Positions 1-34,464 of a stretch of 34,464 nt of DNA are shown piece after piece; the first letter of the stretch is position 1; each line of letters opens with the position of its first letter. Made by a program: the position numbers and the translations under genes. Under the pieces are notes generated by a model. That model was not told the DNA's origin and did no database searches. It worked only from the letters and a program-made list of their open reading frames with translations. This DNA comes from a virus, in IMG/VR virus record IMGVR_UViG_3300007735_000653, positions 1 through 34,464 of that record, one strand, 5' to 3'.

Positions 1-384
1 TACAAACATATCCAAACACTTATCCCAGTCTATAGGCACATCTGGAGTTAATGGAGCATCACCTTCAACATAAAGGAGTAACGGTGTTTTAATTTCACTA
101 ATAGTTTGACGCATCATATTGGTTTGATGACTGTGCTCTTTAAATATAAAAGGCAAAATGTTTTTATCTTCATGCAAACATTTCCACAAAATACGATTTT
201 TATACTCATCGTAATCTTTTTTACGGTTTTGCTGCTCTTCTCTGAGGCCATCTATTTGCATAATAATTTCATTGTCTGGAAAGTGAACACGAATATCACT
301 AATGGTTTGTTCTATCATCGTTGTATTTGGATGATCTGGAATTATAGATGTAGCCATGACAATCGTTATATCTCTTTTATGCAT
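1..384 (-). CDS. GT-A-like glycosyltransferase, N-terminal part (runs off the window)
   Basis: The frame is open from an ATG at 384 to base 1 (128 codons), so only the N-terminal part is visible. It opens MHKRDITIVMATSIIPDHPN, a beta-strand plus loop typical of GT-A nucleotide-sugar transferases. It later has LLLYVEGDAPLTPD (about residues 105-118), where the acidic EGD lies where a DxD metal/NDP-sugar motif would be expected. The start overlaps the upstream gene by 8 bases, as throughout this operon. The likely role is sugar transfer in a glycan pathway. The acceptor cannot be told, and the C-terminal half is missing from view. Confidence 0.6.
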   Translation of the reverse strand, partial: MHKRDITIVMATSIIPDHPNTTMIEQTISDIRVHFPDNEIIMQIDGLREEQQNRKKDYDEYKNRILWKCLHEDKNILPFIFKEHSHQTNMMRQTISEIKTPLLLYVEGDAPLTPDVPIDWDKCLDMFV

Positions 385-1225
385 TTACTTGCCTCATTAA
401 CTCAACAAACAAATCTCTTTTATATTTAATCCACCAACAAACAATTTGATGCATTTCAGACGTATAGTTATTTAATAATTCAGGCAAAAAATCAGGTAGA
501 TGTTGCCAATTTTCAAAAGTTTTTATTGCACAGTTACCTTCAAATAAAAAATTAAAAAAGTCTGTGTCTTGCATTTTTGAGTTTAACTTATCTCCTAAAG
601 GAAAGCAAAGCATCTCAATTGCTTCATAAAATCTAAATGAGTCAACAACCATTGCTCCACTAGGGCAAGGAACAATCTTTGATAAAAACATTTTATCGTA
701 ATATGACTTTGGACTTAACCCTTCTGCAAAACCAGTAGTTGGATTATAAAAAGAATTTGGTATTTCAGGCATAATAGTTGCAAGTTCTTGTCTTCTTTGA
801 TGGGTTATCTGTCCTGAAAAAAAGACATCATATGATTTATCTTGATACTGTGGTAAATTATTTGATAAATGTTGTGGCACACCCAACGCTAATTTATTAT
901 ATTGTGAATGTTTTCTGTGCGGGTATTGAATCCAAATCTCAATATTACTGTGTTTTATCTTATCAACTTTAAATGTAGCACTTTCATCTCCAGTAATAAA
1001 TAAAACTACCCTGCCTATCTTATTTAACTCTTCAGATATTTGATCTTCAAAGTCTACGTTTTGTGGTCCAGGAATAACAACAAAGGCTTTATCTGTGTTA
1101 GGAAGAGTCGTCACCCTGTCTGGTTTAATATTGTTTTTATTAAAAAATTGTTTTAATAAACCATAATCCCATTTATCAGCAGCACAGTCTTCTTGTTTAA
1201 CTGAATAAAGATATGCGTTAATCAT
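377..1225 (-). CDS. Exostosin/GT-B-like glycosyltransferase
   Basis: This 282-residue protein has alternating beta/alpha segments. Near residues 185-210 it has PSGAMVVDSFRFYEAIEM, which resembles the nucleotide-sugar-binding C-terminal part of exostosin-like (GT47-type) and other GT-B enzymes, where a conserved acidic 'R-x-YEA-x-E' follows a proline. I chose ATG 1225 rather than 1240 because it gives an ATGA overlap with the upstream stop and has GGAAGG about 7 nt upstream. It sits second from the end of a seven-gene sugar operon. The family call is moderate and the substrate is unknown. Confidence 0.5.
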   Translation of the reverse strand: MINAYLYSVKQEDCAADKWDYGLLKQFFNKNNIKPDRVTTLPNTDKAFVVIPGPQNVDFEDQISEELNKIGRVVLFITGDESATFKVDKIKHSNIEIWIQYPHRKHSQYNKLALGVPQHLSNNLPQYQDKSYDVFFSGQITHQRRQELATIMPEIPNSFYNPTTGFAEGLSPKSYYDKMFLSKIVPCPSGAMVVDSFRFYEAIEMLCFPLGDKLNSKMQDTDFFNFLFEGNCAIKTFENWQHLPDFLPELLNNYTSEMHQIVCWWIKYKRDLFVELMRQVNA

Positions 1226-1839
1226 GTTAAAACCTTCCATAATTTTTCTTCTATAATAAGATTTTTAACTACTTCTTCATCTATGATTGATGTATTATTT
1301 ACATAGGTTATCTGCGAATTATATTGTTTTATTATATTCATTTTATTTTTTGTAAAGTTAGTCTTAATATTTTCTAAATTATTATTTAATTCAACCTGTT
1401 TTAATCTTATTTTGTATGACTCTGGGTATGAAAATCTATATGGCAACTCAGCATAAAGAAGGTATGTTTTATCAAAATATTTTATTAAGTTAAGCAAGGT
1501 GTCTGATAAAAAAATGTGATCTGGGTGATGAACTCCAAGAGGAATATAAATGTTATCAAAGTTTACAATTATAGATTTTATCCAATCTATTAAATCATTT
1601 TCGTTTTGTTTTCCATAAACATCGTCTAGTAAATCTCCATTAATCACTTTAGCATTTATCATTGAGCAGGCTTCATTATGTTCTTGTCTTAATATAGTGT
1701 GTTTTTTATACCCAGAATGATCTGTTGGTATGCCAGCAAAGGCAGTTGCAATTGCAAAACTATCATTACTATCAATAATATAATCACCTAATGAAAAAAT
1801 TGCATCATCTACATGTGCACAAAATATTAAATTATTCAT
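1222..1839 (-). CDS. PIG-L (LmbE-like) deacetylase
   Basis: This 205-residue protein starts with the diagnostic PIG-L motif: residues 8-18 read AHVDDAIFSLG, matching AHPDD-x-x-x-x-G, with H9, D11 and D12 as the expected zinc/catalytic residues. The second signature, GVHHPDH (about 102-108), supplies the later histidine ligand. The family is zinc-dependent and removes acetyl groups from GlcNAc-type sugars. The usual proline of AHPDD is valine. Start 1839 is preferred over 1857 because of a GAGG ribosome site upstream and an 8-base overlap with the preceding gene. In this operon it probably de-N-acetylates a sugar that the neighbouring transferases use. Confidence 0.82.
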   Translation of the reverse strand: MNNLIFCAHVDDAIFSLGDYIIDSNDSFAIATAFAGIPTDHSGYKKHTILRQEHNEACSMINAKVINGDLLDDVYGKQNENDLIDWIKSIIVNFDNIYIPLGVHHPDHIFLSDTLLNLIKYFDKTYLLYAELPYRFSYPESYKIRLKQVELNNNLENIKTNFTKNKMNIIKQYNSQITYVNNTSIIDEEVVKNLIIEEKLWKVLT

Positions 1840-2536
1840 AAAACAAATGTACCTCATGCTGATAATCTAAAAGAGTTTCTTGATACCCCAAACCCTTTAT
1901 CCATTGTCTAAGATTATATAAAGACTCATTCCATTGTTGTAGCATAAACTCTGGGTGTCCAGATAGCCAAATCTTTGGTTTATGCTCTCTAAGTGTCCTA
2001 TTAGCCCCTTCTAAGACCTTCCATTCGCTACCTTCTACGTCCAAGGAAATGGCGGTAGGTAGTTTAATCTTATGATTATAAACGCAAGAGTCTATAGTAA
2101 TCTGGCCATAAGTATCTCCTTCAAGATATAATTCTTTAAATCCATGCGCTGCTTTAATTTCATTATTAACTTCTGGAGGCCATTCATTAAAATATACACG
2201 TGCAAGGTTGTTTATTTTATTAGAAGCAAATCCAGGAATACAGGCCAGTGGAAGTTTTAAATTGTTAGATGTCCAAGTTAATGGAAGATGTGACCATACT
2301 TTAGGGTTTGGTTCAAACAAAACAACTTCTGCACCCCACATCTGACACAAGGCTGGAAATTCTCCTTGTTCTGAACCAACATAATAAACAACATCTCCTT
2401 TACCAATACGTTCATGCATTGACTTAAGCCTTAACTTTTCCCAGCCTGACTCGCTATGCCATTCTGGTCTATCTGCACGATGCTTTGGAAGAATTATTTC
2501 AAATTCTCCATTTAGAATTGTTTTAATCATTTCCAT
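1832..2536 (-). CDS. FkbM-family SAM-dependent methyltransferase
   Basis: The 234-residue protein has a Rossmann SAM-binding motif I at residues 48-60 (GDVVYYVGSEQGE), the acidic ribose-binding loop FEPNP at 74-78, and the FkbM hallmark SLDVEGSEWKVLEG at 164-177. FkbM enzymes O-methylate sugars or polyketides. Start 2536 overlaps the upstream stop by one base (TAATG), indicating coupled translation. An internal Met3 would also fit. Methylation of a sugar hydroxyl in the glycan made by this operon is the most natural role. Confidence 0.8.
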   Translation of the reverse strand: MEMIKTILNGEFEIILPKHRADRPEWHSESGWEKLRLKSMHERIGKGDVVYYVGSEQGEFPALCQMWGAEVVLFEPNPKVWSHLPLTWTSNNLKLPLACIPGFASNKINNLARVYFNEWPPEVNNEIKAAHGFKELYLEGDTYGQITIDSCVYNHKIKLPTAISLDVEGSEWKVLEGANRTLREHKPKIWLSGHPEFMLQQWNESLYNLRQWIKGLGYQETLLDYQHEVHLFYE

Positions 2537-3045
2537 TATTTCATTGCCTCCATAAAATAAAATTCGTGTTCTCTTGTATCAAGTTCATATATTTTTTCAT
2601 TTGAATATGCCGTTTGTTTAAACTTTGTTTCAGATACATTGTTAAACCCAACATTGTTTAATTTATGTTGTAGGGCTTTACTTGTTAACAGTGATGCTGA
2701 TTGTGAATACCAAGTTAACCATGCAGAAAATCTATTGTCTAAGTCATCTTCAGAGTTAGGGAAAAAGTTAATGTTATTATTTTTGTATGCATCAAATCCA
2801 GAAACAATATCTGGAAGACTGATTCTTACAACTCCGTTTGGCTTTAAAACTCTATAAAATTCTGATAAAACCTTTTCAATGTCGTGATATTTAACACAGC
2901 AAACTATTGCATGACAAACAATAATGTCACAAGAGTTATCGGATATTAATCCTAAATCTTTATGCTCTGTATTAAACTCTGGGTCAAGATCTATGTTAAT
3001 CCAATCAGGAGGCTGAATGCTGCCACAACCAAAATTTATTTTCAT
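2536..3045 (-). CDS. Class I SAM methyltransferase (type 11)
   Basis: This compact 169-residue protein has MKINFGCGSIQPPDWINID at its N-terminus, which is the SAM-binding motif I plus the acidic end of strand 2. It also has FYRVLKPNGVVRISLPD in the middle, the classic motif of methyltransferase type 11. ATG 3045 is chosen because it overlaps the upstream stop as ATGA and places motif I right at the N-terminus. A longer form from 3084 is open but adds only 13 unconserved residues. It is shorter than most type 11 enzymes. The substrate is unknown, probably a sugar. Confidence 0.75.
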   Translation of the reverse strand: MKINFGCGSIQPPDWINIDLDPEFNTEHKDLGLISDNSCDIIVCHAIVCCVKYHDIEKVLSEFYRVLKPNGVVRISLPDIVSGFDAYKNNNINFFPNSEDDLDNRFSAWLTWYSQSASLLTSKALQHKLNNVGFNNVSETKFKQTAYSNEKIYELDTREHEFYFMEAMK

Positions 3046-3926
3046 TGTTGTATCCAATCCATTAGAGATATCTTTGGAGTCCATCCAGTTAAACCTTTAA
3101 ACTTTAAATTAGACGCAAGAGTTTCTTGCACTTCCCCAATTCTTGGCGGTATAAACTGAATATTATTTGAAATTATATTAGCAATCTCAAGTATAGAATA
3201 ACTACTTCCATAGCCAATGTTATATACTTCTCCGAAACCATTATAAACTTCAGATGCAAAGATGTTTGCTTGGATTACGTCTGATATATGTGTAAAGTCT
3301 CTACGCTGAGAACCATCTCCAATGACTGTTAAGGGTCTTCCTTCACGCTTTTGTTTTAAAAATAGTCCAATTACTGGGGCGTATTGGCCTTTCAATGGCT
3401 GTCTATCTCCGTAAACGTTAAAGTATCTAAGTGAAATAGTTTTTAATCCATAAAGATTAAAATAAACTCTTGCAAGGTTTTCACCAAAAACCTTAGCAGC
3501 AGAGTATGGGGTTAGTGGGTCAGATGGTTGGGTTTCTTGGTTTGGAAGTAAGGCTTTTTTCCCATAAGAAGAAGATGTGCTTGAATAGATTAGTCTATCT
3601 ACATTATTAACCCTACAAAGTTCAAGAACGTTGGCTGTTCCTACTGCGTTTGATTGAATAGATTTTTTAGGATTTAGTATTGCTGGCTGTATTCTTGCAT
3701 CAGATGCAACGTGAAATACGCAATCAATATCTCTAAATAGTGGAGCAATTAGATCATAATCACAAATGTCATACTTATAGTTTTGTGCCTTATCATTCCA
3801 ATAGAATTGTTCATGACATTCTGCAGACTCATCATCAATACAAATAACATCGTGACCAAGACTAATTAACTTATCAACAAGGTTTGATCCTATAAAACCA
3901 GCACCGCCAGTAACTAAATATTTCAC
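3042..3926 (-). CDS. NAD-dependent NDP-sugar epimerase/dehydratase (extended SDR)
   Basis: With a GTG start at 3926, the 294-residue protein begins VKYLVTGGAGFIGSN, the Rossmann G-x-x-G-x-x-G NAD site. It then has YSSTSSSYG (114-122), the catalytic Y-x-x-x-K as YSAAK (141-145), and RYFNVYGDRQ (167-176). These match UDP-glucose/GlcNAc 4-epimerase and related NDP-sugar enzymes. The GTG overlaps the upstream stop as GTGA. ATG 3959 is open but would add 11 residues and a long overlap. No strong ribosome site precedes the GTG, so re-initiation after the upstream gene is likely. It probably supplies an activated sugar to the neighbouring transferases. Confidence 0.87.
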   Translation of the reverse strand: MKYLVTGGAGFIGSNLVDKLISLGHDVICIDDESAECHEQFYWNDKAQNYKYDICDYDLIAPLFRDIDCVFHVASDARIQPAILNPKKSIQSNAVGTANVLELCRVNNVDRLIYSSTSSSYGKKALLPNQETQPSDPLTPYSAAKVFGENLARVYFNLYGLKTISLRYFNVYGDRQPLKGQYAPVIGLFLKQKREGRPLTVIGDGSQRRDFTHISDVIQANIFASEVYNGFGEVYNIGYGSSYSILEIANIISNNIQFIPPRIGEVQETLASNLKFKGLTGWTPKISLMDWIQQ

Positions 3927-4882
3927 TTTATGTTTAAAGTTTCTAATATTGCAGACCATCTGTGGACGTAAGTGTGCTCTTTCTTTGTTCTTTCGTGTCC
4001 ATTAAGTCTAATTGTTTCTCTTGATACCCCGTCTAACAAATATTTATCTATCTTATTTTTTAGATCTTCAAGGTTCCCGTGTTCATAAAATGCAATTTCA
4101 ATCTCATCTTTAAAGTATTCTTCAAGCCCTTTAATACGAGGGTAGATAGTGAAACCACCACGACCAGTACTCTCAAACAACCTATCACTAGTGTAGTAAG
4201 GATAGTTAAAGTTAATGTTTAAACTATCACCTATCGCTACCTTGCTTTTAGCATAGATACGGTTTAACGCATCTCCACGCACAGTTCCAGTATCGCCATC
4301 TCCACCAACATGTAAAAATCTCTTGCCGTAAGTCTTTCTTAAAAAGTCTATTAATTCTGGACGGTATTTGTGTTCATGATGATAACCCTTACTACCAACA
4401 AAGATAATATCATTTTCAAAGTTATGTGGGTCATACTCTTCATGGATATAGCATTCTTTATCATACACTCCAGCAGGCAAGAAGTGTCCCTTGACCTGTG
4501 TGTTTTCATTAAACCAATCACACATTAACTTATCTGTAGCAAAGAAGTGACCAATGTTTGTGTAGAAGTCATCATTCTTTAAATCTTTCTCACGTTCAAT
4601 TCCAAACCATAAATCTAAATGATAAGTCATGGTTGGTATACCAGCAGCCTTTAATTCTTTTAATACATTCGTCATAGACCTTGATCCTGGGGTTTGCCAT
4701 CTATGTGTGTGTACCCATATGAATAGATCAGAGTTTAATGCTGCATTTAATATTTCTGTGCTACCCGCTTTTTTCTCTTGCAATTTTTGCACGGTATGCC
4801 CAAGAAACTCTAAAGACTTAGCATGATGATTCTCACTACTATAAGATACTTCAAAGTTACCAAGAAAAACTATATTAGCCAT
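3923..4882 (-). CDS. GT-B glycosyltransferase (CgeB-like/group 1)
   Basis: The 319-residue protein has a GT-B layout. The N-terminal Rossmann half starts MANIVFLGNFEVSYSSENH and a C-terminal half begins near NDIIFVGSKGYHHEHKYR. A donor-site region has VAIGDSLNINFNYPYYTSDRLFESTGRGGF, which matches the 'S-x-R-x-x-E-x-x-G-x-G-x-F' end of group 1 and CgeB-type transferases. It overlaps the upstream gene by 8 bases and the epimerase by 4. It is the first of the sugar genes to be transcribed. Donor and acceptor are unknown. Confidence 0.75.
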   Translation of the reverse strand: MANIVFLGNFEVSYSSENHHAKSLEFLGHTVQKLQEKKAGSTEILNAALNSDLFIWVHTHRWQTPGSRSMTNVLKELKAAGIPTMTYHLDLWFGIEREKDLKNDDFYTNIGHFFATDKLMCDWFNENTQVKGHFLPAGVYDKECYIHEEYDPHNFENDIIFVGSKGYHHEHKYRPELIDFLRKTYGKRFLHVGGDGDTGTVRGDALNRIYAKSKVAIGDSLNINFNYPYYTSDRLFESTGRGGFTIYPRIKGLEEYFKDEIEIAFYEHGNLEDLKNKIDKYLLDGVSRETIRLNGHERTKKEHTYVHRWSAILETLNIK

Positions 4883-5096
4883 TCATTTGTTCATTCTGCC
4901 CTCTGGCAATAGCAGCAGATGCTTCAAAGGCTTTTTGTGTTCTGCGAGATTTTAATAAGCCTTTTGACTTCCAAAGTGGAATGGTTGCTTCAATGTCTCT
5001 TGCTATCTGTTCTCTTATTTCTTTAACAGTAAAAACAACAAAATTCCAAACATCTTCTTTTTGTTTGTCGTTAAGTTCTTCAGTCCAGTTAGTCAT
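4875..5096 (-). CDS. Small charged protein of unknown function
   Basis: A 73-residue, lysine- and glutamate-rich, predicted helical protein (MTNWTEELNDKQKEDVWNF...) with no transmembrane segment or cysteine motif. ATG 5096 is preferred over a TTG at 5108 because GAGGAAG lies just upstream. It overlaps the next gene and the preceding zinc-ribbon peptide by 8 bases each, so all three are co-translated. I do not recognise the family. Confidence 0.7.
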   Translation of the reverse strand: MTNWTEELNDKQKEDVWNFVVFTVKEIREQIARDIEATIPLWKSKGLLKSRRTQKAFEASAAIARGQNEQMNG

Positions 5097-5190
5097 CTTC
5101 TTCCTCAAACTCTCTTAAAGCAGCAGAGTTTGTGTAGCAATTAGAGCAGTCACCATTAATCAGTTTGCCACCACAAGACTCACAAAACAT
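5089..5190 (-). CDS. 33-residue zinc-ribbon-like micro-protein
   Basis: ATG 5190 to TAA 5089 encodes 33 residues with C3-x2-C6 and C15-x2-C18, a minimal four-cysteine zinc-binding arrangement, followed by an acidic tail ending EEEDD. Support comes from the paired CxxC motifs and the 8-base overlap with the next gene. The function is unknown. One of several CxxC micro-proteins in this window. Confidence 0.65.
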   Translation of the reverse strand: MFCESCGGKLINGDCSNCYTNSAALREFEEEDD

Positions 5191-5196
5191 AAAAAA

Positions 5197-5355
5197 TTAA
5201 TCTTTGTTAAAATCTATTTTACTTAGTTCAGCCTGATCAACACTTTGAAAATGAGACCAATTACACTTTGTGCATTTTAGCAAAACACTCATATTCTCAT
5301 CAACAATATAAGCCTCTGGAGTGTGATCTTCTATTTTTTTACAAAAAGTATTCAT
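5197..5355 (-). CDS. Small cysteine-containing protein
   Basis: 52 residues from ATG 5355, with a GGGG ribosome site 6-9 nt upstream and an extended -10 promoter (TGGTATAAT) about 23 nt upstream, so it likely begins the transcription unit leading to the sugar operon. It carries one C-T-K-C motif (residues 28-31) plus C5. The chain looks like a degenerate zinc ribbon. Function unknown. Confidence 0.65.
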   Translation of the reverse strand: MNTFCKKIEDHTPEAYIVDENMSVLLKCTKCNWSHFQSVDQAELSKIDFNKD

Positions 5356-5377
5356 TTTTCCCCTATCTATTCATTAA

Positions 5378-5386
5378 ATTATACCA
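5378..5386 (-). promoter_or_regulatory. Extended -10 promoter
   Basis: The minus strand reads TGGTATAAT here, the same extended -10 word found before several tail genes. No -35 match lies 17 nt upstream. It would transcribe the 5355 gene and, by read-through, the sugar operon. Confidence 0.55.
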
Positions 5387-5398
5387 TTGAAACAAAGT

Positions 5399-5524
5399 TT
5401 ATTTATTTTCTCTAACAATCCTTGCAGCAAGAATCTTCACTCCAACTGCATTGGTATGACTCTGATCAATATCAATAGCCTCAATTTCTTTGGCTATTTT
5501 TTCACGTATTTGTTTTTCGTTCAT
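5399..5524 (-). CDS. Small helical protein of unknown function
   Basis: 41 residues from ATG 5524 (MNEKQIREKIAKEIEAIDID...KILAARIVREN). It is charged and predicted helical, similar in style to small proteins common in actinobacteriophage genomes. It lies one base after the stop of the secreted-protein gene, so it is probably co-transcribed with it. No functional motif. Confidence 0.6.
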   Translation of the reverse strand: MNEKQIREKIAKEIEAIDIDQSHTNAVGVKILAARIVRENK

Positions 5525-5525
5525 A

Positions 5526-5924
5526 TTATTTTTCTATAGAGTTACACAGTTTGTCAAAATTAGTAATTGAAGAAATCTTTAAATTCATTGCAGCAGTGAC
5601 TGCTTCAACATTTTTACTATCTAATGCAATTTTTGTATTTTTTTCTGCTGTAATCCAAGAGGCAATAGTTGTTTTAATTTTGCCAGTTGTAGGTTTTTGT
5701 TTTGCAGCAAGCATATCTATGTTTAAATCTATTTCTTTTAACACATCTTGATCACTTGCTAGCCCATTGGACCACTTAGACATCACCTCTGATTTATATT
5801 TTGTCTTGATGCTTTTACAAGAAGCCTTGTTGCCTTTAGTGTTTAATGACTTTGTTGCAGCCTGAGCAGACGCAGTAGGAATTAACAGCGATATTAATAA
5901 AGAAGTTATAATTATTTTTTTCAT
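5526..5924 (-). CDS. Secreted protein with signal peptide, unknown function
   Basis: 132 residues. The N-terminus MKKIIITSLLISLLIPTASA is a textbook signal peptide (two Lys, hydrophobic core, ASA cleavage site near residue 20). The mature part is lysine-rich and helical and has two cysteines (about residues 37 and 127) that could form a disulfide. The ATG lies six bases after a TATACT -10 box, so the transcript should be essentially leaderless. A secreted phage protein among early-type genes is unusual. Roles in host-envelope modification or superinfection exclusion are possible but unproven. Confidence 0.75.
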   Translation of the reverse strand: MKKIIITSLLISLLIPTASAQAATKSLNTKGNKASCKSIKTKYKSEVMSKWSNGLASDQDVLKEIDLNIDMLAAKQKPTTGKIKTTIASWITAEKNTKIALDSKNVEAVTAAMNLKISSITNFDKLCNSIEK

Positions 5925-5930
5925 ATTATA

Positions 5931-5959
5931 AGTATATCCTATTCAGTTTGTTTTGTAAA
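5931..5959 (-). promoter_or_regulatory. Sigma70-type promoter for the secreted-protein gene
   Basis: On the minus strand, TTTACA (5954-5959), a 17-nt spacer, then TATACT (5931-5936). Only six bases separate the -10 from ATG 5924, which predicts a leaderless mRNA. Confidence 0.6.
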
Positions 5960-6130
5960 GTTATGGTTATCTTTAATAACTGGATCAAGTCTATCCCAAT
6001 GCCCCGCAGAACTTCCTTGATATATTTCTCCAGTTTCTCTATCTATGAGCAACCATTTGTCTGGACATTTGGTATGAACAACTAAGTCAACTGGCTTATC
6101 AAACTCTTTAAACTCTTTTGTTTTTTTCAT
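5939..6130 (-). CDS. Small protein of unknown function
   Basis: 63 residues, MKKTKEFKEFDKPVDLVVH..., with a C-terminal stretch DRETGEIYQGSSAGHWDRL. Its ATG overlaps the stop of the zinc-finger-like gene upstream (ATGA). The middle W-L-L-I-D-R-E-T-G-E-I-Y resembles short beta-hairpin proteins in other phages. Function not known. Confidence 0.65.
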   Translation of the reverse strand: MKKTKEFKEFDKPVDLVVHTKCPDKWLLIDRETGEIYQGSSAGHWDRLDPVIKDNHNFTKQTE

Positions 6131-6234
6131 TTATGCTCTTTCATATGATTATATAAAGTTTCATAAGCCATAGAAGATCTTACCTGAACCTGCTCCTTGC
6201 ATACCTCGCAAACAACAAACCTATTGGCTGACAT
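6127..6234 (-). CDS. 35-residue C2H2-like zinc-finger micro-protein
   Basis: ATG 6234 to TGA 6127. It has C9-x2-C12 and, near the C-terminus, H30-x3-H34 (NHMKEH), spaced like a compact C2H2 finger. It is the first gene after a strong promoter whose -10 ends 8 bases before the ATG, so the message is leaderless or nearly so. DNA binding is possible. The short length makes the call tentative. Confidence 0.65.
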   Translation of the reverse strand: MSANRFVVCEVCKEQVQVRSSMAYETLYNHMKEHK

Positions 6235-6242
6235 ATAAACCC

Positions 6243-6271
6243 AGTATATCAAATTTTGGGCGGTACGTCAA
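6243..6271 (-). promoter_or_regulatory. Strong sigma70-type promoter, leaderless
   Basis: Minus strand: TTGACG (6266-6271), 17-nt spacer, TATACT (6243-6248), eight bases, then ATG 6234. The spacer word taccgcccaaaat closely matches the spacer of the 7277-7305 promoter, suggesting a shared operator. Confidence 0.75.
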
Positions 6272-6281
6272 GACACAATGA

Positions 6282-6287
6282 TATACT
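6282..6287 (+). promoter_or_regulatory. -10 box for the divergent zinc-ribbon gene
   Basis: TATACT lies nine bases before ATG 6297 on the plus strand. No good -35 is seen. It would fire divergently from the 6243-6271 promoter. Confidence 0.4.
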
Positions 6288-6296
6288 ACAACCTAT

Positions 6297-6476
6297 ATGT
6301 GCCCAAACTGTAATACTCCGCTAATTCCAATTATTTATGGATACTCAAGTAAAAAATACTTAGATATGCATAAGGAGGGTTTGATATTTTTAGTATCTAC
6401 CACCTATCATACAAGGCATAGCCCAACATCATATTGTAAAAAATGTAGTGAAAGTTTTGATATTAAAGTAATTTAA
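6297..6476 (+). CDS. Zinc-ribbon micro-protein (plus strand)
   Basis: 59 residues starting MCPNCNTPLI and ending ...SYCKKCSESFDIKVI. C2-x2-C5 and C47-x2-C50 form a standard four-cysteine zinc ribbon. It is the only plus-strand gene in the left 7 kb and ends overlapping by four bases the stop of the convergent 6473-6595 gene. An exact GGTTTGATA repeat lies inside it (6378-6386). Function unknown. Confidence 0.65.
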   Translation: MCPNCNTPLIPIIYGYSSKKYLDMHKEGLIFLVSTTYHTRHSPTSYCKKCSESFDIKVI

Positions 6477-6595
6477 CAATTTTTTAGTTTGTTCAATATT
6501 CTTTTTGCCATTGCCTCACGCTCTTCTAAAGACAACTCTAGCCCTGTATCCATTTCTGTCATTGAAATGGCTAGGTCAACAATATCTTTACTCAT
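6473..6595 (-). CDS. 40-residue helical protein
   Basis: ATG 6595 to TAA 6473 encodes MSKDIVDLAISMTEMDTGLE..., acidic then basic, predicted all-helical. It is the last gene of the unit starting at 7270. It ends tail-to-tail with the 6297-6476 gene. No recognised family. Confidence 0.5.
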   Translation of the reverse strand: MSKDIVDLAISMTEMDTGLELSLEEREAMAKRILNKLKNC

Positions 6596-6609
6596 GACCG
6601 TGATTCGGC

Positions 6610-6756
6610 TTAATATTCAAGTGATACCCAAAACCAAAGAAAGTCAACATTGGCATTAAATCTATCCACGCTAAATCCTAACGCAATTCTGCGGGGAGCA
6701 AACCCAACCCCAAGCCAAACCCTATTACTAACTCTCCACTCTTTACTTTTAATCAT
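6610..6756 (-). CDS. Small basic aromatic protein
   Basis: 48 residues from ATG 6756 with GGGG 6-9 nt upstream. It is rich in W, F, V and R (IKSKEWRVSNRVWLGVGF...VDFLWFWVSLEY) and predicted to form beta strands. Its base composition (GGGTTTGGCTTGGGG) is more G-rich than the neighbours. Function unknown. Confidence 0.55.
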   Translation of the reverse strand: MIKSKEWRVSNRVWLGVGFAPRRIALGFSVDRFNANVDFLWFWVSLEY

Positions 6757-6768
6757 AAGTACCCCGTT

Positions 6769-6927
6769 CTATAAATATGCCTGGTTTAAAAACTCATCTG
6801 CCCAAAAGGCAGCAAGAGATTCATTACCTACATCATTAAAGTAATACCGATTCTTTTCCAGGCTATAGGTCCAACCCTTCCAAAGATTGTTTTCTTCTTC
6901 TGCCCAAGTAAGGTTATCAGTTATCAT
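6769..6927 (-). CDS. Small acidic aromatic protein
   Basis: 52 residues, MITDNLTWAEEENNLWKGW..., acidic with many aromatics. Its ATG overlaps the upstream stop as ATGA, which fixes the start. No recognised domain. Confidence 0.6.
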   Translation of the reverse strand: MITDNLTWAEEENNLWKGWTYSLEKNRYYFNDVGNESLAAFWADEFLNQAYL

Positions 6928-7100
6928 TTTGTTAACTCTTTTTCAATGGCTTTAATGGTTGGGCAAGGCCAAGGTTTCTTATCTTCTTGGCATCTATGGA
7001 CTAATGTTCCTTCTGGAATATGGAGTTCGGCGATAGCACGAAGAGCCTCATCTAAATTAAAAGCCCCAGATGCGGAAATGAGGTTTGATATATTTTTCAT
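6924..7100 (-). CDS. Small protein of unknown function
   Basis: 58 residues, MKNISNLISASGAFNLDEAL...KPWPCPTIKAIEKELTK. The start overlaps the preceding stop by four bases. The HRCQ...PWPCPTI segment, with two cysteines and a final helix, resembles small phage proteins that carry the sentence 'W-P-C-x-T'. A GGTTTGATA repeat overlaps its first codons (7082-7090). Function unknown. Confidence 0.62.
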   Translation of the reverse strand: MKNISNLISASGAFNLDEALRAIAELHIPEGTLVHRCQEDKKPWPCPTIKAIEKELTK

Positions 7101-7270
7101 TTGTTATTCATTTCAATGACACCTTGAGTGTCAAGGCAGAACTTGCACATTTCAAAAAACATAGTCCCAGATGGATCTATGCTATAAATGTAGTCACAGG
7201 TATGTGGAGTATTACGCATTTCGTTAAAGCGCTTCCAAGGATCCTTTATGAATTCATCTATATTGCTCAT
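7097..7270 (-). CDS. Small protein, first gene of a minus-strand unit
   Basis: 57 residues, MSNIDEFIKDPWKRFNEMRN..., with C26, C42 and C45 (CKFC) that may bind metal with a histidine nearby. The ATG lies six bases after a TATGCT -10, predicting a leaderless transcript. Function unknown. Confidence 0.65.
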   Translation of the reverse strand: MSNIDEFIKDPWKRFNEMRNTPHTCDYIYSIDPSGTMFFEMCKFCLDTQGVIEMNNK

Positions 7271-7276
7271 AGATCT

Positions 7277-7305
7277 AGCATATCAGATTTCGGCGGTAAA
7301 AGCAA
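7277..7305 (-). promoter_or_regulatory. Sigma70-type promoter, leaderless
   Basis: Minus strand: TTGCTT (7300-7305), 17-nt spacer ttaccgccgaaatctga, TATGCT (7277-7282), six bases, ATG 7270. Spacer resembles that at 6249-6265. Confidence 0.65.
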
Positions 7306-7401
7306 GGCGCAAAATAGAACTAACAAACCTTCCAATGCCCTATACGGGCACTATCGGTTATTAGGTTTGATATGCCTTTAGATGGTATGATGAAAGGATA
7401 A

Positions 7402-7472
7402 TTCAGGTTCCTATAATGGACGTAGAGCGGTTTCCGAAACCGATAATGAAGGTCCGATTCCTTCACCTGAAG
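7402..7472 (+). tRNA. tRNA-Arg (anticodon CCG)
   Basis: A full cloverleaf can be folded. The acceptor TTCAGGT (7402-7408) pairs perfectly with ACCTGAA (7465-7471). The D stem is CTAT/GTAG with GG in its loop. The anticodon loop TTCCGAA has anticodon CCG, on a stem with four pairs and a G-A mismatch at its base. The T stem GAAGG/CCTTC has loop TCCGATT. The CCA end is not encoded. It reads Arg CGG, a codon that should be rare in this AT-rich phage. It stands alone on the plus strand within the repeat-rich non-coding stretch. Confidence 0.8.
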
Positions 7473-8351
7473 CCTAAAATTTTGGCGGGTATAGAAAGAA
7501 TGTCCTAATCCCCCCAGTGTAATAACAAACCTTTCAAACCTTATAGCCTGATATCACCATAGCCAGATAGTCCAGATAGCCAGAAAGTAAGGTTTGAACC
7601 TATGTGCGATTATCTGGTTTGATAATGAGAATATGCACAATATGGATCCAGGGCGATGGTTTGATACCCGCTAATTTAAGGCTTTGAAGGCTTTTAAATA
7701 CGATGTAGGAGGGTTTGATAAGAGAAATAAATCTTACTGATATTTTTTATTTATAGTTAAAAGGGAGGAAAGTGGAGGATAGTGGGTGATTGAGCGATTT
7801 TATAGATGGCGTCGTAATCCTCTGGCGGCCAAACCTCCCATCCCCAAACCTTCCAAACCTTTCTATCCCGCATATCTGGCATGCATTATATACCCAAAAC
7901 CATGGTTTGTCAAACCTTCATAGCCCAAAAACCCCTATAAAAACATAACGAAAAAGTTATAAAATCTTTTAAAACACCAGGAAAAAATCTAGAAAGGTTT
8001 GATAACTATGGTAAAAGTTTTAAATAATTCGCAATTTAAATTCCCGCTTCGTAATGTCTAATAGTACTACGACTCAGCGCCCCGCAGGGACGCAAAAACG
8101 GCGGGGATAAAAAGATATACCCATACTCCTAGTAGTATACAAACCATATCTTCTGGATATAAGGTTTGGCAGATATGAGGTTTGAAGGTTTGATATTGGA
8201 AGGTTTGAAGGTTTGGTATGAATCTGGAAAATTCTACAGATTACGTAATCTCCCACGATCTGGGATTTTTTGAAAAGGGTTCTTAATGTCTTTTAGAGAA
8301 ATCTATGTCCGTTTTGGGTGGTTTGATATGATTTTACCCGAGGGGGCAGGA
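7473..8351. other. Gene-free, repeat-rich region
   Basis: About 880 bases without a convincing gene. It contains most GGTTTGATA copies, a CCAGATAG cluster (7561-7582), a GC-rich stem CCCCGC/GCGGGG (8079-8106) that stands out from the AT-rich surroundings, and a dyad ATAAC-N6-GTTAT (7945-7960). Short frames exist, such as 17 and 18 codons at about 8009-8110, but lack support. Possible roles are an origin, a recombination or packaging site, or a non-coding RNA locus. Confidence 0.6.
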
Positions 8352-8618
8352 CTACGCCTGATCTCCCAGCAATTCGTCAAGGCTTTCCCACTCTTTATCC
8401 TCAACTTGTAGCGAAGCAATAAATAAATCATAGGTTTCATTTATGTATAACTCTGACTGGGTTGTTGGCAGAACAATTTCATTTGTTAAGAAATAGGCAA
8501 GTGGCAAACCTAAATCGTTATACTCTATAAAATCTTGTAAGTCCTCATCATGACGATAGTTCATCCACAACTCAGCAAGGATAGTTATTTTGTTTTGCAT
8601 TGAATTACCGCCTGCCAT
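8352..8618 (-). CDS. Conserved small phage protein, unknown function
   Basis: 88 residues from ATG 8618, preferred because GGGGAG lies about 7 nt upstream. An upstream in-frame start at 8681 would overlap the previous gene heavily. The sequence (ILAELWMNYRHDEDLQDFIEYNDLGLPLAYF...YINETYDLFIASL) matches a type of acidic helical protein recurrent in actinobacteriophages. It overlaps the 8605-8838 gene by 14 bases. Confidence 0.7.
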   Translation of the reverse strand: MAGGNSMQNKITILAELWMNYRHDEDLQDFIEYNDLGLPLAYFLTNEIVLPTTQSELYINETYDLFIASLQVEDKEWESLDELLGDQA

Positions 8619-8838
8619 TATAAACTCCCCTATCCAATTGGTCAACTTCTTTATTATACTGCATGGCTTCCAAAACCTCATTAGCCCTAGTATAAATAAT
8701 ATGGGGTGAAGCCTTTGCTAAATAAAATCCTATGGCTTCAAGGTCAAGAGTGAAATCAGATAACAAGGTAGTTATTCTACCTGCGACCTTTTCCTCTTTA
8801 CTAATTCCCAGCCGAATAGACCTACGCATAAACCCCAT
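8605..8838 (-). CDS. Small protein of unknown function
   Basis: 77 residues, basic N-terminus (MGFMRRSIRLGISKEEK) then helical. ATG 8838 is six bases after a TAGAAT -10, so translation is probably leaderless. An internal Met4 is possible. It is the first gene of a two-gene unit with 8352-8618. No recognised domain. Confidence 0.65.
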   Translation of the reverse strand: MGFMRRSIRLGISKEEKVAGRITTLLSDFTLDLEAIGFYLAKASPHIIYTRANEVLEAMQYNKEVDQLDRGVYNGRR

Positions 8839-8844
8839 ATCCCA

Positions 8845-8873
8845 ATTCTATCAAAAAGTATAGAGAAGCGCAA
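8845..8873 (-). promoter_or_regulatory. Sigma70-type promoter, leaderless
   Basis: Minus strand: TTGCGC (8868-8873), 17-nt spacer, TAGAAT (8845-8850), six bases, ATG 8838. The -35 lies inside the 8865-8895 stem-loop. Confidence 0.6.
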
Positions 8874-8895
8874 ACCCACCACAAGAATGCGCTTC
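8865..8895 (-). terminator. Stem-loop between two minus-strand units
   Basis: GAAGCGC (8865-8871) and GCGCTTC (8889-8895) can pair over a 17-nt loop, between the stop at 8932 and the next promoter, followed on the minus strand by a T-rich stretch. It could end the upstream transcript. It also covers the -35 box and might instead be an operator. Confidence 0.45.
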
Positions 8896-8931
8896 CCCCT
8901 GTCTATAGCGAGAGGTGACCCCTACCTCCGC

Positions 8932-9303
8932 TTATGAAGCCCCCACACTGGAAAGGACAGTGCTGGGCAAATTATAATTAATAAAACTATCAATGCTCTT
9001 ATGGTCTACCCCATCATGACTGATAGTGTTATTAGTCAGGTCAATTAATATTGGATGGTCCATCCATTGCTGATTGTTAGGGTTGCAGGCATATAGTCCA
9101 AACCCTGTTTCATCCATAATGGAATCCTTTAGTAGATGACTAACAGCCATACGTGTATAGTATTCAGTATCCCCTTTACGTGGAGCAGCATGCTGCAGGG
9201 CCTGAGCAAGATCTTGATACATACTGTCTTCGCCCCAATGGCTGTACAGCGCTACTGCTAGATCCTCTGACTGTTTAAATACGAATGTGCAACGTGCTCC
9301 CAT
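8932..9303 (-). CDS. Conserved phage protein of unknown function
   Basis: 123 residues, MGARCTFVFKQSEDLAVALYSHWGEDSMYQDLAQAL.... The N-terminus looks like the 'R-x-x-F-x-F-x-x-x-x-x-x-x-L-Y-x-H-W-G-G' family of small proteins found in actinobacteriophages and mobile elements. Start 9303 overlaps the upstream stop (TAATG). It is the last gene of the 10648-8932 unit. Confidence 0.7.
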   Translation of the reverse strand: MGARCTFVFKQSEDLAVALYSHWGEDSMYQDLAQALQHAAPRKGDTEYYTRMAVSHLLKDSIMDETGFGLYACNPNNQQWMDHPILIDLTNNTISHDGVDHKSIDSFINYNLPSTVLSSVGAS

Positions 9304-9461
9304 TACTCTTCCTCGTTTTTCTCTACTAGGTCAGGTACGATTGATAATTGGTTTGATACCTCGTTAAAAATGGCATCTTCGTCTTCAGTGTCAGTCTCAT
9401 ATATAAAATTCATATAATCGCCTGTTGGTTCAAAGATTACTTCAATTTCCCATTTAGCCAT
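9303..9461 (-). CDS. Small acidic protein
   Basis: 52 residues, MAKWEIEVIFEPTGDYMNF..., very acidic at the C-terminus. The start overlaps the 9461-9652 stop by one base and its own stop overlaps the next ATG (TAATG). A GGTTTGATA copy lies inside it on the other strand. The beta-strand-rich start is similar in feel to the 9461-9652 product, hinting at related small folds. Function unknown. Confidence 0.62.
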   Translation of the reverse strand: MAKWEIEVIFEPTGDYMNFIYETDTEDEDAIFNEVSNQLSIVPDLVEKNEEE

Positions 9462-9652
9462 TAGAGTGTCTCCTCTGACTGTACTGATTCAATTAGGTCC
9501 CATGCAATTCCTGAACCATCTGCAATTGTTACAGCATATTCATCTAGGAATTCATTTTCTGCAATGTCTCGTGCATCAACATCGCTCTCTGCATCTATAA
9601 TGCGGAAGGACTTGGTAATTTGTCCTATGACTTTAATTTCGTAAGTTGGCAT
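9461..9652 (-). CDS. Small protein of unknown function
   Basis: 63 residues, MPTYEIKVIGQITKSFRIID..., a beta-rich start then an acidic helix (DARDIAENEFLDEY) and W51. The layout resembles a beta-beta-alpha-beta fold of small proteins frequent in phage accessory regions. GGAG precedes the ATG. It overlaps the upstream gene by 20 bases. No function assigned. Confidence 0.65.
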   Translation of the reverse strand: MPTYEIKVIGQITKSFRIIDAESDVDARDIAENEFLDEYAVTIADGSGIAWDLIESVQSEETL

Positions 9653-10103
9653 TGTGGGTCTCCATTTCTTCTAGTTCCTTAAGTTCTTCTACTGTAGCAC
9701 AGCCAGCACATTTTTCCAAATCCTCAAACTTATCATAATGTAAGGCTGCTGCTTCATCTTCCCACATCTCTCCACAGTTAGAACATTCGTAGATATCTTC
9801 ATCAACGATCTGTATCTGATAGTCCTTGCTACCATCAAAGGGCACGGCAGTTACAAAGTACCCAATCCTATTAACTATACGCATACCTTGAAATATATAG
9901 GTACCGCCATTATCCCCATCACAATAAGTCCATATCCTATTAGGCTCCTGAGATTGGACAAACCTTAACTCATCGTCATATGTCTCAAACATATAGCCTA
10001 CGCCTTCCTCAGTTTGGAATGAGGCATTGTCATCTATATGGTTTGGGATTGGCTTGAATGTGTCAAACCACTCTTCCTCTGTAAGTTCTATCAGGTCGTT
10101 CAT
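9633..10103 (-). CDS. Zinc-ribbon-containing phage protein
   Basis: 156 residues. The N-terminal half starts DLIELTEEEWFDTFKPIPNH and contains WTYCDGDNGGTYIFQGMRIVNRIGYFVT, a beta-rich domain seen in many phages. The C-terminal half has C113-x2-C116 and a later C-x2-C (CAGC), making a zinc ribbon with intervening histidine. GGAG lies a few bases upstream of ATG 10103. Function unknown, perhaps nucleic-acid or protein binding. Confidence 0.7.
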   Translation of the reverse strand: MNDLIELTEEEWFDTFKPIPNHIDDNASFQTEEGVGYMFETYDDELRFVQSQEPNRIWTYCDGDNGGTYIFQGMRIVNRIGYFVTAVPFDGSKDYQIQIVDEDIYECSNCGEMWEDEAAALHYDKFEDLEKCAGCATVEELKELEEMETHNANLRN

Positions 10104-10111
10104 TGGTCTCC

Positions 10112-10648
10112 TTAGAAGTGGAAGTCTACAGGTACTAGATAGTGTAGCGCAGCCTCTTCAGGTTTGTCAAGGCGCTCTTCCAGATACTGCAGACTAGATG
10201 TGAATTCATTATGGTCAAAAAAGGAACTGTCAGGTGTCCACTGACTGTTAAGCATATCTATTGCTTCTTTGATTTCCCAGCGAGAAAAATCAAACTGTCT
10301 CTTATCATCTAGTTTACAATCATTACTAATATAATCAACTACATCTGACTTAAGATTATCAAAGGCATTATCAAGTTTGGTAAGTTTATCGTTCATGTAG
10401 TTAATGCGATAGCGCTTGATATCTTCTATTATTTTCTTAAACTCATCAGGCTTCTCAGCATATGAAATAATCATGTCAGAAGAATTTTTATAGGCACTCT
10501 CTGACCAGCGGCCACCACCTACGACATGCCAGTCTGACCAGTCAGCCATACGGTTTCCGTCTTCATTTGGCATAAGACTAACAGTAACGATGTCAAAGGC
10601 TTCTTGTCTATCTTTTGCTTTTGTTGCTATCCAGTGGAGCGTATGCAT
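10112..10648 (-). CDS. Conserved phage protein of unknown function
   Basis: 178 residues, starts MHTLHWIATKAKDRQEAFDIV, contains WSDWHVVGGGRWSE (about 37-50), then a long helical section and a C-terminal LVPVDFHF. The W-x-D-W-x-x-x-G-G-R-W pattern recurs in phage proteins of unknown role. GAG before the ATG gives a weak ribosome site. It is the first gene of a four-gene unit with its own strong promoter and a CRP-like palindrome upstream. Confidence 0.7.
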   Translation of the reverse strand: MHTLHWIATKAKDRQEAFDIVTVSLMPNEDGNRMADWSDWHVVGGGRWSESAYKNSSDMIISYAEKPDEFKKIIEDIKRYRINYMNDKLTKLDNAFDNLKSDVVDYISNDCKLDDKRQFDFSRWEIKEAIDMLNSQWTPDSSFFDHNEFTSSLQYLEERLDKPEEAALHYLVPVDFHF

Positions 10649-10679
10649 TGTGGGTCTCTTTCTCTAGGTTCTTAATACA

Positions 10680-10708
10680 ATTTTATATTAATGAAGTGGC
10701 AATGTCAA
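10680..10708 (-). promoter_or_regulatory. Sigma70-type promoter
   Basis: Minus strand: perfect TTGACA (10703-10708), 17-nt spacer, TAAAAT (10680-10685). Predicted start about 10673. A CRP-like palindrome is centred about 53 nt upstream of that start. Confidence 0.72.
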
Positions 10709-10709
10709 C

Positions 10710-10892
10710 CTATACGTGTGTGATCTCTGTCACATTAAGTTTGTTTATCCTAATAATGTTGGCAGATCCACAGGAGCACCATCCTCTATAGTCATCTAAA
10801 TTTTTCAGGGTAGTTATCTCAGTCAATGCATCACAATCAGTACATAGATACTCATACCTAGTCCAGGTCTTATCCATAGTAAGTGTTTTCAT
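10710..10892 (-). CDS. Zinc-ribbon protein
   Basis: 60 residues, MKTLTMDKTWTRYEYLCTDC..., with C17-x2-C20 and C39-x-C41, a likely zinc ribbon. AGAAGGG upstream supports ATG 10892. Met6 is an alternative. Its 3' end carries the CRP-like palindrome that may control the next unit. Function unknown. Confidence 0.65.
   Translation of the reverse strand: MKTLTMDKTWTRYEYLCTDCDALTEITTLKNLDDYRGWCSCGSANIIRINKLNVTEITHV
10719..10734. promoter_or_regulatory. CRP/GlxR-like palindrome
   Basis: TGTGATCTCTGTCACA, a perfect TGTGA-N6-TCACA site, inside the 3' end of the 10710-10892 gene and upstream of the 10680-10708 promoter. Confidence 0.65.
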
Positions 10893-11034
10893 CTATATAC
10901 CCTTCTGCTAGCAAACCATCAAAGAAATCATGTATCTTTAATAAACCTGGTAGTGTAGAAGAATTGGCGGTAGCAATAACTTTATCTAACGCTCCACCCA
11001 TTTCCTGTATATCACTATATGTATAACCTAACAT
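10870..11034 (-). CDS. Small protein of unknown function
   Basis: 54 residues from ATG 11034 (MLGYTYSDIQEMGGALDKVI...), chosen because GGAGG lies just upstream and because it overlaps the previous stop as TAATG. An earlier in-frame start at 11091 lacks support. It overlaps the next gene by 23 bases. No domain recognised. Confidence 0.65.
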   Translation of the reverse strand: MLGYTYSDIQEMGGALDKVIATANSSTLPGLLKIHDFFDGLLAEGYIDENTYYG

Positions 11035-11195
11035 TATTCCTCCCAATACTTGACAATAGTTTTTAATGTGGTATGTATGTGACAATCGCAATCCCCACTA
11101 GCCATGCTATCCATAAAGTCTAGATGTGAGAAATTATCTTCGTATATGGTTTCTACTAGTTCGCTAATGGTATAAGGTTTGTAAGTTGTGGTCAT
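11034..11195 (-). CDS. Small protein of unknown function
   Basis: 53 residues, MTTTYKPYTISELVETIYED..., acidic and helical, with a CDCH cluster (33-36). ATG 11195 lies six bases after a GATAAT -10, so the mRNA is predicted leaderless. It starts a three-gene overlapping unit. Confidence 0.62.
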   Translation of the reverse strand: MTTTYKPYTISELVETIYEDNFSHLDFMDSMASGDCDCHIHTTLKTIVKYWEE

Positions 11196-11201
11196 GAATT
11201 A

Positions 11202-11230
11202 ATTATCCTACAAAATGGGAAAAATGTCAA
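11202..11230 (-). promoter_or_regulatory. Sigma70-type promoter, leaderless
   Basis: Minus strand: TTGACA (11225-11230), 17-nt spacer, GATAAT (11202-11207), six bases, ATG 11195. The spacer tttttcccat is shared with the 15226-15254 promoter. Confidence 0.7.
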
Positions 11231-11309
11231 CTATCCGTAATGAGAAACTGGGAAAAATATGATATCAACGTAATACAATTATAACAAAAATGTTATGCTC
11301 GGGCAACTG

Positions 11310-11383
11310 CGATCCCAACGGGACTTGAACCCGTAGCCTTTACCGTGACAGGGTAACGATCTAACCAATTGATCTATGGGACC
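11310..11383 (-). tRNA. tRNA-Asp (anticodon GTC)
   Basis: Minus strand folds into a clean cloverleaf. The acceptor GGTCCCA/TGGGATC has one G-T pair. The D stem is GATC/GATC with GG in its loop, the anticodon stem TTACC/GGTAA carries loop CTGTCAC (anticodon GTC), and the T stem ACGGG/CCCGT has loop TTCAAGT. CCA is not encoded. It lies between the DUF932 gene and the 11195 promoter. Confidence 0.93.
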
Positions 11384-11387
11384 AGCG

Positions 11388-11420
11388 GAGCAGTTTTAAA
11401 TCTTGCTCAGGATTTTTTTA
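11388..11420 (+). terminator. GAGCA/TGCTC stem-loop with T run
   Basis: GAGCA (11388-11392) and TGCTC (11404-11408) pair over an AT-rich loop, then AGGA and a T run on the plus strand, abutting the stop of the DUF932 gene. This orientation would stop antisense transcription. It is one of several near-copies (12579, 14066, 16470). Confidence 0.5.
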
Positions 11421-12437
11421 CTAAACTATTTGCAAAGTATTTTGCACAACAGTTAGCAAACGATTTTTCTCTGCGTTAATTGCAGGGTCAAATCCAGAAG
11501 CAGAAGCAAACATGCTTTCGCTATTACCACCACGAGCAGAACGATACCAGTCTAAACGCTCAGTTAGTGCATTGAACGCACCCCACGCATTACCAGCAAT
11601 CATTCCGTTAAATTCGCCAGTGTAAATATCGTTAATCATATCTACCTTGTTTTCCCATTTCTTTACCGCACCCTTAGTATCTTTATCAGGCTTAGGATAA
11701 GCAGCAAGAATAATGTCGTTGAAATCTTTTGCGGAGATTTCTTTTGCTATCATAGCGTGAGCCATCTTATCAAATTCGTCCATGTAAGAATTAGCCATGC
11801 CTAGTGCCTGACGAGCAACAGCAATCTTGCCCTCAGCAGTTTGTGTATGACGGATTTTGAAAGATTGCTTTACGCCGTCTTTTTTCTTAGTGCGGTTAAG
11901 TGCCACATTAAGAGTGTTAGCGCACACAACACGAACAGGTGTTATGCTTGCTTGAATAGCGATTGAACCATCATGTGATGTGTTAATGAGCAGATAAGTT
12001 TTAACAACATCTGCCACGCCGTTAGGGTCTAACACAGTTTCACGCTCTAATGCAAGAGAGCCAAATACTACACGACCACCACGAATTGAGCCAGCAGTTT
12101 CCCAGCGACCCCCACCATCAAGAATGTTATCACCAAATGAAAACAAATCTTCATTTTGTAGTGGAACATAACGCTCACCAACAATTCCCAAAACATCAGT
12201 TTGAGATTTATCAGTAGGATTAGTGCGGACAACATATTGGTAAGATTTATCAGATACTAAACTAGATGGGATTTCTAAATCCTCTAATCTAACATTCCAA
12301 TTATTTAAGTTAGCAGCAGCAAGCATTTCGCTTGTATTTTTCTCAGTATCAAATACAGTACCAAGATTGTGCCATGCAGGTTCACGGAATGAAGCAAAAC
12401 TTGCTACACCGTTTTGAGTTTCTAACTCATGAGCCAT
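11421..12437 (-). CDS. DUF932 / TIGR03299 phage-plasmid-like protein
   Basis: 338 residues. The N-terminus MAHELETQNGVASFASFREP with AWHNLGTVF matches the start of the TIGR03299/DUF932 family, which is widespread in phages and plasmids. The family's later features are also visible: ERYVPLQNEDLFSFGDNIL (about 87-105), and TPVRVVCANTLNVAL (about 167-181). Its biochemical role is not established. It has its own TTGACA/TAAACT promoter and a ribosome site GAAAGG upstream, and is followed by a stem-loop and tRNA-Asp, so it is a single-gene unit. Confidence 0.88.
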   Translation of the reverse strand: MAHELETQNGVASFASFREPAWHNLGTVFDTEKNTSEMLAAANLNNWNVRLEDLEIPSSLVSDKSYQYVVRTNPTDKSQTDVLGIVGERYVPLQNEDLFSFGDNILDGGGRWETAGSIRGGRVVFGSLALERETVLDPNGVADVVKTYLLINTSHDGSIAIQASITPVRVVCANTLNVALNRTKKKDGVKQSFKIRHTQTAEGKIAVARQALGMANSYMDEFDKMAHAMIAKEISAKDFNDIILAAYPKPDKDTKGAVKKWENKVDMINDIYTGEFNGMIAGNAWGAFNALTERLDWYRSARGGNSESMFASASGFDPAINAEKNRLLTVVQNTLQIV

Positions 12438-12463
12438 TTTTATCCTTTCGGTTGTTTTAATTA

Positions 12464-12492
12464 AGTTTAGCAGTCATGGCAGACAATGTCAA
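12464..12492 (-). promoter_or_regulatory. Sigma70-type promoter for the DUF932 gene
   Basis: Minus strand: TTGACA (12487-12492), 17-nt spacer ttgtctgccatgactgc, TAAACT (12464-12469). The spacer and downstream TTA match several other promoters here. Confidence 0.75.
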
Positions 12493-12537
12493 ATAGGATT
12501 AGGGGAAAAGGTTTAATCTTCTTAATTAGGATAAAAC

Positions 12538-12550
12538 GGACATTTCGGAC
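12538..12550. promoter_or_regulatory. 9-nt-spaced GGAC direct repeat
   Basis: CGGACATTTCGGAC holds GGAC at 12538 and 12547. The same GGAC-N5-GGAC arrangement recurs at 14403, 17326 and, as GTCC, at 22382. Candidate operator. Confidence 0.4.
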
Positions 12551-12578
12551 TTGCCCGAGGATTTTTTGCAAAGAGGTG

Positions 12579-12602
12579 GAGCCTTTTTAGGACGTGCTCA
12601 GG
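12579..12602 (+). other. GAGC/GCTC stem-loop
   Basis: GAGC (12579-12582) and GCTC (12596-12599) flank a T-rich loop just beyond the stop of the 12629-13108 gene. It is a weaker copy of the 11388 and 14066 elements. Confidence 0.35.
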
Positions 12603-12628
12603 TCCGTTTTGATAGCCCCCTATCAAAT

Positions 12629-13108
12629 TTAGTAGTGGTCCTCTAATGAGACTTCGTCTACAGTTAAATCTGCGTCATAGTCATATGAACTTAACTCAGC
12701 CTCAATTGAAACATTGTTTAAGTCAAAGTCAGCAATCTCTGACATTGGTACACTGATTGTTCCACTGAATGAAACAGTTCCCTGTACTTCAATTTCCTTG
12801 ACTGGATTAATACCAAAGAGTTCGCATAGCGCTACAAGAACTTCTTCTTTAGAATAGTTAGGGTCATACCATTCTACAATATTTTCTTCAAGTTGTCTTA
12901 CTGTTCCCTGCAGACTACGTAAAGATTCCTCACGAGCACGTGCACTATGAAGGTCCCATTCAAGGTCTGTTACCTTGGATGTTAGATATGTTGGCTCTTC
13001 AGGAGCAGCATATGTGCCTGCGATTGCTTTATATGTTACTAGTAGATTTGGATTATAAGGTACTTCTAGTTTGTCAATTGTTACGGCGTCACTGATATTG
13101 GTTGACAT
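12629..13108 (-). CDS. Phage protein of unknown function with coiled coil
   Basis: 159 residues. The middle (about 42-80) is a helical, coiled-coil-like stretch (VTDLEWDLHSARAREESLRS...). The C-terminal part is acidic with beta strands (VQGTVSFSGTISVPMSE) and ends DYDADLTVDEVSLEDHY. The layout resembles small accessory proteins of actinobacteriophages. Single-gene unit with its own promoter. A CRP-like palindrome is centred about 75 nt upstream of the predicted start. Confidence 0.7.
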   Translation of the reverse strand: MSTNISDAVTIDKLEVPYNPNLLVTYKAIAGTYAAPEEPTYLTSKVTDLEWDLHSARAREESLRSLQGTVRQLEENIVEWYDPNYSKEEVLVALCELFGINPVKEIEVQGTVSFSGTISVPMSEIADFDLNNVSIEAELSSYDYDADLTVDEVSLEDHY

Positions 13109-13140
13109 TATGGGGCCTGCTTTCTGTTGTTGTTAATATA

Positions 13141-13169
13141 ATAATATCAGGAATGTTGGGGAAATGCAA
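13141..13169 (-). promoter_or_regulatory. Sigma70-type promoter
   Basis: Minus strand: TTGCAT (13164-13169), 17-nt spacer, TATTAT (13141-13146), serving the 13108 gene. Confidence 0.62.
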
Positions 13170-13201
13170 ACTCATTTCTTAATTAGTCTCACATAATGGG
13201 A

Positions 13202-13217
13202 TGTGATTTAGATCACA
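13202..13217. promoter_or_regulatory. CRP/GlxR-like palindrome
   Basis: TGTGATTTAGATCACA, perfect TGTGA-N6-TCACA. It is centred about 75 nt upstream of the predicted start of the 13108 gene. An overlapping dyad TCACAT-N6-ATGTGA begins at about 13190. Confidence 0.65.
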
Positions 13218-13331
13218 CGTCTCGGGGGATTTTTGCAGGGCAATTAAAAGATGAGCAGTTTAGAACTCATACTCAGGAGTCTTATCTCAGGAATAACTTA
13301 GCAATTAAGCCAAGTGCTTATCAGAGATAAA

Positions 13332-13502
13332 TTATTTAGTTGTGCTTACCATAGCAAGACGACGAGAGCCGTTTGCTAATTGTAGAGATACTCTAGTAAG
13401 TTTAGAGTTAAGTGGTGAGAACTTTACAATTCTACCAGTTACGCCTGTTTTACTAGTGGTGAATAAATCACCGATTTGGTATGTGTATCCGCCTAGTGTC
13501 AT
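13332..13502 (-). CDS. Small SH3-like protein, paralogue of 14115-14279
   Basis: 56 residues from ATG 13502 (MTLGGYTYQIGDLFTTSKTG...). The start is set by AAGGA upstream and by the promoter at 13540-13568, which excludes an earlier in-frame start at 13568. The pattern Y-x-x-G-D-x-x-x-x-x-K-x-x-x-T-G-x-I aligns with the 14115-14279 product, and both have near-identical promoter regions, so they look like a duplication. The beta-rich sequence suggests a small barrel. Function unknown. Confidence 0.68.
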   Translation of the reverse strand: MTLGGYTYQIGDLFTTSKTGVTGRIVKFSPLNSKLTRVSLQLANGSRRLAMVSTTK

Positions 13503-13539
13503 GATTTTCCTTTTCTGTTTATGGTGGTTTGTTATATTA

Positions 13540-13568
13540 AGTCTAACATTTTTTAGCGGGGAAGTCAA
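13540..13568 (-). promoter_or_regulatory. Sigma70-type promoter
   Basis: Minus strand: TTGACT (13563-13568), 17-nt spacer ending aaaaaatgt, TAGACT (13540-13545). The stretch aaaaaatgtTAGACTTAA is identical to that at the 14314-14342 promoter. Confidence 0.7.
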
Positions 13569-13594
13569 ATACCCTTCCCCACCTAATTATCTAA

Positions 13595-14017
13595 TTAAAG
13601 ATAACGAGCAATAGCGTTGTAGGTTGAGGTATTAACTGTTTCCTCGTCTGTCATTTTGAGAATACGGATAGCGTTCTCAACTTCCTCTACTATCTCATTG
13701 TAAGTATGGCGGTGGATTTCCTCGTAGTCTTTTTCAGGCTCTTGTGGAAAGTCTTTGCCATCTGTTGTAATATCAAAATCAACATTTAGCGATTTAGTCC
13801 ATTGACGATAATTGGTGCGTAGGTTTTCTGCTTTAGCAAAATTAGCAATAGCCCACTCGCCAAGTGATTTTTGCCATGCGTCTTTTGCCAGTTTATATTT
13901 GGCTTCGTATTCATCTTGCTTTGAGTAGTCAGCCTTTGTCTTTGCTAACTTTGCTTCTAAGGCAGTAATGATTTTAGCCGTAGGGATTTTTACCTGTATT
14001 GCTTTGCCTCTTGCCAT
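13595..14017 (-). CDS. Helical protein of unknown function
   Basis: 140 residues. The first 60 (IPTAKIITALEAKLAKTKADYSKQ...) are a lysine-rich coiled-coil-like helix. The rest is acidic and helical and ends STYNAIARYL. No family recognised. No clear promoter is seen directly upstream. It may be read from the 14314-14342 promoter through the stem-loop at 14066. Confidence 0.66.
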   Translation of the reverse strand: MARGKAIQVKIPTAKIITALEAKLAKTKADYSKQDEYEAKYKLAKDAWQKSLGEWAIANFAKAENLRTNYRQWTKSLNVDFDITTDGKDFPQEPEKDYEEIHRHTYNEIVEEVENAIRILKMTDEETVNTSTYNAIARYL

Positions 14018-14065
14018 TTAGTTTTGTTTCCGTTTCTGTTGGTGGGTTTGATGGGGGTATTAAGT

Positions 14066-14098
14066 TGAGCAGTTTTAGTAGTCATGCTCAGGACTTTT
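14066..14098 (+). terminator. TGAGCA/TGCTCA stem-loop
   Basis: TGAGCA (14066-14071) and TGCTCA (14085-14090) pair perfectly, then GGAC and TTTT on the plus strand. It lies between the 14115-14279 gene end and the 14017 start. Same family as 11388 and 16470. Confidence 0.5.
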
Positions 14099-14114
14099 AG
14101 CCACTAGGCTAAGA

Positions 14115-14279
14115 TTACTTTGCTGTCCAAGTTGTCCAGCGAGTTGAGCCATTAACATCTAATTTAACACGAACATTACCATTTGCTTGTGGCACGATTT
14201 CTTTGATAACGCCTGTTGCCTTTGACTTTTGGCTTGTGTAGGTGTCGCCTACTTTGTATATTGCGTTTGCTACGGACAT
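14115..14279 (-). CDS. Small SH3-like protein, paralogue of 13332-13502
   Basis: 54 residues, MSVANAIYKVGDTYTSQKSK...GSTRWTTWTAK, with GGAG before ATG 14279. It aligns with the 13332-13502 product over the Y-x-x-G-D ... K-x-x-x-T-G-x-I core. Small beta-barrel proteins of this kind occur in phage accessory regions. The role is unknown. Confidence 0.68.
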   Translation of the reverse strand: MSVANAIYKVGDTYTSQKSKATGVIKEIVPQANGNVRVKLDVNGSTRWTTWTAK

Positions 14280-14313
14280 GTTTCTCCTTTGGTTGGTTTT
14301 TGCTTACTGTTTA

Positions 14314-14342
14314 AGTCTAACATTTTTTGGATAAAAATACAA
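14314..14342 (-). promoter_or_regulatory. Sigma70-type promoter
   Basis: Minus strand: TTGTAT (14337-14342), 17-nt spacer ending aaaaaatgt, TAGACT (14314-14319). Near-copy of the 13540-13568 promoter. Confidence 0.65.
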
Positions 14343-14383
14343 GTTCATTTCTTAGATTTCTCACATTTTGAGATAAATCTTTG

Positions 14384-14399
14384 TGTGAGATACATCACA
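14384..14399. promoter_or_regulatory. CRP/GlxR-like palindrome
   Basis: TGTGAGATACATCACA, perfect TGTGA-N6-TCACA, centred about 84 nt upstream of the predicted start of the 14279 gene. Confidence 0.65.
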
Positions 14400-14402
14400 T
14401 TA

Positions 14403-14415
14403 GGACAAATCGGAC
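14403..14415. promoter_or_regulatory. 9-nt-spaced GGAC direct repeat
   Basis: AGGACAAATCGGAC: GGAC at 14403 and 14412, adjoining the CRP-like palindrome. Confidence 0.4.
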
Positions 14416-14490
14416 ATTACTTATGCCCAAGCCCTGCGGATAACAATATGATAAATAAGATAGTTAGAATTGCTAGTTCCACGATTACCC

Positions 14491-15219
14491 CTATTTTTTA
14501 GACGATGAGAAAACTATATCGCTCTTAGAGTATACACATAATCCGCATGATACGCAAGCGGAGCCAGCGCTTGAGATAAGGGGAATGGCTTTTAAGTTTT
14601 CAGGACACTTAGCGCCAGGCTTATTAAATAACTCTTTCATATCTGCTTGACCTATGGCAAAATTCTTTGCAAGGTATGCAAGGCGTATGCCATGATCTTT
14701 TTTAAGATCAACACCTATCTGCTTATTCTCACTATCTGTTGAATAGTATAAAGATAGATTAGGTATACCCTTAAGCATTACCGCTGCAGACTGTACTCTA
14801 GTGTATACCCAAAACTTTATATCTGTATTGTTAAGGATGATATATTGCCATGCTCTAGTGTATTTATCATTAAAAAAATCACCGTCCCAATGAATGCGAA
14901 ATAGCAATGGCGCATTTTTCTTTTCACAATCTTTTTTAAAATCAGCAATCATATTCTCTAATAGATCAACCATGGTGGGTTCATCTGCGTCTTTTAGTAA
15001 CTCCCAATTGTGTAGGAGATTAGCCTTTACTCCTTTGAATAACTTTTCAAGTTTTCCTGCGTAGCAAACACTTTCACAAACACTAGTGGCACCAGGGCAT
15101 GAGTAATTTTTTCCAGCAGGGAGGCCGAATGTGTTCGCAATTGCGGCTTGCTTTCCATTTTTTGTAACAAGATTAGCAACCTTTCTATCATGAGATCTTT
15201 TTAACTGTGGTGTAGTCAT
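14491..15219 (-). CDS. Gp88-family cysteine-rich phage protein
   Basis: 242 residues. The N-terminal part has NYSCPGATSVCESVCYAGKL (residues 38-57), the C-P-G-x-T-x-x-C-x-x-x-C-Y-A signature of the Gene product 88 family of mycobacteriophages. A second cluster, C-V-S-C-G-L-C-V-Y, lies near the C-terminus (about 222-230). The middle (FRIHWDGDFFNDKYTRAW and FWVYTRVQSA) looks like a beta/alpha barrel. Two cysteine clusters suggest metal or Fe-S binding. The role is not established. ATG 15219 lies six bases from a TAGAAT -10, so the mRNA is predicted leaderless. Confidence 0.83.
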   Translation of the reverse strand: MTTPQLKRSHDRKVANLVTKNGKQAAIANTFGLPAGKNYSCPGATSVCESVCYAGKLEKLFKGVKANLLHNWELLKDADEPTMVDLLENMIADFKKDCEKKNAPLLFRIHWDGDFFNDKYTRAWQYIILNNTDIKFWVYTRVQSAAVMLKGIPNLSLYYSTDSENKQIGVDLKKDHGIRLAYLAKNFAIGQADMKELFNKPGAKCPENLKAIPLISSAGSACVSCGLCVYSKSDIVFSSSKK

Positions 15220-15225
15220 ATTAAA

Positions 15226-15254
15226 ATTCTAGCAGAATATGGGAAAAATATCAA
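15226..15254 (-). promoter_or_regulatory. Sigma70-type promoter, leaderless
   Basis: Minus strand: TTGATA (15249-15254), 17-nt spacer tttttcccatattctgc, TAGAAT (15226-15231), six bases, ATG 15219. Confidence 0.68.
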
Positions 15255-15300
15255 CTACCCTTAATTAGTACAAATCGGACAAATCGCCCTCGGGCGCCCC

Positions 15301-15540
15301 TTACTGCAACATCATTAAATCAAATTGGTCGTATTCGCCAACTTCAATTATTTCTCTTTCACCAAAATCATTTACAATTTCTAAAGTGTATCCATCACGT
15401 AGTGAAACTATATCTACAATAGACACAACCTCATCAGCAATTAAGATATTGTCGTCAATCTCTAATTGTCCTGAAGTTAATATATCAACTTTTACATAGT
15501 CCACAATTTGAATAGTATCATCATTTTCTAAATCAATCAT
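15301..15540 (-). CDS. Small acidic beta-rich protein
   Basis: 79 residues from ATG 15540, with GAGGAAC directly upstream. A TTG at 15552 is the other possibility. The sequence (TIQIVDYVKVDILTSGQLEI...DNILIADEVVSIVDIVSL) is strongly acidic and beta-strand rich. It overlaps the 15533-15631 gene by 8 bases. It is the last gene of a five-gene unit started at 16320. Function unknown. Confidence 0.66.
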   Translation of the reverse strand: MIDLENDDTIQIVDYVKVDILTSGQLEIDDNILIADEVVSIVDIVSLRDGYTLEIVNDFGEREIIEVGEYDQFDLMMLQ

Positions 15541-15631
15541 TTTGTTCCTCAATTTCTGCTAGTGTTTCCCATAGGATAGGCTCTAGGATTAACGCAACCT
15601 GATCTAATTTAGTTTGCAAATCTTTACTCAT
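15533..15631 (-). CDS. 32-residue peptide
   Basis: ATG 15631 to TGA 15533: MSKDLQTKLDQVALILEPIL..., one amphipathic helix. It overlaps both neighbours by 8 bases, the pattern of real translationally coupled phage genes. Function unknown. Confidence 0.55.
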   Translation of the reverse strand: MSKDLQTKLDQVALILEPILWETLAEIEEQND

Positions 15632-15920
15632 AGAAGTCCTCATCTACTGGGTCAATGAAAGTATCTAAGTGGTGCTGCTCAACAATAGCACGAGCAGGTG
15701 CTTGTGTTTCTCCACGGTATAGAATCTGAAAATCTCCAACCATAGGCATATCTATCATACGGTCAAAGTCCTCATCATAGTAAGCGTCAATCGCTTCAAT
15801 GCAAGGTGCAACCATTTCTGCGGGGACTGGTGGATAATGATTACCACGCAAGTGATATAGAATCTGAGTTTCTAAATCTAATACGGAATCTTTAATTCCT
15901 AGTGCAGTTACGCTTCCCAT
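15624..15920 (-). CDS. Small acidic protein of unknown function
   Basis: 98 residues, MGSVTALGIKDSVLDLETQI..., acidic, with a helical middle (EMVAPCIEAIDAYYDEDF). The start overlaps the upstream stop by one base (TAATG). The recurring D/E-rich C-terminus (IDPVDEDFYE) is typical of small phage proteins. No domain recognised. Confidence 0.66.
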   Translation of the reverse strand: MGSVTALGIKDSVLDLETQILYHLRGNHYPPVPAEMVAPCIEAIDAYYDEDFDRMIDMPMVGDFQILYRGETQAPARAIVEQHHLDTFIDPVDEDFYE

Positions 15921-16135
15921 TATTTACTTACGACCTTTCGTCCTTCACGATAAAATAACTTAGTGTGCATTTTGCCACTAGGTTCAGAAAGATTAACTGT
16001 AGCATATTCATCAGCAAATCCCCAATCTACATGCTTATTAAACTCATTAACTGCCGTTAGTGCGTCTGTGTAGCGACCTGTCCAATGAGGTGCGTTGCCA
16101 TCATAGGCAACTGTTATAGCGTAGTTATATTCCAT
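15920..16135 (-). CDS. Small phage protein of unknown function
   Basis: 71 residues, MEYNYAITVAYDGNAPHWTG...YTDALTAVNEFNKHVDWGFAD. A beta-alpha-beta-beta layout is likely. Both ends overlap neighbours as TAATG. It resembles small conserved proteins in actinobacteriophage accessory regions without a known job. Confidence 0.66.
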   Translation of the reverse strand: MEYNYAITVAYDGNAPHWTGRYTDALTAVNEFNKHVDWGFADEYATVNLSEPSGKMHTKLFYREGRKVVSK

Positions 16136-16320
16136 TATGCGTTCTCCTTAGTGTTAAATAATTGGTGGTATTCCTGTATTTCATCAGCAGGGATATTGTA
16201 AGGATTACACTCACACGCCCATACGTCATAGTCTATAGCATTTCCTACGAATTGCCAACCTGCGCCATAGCACTCATCATGAGCAAGTATTCCCATTAAA
16301 GTATCTTTAAACTTTCCCAT
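16135..16320 (-). CDS. Small protein of unknown function
   Basis: 61 residues, MGKFKDTLMGILAHDECYGA..., with C17, C35 and C37 (ACEC) and many aromatics. It is first in the 16320-15301 unit, after a TAGGAT -10 and GAAAGG ribosome site. Metal binding is possible. No family recognised. Confidence 0.66.
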   Translation of the reverse strand: MGKFKDTLMGILAHDECYGAGWQFVGNAIDYDVWACECNPYNIPADEIQEYHQLFNTKENA

Positions 16321-16344
16321 TAGTTTTCCTTTCGTTATATCTTT

Positions 16345-16373
16345 ATCCTATCAGATACGACCGACAAAATCTA
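16345..16373 (-). promoter_or_regulatory. Sigma70-type promoter
   Basis: Minus strand: TAGATT (16368-16373), 17-nt spacer, TAGGAT (16345-16350). CRP-like palindrome centred about 73 nt upstream of the predicted start. Confidence 0.5.
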
Positions 16374-16403
16374 ATTAGACGCCCTTATCTGGGGAATCTG
16401 GAG

Positions 16404-16419
16404 TGTGTTTTTAATCACA
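16404..16419. promoter_or_regulatory. CRP/GlxR-like palindrome
   Basis: TGTGTTTTTAATCACA, one mismatch to TGTGA-N6-TCACA, 10 bases from a pair of DnaA boxes. Confidence 0.5.
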
Positions 16420-16428
16420 TAATCGCCC

Positions 16429-16449
16429 TGTGGATAAACCTGTGGATAA
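16429..16449 (-). promoter_or_regulatory. Two perfect DnaA boxes
   Basis: TGTGGATAA occurs at 16429-16437 and 16441-16449, the complement of the consensus DnaA box TTATCCACA. The boxes are spaced 12 bases start to start, in the same orientation. Confidence 0.6.
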
Positions 16450-16469
16450 CGCCTCGGGTTTTTTGTGTG

Positions 16470-16497
16470 AAGCAGTTTTAAAACTTGCTTAGGTTTT
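16470..16497 (+). terminator. AAGCA/TGCTT stem-loop with T run
   Basis: AAGCA (16470-16474) and TGCTT (16486-16490) with AGTTTTAAAACT between, then AGG and six T on the plus strand. It lies just outside the 3' end of the 16506-16652 gene. Same family as 11388 and 14066. Confidence 0.5.
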
Positions 16498-16505
16498 TTA
16501 TTTAT

Positions 16506-16652
16506 TTATTTTTTACGTTGATCACGCAATGCAATTTGTAAGCGTTTAATTTCTTTTCGCAATGCAATGTTTTCTTTTATTGAATAATAAATAACAACAC
16601 CAGCACCGCCTAACGCAATAACAATTGCAATCAAATCTAAATTAGTTAGCAT
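16506..16652 (-). CDS. Small membrane protein with coiled-coil tail
   Basis: 48 residues, MLTNLDLIAIVIALGGAGVV then IYYSIKENIALRKEIKRLQIA. One transmembrane helix (about 5-23) is followed by a basic heptad-like helix. It overlaps the upstream gene by 11 bases. It could be a small membrane anchor, or a spanin- or holin-associated protein, but it lies far from the lysis gene. Confidence 0.62.
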   Translation of the reverse strand: MLTNLDLIAIVIALGGAGVVIYYSIKENIALRKEIKRLQIALRDQRKK

Positions 16653-16833
16653 TTACTAATCCAATCTCGTCAATACCGCAAGCCTTTTCAAACCTTGCGT
16701 AGTCAAAATTTGCGTTATCTGCTTTGAACCATTGACAAAATTGGTCTACTAAATCCTCATAAGTTGTTTGTGGAATTTCATCTACAAAACTTTTAAGAAT
16801 GTTTGCGGTTTGTATGTAGTCTTTTCTAGTCAT
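16642..16833 (-). CDS. Conserved small phage protein
   Basis: 63 residues, MTRKDYIQTANILKSFVDEI...DQFCQWFKADNANFDYARFEKACGI. The opening 'R-K-D-Y-x-x-x-A-x-I-L' and the closing 'F-x-x-D-N-x-x-F-D-x-x-R-F-x-x-A-C' are a pattern seen repeatedly in unrelated tailed phages. No function is established. Start overlaps the previous stop (TAATG). Confidence 0.75.
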   Translation of the reverse strand: MTRKDYIQTANILKSFVDEIPQTTYEDLVDQFCQWFKADNANFDYARFEKACGIDEIGLVNAN

Positions 16834-16916
16834 TAGTTGTTTTCCTCATCTATTACATAACCAAACTCATCTAAGATTTCATTGGTTAAAGTGTTTTCCC
16901 ATTGGTTAGTTTTCAT
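16833..16916 (-). CDS. 27-residue peptide
   Basis: ATG 16916 to TAA 16833, MKTNQWENTLTNEILDEFGY.... Both its start and stop overlap neighbours as TAATG. Acidic. Function unknown. Confidence 0.5.
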   Translation of the reverse strand: MKTNQWENTLTNEILDEFGYVIDEENN

Positions 16917-17065
16917 TAGTTTGCCTCTTTACTAGTAAATAAAGTTCCAAGTGCGAAATCTTCGCATTCACATTTTTCCACATCATAGTCTAAGTCATTA
17001 CCCCAAAAAATAAGACCAGCACCATTACACTCATCACAGTCAAAAGCCATTACAGAGTTTATCAT
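16916..17065 (-). CDS. DnaJ-type half zinc-finger protein
   Basis: 49 residues from ATG 17065. It contains FDCDECNGAG, the C-x2-C-x-G-x-G repeat of DnaJ-like zinc fingers, and a later CEC (about 32-34) that could complete the site. The start and stop overlap neighbours by one base each. Single such motifs occur in many phage micro-proteins. The role is unknown. Confidence 0.62.
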   Translation of the reverse strand: MINSVMAFDCDECNGAGLIFWGNDLDYDVEKCECEDFALGTLFTSKEAN

Positions 17066-17250
17066 TATAGAGAAGCCTTTCCTCTAAGTGTGCCACGAAC
17101 GCCTAAGACATCGCAAGCAATTTTTACTGATACGCCAACAGGTAATTGGTTTGGGTAAGTGTTTATGAATTGAGCAACCGCACCTTGAGAAGGTAGGGTG
17201 ATATTTTTTACAGCACCATTAAAGGTTTCTAGTTTTACAGTATAAGTCAT
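17065..17250 (-). CDS. Small beta-rich protein
   Basis: 61 residues, MTYTVKLETFNGAVKNITLP..., beta-rich with a G-V-R-G-T-L-R-G end. First gene of a five-gene unit, with GAAAGG upstream, behind a TTGATA/TAAACT promoter. No family recognised. Confidence 0.66.
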   Translation of the reverse strand: MTYTVKLETFNGAVKNITLPSQGAVAQFINTYPNQLPVGVSVKIACDVLGVRGTLRGKASL

Positions 17251-17286
17251 TTCTGACCACCTTTCATTTGTTTGTTTATTGTTGTA

Positions 17287-17315
17287 AGTTTAACAGATTT
17301 AGCAGACATTATCAA
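17287..17315 (-). promoter_or_regulatory. Sigma70-type promoter
   Basis: Minus strand: TTGATA (17310-17315), 17-nt spacer atgtctgctaaatctgt, TAAACT (17287-17292). Sequence-related to the 12464 and 17724 promoters. Confidence 0.7.
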
Positions 17316-17325
17316 ATCCAAAATC

Positions 17326-17338
17326 GGACATTTAGGAC
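17326..17338. promoter_or_regulatory. 9-nt-spaced GGAC direct repeat
   Basis: CGGACATTTAGGAC: GGAC at 17326 and 17335, between the -35 box and the CRP-like palindrome. Confidence 0.4.
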
Positions 17339-17346
17339 ATTGGGGG

Positions 17347-17362
17347 TGTGAGATACCTCACA
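17347..17362. promoter_or_regulatory. CRP/GlxR-like palindrome
   Basis: TGTGAGATACCTCACA, perfect TGTGA-N6-TCACA, centred about 74 nt upstream of the predicted start of the 17250 gene and overlapping the stop codon of the 17358-17480 gene. Confidence 0.65.
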
Positions 17363-17480
17363 AAGCCCCTTCCTGAAATAAGCCTATTTCTAACTCTAAG
17401 AGAGTTTCGGCAGGAATATCGGAAAGATCCAGCCAACCAGCACCCTCAGAATTCATGGTGAATACCTCAATGTATCCCAT
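17358..17480 (-). CDS. 40-residue acidic protein
   Basis: ATG 17480 to TGA 17358: MGYIEVFTMNSEGAGWLDLS.... It starts two bases after the previous stop, so it is probably co-translated. Its stop lies in the CRP-like palindrome. Function unknown. Confidence 0.55.
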   Translation of the reverse strand: MGYIEVFTMNSEGAGWLDLSDIPAETLLELEIGLFQEGAL

Positions 17481-17482
17481 TA

Positions 17483-17686
17483 TTATTCACCAACCTTTAC
17501 CGCAATTGTGCGATATTTATTACGCAAAGTATGAGCAGAATAAATTTCTACCAAATACGCTTCCGTATTTTCTCCATACCAAATTGGTTGATTAGATTTC
17601 TCTGCTGAGATAATTTCTCCACGCAAAGTTTTAGAGTTATAGATTTTACCAATTAGTAAATCTTTTATTGTGTATAAGTTAGCCAT
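17483..17686 (-). CDS. Small beta-rich protein
   Basis: 67 residues, MANLYTIKDLLIGKIYNSKT...LRGEIISAEK. The Y-x-I-x-D-L-x-x-G-K start and R-G-E-I resemble, distantly, the SH3-like small proteins at 13332 and 14115. Own promoter (17724-17752) and ribosome site AAGGAAG. Function unknown. Confidence 0.66.
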   Translation of the reverse strand: MANLYTIKDLLIGKIYNSKTLRGEIISAEKSNQPIWYGENTEAYLVEIYSAHTLRNKYRTIAVKVGE

Positions 17687-17723
17687 TGTTAGCCACTTCC
17701 TTTCGTTATTTTCTTACTCCGTA

Positions 17724-17752
17724 AGTCTATCAGTTTTAGCAGACAAAATCAA
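17724..17752 (-). promoter_or_regulatory. Sigma70-type promoter
   Basis: Minus strand: TTGATT (17747-17752), 17-nt spacer ttgtctgctaaaactga, TAGACT (17724-17729). Confidence 0.68.
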
Positions 17753-17792
17753 ATCGCCACGCCGTAAATCTCAGAATATGGACAGATTTTTC

Positions 17793-17808
17793 TGTGATCT
17801 TAACCACA
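17793..17808. promoter_or_regulatory. CRP/GlxR-like palindrome
   Basis: TGTGATCTTAACCACA, one mismatch, centred about 83 nt upstream of the predicted start of the 17686 gene. Confidence 0.5.
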
Positions 17809-17836
17809 TCGTACTTAAAGCGACACGCCGTCTGCG

Positions 17837-17857
17837 CCGAGTCAACTCGGGTTTTTT
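17837..17857 (+). terminator. CCGAG/CTCGG hairpin with T run
   Basis: CCGAG (17837-17841) and CTCGG (17846-17850) with a 4-nt loop, then G and six T on the plus strand. It is a good intrinsic terminator for antisense transcription, abutting the stop of the 17856-17981 gene. Confidence 0.6.
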
Positions 17858-17981
17858 ATTGCAATTTATTTTTATGTTTTATTTTTCTAGAATAATTTTT
17901 TTTATTTGGAATTGGTGTTGCCGCATTACTACGGCGCAATTCTTGAATACGAATAATTTTGTTTTTTATTTCTTTTAACAT
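17856..17981 (-). CDS. 41-residue basic peptide
   Basis: ATG 17981 to TAA 17856, MLKEIKNKIIRIQELRRSNA..., with about one third Lys/Arg. The charge suggests nucleic-acid binding. It follows the 17986-18087 gene by four bases. Not recognised. Confidence 0.5.
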   Translation of the reverse strand: MLKEIKNKIIRIQELRRSNAATPIPNKKNYSRKIKHKNKLQ

Positions 17982-17985
17982 TTTA

Positions 17986-18087
17986 TTATTCCCAACAACT
18001 AGAACATTTAACGGTTAAGTATTCTGCTTCATCAGCAGGAAGCGATAGCACAAAGCCATCGCAGATTTTACAAAATAAATCTATCAT
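17986..18087 (-). CDS. 33-residue zinc-ribbon micro-protein
   Basis: ATG 18087 to TAA 17986. C6-x2-C9 (FCKICD) and C28-x2-C31 (CSSC) give a complete four-cysteine zinc site in 33 residues. It abuts the upstream stop at 18088. Function unknown. Confidence 0.62.
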   Translation of the reverse strand: MIDLFCKICDGFVLSLPADEAEYLTVKCSSCWE

Positions 18088-18261
18088 TTACTTACCTACC
18101 TTCCATGAAGACCAGTAAGACATGATGTCATAGTCCTCAATGTAGTGTGAGTAAATATTTTGCTCACAATTTTCGCAGAATGTATATTTAGTATCCTCTA
18201 CGATAGAGATAGCATTTTTATTTGGTGTATGCTTACACACTTTATTTATAACTGAATTCAT
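18088..18261 (-). CDS. Small cysteine-containing protein
   Basis: 57 residues from ATG 18261 (MNSVINKVCKHTPNKNAISI...), chosen for AAAGGAA upstream. A TTG at 18297 would use part of a hairpin as coding. C9 with H11 and C29-x2-C32 may bind zinc. It is the first minus-strand gene left of the divergent control region. Confidence 0.62.
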   Translation of the reverse strand: MNSVINKVCKHTPNKNAISIVEDTKYTFCENCEQNIYSHYIEDYDIMSYWSSWKVGK

Positions 18262-18280
18262 TTTGAATTCCTTTCTAAGT

Positions 18281-18297
18281 TTGAGAACCTTTCTCAA
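18281..18297 (-). promoter_or_regulatory. 5' UTR hairpin
   Basis: TTGAGAA (18281-18287), CCT, TTCTCAA (18291-18297): perfect 7-bp dyad in the leader of the 18261 gene, 20 nt before its start codon. Possible RNA regulator or operator. Confidence 0.5.
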
Positions 18298-18313
18298 CTT
18301 TCTTTATACTAGA

Positions 18314-18319
18314 AGTATA
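18314..18319 (-). promoter_or_regulatory. -10 box for the 18261 gene
   Basis: Minus-strand TATACT with no convincing -35. A CRP-like palindrome is centred about 76 nt upstream, so activator-dependent transcription is plausible. Confidence 0.45.
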
Positions 18320-18375
18320 ACACCTACCACTGACATTTACTGACCAGTAACCAGCACAAAACGGACATTTGGGAT

Positions 18376-18391
18376 TGTGATGTATATCATG
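18376..18391. promoter_or_regulatory. CRP-like palindrome fused to a DnaA box (copy 1)
   Basis: TGTGATGTATATCATG. Its last two bases are the first two of a perfect DnaA box, TGTGGATAA (18390-18398). Confidence 0.5.
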
Positions 18392-18416
18392 TGGATAACT
18401 TACGCTCAATTTAAGA

Positions 18417-18432
18417 TGTGATGTGTATCATG
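18417..18432. promoter_or_regulatory. CRP-like palindrome fused to a DnaA box (copy 2)
   Basis: TGTGATGTGTATCATG followed by TGTGGATAA (18431-18439). Confidence 0.5.
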
Positions 18433-18483
18433 TGGATAACTCAAAAATGCCCCGAGCCAATGTCCAATTTGCACCAATTGTCC

Positions 18484-18499
18484 TGTGGTGTATATCACT
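18484..18499. promoter_or_regulatory. CRP/GlxR-like palindrome (plus-strand promoter)
   Basis: TGTGGTGTATATCACT, two mismatches to the consensus, centred about 75 nt upstream of the predicted plus-strand start near 18567. GTCC-like words at 9-nt steps (18462, 18471, 18480) precede it. Confidence 0.45.
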
Positions 18500-18531
18500 A
18501 ATTACATGCGTGTAATTCACGGCGTGTCGTC

Positions 18532-18560
18532 TTGACTTTTGGGGTTATCTCTGCTATAAT
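18532..18560 (+). promoter_or_regulatory. Strong sigma70-type promoter, plus strand
   Basis: TTGACT (18532-18537), 17-nt spacer, TATAAT (18555-18560). It drives the 18838-19497 gene cluster through a leader of about 270 nt. Confidence 0.8.
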
Positions 18561-18589
18561 TCCATTATACAAAAAAATAAAGAAGCAGA

Positions 18590-18716
18590 CTCAATGAGCC
18601 TAGCGAATAACCCTCAACAAGAGGATGAGCCTAGCAAATAAGTGAGTCAGAGATTAGATAGCCTCAATGAGCCTACCAAATAAGCCTAGCAATAGGATGA
18701 GCGTAGCAATTAAGTG
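18590..18716 (+). repeat. ATGAGCCTAGCAAATAA-type leader repeats
   Basis: Four imperfect copies of ATGAGCCTAGCAAATAA lie at about 18594, 18634, 18667 and 18697, two followed by GTGAG. Each unit holds a start-like ATG and an in-frame or shifted TAA, so the leader could encode tiny peptides. The repeats precede a CRP-like palindrome and two hairpins. Probably a regulatory leader. Confidence 0.6.
18594..18641 (+). CDS. Possible 15-residue leader peptide
   Basis: ATG 18594 to TAA 18641 encodes MSLANNPQQEDEPSK. A GTG directly after (18643) could re-initiate a second peptide ending NEPTK. No strong ribosome site is seen (AAGAAG at some distance), so this is only a candidate. Confidence 0.25.
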   Translation: MSLANNPQQEDEPSK

Positions 18717-18728
18717 AGGTATCTCACA
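18713..18728. promoter_or_regulatory. CRP/GlxR-like palindrome in leader
   Basis: AGTGAGGTATCTCACA, one mismatch to TGTGA-N6-TCACA. It lies downstream of the 18532 promoter, where a bound protein could act as a roadblock. Confidence 0.45.
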
Positions 18729-18775
18729 CCACGACACTAGAGAAATACCCCCAAAATGTCAGAGGTATCTGATAG

Positions 18776-18809
18776 GATACTAGTATCAAGGTTAATCAAG
18801 GTGATTAAC
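18776..18809 (+). promoter_or_regulatory. Two leader dyads
   Basis: GATACTAGTATC (18776-18787) is a perfect 12-bp palindrome. GTTAATCA-AGG-TGATTAAC (18791-18809) is a perfect 8-bp hairpin or operator. Both lie within 65 nt of the first start codon of the cluster. Confidence 0.5.
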
Positions 18810-18837
18810 TTAGTAAAAAGAAAGGTTAGGTCTAAAA

Positions 18838-19005
18838 ATGACTAACACTATATATAACGAAATTGCTGATGAGTTTGGCTCATCTGCTCTATCTATTAAC
18901 AACCCTTATCCAAAGGGAACACTCTCTCTAGTAGAGTGCTATAAGTTATTAAACGAAATGGGCTTTGACGCTGCTCTTGCCTATATCAAGGCAGGTGGTC
19001 GCTAA
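18838..19005 (+). CDS. Small protein, first of a five-gene cluster
   Basis: 55 residues, MTNTIYNEIADEFGSSALSI..., helical, ending AYIKAGGR. It follows the structured leader. Its TAA overlaps the next ATG. Resembles no family I know. Confidence 0.65.
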   Translation: MTNTIYNEIADEFGSSALSINNPYPKGTLSLVECYKLLNEMGFDAALAYIKAGGR

Positions 19006-19097
19006 TGACTAACGCTGATAAGATTAACGAAGCCATAGAGGCTTTACAAAATGCTAACAAGGCGTTAGTAGAAATGTTTGGAGAGGACAAAGACTAA
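19005..19097 (+). CDS. 30-residue helical peptide
   Basis: ATG 19005 to TAA 19097, MTNADKINEAIEALQNANKA..., one amphipathic helix with an acidic end. Overlaps both neighbours as TAATG, so it is probably translated by re-initiation. Confidence 0.6.
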   Translation: MTNADKINEAIEALQNANKALVEMFGEDKD

Positions 19098-19255
19098 TGA
19101 AAATCACTTATACAATTTGGCAGGGTAGCCTAATGAAGGGCAGACTAACTGCTAACAGCATGAAAGAAATCATCACACTAATTGATGAACTAAACGAAGG
19201 CAAGCCACCTCTAAAGTTTGAGTATCTTGTTCATGAGATTAAACAGGTAGCATAG
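19097..19255 (+). CDS. Small basic protein
   Basis: 52 residues, MKITYTIWQGSLMKGRLTAN..., beta-rich start then helical. Overlaps neighbours by one base on each side. Function unknown. Confidence 0.62.
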   Translation: MKITYTIWQGSLMKGRLTANSMKEIITLIDELNEGKPPLKFEYLVHEIKQVA

Positions 19256-19395
19256 TGGAATTCTACGCAGACTTAGATTACATCTCTTTCTATATTAACA
19301 ATCTATACCCTAGCGGTGTAGCGATAGAGATACCTACATGGTTACTCTTTGGCGGTATTAGTTTGGTTTGGTCAATTAGACAATGGAAAAAATAA
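19255..19395 (+). CDS. Small membrane protein
   Basis: 46 residues, GTG start at 19255 overlapping the previous TAG. A hydrophobic segment, WLLFGGISLVW (29-39), is followed by a basic end (RQWKK), indicating a single inner-membrane helix with the C-terminus inside. Function unknown, with superinfection exclusion as one possibility. Confidence 0.6.
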   Translation: MEFYADLDYISFYINNLYPSGVAIEIPTWLLFGGISLVWSIRQWKK

Positions 19396-19497
19396 TTGGC
19401 TGAGTATTCTGCTGAGCAACTGAGAAGGCAAGCCCACCTAGAAAATGGTGGGACACTTGCCAACTATGATAGGGCACACTATACAGAGCAAGAGTAG
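19396..19497 (+). CDS. 33-residue protein with TTG start
   Basis: A TTG immediately after the previous TAA opens a frame to TAG 19497 encoding residues beginning (M)AEYSAEQLRRQAHLENGG. Support: tight packing with the cluster and a helical, charged sequence. The terminator stem at 19474 overlaps its last codons. Confidence 0.45.
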   Translation: MAEYSAEQLRRQAHLENGGTLANYDRAHYTEQE

Positions 19498-19517
19498 TGT
19501 GCTCACTATTTTTTTTG
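19474..19517 (+). terminator. Intrinsic terminator of the small-gene cluster
   Basis: GCACACTA (19474-19481) and TAGTGTGC (19495-19502) form a perfect 8-bp stem with a 13-nt loop, followed by a run of eight T. Confidence 0.8.
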
Positions 19518-19606
19518 TTTTTTATTTTTAAAATTACATATCATACATCTGAGAAATATTTTCCAATAATTCCATTATAGAAATCTGAATAAAATCTGAA
19601 TTTTTG

Positions 19607-19615
19607 TGGTACAAT
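19607..19615 (+). promoter_or_regulatory. Extended -10 promoter
   Basis: TGGTACAAT, six bases before ATG 19622, with no -35. Predicts a leaderless mRNA for the endonuclease gene. Confidence 0.5.
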
Positions 19616-19621
19616 TATTTT

Positions 19622-20188
19622 ATGAGAAAAGAATACACAAGAGTTCAATATGACGATAAAGGTAATAAGCAGTGTACAAAATGTAAAGAATATAAAGAAG
19701 TGTCATTTTTTCATAAATACTCTAAAGCACAAGATCAATTAAAGCCGTTGTGTAAGGTTTGTGTAAGAGAGTATGATTTGGTAGAAGATGATTCAAAACG
19801 TGCTATGCCTAGAAAAGTTCAGGGTACAAAAATACATTGTCGTAAATGTGAACAGTATCTACCTAAGTCATCTTTCTGGTCTAAGAACACATATTGCAAA
19901 GAATGTATGGCTATGGTAGGACATATAGGAAACCTAAGAAGATATGGTTTGACAAGAGATGATTATGTGGACATAGAGAAATCTCAAAACAATGTTTGCA
20001 AAATATGCGGAGAACCTGAGAAATTTAAAAACCGTCTATCCGTAGATCATGACCATTCGTGTTGTCCTGGCAATGGATCTTGTGGTAAGTGTGTTAGAGG
20101 TTTGCTATGTTCATCTTGTAATAGAATTCTTGGTCAAGTAAATGACAACATTGAATTGCTACAAAAAATGATTGAATATTTAAAATAA
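19622..20188 (+). CDS. Recombination endonuclease VII family HNH protein
   Basis: 188 residues from ATG 19622; an earlier start at 19604 would lie in the promoter. Three zinc-type cysteine pairs lead up to the catalytic part: C18/C21 with C44/C47, C73/C76 with C92/C95, and C126/C129 with C163/C166. The nuclease core is VDHDH (141-145) and RGLLCSSCN (159-167), as in phage T4 endonuclease VII, which resolves branched DNA before packaging. The two extra zinc ribbons at the N-terminus are longer than the minimal nuclease and may target DNA. Single-gene unit. Homing activity is an alternative. Confidence 0.85.
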   Translation: MRKEYTRVQYDDKGNKQCTKCKEYKEVSFFHKYSKAQDQLKPLCKVCVREYDLVEDDSKRAMPRKVQGTKIHCRKCEQYLPKSSFWSKNTYCKECMAMVGHIGNLRRYGLTRDDYVDIEKSQNNVCKICGEPEKFKNRLSVDHDHSCCPGNGSCGKCVRGLLCSSCNRILGQVNDNIELLQKMIEYLK

Positions 20189-20196
20189 AAATTTTT

Positions 20197-20586
20197 TCAG
20201 ATTGCTGGAAATGATCCACTATCTTCTAAAACAAATCCATTCTCTCTGTCAAACAAATTATAATCCATAGAGATAATCTTAAACTGTTCGCCAATTGCCA
20301 GCAGCACTGAAGGTAGATTCAATTCTCCGCAGGTATACAAATCAAACTGCATCAATCCTGGATCCGATTCATCCCATATATGAAACGCTATATGGCTAGT
20401 CTCAATCATTACAATAGCCGTTAGGCCACGATTGCCTAGTTTGTCAACATAAGAAGCAAAAGGTCCTTTAATGATTTTCATATCAATACGCTCAACTAAT
20501 TTTTGCAAGAAGGATATTGCCTCTTCTTCATTGTTCATAGGCTTCTCAACTCTGGCGTTGATTAGCAGGTGTTTGTGAAATAACAT
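20197..20586 (-). CDS. speD: SpeD-like S-adenosylmethionine decarboxylase
   Basis: 129 residues, close to the usual length of short bacterial AdoMet decarboxylases. ETSHIAFHIWDE (62-73) matches the E-S-H-x-x-x-H-T-W-P-E active segment. S64 would become the pyruvoyl group, H69 (S+5) and E73 (S+9) are kept, and C86 in FDLYTCGEL is the catalytic cysteine. The residue before the cleavage serine is Thr63 instead of the normal Glu, which may alter self-processing. The enzyme makes decarboxylated AdoMet for spermidine synthesis. It is read alone, from its own promoter, with GGGG upstream of ATG 20586. Met17 or a further internal start would give a length closer to other SpeDs. Confidence 0.75.
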   Translation of the reverse strand: MLFHKHLLINARVEKPMNNEEEAISFLQKLVERIDMKIIKGPFASYVDKLGNRGLTAIVMIETSHIAFHIWDESDPGLMQFDLYTCGELNLPSVLLAIGEQFKIISMDYNLFDRENGFVLEDSGSFPAI

Positions 20587-20608
20587 ATTTACCCCAATCT
20601 AGTTTTCT

Positions 20609-20637
20609 AGTATACACTATTTGACAAGTCTGGGCAA
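20609..20637 (-). promoter_or_regulatory. Promoter for the speD-like gene
   Basis: Minus strand: TTGCCC (20632-20637), 17-nt spacer, TATACT (20609-20614). It overlaps the plus-strand promoter at 20621-20649. Confidence 0.55.
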
Positions 20638-20649
20638 GTATGATAAAAT
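20621..20649 (+). promoter_or_regulatory. Strong promoter, leaderless
   Basis: Perfect TTGACA (20621-20626), 17-nt spacer, TAAAAT with TGA before it (20641-20649), six bases, ATG 20656. Opposes the overlapping minus-strand promoter, so the two likely exclude each other. Confidence 0.75.
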
Positions 20650-20655
20650 AAATAT

Positions 20656-20796
20656 ATGTATGCACTAGGACTAGAAATTCGTAGGGATCGTAGAGAAAAA
20701 AAATACTCTATGAAATCTTGCTATCATTGTGGTAGAGTTATTTGGGTTGAAAAAAATAACCTAAGAACTGATAACTATTGTTCAACATGTGAATAG
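20656..20796 (+). CDS. Zinc-ribbon micro-protein
   Basis: 46 residues, MYALGLEIRRDRREKKYSMK... with C22-x2-C25 (CYHCGR) and C42-x2-C45 (CSTC). The basic N-terminal half and a four-cysteine zinc site suggest nucleic-acid binding. Leaderless start. First of three short overlapping or adjacent genes. Confidence 0.65.
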   Translation: MYALGLEIRRDRREKKYSMKSCYHCGRVIWVEKNNLRTDNYCSTCE

Positions 20797-20798
20797 TC

Positions 20799-20963
20799 AT
20801 GTCATTCCTAGATAACTTTGAAGAGTCCCTATTTCCAGAAGAAGCGGGTAACGGAGAAATTATCCAAGACGAAATACCATTTGAGATAGAAGAACGTTTA
20901 AACAAAGAAGCAATAGAGAAATACAACGAACGCCTAAAGTACATGGAGGAACATGGAATCTAA
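20799..20963 (+). CDS. Small acidic protein
   Basis: 54 residues, MSFLDNFEESLFPEEAGNGE..., strongly acidic and helical. It starts two bases after the previous stop and overlaps the next gene by 11. Acidic micro-proteins of this sort can act as DNA mimics, but that is speculation. Confidence 0.62.
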   Translation: MSFLDNFEESLFPEEAGNGEIIQDEIPFEIEERLNKEAIEKYNERLKYMEEHGI

Positions 20964-21120
20964 ATATCCTGACTCATGGAATAGACATAGTCCAAAAGGT
21001 ATGAACGTAGTAAGCGAAACAATTAAATCAAAAAAATGTTGCGATACCTGTGAGTGTGGTCAAACCGAAGAACAAAAGTTTAATAAACTAATGGAGACTC
21101 AAACCTCATTTGAGGAATAA
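20953..21120 (+). CDS. Small cysteine-cluster protein
   Basis: 55 residues from ATG 20953 with GGAGGAA directly upstream. It contains CCDTCECG (29-36), a dense cysteine cluster. It ends stop-to-stop with the convergent 21121-21717 gene. Function unknown. Confidence 0.62.
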   Translation: MESKYPDSWNRHSPKGMNVVSETIKSKKCCDTCECGQTEEQKFNKLMETQTSFEE

Positions 21121-21717
21121 TTAAAGTATTTCCAATTTTGTCGGGGCACCAATAAGACTCTCATTAACACTGGTCCATAATTGTGACGACATACTAGTAT
21201 TAATTCTAGCAGACATACCTATAGATTCCATAACATAGTTATATCCACCAGACTTGGTTTGAACTTTGTTCCATAGACCATTATCGTATATCAAGGTTTG
21301 AGAATCAAAAATAAATAGATAATAAATCTTCTTCTCATTTTCGGCGGGGACAGAAGACCAATCCTGGTCGCACTTAGCAAGACACACATAATACTTAGCA
21401 CTATTATCCACTACGCTAGATATCATGGCATCTAAGGTTTGATATTTGCCTAGCCTAGATCCAGAGAAGGTTAGTGTGTTATTTGCGTATACTCCAGACT
21501 TGATAGAGAAACTCTCGCCTGACTCTAAAGACATGTCTACGCTGATGCTATGGCTTCTATTAGGCTGCCAGTCGTTTATCAAACCATTCTCTGTGAAAGT
21601 GTTGGCGATAAGTTCTTCTAGAAATTCGCTGGTACAAGGAAGACGATAAACGCTATGATGAATTTTTAGTTTACTTGTCAAACCTTCAATGAGGATTTGC
21701 TTAATGTTATCTAGCAC
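21121..21717 (-). CDS. Restriction-endonuclease-like protein (PD-(D/E)XK-type candidate)
   Basis: 198 residues with a GTG start five bases after TATAAT, so leaderless. Residues 61-73 read DMSLESGESFSIK, where D61 with S-I-K (71-73) resembles the Cfr10I-like variant D...S-x-K of the PD-(D/E)XK fold. It is followed by SGVY...LTFSGSRLGKYQTLDAM, a pattern I associate with type II restriction enzymes. No cognate methyltransferase lies next to it. The call is an inference from motifs. A DNA-degrading or exclusion role would fit. Confidence 0.45.
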   Translation of the reverse strand: MLDNIKQILIEGLTSKLKIHHSVYRLPCTSEFLEELIANTFTENGLINDWQPNRSHSISVDMSLESGESFSIKSGVYANNTLTFSGSRLGKYQTLDAMISSVVDNSAKYYVCLAKCDQDWSSVPAENEKKIYYLFIFDSQTLIYDNGLWNKVQTKSGGYNYVMESIGMSARINTSMSSQLWTSVNESLIGAPTKLEIL

Positions 21718-21722
21718 AATCC

Positions 21723-21751
21723 ATTATAACCTATATCGGGATATTAAGCAA
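21723..21751 (-). promoter_or_regulatory. Promoter, leaderless GTG gene
   Basis: Minus strand: TTGCTT (21746-21751), 17-nt spacer, TATAAT (21723-21728), five bases, GTG 21717. Same -35 as the 7277-7305 promoter. Confidence 0.65.
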
Positions 21752-21871
21752 ACATAGATATTACATCCAGTTAGACATTATTGACTGCTTGCAGTCATAG
21801 TGCGTCTTATAGTGGTTTGGTATTTCTATTTTCGGCTTTGTTAATTCCCGCCGAAATTTAATCTCATACAA

Positions 21872-21880
21872 TGATATAAT
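21872..21880 (+). promoter_or_regulatory. Extended -10 promoter
   Basis: TGATATAAT, nine bases before ATG 21890. A gccgaaattt word just upstream matches the spacer of the 7277 promoter. Confidence 0.55.
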
Positions 21881-21889
21881 AATCTTATT

Positions 21890-22174
21890 ATGACTGCATC
21901 CGAATGGGCTGGCTTTGTTTTAACTTTACTCTCAATCGGAGCAATTGTACTTAGTGGAATTCGGTGGTATGTGAAGATTCAAATTAAGCCTATCCGCGAA
22001 GCCGTAGAGGATATTAGATCCGAAACTAAAACAAACGGCGGAACTTCAATGCGTGACGAAATTAGAGCCATTAAAAAAGAACAAGAAGACGCAAAACAAC
22101 TTCGTAAAGCAACTAGCGATAAACTAGATCATATGTATGAAGTATTGTTAGATTACGTTGCTCGTTCTAAATAA
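21890..22174 (+). CDS. DUF2746-like membrane/coiled-coil protein
   Basis: 94 residues. One transmembrane helix (about 6-26, WAGFVLTLLSIGAIVLSGIRW) is followed by a charged helical tail containing TNGGTSMRDEI (about 47-57), the signature of the DUF2746-type membrane protein found near lysis or tail genes of mycobacteriophages. A holin-like or lysis-accessory role is possible. The single helix does not prove it. Single-gene unit with a terminator behind it. Confidence 0.6.
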   Translation: MTASEWAGFVLTLLSIGAIVLSGIRWYVKIQIKPIREAVEDIRSETKTNGGTSMRDEIRAIKKEQEDAKQLRKATSDKLDHMYEVLLDYVARSK

Positions 22175-22192
22175 TTACTATATATTATATAT

Positions 22193-22240
22193 AAAGAATA
22201 TCTTAAAAACCTTATTTGCTAGTTATTCTTTTTCTTTATA
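22193..22240 (+). terminator. AAAGAATA/TATTCTTT hairpin
   Basis: AAAGAATA (22193-22200) pairs with TATTCTTT (22224-22231), followed by TTCTTTAT. Plausible terminator for the 21890 gene. Confidence 0.5.
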
Positions 22241-22420
22241 TTTTTAAGTATACACTATTAATACCCTGGATTTTAGAGTTTATACAGCAGTCAATATAAC
22301 TATTTGATAACAATTATTTTATTGCCTGGTTTATAACGTTTTGTTACAATTTATACTGTTTATAACGTTTTGTTATAATATGTCCTATTTGTCCTAATAC
22401 AATGTTATAATTTTTACGCT
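22241..22420. promoter_or_regulatory. Intergenic region with TATAAC dyad repeats
   Basis: The word TTTATAACGTTTTGTTA occurs at 22330-22346 and 22359-22375, 29 bases apart. The second copy extends to a perfect dyad TATAACGTTTTGTTATA (22361-22377). A GTCC-N5-GTCC repeat follows (22382-22394). No gene is seen. Probably operator sequence for the tail genes. Confidence 0.5.
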
Positions 22421-22475
22421 GGCACCTAGATTCTAACCCCCACCCCACTGCGTCTAGGTGTCCAGTTTTATTTAA
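22421..22475 (+). terminator. CACCTAGA/TCTAGGTG hairpin
   Basis: CACCTAGA (22423-22430) pairs with TCTAGGTG (22453-22460) over a C-rich loop, then CCAGTTTTATTT. It lies just ahead of the first tail-gene promoter. Confidence 0.6.
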
Positions 22476-22484
22476 TGGTATAAT
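22476..22484 (+). promoter_or_regulatory. Extended -10 promoter (tail region)
   Basis: TGGTATAAT, eight bases before ATG 22493; no -35. Confidence 0.6.
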
Positions 22485-22492
22485 CAATTATC

Positions 22493-22891
22493 ATGTGTGC
22501 TCCTACAGTAGAAAAATATGGCGCTTCGCCAGCAAATATTCAGTGGACCGTAGTCCGTGGAGACACAGCAACCCTTCTTGTAGAGTTTTTAGAGGACGAC
22601 GAAGTAACTGCCTTTGACTGCTCCGACTGGACCTTTAGAGCAACTGCCTACGATCCAATGGGAAATGTATTAGATAATTTAACTGTAACTGCTGTCAATA
22701 ATAAAGCAACCATTACTGCTCCAGCGTCAATTACAGAAGACTGGGGAACAGGCTATAACCAGGTAGCAGCAGAACTAAGATTTGATCTTGAGGTAATTAT
22801 AGAAGGTGGCAGTGGACCAAATGCAGACACAGTTTGGACTCCAGTTATAGGCACAATATGTGTCCTAAGCGATATGACGCCAGGTCTATAA
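22493..22891 (+). CDS. Tail/baseplate accessory protein (paralogue 1)
   Basis: 132 residues. NIQWTVVRGDTATLLVEFLE (15-34), then DCSDWTFRATAYDP and a C-terminal WTPVIGTICVLSDMT. This V-x-x-G-D-x-A-x-x-x-V...D-x-S-x-W-x-F-x-A pattern is shared with 23734-24084 and 28246-28692 and is typical of beta-sandwich tail accessory proteins. It is probably a virion appendage component. It overlaps the next small gene by one base. Confidence 0.65.
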   Translation: MCAPTVEKYGASPANIQWTVVRGDTATLLVEFLEDDEVTAFDCSDWTFRATAYDPMGNVLDNLTVTAVNNKATITAPASITEDWGTGYNQVAAELRFDLEVIIEGGSGPNADTVWTPVIGTICVLSDMTPGL

Positions 22892-22980
22892 TGCCAATAG
22901 TAAAAGTTTCAAATCCTACACCATTACTTCCTCCAGTAATAAAAATTGGCAAAAAAATATTTAAAACTAAAATAAAGTAG
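22891..22980 (+). CDS. 29-residue proline/lysine peptide
   Basis: ATG 22891 overlaps the previous TAA. It encodes MPIVKVSNPTPLLPPVIKIG..., ending at TAG 22980. Its place between a tail paralogue and the next tail gene, and its S-N-P start, echo the 28696-29037 gene after the third paralogue. It may be a shortened copy of that gene. Confidence 0.5.
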   Translation: MPIVKVSNPTPLLPPVIKIGKKIFKTKIK

Positions 22981-22992
22981 TTAGGATAGGTC

Positions 22993-23709
22993 ATGGCTAA
23001 AAGCATGGACTTTCCCCCAAAGAAAAAATATCTAGAAACAATCCAAGAAGTTAGAACAACCGAGTATATTGCCGTTCCTGGAATTACTGGAGAAAAAGGC
23101 GAAGTTGGACCAGCAGGCCCACAAGGAGAACCTGGCCCAAAAGGCGATAAAGGCGACAAAGGTGATATTGGTAGGCAAGGTCCACAAGGTGAACGTGGAG
23201 AGCCAGGAAAGGCAGGGGATGGATACGACAGTCCATCTGGTCAGTATCCTGGTTGGGCATATTATGCAAATAAAAGCACTCAAACATATAGGCTGGGCCC
23301 AGAAAGAGGAGAAGATGGTTGGGTAGATTTTTTCTTAGATATAGACGAATTAAAAACCATTGAAACATATTTGCCAAATAGATCTGTTTCTTTATTAAAC
23401 AAAACAGCAAACAATATAAATTTAAAAACCTTAAAGGTTGGGGCTAGGGTAGATATTAGGTATGACTTTTCTTTAGAGACATATGTTCCAAATACAGAGG
23501 TTTGGGTAAGAACTCTTTTAAGGGATGAAGACATTTCTCCAACAGGATACGTTGGCTCACTTAAATATCAGTACTCATATGACATATCATATTCTCAAAC
23601 CATATTTATCAATAGCGACAAAATTAAAAACTATGGAGGACAACCTCAAATCAGAACCGACAATGAAAGTTCTTTTATTCTAAAAGGCATCTATGTGTCA
23701 GTGTCTTAG
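22993..23709 (+). CDS. Tail fibre protein with collagen-like repeat
   Basis: 238 residues. After a basic N-terminus come 15 G-x-y triplets at residues 30-74 (GITGEKGEVGPAGPQGEPG...), which form trimeric collagen-like stalks in phage fibres. A C-terminal domain (about 85-238) rich in beta strands follows, which may bind the receptor. AGG upstream supports ATG 22993. Confidence 0.82.
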   Translation: MAKSMDFPPKKKYLETIQEVRTTEYIAVPGITGEKGEVGPAGPQGEPGPKGDKGDKGDIGRQGPQGERGEPGKAGDGYDSPSGQYPGWAYYANKSTQTYRLGPERGEDGWVDFFLDIDELKTIETYLPNRSVSLLNKTANNINLKTLKVGARVDIRYDFSLETYVPNTEVWVRTLLRDEDISPTGYVGSLKYQYSYDISYSQTIFINSDKIKNYGGQPQIRTDNESSFILKGIYVSVS

Positions 23710-23718
23710 TGGTATAAT
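23710..23718 (+). promoter_or_regulatory. Extended -10 promoter (tail region)
   Basis: TGGTATAAT, overlapping the end of the collagen-fibre gene; GGAGG and ATG 23734 follow. Confidence 0.6.
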
Positions 23719-23733
23719 TAAGCAGGAGGACTA

Positions 23734-24084
23734 ATGGCATTTCCAGGCACATATAATTTTAATTACTACCGTGGTGATAGGTATGAATTTGTAATCCGTC
23801 CAAAAACTGCAAACGGCGGGGCTTTTGATTTAACAGGCTATAGCGCAAACTTTTTTGTTGCTAATGCAAGAGGAGAAGGCAAAACTCAATATGAAATGCA
23901 GGCTGTTGTTGATGGCTCTGCAGACACAGTAACTTGTACAATTTTGCCAGGTGCAGGAGAAAGCCTAACTGCTGGAAACTATGTATATGACGTTCAAATA
24001 GATTCTGGAGCAACATTAGTTTATACACTTTTAACAGGGACTGTAACAGTAACAGATGATATTACTGGAGCAGATGATTCATAA
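23734..24084 (+). CDS. Tail/baseplate accessory protein (paralogue 2)
   Basis: 116 residues. YYRGDRYEFVI (11-21), FDLTGYSANFFVA (32-44), then AGNYVYDVQIDSGATLVYTL (80-99) and VTVTDDIT at the end. This is the clearest copy of the beta-sandwich 'G-D-x-x-x-F ... D-L-T-G-Y ... G-x-Y-x-Y-D-V-Q ... G-x-V' pattern found in many phage tail operons. GGAGG precedes ATG 23734. Its stop overlaps the next start (TAATG). Confidence 0.7.
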   Translation: MAFPGTYNFNYYRGDRYEFVIRPKTANGGAFDLTGYSANFFVANARGEGKTQYEMQAVVDGSADTVTCTILPGAGESLTAGNYVYDVQIDSGATLVYTLLTGTVTVTDDITGADDS

Positions 24085-24659
24085 TGGTTGACGTATTACT
24101 TAATACCGACGATGTCGTTGTTATAGGACCACCAGAGTCAATTGACTTATTGGTTGATATTGGACCACAAGGAGTTCGTGGTAGCAAATTTATTGTTGGT
24201 TCTGGAGAACCCAATGCACTAACGGCAAGTGGTGTTTTATTTGGGAATACATTAATATTAAATGATATGTATATTAATACCGCTCCAGGAGAAAATTATG
24301 GATATATGTATCAATATATTTCTCAGGCTGGGGCAAATACTTGGGTTCAGGTTTTAAAAGTAAGTCCAGCAATTTACTCATCTGTAGAGACAATTGCCTT
24401 TACATCTGGAGCAGCAGCAATAACTATTCCTATATCAAATATAGTAACAGTTAGCGGTTCACCACTTACTGCTTCAAATTTTAGCGTTCAGTTTCAAATT
24501 GAAGGAGCAAATCCAATTGCCTCATCAATGGAGATTCCTGCTTTAGCAGGTGCTGGAACAAATTTAGTAATAAATTTTTACGCAGTTCAATATAGCGGTG
24601 GGACTTGGTCAGCACTCACTGGAAGTAAAACTGTACACCTATTCATATCTATAGTTTGA
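24084..24659 (+). CDS. Tail fibre-type protein
   Basis: 191 residues. Starts with a beta domain that includes DIGPQGVRGSKF, a remnant of a collagen-like triplet start. GDTL-like loops and FGNTLILNDMYIN follow, then a C-terminal beta domain (about 100-191, VETIAFTSGAAAITIPISNI...). A virion appendage role is likely. No ligand can be assigned. Confidence 0.62.
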   Translation: MVDVLLNTDDVVVIGPPESIDLLVDIGPQGVRGSKFIVGSGEPNALTASGVLFGNTLILNDMYINTAPGENYGYMYQYISQAGANTWVQVLKVSPAIYSSVETIAFTSGAAAITIPISNIVTVSGSPLTASNFSVQFQIEGANPIASSMEIPALAGAGTNLVINFYAVQYSGGTWSALTGSKTVHLFISIV

Positions 24660-24667
24660 TATAAAAA

Positions 24668-24676
24668 TGGTATAAT
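24668..24676 (+). promoter_or_regulatory. Extended -10 promoter (tail region)
   Basis: TGGTATAAT followed by AGAGGTGA and ATG 24695; no -35. Confidence 0.6.
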
Positions 24677-24694
24677 CTTTATAGAGGTGACCAC

Positions 24695-25174
24695 ATGGCT
24701 GTAGAAAATATAGGAAACTTAGTACCAACTAAAATTCCAGCATTAAGTGATGATGCTAATATTCAAGATGCCCTAAAAGCATATCATTATGGATCTTATG
24801 ATTTTAATACCGCAGAAACTAATACGGCAAATCTTTTAAATCCATCTATTGCTTACAGCATTACTAATTTACAAACTCAAATTACTACAAAGGCTGCACT
24901 AGAAGTTGCAGCAAGGGATATTTCAAGAGCGACAACAACCGCTCCAACTGCAGCAGCATTTACAGCATTTTCTAACACAATACCCGATGGATATGTTTGG
25001 CTAGACACAGACTCATCAGCAGGAGTTGGATACTATTCAGCAACCTCTGCATATACAACAACTGCTCCATCAACAAATTTAGCAAACGGCCTTATCTGGA
25101 TTAAAAAAGGTTCAAGTCCACTTGAAATGTATGTTTACAATGGCGACACTAGTACTTTTAATAGGGTGATCTAG
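24695..25174 (+). CDS. Tail appendage protein, unknown detail
   Basis: 159 residues, rich in Ala, Thr, Ser and Asn. The N-terminal IGNLVPTKIPALSDDANIQD (6-25) and a helix of Q/T repeats suggest a short stalk. The C-terminal half has WLDTDSSAGVGYYSATSAYT and IWIKKGSSPLEMYVYNGD (about 130-150), a pattern of tail fibre domains that carry 'W-x-x-x-G-x-S...' ends. Followed by a GTG-start gene overlapping its TAG. Confidence 0.6.
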   Translation: MAVENIGNLVPTKIPALSDDANIQDALKAYHYGSYDFNTAETNTANLLNPSIAYSITNLQTQITTKAALEVAARDISRATTTAPTAAAFTAFSNTIPDGYVWLDTDSSAGVGYYSATSAYTTTAPSTNLANGLIWIKKGSSPLEMYVYNGDTSTFNRVI

Positions 25175-25605
25175 TGCCTACAGTATTTGATTCAGACGGT
25201 AAAGCAGCCTACGTATACAATGCAGCAAATGATACCTGGTATCAGGTTTCTGGAAAGACTGATATCTCTGGAACATTTGAATGGACTGGACTACATACAC
25301 ATCTTTCTAATTTTACAACCGCAGAAGCATCTGTTGCAAAAAAAGGAAATAATAACTTTCTTAATCCATCAGCCAGAGATGCAGCAATCCCATCCCCTAC
25401 TGCTGGCACAATATGTTTGATAAGACAAAATTCTGGGGGAACAACAATAAATGAAATACAAGTTTATATTGGCAGTGCTTGGAGAACAGTTTTGCCTGCT
25501 CCAACTGGACAAACAGATAAATTTCTAAAAAGTGATGGTACAATATCTTCATGGGTACAAGCACCAGATGCTATGACCCAGGTAATATTAATGATGGGAG
25601 CCTAA
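25174..25605 (+). CDS. Tail appendage protein
   Basis: 143 residues with a GTG start in a TAGTG overlap. The middle, GTICLIRQNSGGTTINEIQVYIG (about 79-101), and the end TDKFLKSDGTISSWVQAPDA match short tail-fibre segments; similar 'L-K-S-D-G-T-x-S-W' words end the 32165-33400 fibre. Both genes end with a short M-I-G-A/M-M-G-A tail. Virion role inferred. Confidence 0.62.
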   Translation: MPTVFDSDGKAAYVYNAANDTWYQVSGKTDISGTFEWTGLHTHLSNFTTAEASVAKKGNNNFLNPSARDAAIPSPTAGTICLIRQNSGGTTINEIQVYIGSAWRTVLPAPTGQTDKFLKSDGTISSWVQAPDAMTQVILMMGA

Positions 25606-25935
25606 ATGCCAACAGTCTATAAAGTATTAGGACAGGCAAAGCCAACAGCAGCAACGCTAACTAGTCTTTACACGGTGCCTGCAAGTACTTCAGCAATTAT
25701 TTCAACACTAACTGTATGCAATACAACTTCAAGTGCTGATGAAATTCGGATTGCAGTAAGACCTGCGGGAGCAACAATTTCAGATCAACACTATATTGTT
25801 CATACAGTAGGCGTACCACCTTTTACAAATTATACTTATACCCTTGGAATGACATTAGCAACAACAGATGTAGTATCAGTATATGGCTTAGGTGGAAATA
25901 TAAGTTTTAGTCTATTCGGAACGGAGATCTCATAA
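25606..25935 (+). CDS. Tail appendage protein
   Basis: 109 residues, MPTVYKVLGQAKPTAATLTS..., a beta-rich protein with TVPASTSAIISTLTVCNTTS (about 23-42) and a VSVYGLGGNISFSLFGTE end. This pattern is common in small structural proteins of tailed phages including cyanophages. It starts directly after the previous stop. Confidence 0.65.
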   Translation: MPTVYKVLGQAKPTAATLTSLYTVPASTSAIISTLTVCNTTSSADEIRIAVRPAGATISDQHYIVHTVGVPPFTNYTYTLGMTLATTDVVSVYGLGGNISFSLFGTEIS

Positions 25936-26450
25936 TGGCACTTACACAACAAACAGTACCTTCAAAATTAAGACATTTACAAAGTTTTGTTAGCAGTGGA
26001 AGTTTTTATCCACCAGCAGGAACGACTGTTGTATATGTTGCAGTTTTAGGAGCCACCAGTGGCGGAACATCACAGAGTGATTTTAGATATTCATCCCCTG
26101 GAGCAAGTGGCAGCACACCTACATATGGAGCATATGTTCAAGTAAATCCACAGGCGCCACATGTTGTAACAATTGGTGCAGGAGGCGCAATCGGTGCAGT
26201 AGGTGGAACAACAAGTTTTGATGGAGCAATTACTGTCAATTCTGGAAACCCTGGTAACAATGGTGGTGGTTGGACCTCTGGTAACGCTGGAAGTGCTGGC
26301 TCAATCACAGCAATAACATCCCTACCTGCTTTAAACCCAGGCAATAACACATTGGTTAGAGTTAATGGTGGCGCCGCTGGTAGCAATATTTCTGGTACGG
26401 CAAATCGTACTGCAGGCATCTCAGGCGTTGTACACATATATGGATACTAA
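25935..26450 (+). CDS. Glycine-rich tail fibre protein
   Basis: 171 residues. After an N-terminal beta domain (FVSSGSFYPPAGTTVVYVAV), the C-terminal half is Gly/Asn/Ser-rich (GAGGAIGAVGGTTSF..., GNPGNNGGGWTSGNAGSAGS), as in phage receptor-binding tips built from polyglycine helices. Start overlaps the previous stop. It probably forms a distal appendage. Confidence 0.7.
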   Translation: MALTQQTVPSKLRHLQSFVSSGSFYPPAGTTVVYVAVLGATSGGTSQSDFRYSSPGASGSTPTYGAYVQVNPQAPHVVTIGAGGAIGAVGGTTSFDGAITVNSGNPGNNGGGWTSGNAGSAGSITAITSLPALNPGNNTLVRVNGGAAGSNISGTANRTAGISGVVHIYGY

Positions 26451-26459
26451 GGAGAAATT

Positions 26460-26762
26460 ATGAAAAAATTTGCAGTTTTAGATTCTAGCAATAAGGTAGT
26501 TAATGTCATTGTTGCTGCTACAAAAGCAATTGCAGAAGAGTTAACATCTTCATCCTGTGTTGAAGTTGCAAACAACAAGATTGCCTCAATTGGATATACT
26601 TGGGATGAAACAGGTTTTATTCCTGAAAAACCATATGAATCTTGGACTTTAAACACTGAGACCTATTTATGGGAAGCCCCAACTTCAAAACCAAATGATA
26701 GCAATATGTATGAATGGAATGAAGAAACTACGTCTTGGAGACAATTAACTCGTCCTGAGTAA
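26460..26762 (+). CDS. Tail fibre-associated protein
   Basis: 100 residues. It starts KKFAVLDSSNKVVNVIVAAT and has a C-terminal YESWTLNTETYLWEAPTSKP...YEWNEETTSW, the W/Y-x-x-W-N-E-E-T-x-x-W signature of a small protein found beside tail fibres in T4-like and cyanophages. GGAG before the ATG. It could be a fibre tip or assembly factor. Confidence 0.65.
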   Translation: MKKFAVLDSSNKVVNVIVAATKAIAEELTSSSCVEVANNKIASIGYTWDETGFIPEKPYESWTLNTETYLWEAPTSKPNDSNMYEWNEETTSWRQLTRPE

Positions 26763-26791
26763 TTTTAAAAATAAAGGGGTGGGTTTAAAAT

Positions 26792-27514
26792 ATGCTTAAA
26801 AAATCTAAAAAAATTGATTTTATAAAAAGTTTAGATATTGGTGATATTTATTTGCCATACCCAACAAAGAAAAAACTCCCAGGCTGGTATAAAGAAACAG
26901 AATCAAATTATAACAAAAAAGATTTTTTAACTAAAGTAAACTCCCTAACAATAAAAAAATGTATACCAATTTTTGATTCTCTTTCCAGTGGTTATATAGT
27001 TACAACATTTTGTGATACTTTTATTAATCAACAAACAATAAATGATCCTATTGATAAAGAAAAAAAATACATAATAAAAACTGAAACTCCAAACGATAAA
27101 AGATCAATAGAGTTCCATGAGGGAGATCAAGCAAAAAATCATCCACTATTTAATAATAAAAAAATACCTAAATTTGTAAATGCTTGGGGAATTAAGACTC
27201 CACCAGGATATTCCTGTTTATTTATTAATCCAATGCACAATCCGAGTAAAATTTTTACTATTTTAGAAGGAATTGTTGATACAGACAGTTATCATGCTCC
27301 AGTTAACTTTCCCTTTGTTTTTAATGATCCAGACTTTATTGGATTAATTCCTGCTGGTACGCCAATTGCACAAATTATTCCTTTTAAAAGAGATTCCTGG
27401 AATATGCAAATAAATAACAAAAGATCGGAATCAGAAAAGACTCATTTAGGTCTTGATAGTTTATTTTTAAATAAATATAAAACTTTATTCTGGTCAAAAA
27501 AAGAATATAATTAA
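26792..27514 (+). CDS. Conserved phage protein (DUF6065-like candidate)
   Basis: 240 residues. A basic start (LKKSKKIDFIKSLDIGDIY) is followed by IKTPPGYSCLFINPMHNP (about 135-152), GIVDTDSYHAPVNFPFVF (about 161-178) and PAGTPIAQIIPFKRDSWNM (about 190-208). These three blocks match a family of uncharacterised phage proteins I associate with DUF6065. A beta-barrel (cupin-like) fold would fit but is not shown. AGGGG upstream supports ATG 26792. Confidence 0.55.
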   Translation: MLKKSKKIDFIKSLDIGDIYLPYPTKKKLPGWYKETESNYNKKDFLTKVNSLTIKKCIPIFDSLSSGYIVTTFCDTFINQQTINDPIDKEKKYIIKTETPNDKRSIEFHEGDQAKNHPLFNNKKIPKFVNAWGIKTPPGYSCLFINPMHNPSKIFTILEGIVDTDSYHAPVNFPFVFNDPDFIGLIPAGTPIAQIIPFKRDSWNMQINNKRSESEKTHLGLDSLFLNKYKTLFWSKKEYN

Positions 27515-27519
27515 ATAAA

Positions 27520-27547
27520 ACACCCCACTAAATTAATAATGGGGTGT
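27520..27547. terminator. Bidirectional terminator
   Basis: ACACCCCA (27520-27527) and TGGGGTGT (27540-27547) form a perfect 8-bp stem between two convergent genes. On the minus strand TTTTATTT follows; on the plus strand ACTATTTATT. Confidence 0.8.
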
Positions 27548-27553
27548 GACTAT

Positions 27554-28099
27554 TTATTGCTTACATGGATACTTGTTGTACCATTCTTGATACCTTTTTC
27601 CATTTATGGAAGTCCAGGCAGACCAGTCTTTTCCACCCCTAGTCATGTGAAGAGCAATTTGTGCGTTGACTACTGGGTTTAACAACTCAGCATTTGAGTC
27701 TAACTCAAACTTCTCTCTACGGTTTGACCCTAATTCTCCAAGCATATTTATTTGAAATACACCGTAAGAACTATCTCCAGTCTTTACGTTACCGTTGAAA
27801 GCAAGTGGACGACCATTAGACTCTGCCTTTGCAATAGCACAAGCAGATCTTAAAGCCTTTCCCTCAAACCCTACATGACGTAACATATCAACTAGTTGCC
27901 CATCAGTTAAATTATGAGCATTTTCATACTTTTCTAATTTTTTCTCTTTAGAAACCAAAAAGGCCACCTTTTGGGTGGCAGACTTAACGGACTCTTTAAT
28001 TAGTAAGTTGTTTTCATTCGTTGCATTTGCAGCCCCTGAAAAAACAGTACCACAAATAACCAACGACAATACCCCTAGCCAAACATTTGCTTCTCTCAT
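27554..28099 (-). CDS. Secreted lysozyme-like endolysin (transglycosylase fold)
   Basis: 181 residues from ATG 28099, preferred over 28123 because GGAGG lies about 9 nt upstream. The N-terminal 26 residues are a signal peptide (hydrophobic VLSLVICGTVF, cleavage near SGAANA). The catalytic domain (about 80-181) has AIAKAESNG with likely acid E93, and GDSSYGVFQINM (108-119), the motif of lytic transglycosylases and goose-type lysozyme. It cuts peptidoglycan. It is the only minus-strand gene in the tail region and has its own promoter and a leader hairpin. A virion-borne or export-driven lysis role is possible. Confidence 0.8.
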   Translation of the reverse strand: MREANVWLGVLSLVICGTVFSGAANATNENNLLIKESVKSATQKVAFLVSKEKKLEKYENAHNLTDGQLVDMLRHVGFEGKALRSACAIAKAESNGRPLAFNGNVKTGDSSYGVFQINMLGELGSNRREKFELDSNAELLNPVVNAQIALHMTRGGKDWSAWTSINGKRYQEWYNKYPCKQ

Positions 28100-28123
28100 T
28101 GTAAAATACCTCCTAGAGAACAA

Positions 28124-28144
28124 ATGCTACCAAGTAGGTAGCAT
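28124..28144 (-). promoter_or_regulatory. Leader hairpin of the endolysin gene
   Basis: ATGCTACC (28124-28131) and GGTAGCAT (28137-28144) form a perfect 8-bp stem with a 5-nt loop in the 5' leader, about 25 nt before the start codon. Confidence 0.55.
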
Positions 28145-28150
28145 ATATTA

Positions 28151-28180
28151 ATTATAACATGAATTTGCCAATAGAGTCAA
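28151..28180 (-). promoter_or_regulatory. Sigma70-type promoter for endolysin
   Basis: Minus strand: TTGACT (28175-28180), 18-nt spacer, TATAAT (28151-28156). Confidence 0.65.
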
Positions 28181-28227
28181 GTTTGAGTAATAAAATATAA
28201 AAATATTTTAAATATCATGTTAGTTGA

Positions 28228-28236
28228 TGGTATAAT
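28228..28236 (+). promoter_or_regulatory. Extended -10 promoter (tail region)
   Basis: TGGTATAAT, nine bases before ATG 28246. Confidence 0.6.
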
Positions 28237-28245
28237 GATATAACT

Positions 28246-28692
28246 ATGGCCTTATATAGAAATACCGATGAATCTGCAATGTCGCCTCAGCCAACGGCTC
28301 CAGCAACATATAATCTTGGAAATATACCACCACTTGTAAACTGGACGGTAGTTATAGGGGATAGCGCTTCTTTTAGAATTTATGTAGAAGATGATCTTGG
28401 AAATGAACTAGATTATACAAATGATGAAAGCGGAGATATAACTGGTTGGGATATAAAAGCAGATTTTAGAAGGTATTCAGACAACGTTGGAACTGACTTA
28501 GTATTTAGTGTAACTCCATACGCAACAGAGTTTGATGATCCAGGAGAATTTACAGTAACCATATCGCCAGAACAATCTAAGCAACTAAAAACTGGTGACG
28601 TATTTGATGTTCAGTTATCTGATGCTACCCGTGTTTGGACGGTATGTCAAGGTGAAATGATCATGATAGGCGAAGTTACAGATCAGAGTTAA
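28246..28692 (+). CDS. Tail/baseplate accessory protein (paralogue 3)
   Basis: 148 residues. PPLVNWTVVIGDSASFRIYV (28-47) closely parallels NIQWTVVRGDTATLLVEF in 22493-22891. ITGWDIKADFRRY, then LKTGDVFDVQLSDATRVWTV (about 112-131) and a final MIGEVTDQS complete the same beta-sandwich pattern. It overlaps no neighbour but is read from its own extended -10. The N-terminal extension (MALYRNTDESAMSPQP) is not in the other copies. Confidence 0.65.
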   Translation: MALYRNTDESAMSPQPTAPATYNLGNIPPLVNWTVVIGDSASFRIYVEDDLGNELDYTNDESGDITGWDIKADFRRYSDNVGTDLVFSVTPYATEFDDPGEFTVTISPEQSKQLKTGDVFDVQLSDATRVWTVCQGEMIMIGEVTDQS

Positions 28693-28695
28693 TAA

Positions 28696-29037
28696 ATGGC
28701 TACCACAAGAATTAGCAATATATCAAACCCAGTTTTTATTCAAGACATAAAACCAACAAAAACCCTTTCTAATATAAAACCTTTCAACTCAACAGCATCT
28801 AATGTTGCTTTAGGTACAGTTCTTGCTATTGCTACATTAACTAATACCGTCGCAGTTTCTGACTTAAAACCAATACCGTCAAATTTTCAAAAAGTAGATT
28901 ATGCAAAAGTTATTACACCTACATCGGTTTTACCATTTAGACTTACCCTGAGCAATATTGGAATTGAAGGATATGATCCAGCAAATCCACCTGGAATCGG
29001 TATTCAGATAATTGGTTTTTCTAACTATATTCTTTAA
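28696..29037 (+). CDS. Small tail-region protein
   Basis: 113 residues. Starts MATTRISNISNPVFIQDIKP..., rich in Ser, Asn, Pro and Ile, and ends IGIQIIGFSNYIL. It follows paralogue 3 as the shorter 22891-22980 gene follows paralogue 1, and shares the 'S-N-P' start. No domain recognised. Confidence 0.6.
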   Translation: MATTRISNISNPVFIQDIKPTKTLSNIKPFNSTASNVALGTVLAIATLTNTVAVSDLKPIPSNFQKVDYAKVITPTSVLPFRLTLSNIGIEGYDPANPPGIGIQIIGFSNYIL

Positions 29038-29042
29038 CATAA

Positions 29043-29051
29043 TGATATAAT
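29043..29051 (+). promoter_or_regulatory. Extended -10 promoter, leaderless
   Basis: TGATATAAT, six bases before ATG 29058. Confidence 0.6.
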
Positions 29052-29057
29052 AACCCT

Positions 29058-29504
29058 ATGGCAAAGATATCAACCACCAACGTAAAGGCTTTGTTTCAAA
29101 CAGGCGATAGACCAACTCAGGAAAACTATGTAGATTTAATTGATAGTACTTCTGCTAGGTCTACCGATCTTGGATCAGATGGCAATAATGAGTTAACAAT
29201 TAATGGAATTGAAAACTCAACAGTGTTTGATAGTTTTACCGCAAGTGAATGGCGATCAATGAAATATATGATCTCACTCAAACATGTAGCAGGTGGTGCT
29301 AACAAGTACGCCGTTACAGAATTAACGATATTGAATGACGGATCAGATGTATCTGTTAGTCAATATGGCACTATTGAAAATGATGGGAATATTGGCACCA
29401 TCTCTGTTTCAAAGGCTGGAGATACAGTTTCATTAACTGTAGTTCCTGTGGGGGGAAGTACACCTATAACTCTACGCTATATGCGTATGGGATTAAAGGC
29501 CTAA
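29058..29504 (+). CDS. Tail protein sharing a C-terminal domain with the large fibre
   Basis: 148 residues. VKALFQTGDRPTQENYVDLI (9-28) is the short connector motif T-G-D-x-P-T-x-x-x-Y-x-D-L-I of phage tail proteins. The C-terminal 95 residues (STVFDSFTASEWRSMKYMIS... to the end) align with the last 90 of 29520-31646 ([20 protein letters not shown]...), with matching D-S-x-S/T-A, K-Y-x-x-x-x-K and a late V-L-x-V pattern. Virion appendage part. The gene precedes the large fibre by 15 bases. Confidence 0.7.
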   Translation: MAKISTTNVKALFQTGDRPTQENYVDLIDSTSARSTDLGSDGNNELTINGIENSTVFDSFTASEWRSMKYMISLKHVAGGANKYAVTELTILNDGSDVSVSQYGTIENDGNIGTISVSKAGDTVSLTVVPVGGSTPITLRYMRMGLKA

Positions 29505-29519
29505 CCAAGGAGATAAAAG

Positions 29520-31646
29520 ATGGCAACCGTAACAAAAGATTTTAGAGTAAAATCGGGACTGATAGTTGAGGGATCAACTGCAACCGTTAATGGAAAGAAC
29601 ATAATCACAGCAGGCACAATTGATGCTAAAGGTGATTTACTAGTAGGTAGCGCAGATGATGCAGTAGCACGTCTTGCTGTTGGAACAAATGGATATGTAC
29701 TTACAGCAAACTCAGGAGCAACAAATGGACTTGAGTGGGCAGCACCAGCAGCAGTTGGTGTATTTGATACACAAATCACTTTTGAAGGTGCAACAGCAGA
29801 TGCTTATGAAACAACTCTTACAGTAGTAGATCCAACAGCAGATCGTACAATTACACTTCCTAACGTAACAGGTACTGTAGTTACATCTGGTGATACTGGA
29901 ACAGTTACAGCAACAATGCTTGCTTCAGATTCAGTAACTACCGCAAAAATTACAAACGCTAACGTAACAGCAGCAAAACTTGCTTCAGACTCTGTAGAGA
30001 CAGCAAAGATTGTTGATGCTAACGTAACAGCAGCAAAGTTGGCTACAGACTCAGTTACTACAGCAAAAATTGTTGACTCAAATGTAACAGCAGCAAAGTT
30101 GGCTTCAGATTCAGTAACAACTGCAAAGATTGTAGATGCAAACGTTACAGATGCAAAACTTGCTTCAAACTCAGTTACAAATGCTAAGATTGCAGATTCA
30201 GCAGTAGATACAGCAGAGATTGCAAATAGCGCAGTAACAACAGCAAAAATTTCAGACCTAAACGTAACTACTGGCAAACTTGCAGATAGTGCAGTAACAA
30301 CAGCAAAGATTGCAGATGCTAACGTAACAGAAGGAAAACTTGCTTCAGATTCTGTAACAACAGCAAAGGTTGCAGATTCTGCAATAACTTCAGCAAAGAT
30401 TGCTAACGATACAATTGTAAACGCAGACATTAACTCTGCAGCAGCAATTGATCAATCAAAGATTTCAGGATTGACAACAGACCTTGCAGCCAAACTAGCA
30501 CTTACTGGCGGAACAATGTCTGGTGCAATTGCAATGGGCACAAACAAGATCACAGGTCTTGGAGATCCAACATCTGCACAAGATGCAGCAACAAAGGCTT
30601 ATGTGGATTCAACAACACAGGGTATTGACTGGAAAGCATCAGTACGTGCAGCAACAACTGCTAACGTAACAATTGCTTCCGCTCTTGAAAACGGAGATAC
30701 TCTTGACGGAATAACTCTTGCAACTGGAGATCGTGTTCTTGTTAAGAATCAAACAACTGGTTCACAAAACGGTATCTATGTAGTTCAAGCATCTGGAGCA
30801 GCAGTTCGTTCAACTGATTGTGATACAGCAGCAGAACTTACTTCAAACTTTGCGGTATTCGTAGAAGAAGGAACTGCAAACGCTGATCAAGGTTATGTAT
30901 TAACTAATGATGGCGCAATTACAGTTGGAACTACAGCACTTACATTTACTCAGTTTACTGGTTTGGGACAAATCATTGCTGGTACAGGATTAGACAAGAC
31001 TGGAAACACTCTTGATATTGATTCAACTGTAGTTACATTAGATGGAACACAGACTCTTACAAATAAGACTCTTACTTCACCAACATTAACAAGTCCTGCA
31101 CTTGGAACTCCAGCATCTGGAACGCTTACAAATGCAACTGGACTACCTATCTCAACTGGTGTATCTGGTCTTGGTGCAAACGTAGCAACATTCCTTGCTA
31201 CACCATCTTCTGCAAACCTTGCATCAGCATTAACTGATGAATCAGGATCTTCAACAGTAGCATTTACTAACAGTCCAACTTTTGTTACACCAACTCTTGG
31301 TGCAGCGAATGCAACAAGTATTGCTCTTCCAGATGCTCTTGTTGGCTCTGCTCTTGCTACCGCTTCAACTTCAGCAACAACAATTGATTCATGGTCAGCA
31401 ACAACATATTCAAGTGCTAAATATATCGTACAGATGAAAAAGGGTACTGATGTTGAAGTAATTGAATTACTTGTTACAGTTGATGGATCAAATAATGTTT
31501 ACTTAACAGAATATGCAGATGTAATCAGCAATGCTGAACTAGGAACAACTAACGCTGTTTACAGTGGTGGAAACGTTCTTCTTCAGGTAACTGGTGCAGC
31601 AGCAGATACTGATGTTAAAGTACACAAGATTTATATTGAAGCATAA
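29520..31646 (+). CDS. Large tail fibre protein with tandem repeats
   Basis: 708 residues, GGAG upstream. In order: N-terminal [17 protein letters not shown], a [20 protein letters not shown] block (about 88-107) shared with 32165-33400, about 170 residues of V-T-x-A-K-I/L repeats (134-305), then [21 protein letters not shown], and the T-Q-T-L-T-N-K-T-L segments. The 90-residue C-terminal domain is homologous to 29058-29504. These are hallmarks of long trimeric fibres. It probably carries host recognition. Confidence 0.85.
29919..30430 (+). repeat. Coding tandem repeats in the fibre gene
   Basis: Roughly 14-residue units of the form S-V-T-T-A-K-I[13 protein letters not shown] repeat about a dozen times (residues 134-305), giving 42-bp DNA repeats. 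This could allow length variation by recombination. The antisense frames over it are artefacts. Confidence 0.75.
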
Positions 31647-31664
31647 TTAGAATAGGAGTCAACT

Positions 31665-32126
31665 GTGACCTCATCCGCAACAGTCAATAAAGACTTTAAG
31701 GTAAAACACGGGTTAAATGTAGCCCTTACTGGTACCTTTGGAGGAACTGTCACAGTTGCTACCCCTACTGAAAATACACATGCAACAACAAAACTTTATG
31801 TAGATACTGCAGTTGGTTCACCAACTATTGGAACGACACAACCAGCAACTCCAGCAAATGGAAATTTATGGTTTGATACAGTAACAGAACGTATTCACAT
31901 ATACTATAATAGTGAGTGGATTGCAATTGCTACTCTTAAAGATTCTGAAATATTACCTGATCATATTCACGATACTGCAATTGATGGAACTGGATTAGTT
32001 GTAAGTAGATTTATTGATGCTGGATTTTACTATGATCCTGGGGTTCTTGTAAGTGCTGGACTTTATAACACTACAGAATTTGAAGCAACGTACGACGGCG
32101 GGACAGCAATAGATAATTTTAACTAA
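31665..32126 (+). CDS. Tail protein sharing its N-terminus with the large fibre
   Basis: 153 residues with GTG start (31665) after AGGAG. The N-terminus VNKDFKVKHGLNVALTGTFG resembles [17 protein letters not shown] of the large fibre, so the two may bind the same baseplate site. TENTHATTKLYVDTAVG and GNLWFDTVTERIHIYYNSEW follow, a common tail-fibre module. Probably part of the distal appendage. Confidence 0.65.
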   Translation: MTSSATVNKDFKVKHGLNVALTGTFGGTVTVATPTENTHATTKLYVDTAVGSPTIGTTQPATPANGNLWFDTVTERIHIYYNSEWIAIATLKDSEILPDHIHDTAIDGTGLVVSRFIDAGFYYDPGVLVSAGLYNTTEFEATYDGGTAIDNFN

Positions 32127-32131
32127 TTATC

Positions 32132-32140
32132 TGTTATAAT
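32132..32140 (+). promoter_or_regulatory. Extended -10 promoter (tail region)
   Basis: TGTTATAAT, followed by AAGGAG and ATG 32165. Confidence 0.55.
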
Positions 32141-32164
32141 ATAACTAAGTATAAGGAGTCATAA

Positions 32165-33400
32165 ATGGCAACCAGAATGCAACAGCGTAGAGGAACTGCA
32201 GCGCAGTGGATCTCTACAAATGGTGGAGCAGGACCAGTATTAAATGCTGGTGAAATGGGATGGGAATCAGACACAAATAAATTTAAAATTGGTGACGGTG
32301 TAAATAACTGGACAAGCCTAGACTACTTTTCTGATGTTAACTCTACAGTTAACCCTGCTTTTGGCTCAAGCATTACTTTTGAAGGCGCTACCTCAGATTC
32401 TTACGAGACTACTCTTCAAGTAACAGATCCAACTGCTGACCGAACAATTACATTACCAGATTCTACTGGAACTGTAGCACTTACAAGTGATATTACAGTA
32501 ACAGCATCATCAACAAATACATTTTCAAACAAATCAATTTCCCTTGGTTCAAACACAGTATCAGGAACACTTGCACAGTTTAATACTGCTGTAACAGATG
32601 CTGATTTTGCTACCCTTGCAGGTACAGAAACACTTACAAATAAAACTTTAACAAGCCCAACCCTAACTACACCAAACATTGGAGTAGCATCTGGTACATC
32701 ACTAACACTTACTGGTGACTTAACGGTTCAGGGAACTACTACAACCATTGATTCAACCACAATTGCTGTTAAGAATGCTTTTGTTTTTGAAGGTGCAACA
32801 AACGATTCTTTTGAAACAACACTTACAGTAACTGATCCTACAGCAGATCGCACACTAACCCTGCCAGATGCAACAGATACATTAGTAGGACGTGCAACTA
32901 CAGATACACTTTCAAATAAATCCATCTCACTTGGCTCAAATACAGTTACTTCAACTCTTGCTCAATTAAATACAGCAGTTACAGATGCAGATTTAGCGTC
33001 ACTTGCAGGTTCAGAAACACTAACAAATAAGACAATTGCTTTAGATTCAAACACAGTTTCAGGAACTTTAACCCAATTTAATACAGCAGTTACAGATGCT
33101 GACTTTGCATCTTTAGCGGGTAGCGAAACACTTACAAACAAAACATTATCAAGTGCAGTAGCAACAACAGCACTTACCCTTAATGCTACAGCAGAACTTA
33201 GATTAGCAGATACAGACTCAAGCCACTATGTTGGTTTTAAGGCTCCAGCAACAGTTACTTCAAATAAAATTTGGACACTTCCTTCAGCAGATGGAACTAC
33301 TAACCAAGTTTTGAAAACAGATGGATCTGGAACACTATCTTGGGCAACTGCAGGTGGTGGCGGAGCAGCATTTAGCGAACTTATGCTAATTGGTGCATAG
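32165..33400 (+). CDS. Tail fibre protein
   Basis: 411 residues. The N-terminus MATRMQQRRGTAAQWISTNG... with AGEMGWESDTNKFKIGDGVNNWTSL (27-51) is the classic phage fibre N-terminal domain (cyanophage and hyaluronidase-like fibres). Two copies of FEGATxDSYETTL...DPTADRTxTLP follow, plus several ETLTNKT and LGSNTVxxTLAQ segments. It shares the FEGAT module with 29520-31646. AAGGAG lies upstream. The last words, LKTDGSGTLSWATAGGGGAA, end like other fibres. Confidence 0.82.
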   Translation: MATRMQQRRGTAAQWISTNGGAGPVLNAGEMGWESDTNKFKIGDGVNNWTSLDYFSDVNSTVNPAFGSSITFEGATSDSYETTLQVTDPTADRTITLPDSTGTVALTSDITVTASSTNTFSNKSISLGSNTVSGTLAQFNTAVTDADFATLAGTETLTNKTLTSPTLTTPNIGVASGTSLTLTGDLTVQGTTTTIDSTTIAVKNAFVFEGATNDSFETTLTVTDPTADRTLTLPDATDTLVGRATTDTLSNKSISLGSNTVTSTLAQLNTAVTDADLASLAGSETLTNKTIALDSNTVSGTLTQFNTAVTDADFASLAGSETLTNKTLSSAVATTALTLNATAELRLADTDSSHYVGFKAPATVTSNKIWTLPSADGTTNQVLKTDGSGTLSWATAGGGGAAFSELMLIGA

Positions 33401-33442
33401 CACTTAACAAAAAACAAAGCACTAACTCTAAAGTAAAGATTT

Positions 33443-33473
33443 ACACGTCTTAACCAGGCGTGTTTTTCTTTTT
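33443..33473 (+). terminator. Intrinsic terminator after the tail genes
   Basis: ACACG (33443-33447) and CGTGT (33459-33463) stem, then TTTTCTTTTT. Ends the fibre operon before nrdJ. Confidence 0.65.
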
Positions 33474-33550
33474 AAACTTATGATATACTTAACACTACTT
33501 TATAATTCTTAAAGTACTTATCATATTTTTATTAGAAAGTTGGAAATTTT

Positions 33551-34464
33551 ATGTCAGATACTTTTTCTTTTCGTTTACTAGAAGACTTCGTAGCAAAATA
33601 CAAAGACACACCACCTCCATTTGGATTCTCAGATGCTGGATCAAACTCTCTTGGCGAAGTAACCTTTATACGCACCTATTCACGTATGAAAGAAGATGGT
33701 ACAAAAGAAAGATGGTATGAAGTCTGTAAGCGTGTAATTGAAGGTATGTACTCAGTTCAAAAGAACCATGCTAAAGAAAATCGCCTACCTTGGAATGATA
33801 ACAAGGCCCAAAAGTCTGCTCAAGAAGCCTTTCAAAGAATGTTTGAATTAAAGTGGACACCCCCAGGACGTGGCCTATGGGCATTTGGAACTCCGATGAC
33901 TATGGATAAGCGTAACTCTGCTTCCCTGCAAAACTGTGCAATGGTATCTACTCGTGATCTTGATCGTAATGATCCAGGAGCCTTATTTTGTTGGGTAATG
34001 GACGCATTAATGTTAGGTATAGGCGTAGGGTTTGATACTCTTGGACAAGAAAAAGAAATGATAATCTATGATCCAACTGAGCCACCATCAGTATATGAAA
34101 TTCCTGATACTAGAGAAGGTTGGGTTGAGTCTGTAAGACTATTAATAAACTCATATCTTCGTCCAAATCAACCTATACAACAGTTTACATATGACCTAAT
34201 TAGACCTTTGGGGGCACCTATCAAGGGTTTTGGCGGGGTAGCCAGTGGGCCAGCACCATTAATAGATTTACATAACCGTATTACAAAGGTTGTAGGATCT
34301 AGAGGAGGAGATAAGTTTGATTCTCGTGCAATAGTAGATATTGTAAACCTTATTGGAACCTGCGTTGTTTCTGGTAATGTTCGTCGTTCTGCTACCCTCG
34401 CTTTAGGCAATCCTGAAGATAAAGATTTTAGTAATTTAAAAAATGCAGAGGTTTTTCCAGAACG
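33551..34464 (+). CDS. nrdJ: Class II (B12-dependent) ribonucleoside-triphosphate reductase, partial
   Basis: Open from ATG 33551 through the window end: 304 codons of the N-terminal part. It shows SLQNCAMVSTRDL (125-137), where C129 corresponds to the redox cysteine of class II reductases. LMLGIGVGFDTL (153-164) and GTCVVSGNVRRSATLALG (269-286) are characteristic of monomeric adenosylcobalamin-dependent RTPR. It reduces ribonucleotides for phage DNA synthesis. The C-terminal half with C408/E410/C419-type residues lies outside the window. TATAAT about 45 nt upstream and a weak GGAA ribosome site fit its own promoter. Confidence 0.9.
   Translation, partial: MSDTFSFRLLEDFVAKYKDTPPPFGFSDAGSNSLGEVTFIRTYSRMKEDGTKERWYEVCKRVIEGMYSVQKNHAKENRLPWNDNKAQKSAQEAFQRMFELKWTPPGRGLWAFGTPMTMDKRNSASLQNCAMVSTRDLDRNDPGALFCWVMDALMLGIGVGFDTLGQEKEMIIYDPTEPPSVYEIPDTREGWVESVRLLINSYLRPNQPIQQFTYDLIRPLGAPIKGFGGVASGPAPLIDLHNRITKVVGSRGGDKFDSRAIVDIVNLIGTCVVSGNVRRSATLALGNPEDKDFSNLKNAEVFPE

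Follow-up and report, generated by a model that had tools for sequence, protein, structure and literature searches.

Analysis of a 34,464-nt stretch of viral DNA, referred to here in its entirety as the window, revealed a composite element in which a CRP/GlxR-type palindrome is fused to a DnaA box, and which occurs in two copies where the open reading frames switch from leftward to rightward. The composite element is real and strongly conserved among related phages, and is therefore very probably functional. On balance, it probably lies in a divergent control region for early genes, to which two proteins of the host would bind, a CRP/GlxR-type activator and DnaA.

The initial annotation had described a 25-nt unit present twice, 41 bases apart and with one difference, at the switch between gene strands; all of this was confirmed, the position from the directions of the open reading frames. 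Module 1 (18376-18400, + strand) consists of the palindrome TGTGATGTATATCATG (18376-18391) merged with the DnaA box TGTGGATAA (18390-18398), and module 2, its second copy (18417-18441, + strand), of a palindrome at 18417-18432 and a box at 18431-18439. The units differ by one mismatch, with a start-to-start distance of 41 bp, and in each of them the end of the palindrome merges with the box, as originally described, through an overlap of 2 nt. Directly after box 1 lies a spacer element, TTACGCTCAA (18400-18409, + strand), which is found in either orientation in relatives, where the commonest 10-mers at this place were TTACGCTCAA and its reverse complement TTGAGCGTAA, plus close variants. The window has four exact matches to the DnaA box TTATCCACA, each of them on the - strand (16429-16437, 16441-16449, 18390-18398, and 18431-18439), while 0.36 were expected and none of the shuffles reached four, so that the number of boxes within 2 kb is indeed far above chance. 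No phage record matched the region in BLASTN, and an Rfam search of the window returned a single tRNA.

On the left side of the modules, the -10 element TATACT of a leftward promoter (18314-18319, - strand) is located inside the palindrome TATACTTCTAGTATA, with conserved TATA/AGTATA columns, and module 1 is centred about 76 bp upstream of where this promoter starts. On the right side, a third related palindrome, TGTGGTGTATATCACT (18484-18499, + strand), precedes a rightward promoter-like sequence, TTGACT-17-TATAAT (18532-18560, + strand), and the distance from its centre to the promoter start, as measured on the sequence, is about 75 bp. The 15-bp palindrome overlapping the -10 regions (TATACTTCTAGTATA or TATAATTCCATTATA; 18305-18319, 18555-18569, and also 19566) is a possible repressor site. 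The modules are flanked by the GGACA-type repeat GCACAAAACGGACAT (18354-18368, + strand) on the left and its inverted counterpart ATGTCCAATTTGCACCAATTGTCC (18460-18483, + strand) on the right; GGACA repeats (GGACAAAACGGACAT and its inverse) also flank other palindromes, further occurrences being at 17324-17342 and at about 9.9 kb in L308.

Compared to TGTGA-N6-TCACA, the fused units carry two mismatches, and the resemblance to CRP sites was stronger elsewhere in the window; the CRP-like character assigned in the initial annotation is thus borne out for the window rather more than for the quoted units. Four perfect palindromes (10719-10734, 13202-13217, 14384-14399, and 17347-17362, all + strand and in the same arm) were found where 0.07 were expected, and eight sites had at most one mismatch, compared with 2.1 expected. 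The perfect palindrome at 17347, TGTGAGATACCTCACA, precedes the start of the leftward promoter TTGATA-17-TAAACT (17287-17315) by 74 bp, that at 13202 is about 75 bp off a promoter start, and that at 10719 is 53 bp from the start of a promoter with TTGACA/TAAAAT. A CRP/GlxR-type palindrome at 17793-17808 (+ strand) is located 83 bp upstream of a leftward promoter start (TTGATT-17-TAGACT), and another with one mismatch, AGTGAGGTATCTCACA (18713-18728, + strand), lies downstream of the rightward promoter and matches the 17347 site in inverted orientation over 17 nt. The further one-mismatch palindrome TGTGTTTTTAATCACA (16404-16419, + strand), whose unit recurs in relatives, stands beside the tandem perfect DnaA boxes at 16429-16449 (- strand, 12 bp apart; TGTGGATAAACCTGTGGATAA on the + strand), in agreement with the additional boxes at 16429 and 16441 reported earlier next to a palindrome; an identical tandem is present in the cultured Streptomyces phage Faust. 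Between leftward genes at 16470-16500, the near-palindrome AAGCAGTTTTAAAACTTGCTT followed by T-runs is terminator-like and recurs in relatives, and GGCGTGTCG/CGACACGCC at 17820-17860 recurs across many intergenic gaps of the arm in relatives.

The relation between palindromes and promoters was analyzed with 260 divergent palindromes (<70% identity). A strong sigma-70-like promoter followed 119 of the 260, compared with 15-25 in shuffles, and promoter starts peaked at 53, 64, 74, and 84 bp from the palindromes, that is, whole helical turns apart, which is similar in geometry to class-I CRP activation. This phasing also holds for the sites at 17347, 17793, 13202, and 10719 of the window, and the divergent pair lies about 76 bp from each start. 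The CRP-type protein had been proposed to modulate initiation; CRP-type sites are present, but because the palindromes are helically phased upstream of sigma-70-like promoters, a role as putative activator sites is better supported. GlxR binds TGTGA-N6-TCACA, mostly as an activator (PMC4254451, PMC7999487). The same palindrome is found in GlxR/CRP promoters of Actinobacteria (PMC4254451, PMC7999487), and here it is helically spaced upstream of sigma-70-like promoters; unlike in those promoters, it occurs in a phage, with several copies in each early arm, and is joined to DnaA boxes.

The word TTATCCACA was observed 139 times in 52 phage arms, where 3.1 occurrences were expected (45-fold). The DnaA box is the 9-mer TTWTNCACA, with tolerance at positions 3 and 5. 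Outside palindromes, the clearly enriched one-base variants were TTTTCCACA and TTATACACA (5-fold each), both changed at positions tolerated by DnaA, and the only other clear variant, TTAACCACA, lies inside the palindrome TGTGATCTTAACCACA. Enrichment and variant tolerance thus support the boxes as candidate host DnaA sites. Pairs of box and palindrome at most 80 bp apart numbered 127, against 17 expected. DnaA boxes were also located near promoters more often than by chance, at varied and broad distances, unlike those between palindromes and promoters, and therefore the data do not indicate that DnaA contacts promoters at a fixed position.

Relatives were found via a gene 88-like protein (PF17338), which gave 80 loci in viral contigs; as an unconditioned set, 47 non-redundant loci, each with 5 kb or more of upstream sequence, were picked without reference to the motif. 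At least one DnaA box and at least one perfect palindrome were present in the arm of all 47, and the paired modules, which the initial annotation had suggested looking for in relatives, were kept in 27 of them; where present, the second copy was 41 or 42 bp away, with no other value. Searching the viral collection for the composite by itself yielded at least 119 stretches, of which 95 also encode homologues of window proteins, including a second clade (clade B) in which as many as about four DnaA-type boxes fall within about 90 bp. The number of boxes per phage record was 2-12 (1 in one record). In an alignment of 65 phages, box 1 was intact in 64, a conservation that is partly circular because the set was anchored on the module. 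Some relatives have a far-right cluster of DnaA boxes lacking palindromes (17728-17780 in L049; similar in L043-L084), which is absent from the window and whose boxes sit in promoter spacers (TTGACA-TGTGGATAAC). In the 53% GC viral contig L185, the composite adjoins a dense run of DnaA-type boxes.

A relative of about 110 kb encodes a DnaE-type PolIII alpha, a DnaB helicase, a primase, RecA, and SSB. Profile searches of 12 phage records, some of which may be fragments, detected no DnaA or Crp domain, and the reading that either protein is phage-encoded was set aside within that scope. The candidate hosts were three complete genomes of Actinobacteria, about 1.2 Mb long and with 39-41% GC, as in Nanopelagicales; small low-GC Actinobacteria are possible hosts, judging from size, GC, and shared sequence only. 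In the candidate hosts, the TTATCCACA box is clustered at dnaA, the boxes of this region are 10 bp apart, and a 20-nt stretch upstream of dnaA, CCACAGCCTGTGGATAACTT, is identical at 13 phage loci. Their CRP is of the GlxR type, its nearest PDB chains being actinobacterial CRP/GlxR, with which it has the recognition-helix stretch QLVGASRETVNKALADFA in common. Perfect TGTGAN6TCACA sites numbered zero in the three low-GC genomes and one-mismatch sites were at about control level; therefore, either there is no evident host regulon built on this motif, or the hosts are other organisms. The exact tandem-box pattern was also searched in genomes and set aside, as it gave 67 scattered matches, none of them titled Nanopelagicales.

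Further comparisons were made with cultured Streptomyces phages. The Stanwilliamsviridae, probable relatives that include the presumed virulent BE-cluster phages (PMC10690885), share PolIII alpha, 55% identical over its full length, and genes adjacent to it. A conserved 1.5-kb non-coding gap contained TGTGGATAA boxes in 13 of the 13 Stanwilliamsviridae looked at, mostly arranged in tandem at a distance of 12 bp. Of these phages, 11 have a third box in the gap, 252-256 bp further downstream, and 8 have a perfect palindrome, TGTGACGCACGTCACA (TGTGACGTACGTCACA in one phage). This gap (Faust, Gilson, Annadreamy, and others) thus has the same tandem boxes, a third box about 253 bp on and the palindrome, but the nearest box and palindrome are 212-225 bp apart and unfused; the papers searched contained no report of its function. 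A highly conserved non-coding stretch, GCAATGTTACTTCACAGTATGTGAGAAAAGCTCTGT, follows the boxes in Streptomyces phages (28640-28690 in L310, and relatives), and Rfam searches of two Streptomyces phage stretches returned tRNAs only, GCAATGTTACTTCACAGTATGTGAGAAAAGCTCTGT having no match there. Riptide encodes a DUF932 protein with 55% identity and similar neighbours, and in the corresponding gap it lacks both boxes and palindromes, the GGACA-type repeat ATGTCCGTTTTGTCC being the only one of these elements there.

The sites, their spacing, their conservation, and their phasing to promoters are read from the sequence, and a mechanism for the divergent control region can be proposed on this basis. 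Palindromes predicted to bind the host CRP/GlxR-type activator lie upstream of sigma-70-like promoters firing leftward and rightward, and two of them, at the junction, are each fused to a DnaA box that host DnaA would bind. Control of transcription by a CRP/GlxR-type protein, together with binding of DnaA, is well supported. We infer that GlxR would activate these promoters, and that binding of DnaA would make the region responsive to the replication state of the host. Bound DnaA may additionally assist in loading DnaB, which the phage encodes itself, at this region or close to it, in which case the same stretch would be the replication start.

The initial annotation had gone further, proposing an origin that uses host DnaA with CRP modulation; the boxes are DnaA-like and conserved, phage DnaA and Crp were not found in the 12 records, the candidate hosts have the box at dnaA and a GlxR-type CRP, and an origin function is no more than plausible. 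That the region would be primarily a phage replication origin, where host DnaA binds, opens the DNA and loads phage DnaB while CRP/GlxR shapes the DNA or times initiation, is possible, though rather doubtful. The phage replisome genes without a detected DnaA, the likeness of the tandem boxes 12 bp apart to the host dnaA-region boxes 10 bp apart, the long conserved non-coding gap in which cultured relatives keep their boxes and the density of DnaA-type boxes in clade B (up to four within about 90 bp) are consistent with it. However, each site has one or two boxes, the window sites are scattered over about 2 kb, the AT rise beside the tandem boxes is small (about 6%) with no clear unwinding element, and the palindromes are phased to promoters. 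GC skew, put forward as a check for an origin, followed gene strand in the window and in relatives of about 110 kb, and was dropped as origin evidence because gene strand accounts for it.

It is very unlikely that the boxes act as a datA-like decoy, titrating host DnaA and thereby stopping host initiation or putting it out of step during infection: high-affinity consensus boxes at several dispersed sites on a multicopy genome would suit such a role, but 2-12 boxes per record (1 in one) are few relative to the DnaA pool of the cell, and titration needs neither a fixed fusion to CRP palindromes nor an exact 41/42-bp spacing. Hardly more probable is a phage-encoded regulator binding these words, with a convergent resemblance to DnaA and CRP sites. 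In its favour, many phage-specific repeats lie in these gaps (GGACA repeats, GGCGTGTCG, TTACGCTCAA) and the candidate hosts are without such palindromes, whereas the variant tolerance fits DnaA, 20 nt are identical to host DNA upstream of dnaA, the same boxes occur in phages of another host genus, and the class-I-like spacing is typical of CRP proteins.

Among known systems, the lambda origin is similar in that phage promoters close to it are bound by DnaA of the host, with transcription and initiation linked (pR/pO; PMC3985674). Lambda is, however, an unrelated phage with its own initiator, O, and iterons, and without a CRP-DnaA composite. The P1 oriR is an iteron/DnaA-box plasmid origin, with consensus DnaA boxes beside short direct repeats in non-coding DNA. 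The arrangement described here likewise combines consensus boxes with neighbouring short direct repeats, but no RepA-type initiator was recognised, and the GGACA repeats are short and present at other promoters too.

To our knowledge, few phages rely on host DnaA, and a limited search of papers found no report of a phage element in which a CRP-type site and a DnaA box are combined at a fixed distance. Recurrence of the element across a large phage group suggests that these phages read two host proteins and time early transcription, perhaps also DNA replication. It is conceivable, though we put this forward tentatively, that in a widespread group of large actinobacterial phages a host cAMP-receptor site and a replication-initiator site are fused in a rigid composite (two copies, 41-42 bp apart, with a flippable TTACGCTCAA between them), through which host nutritional state and DnaA level would jointly set early transcription and replication initiation. 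If real, the element would represent a possible origin or switch in a large group of freshwater phages, and the cultured Streptomyces phages, which have these boxes too, would allow it to be tested.
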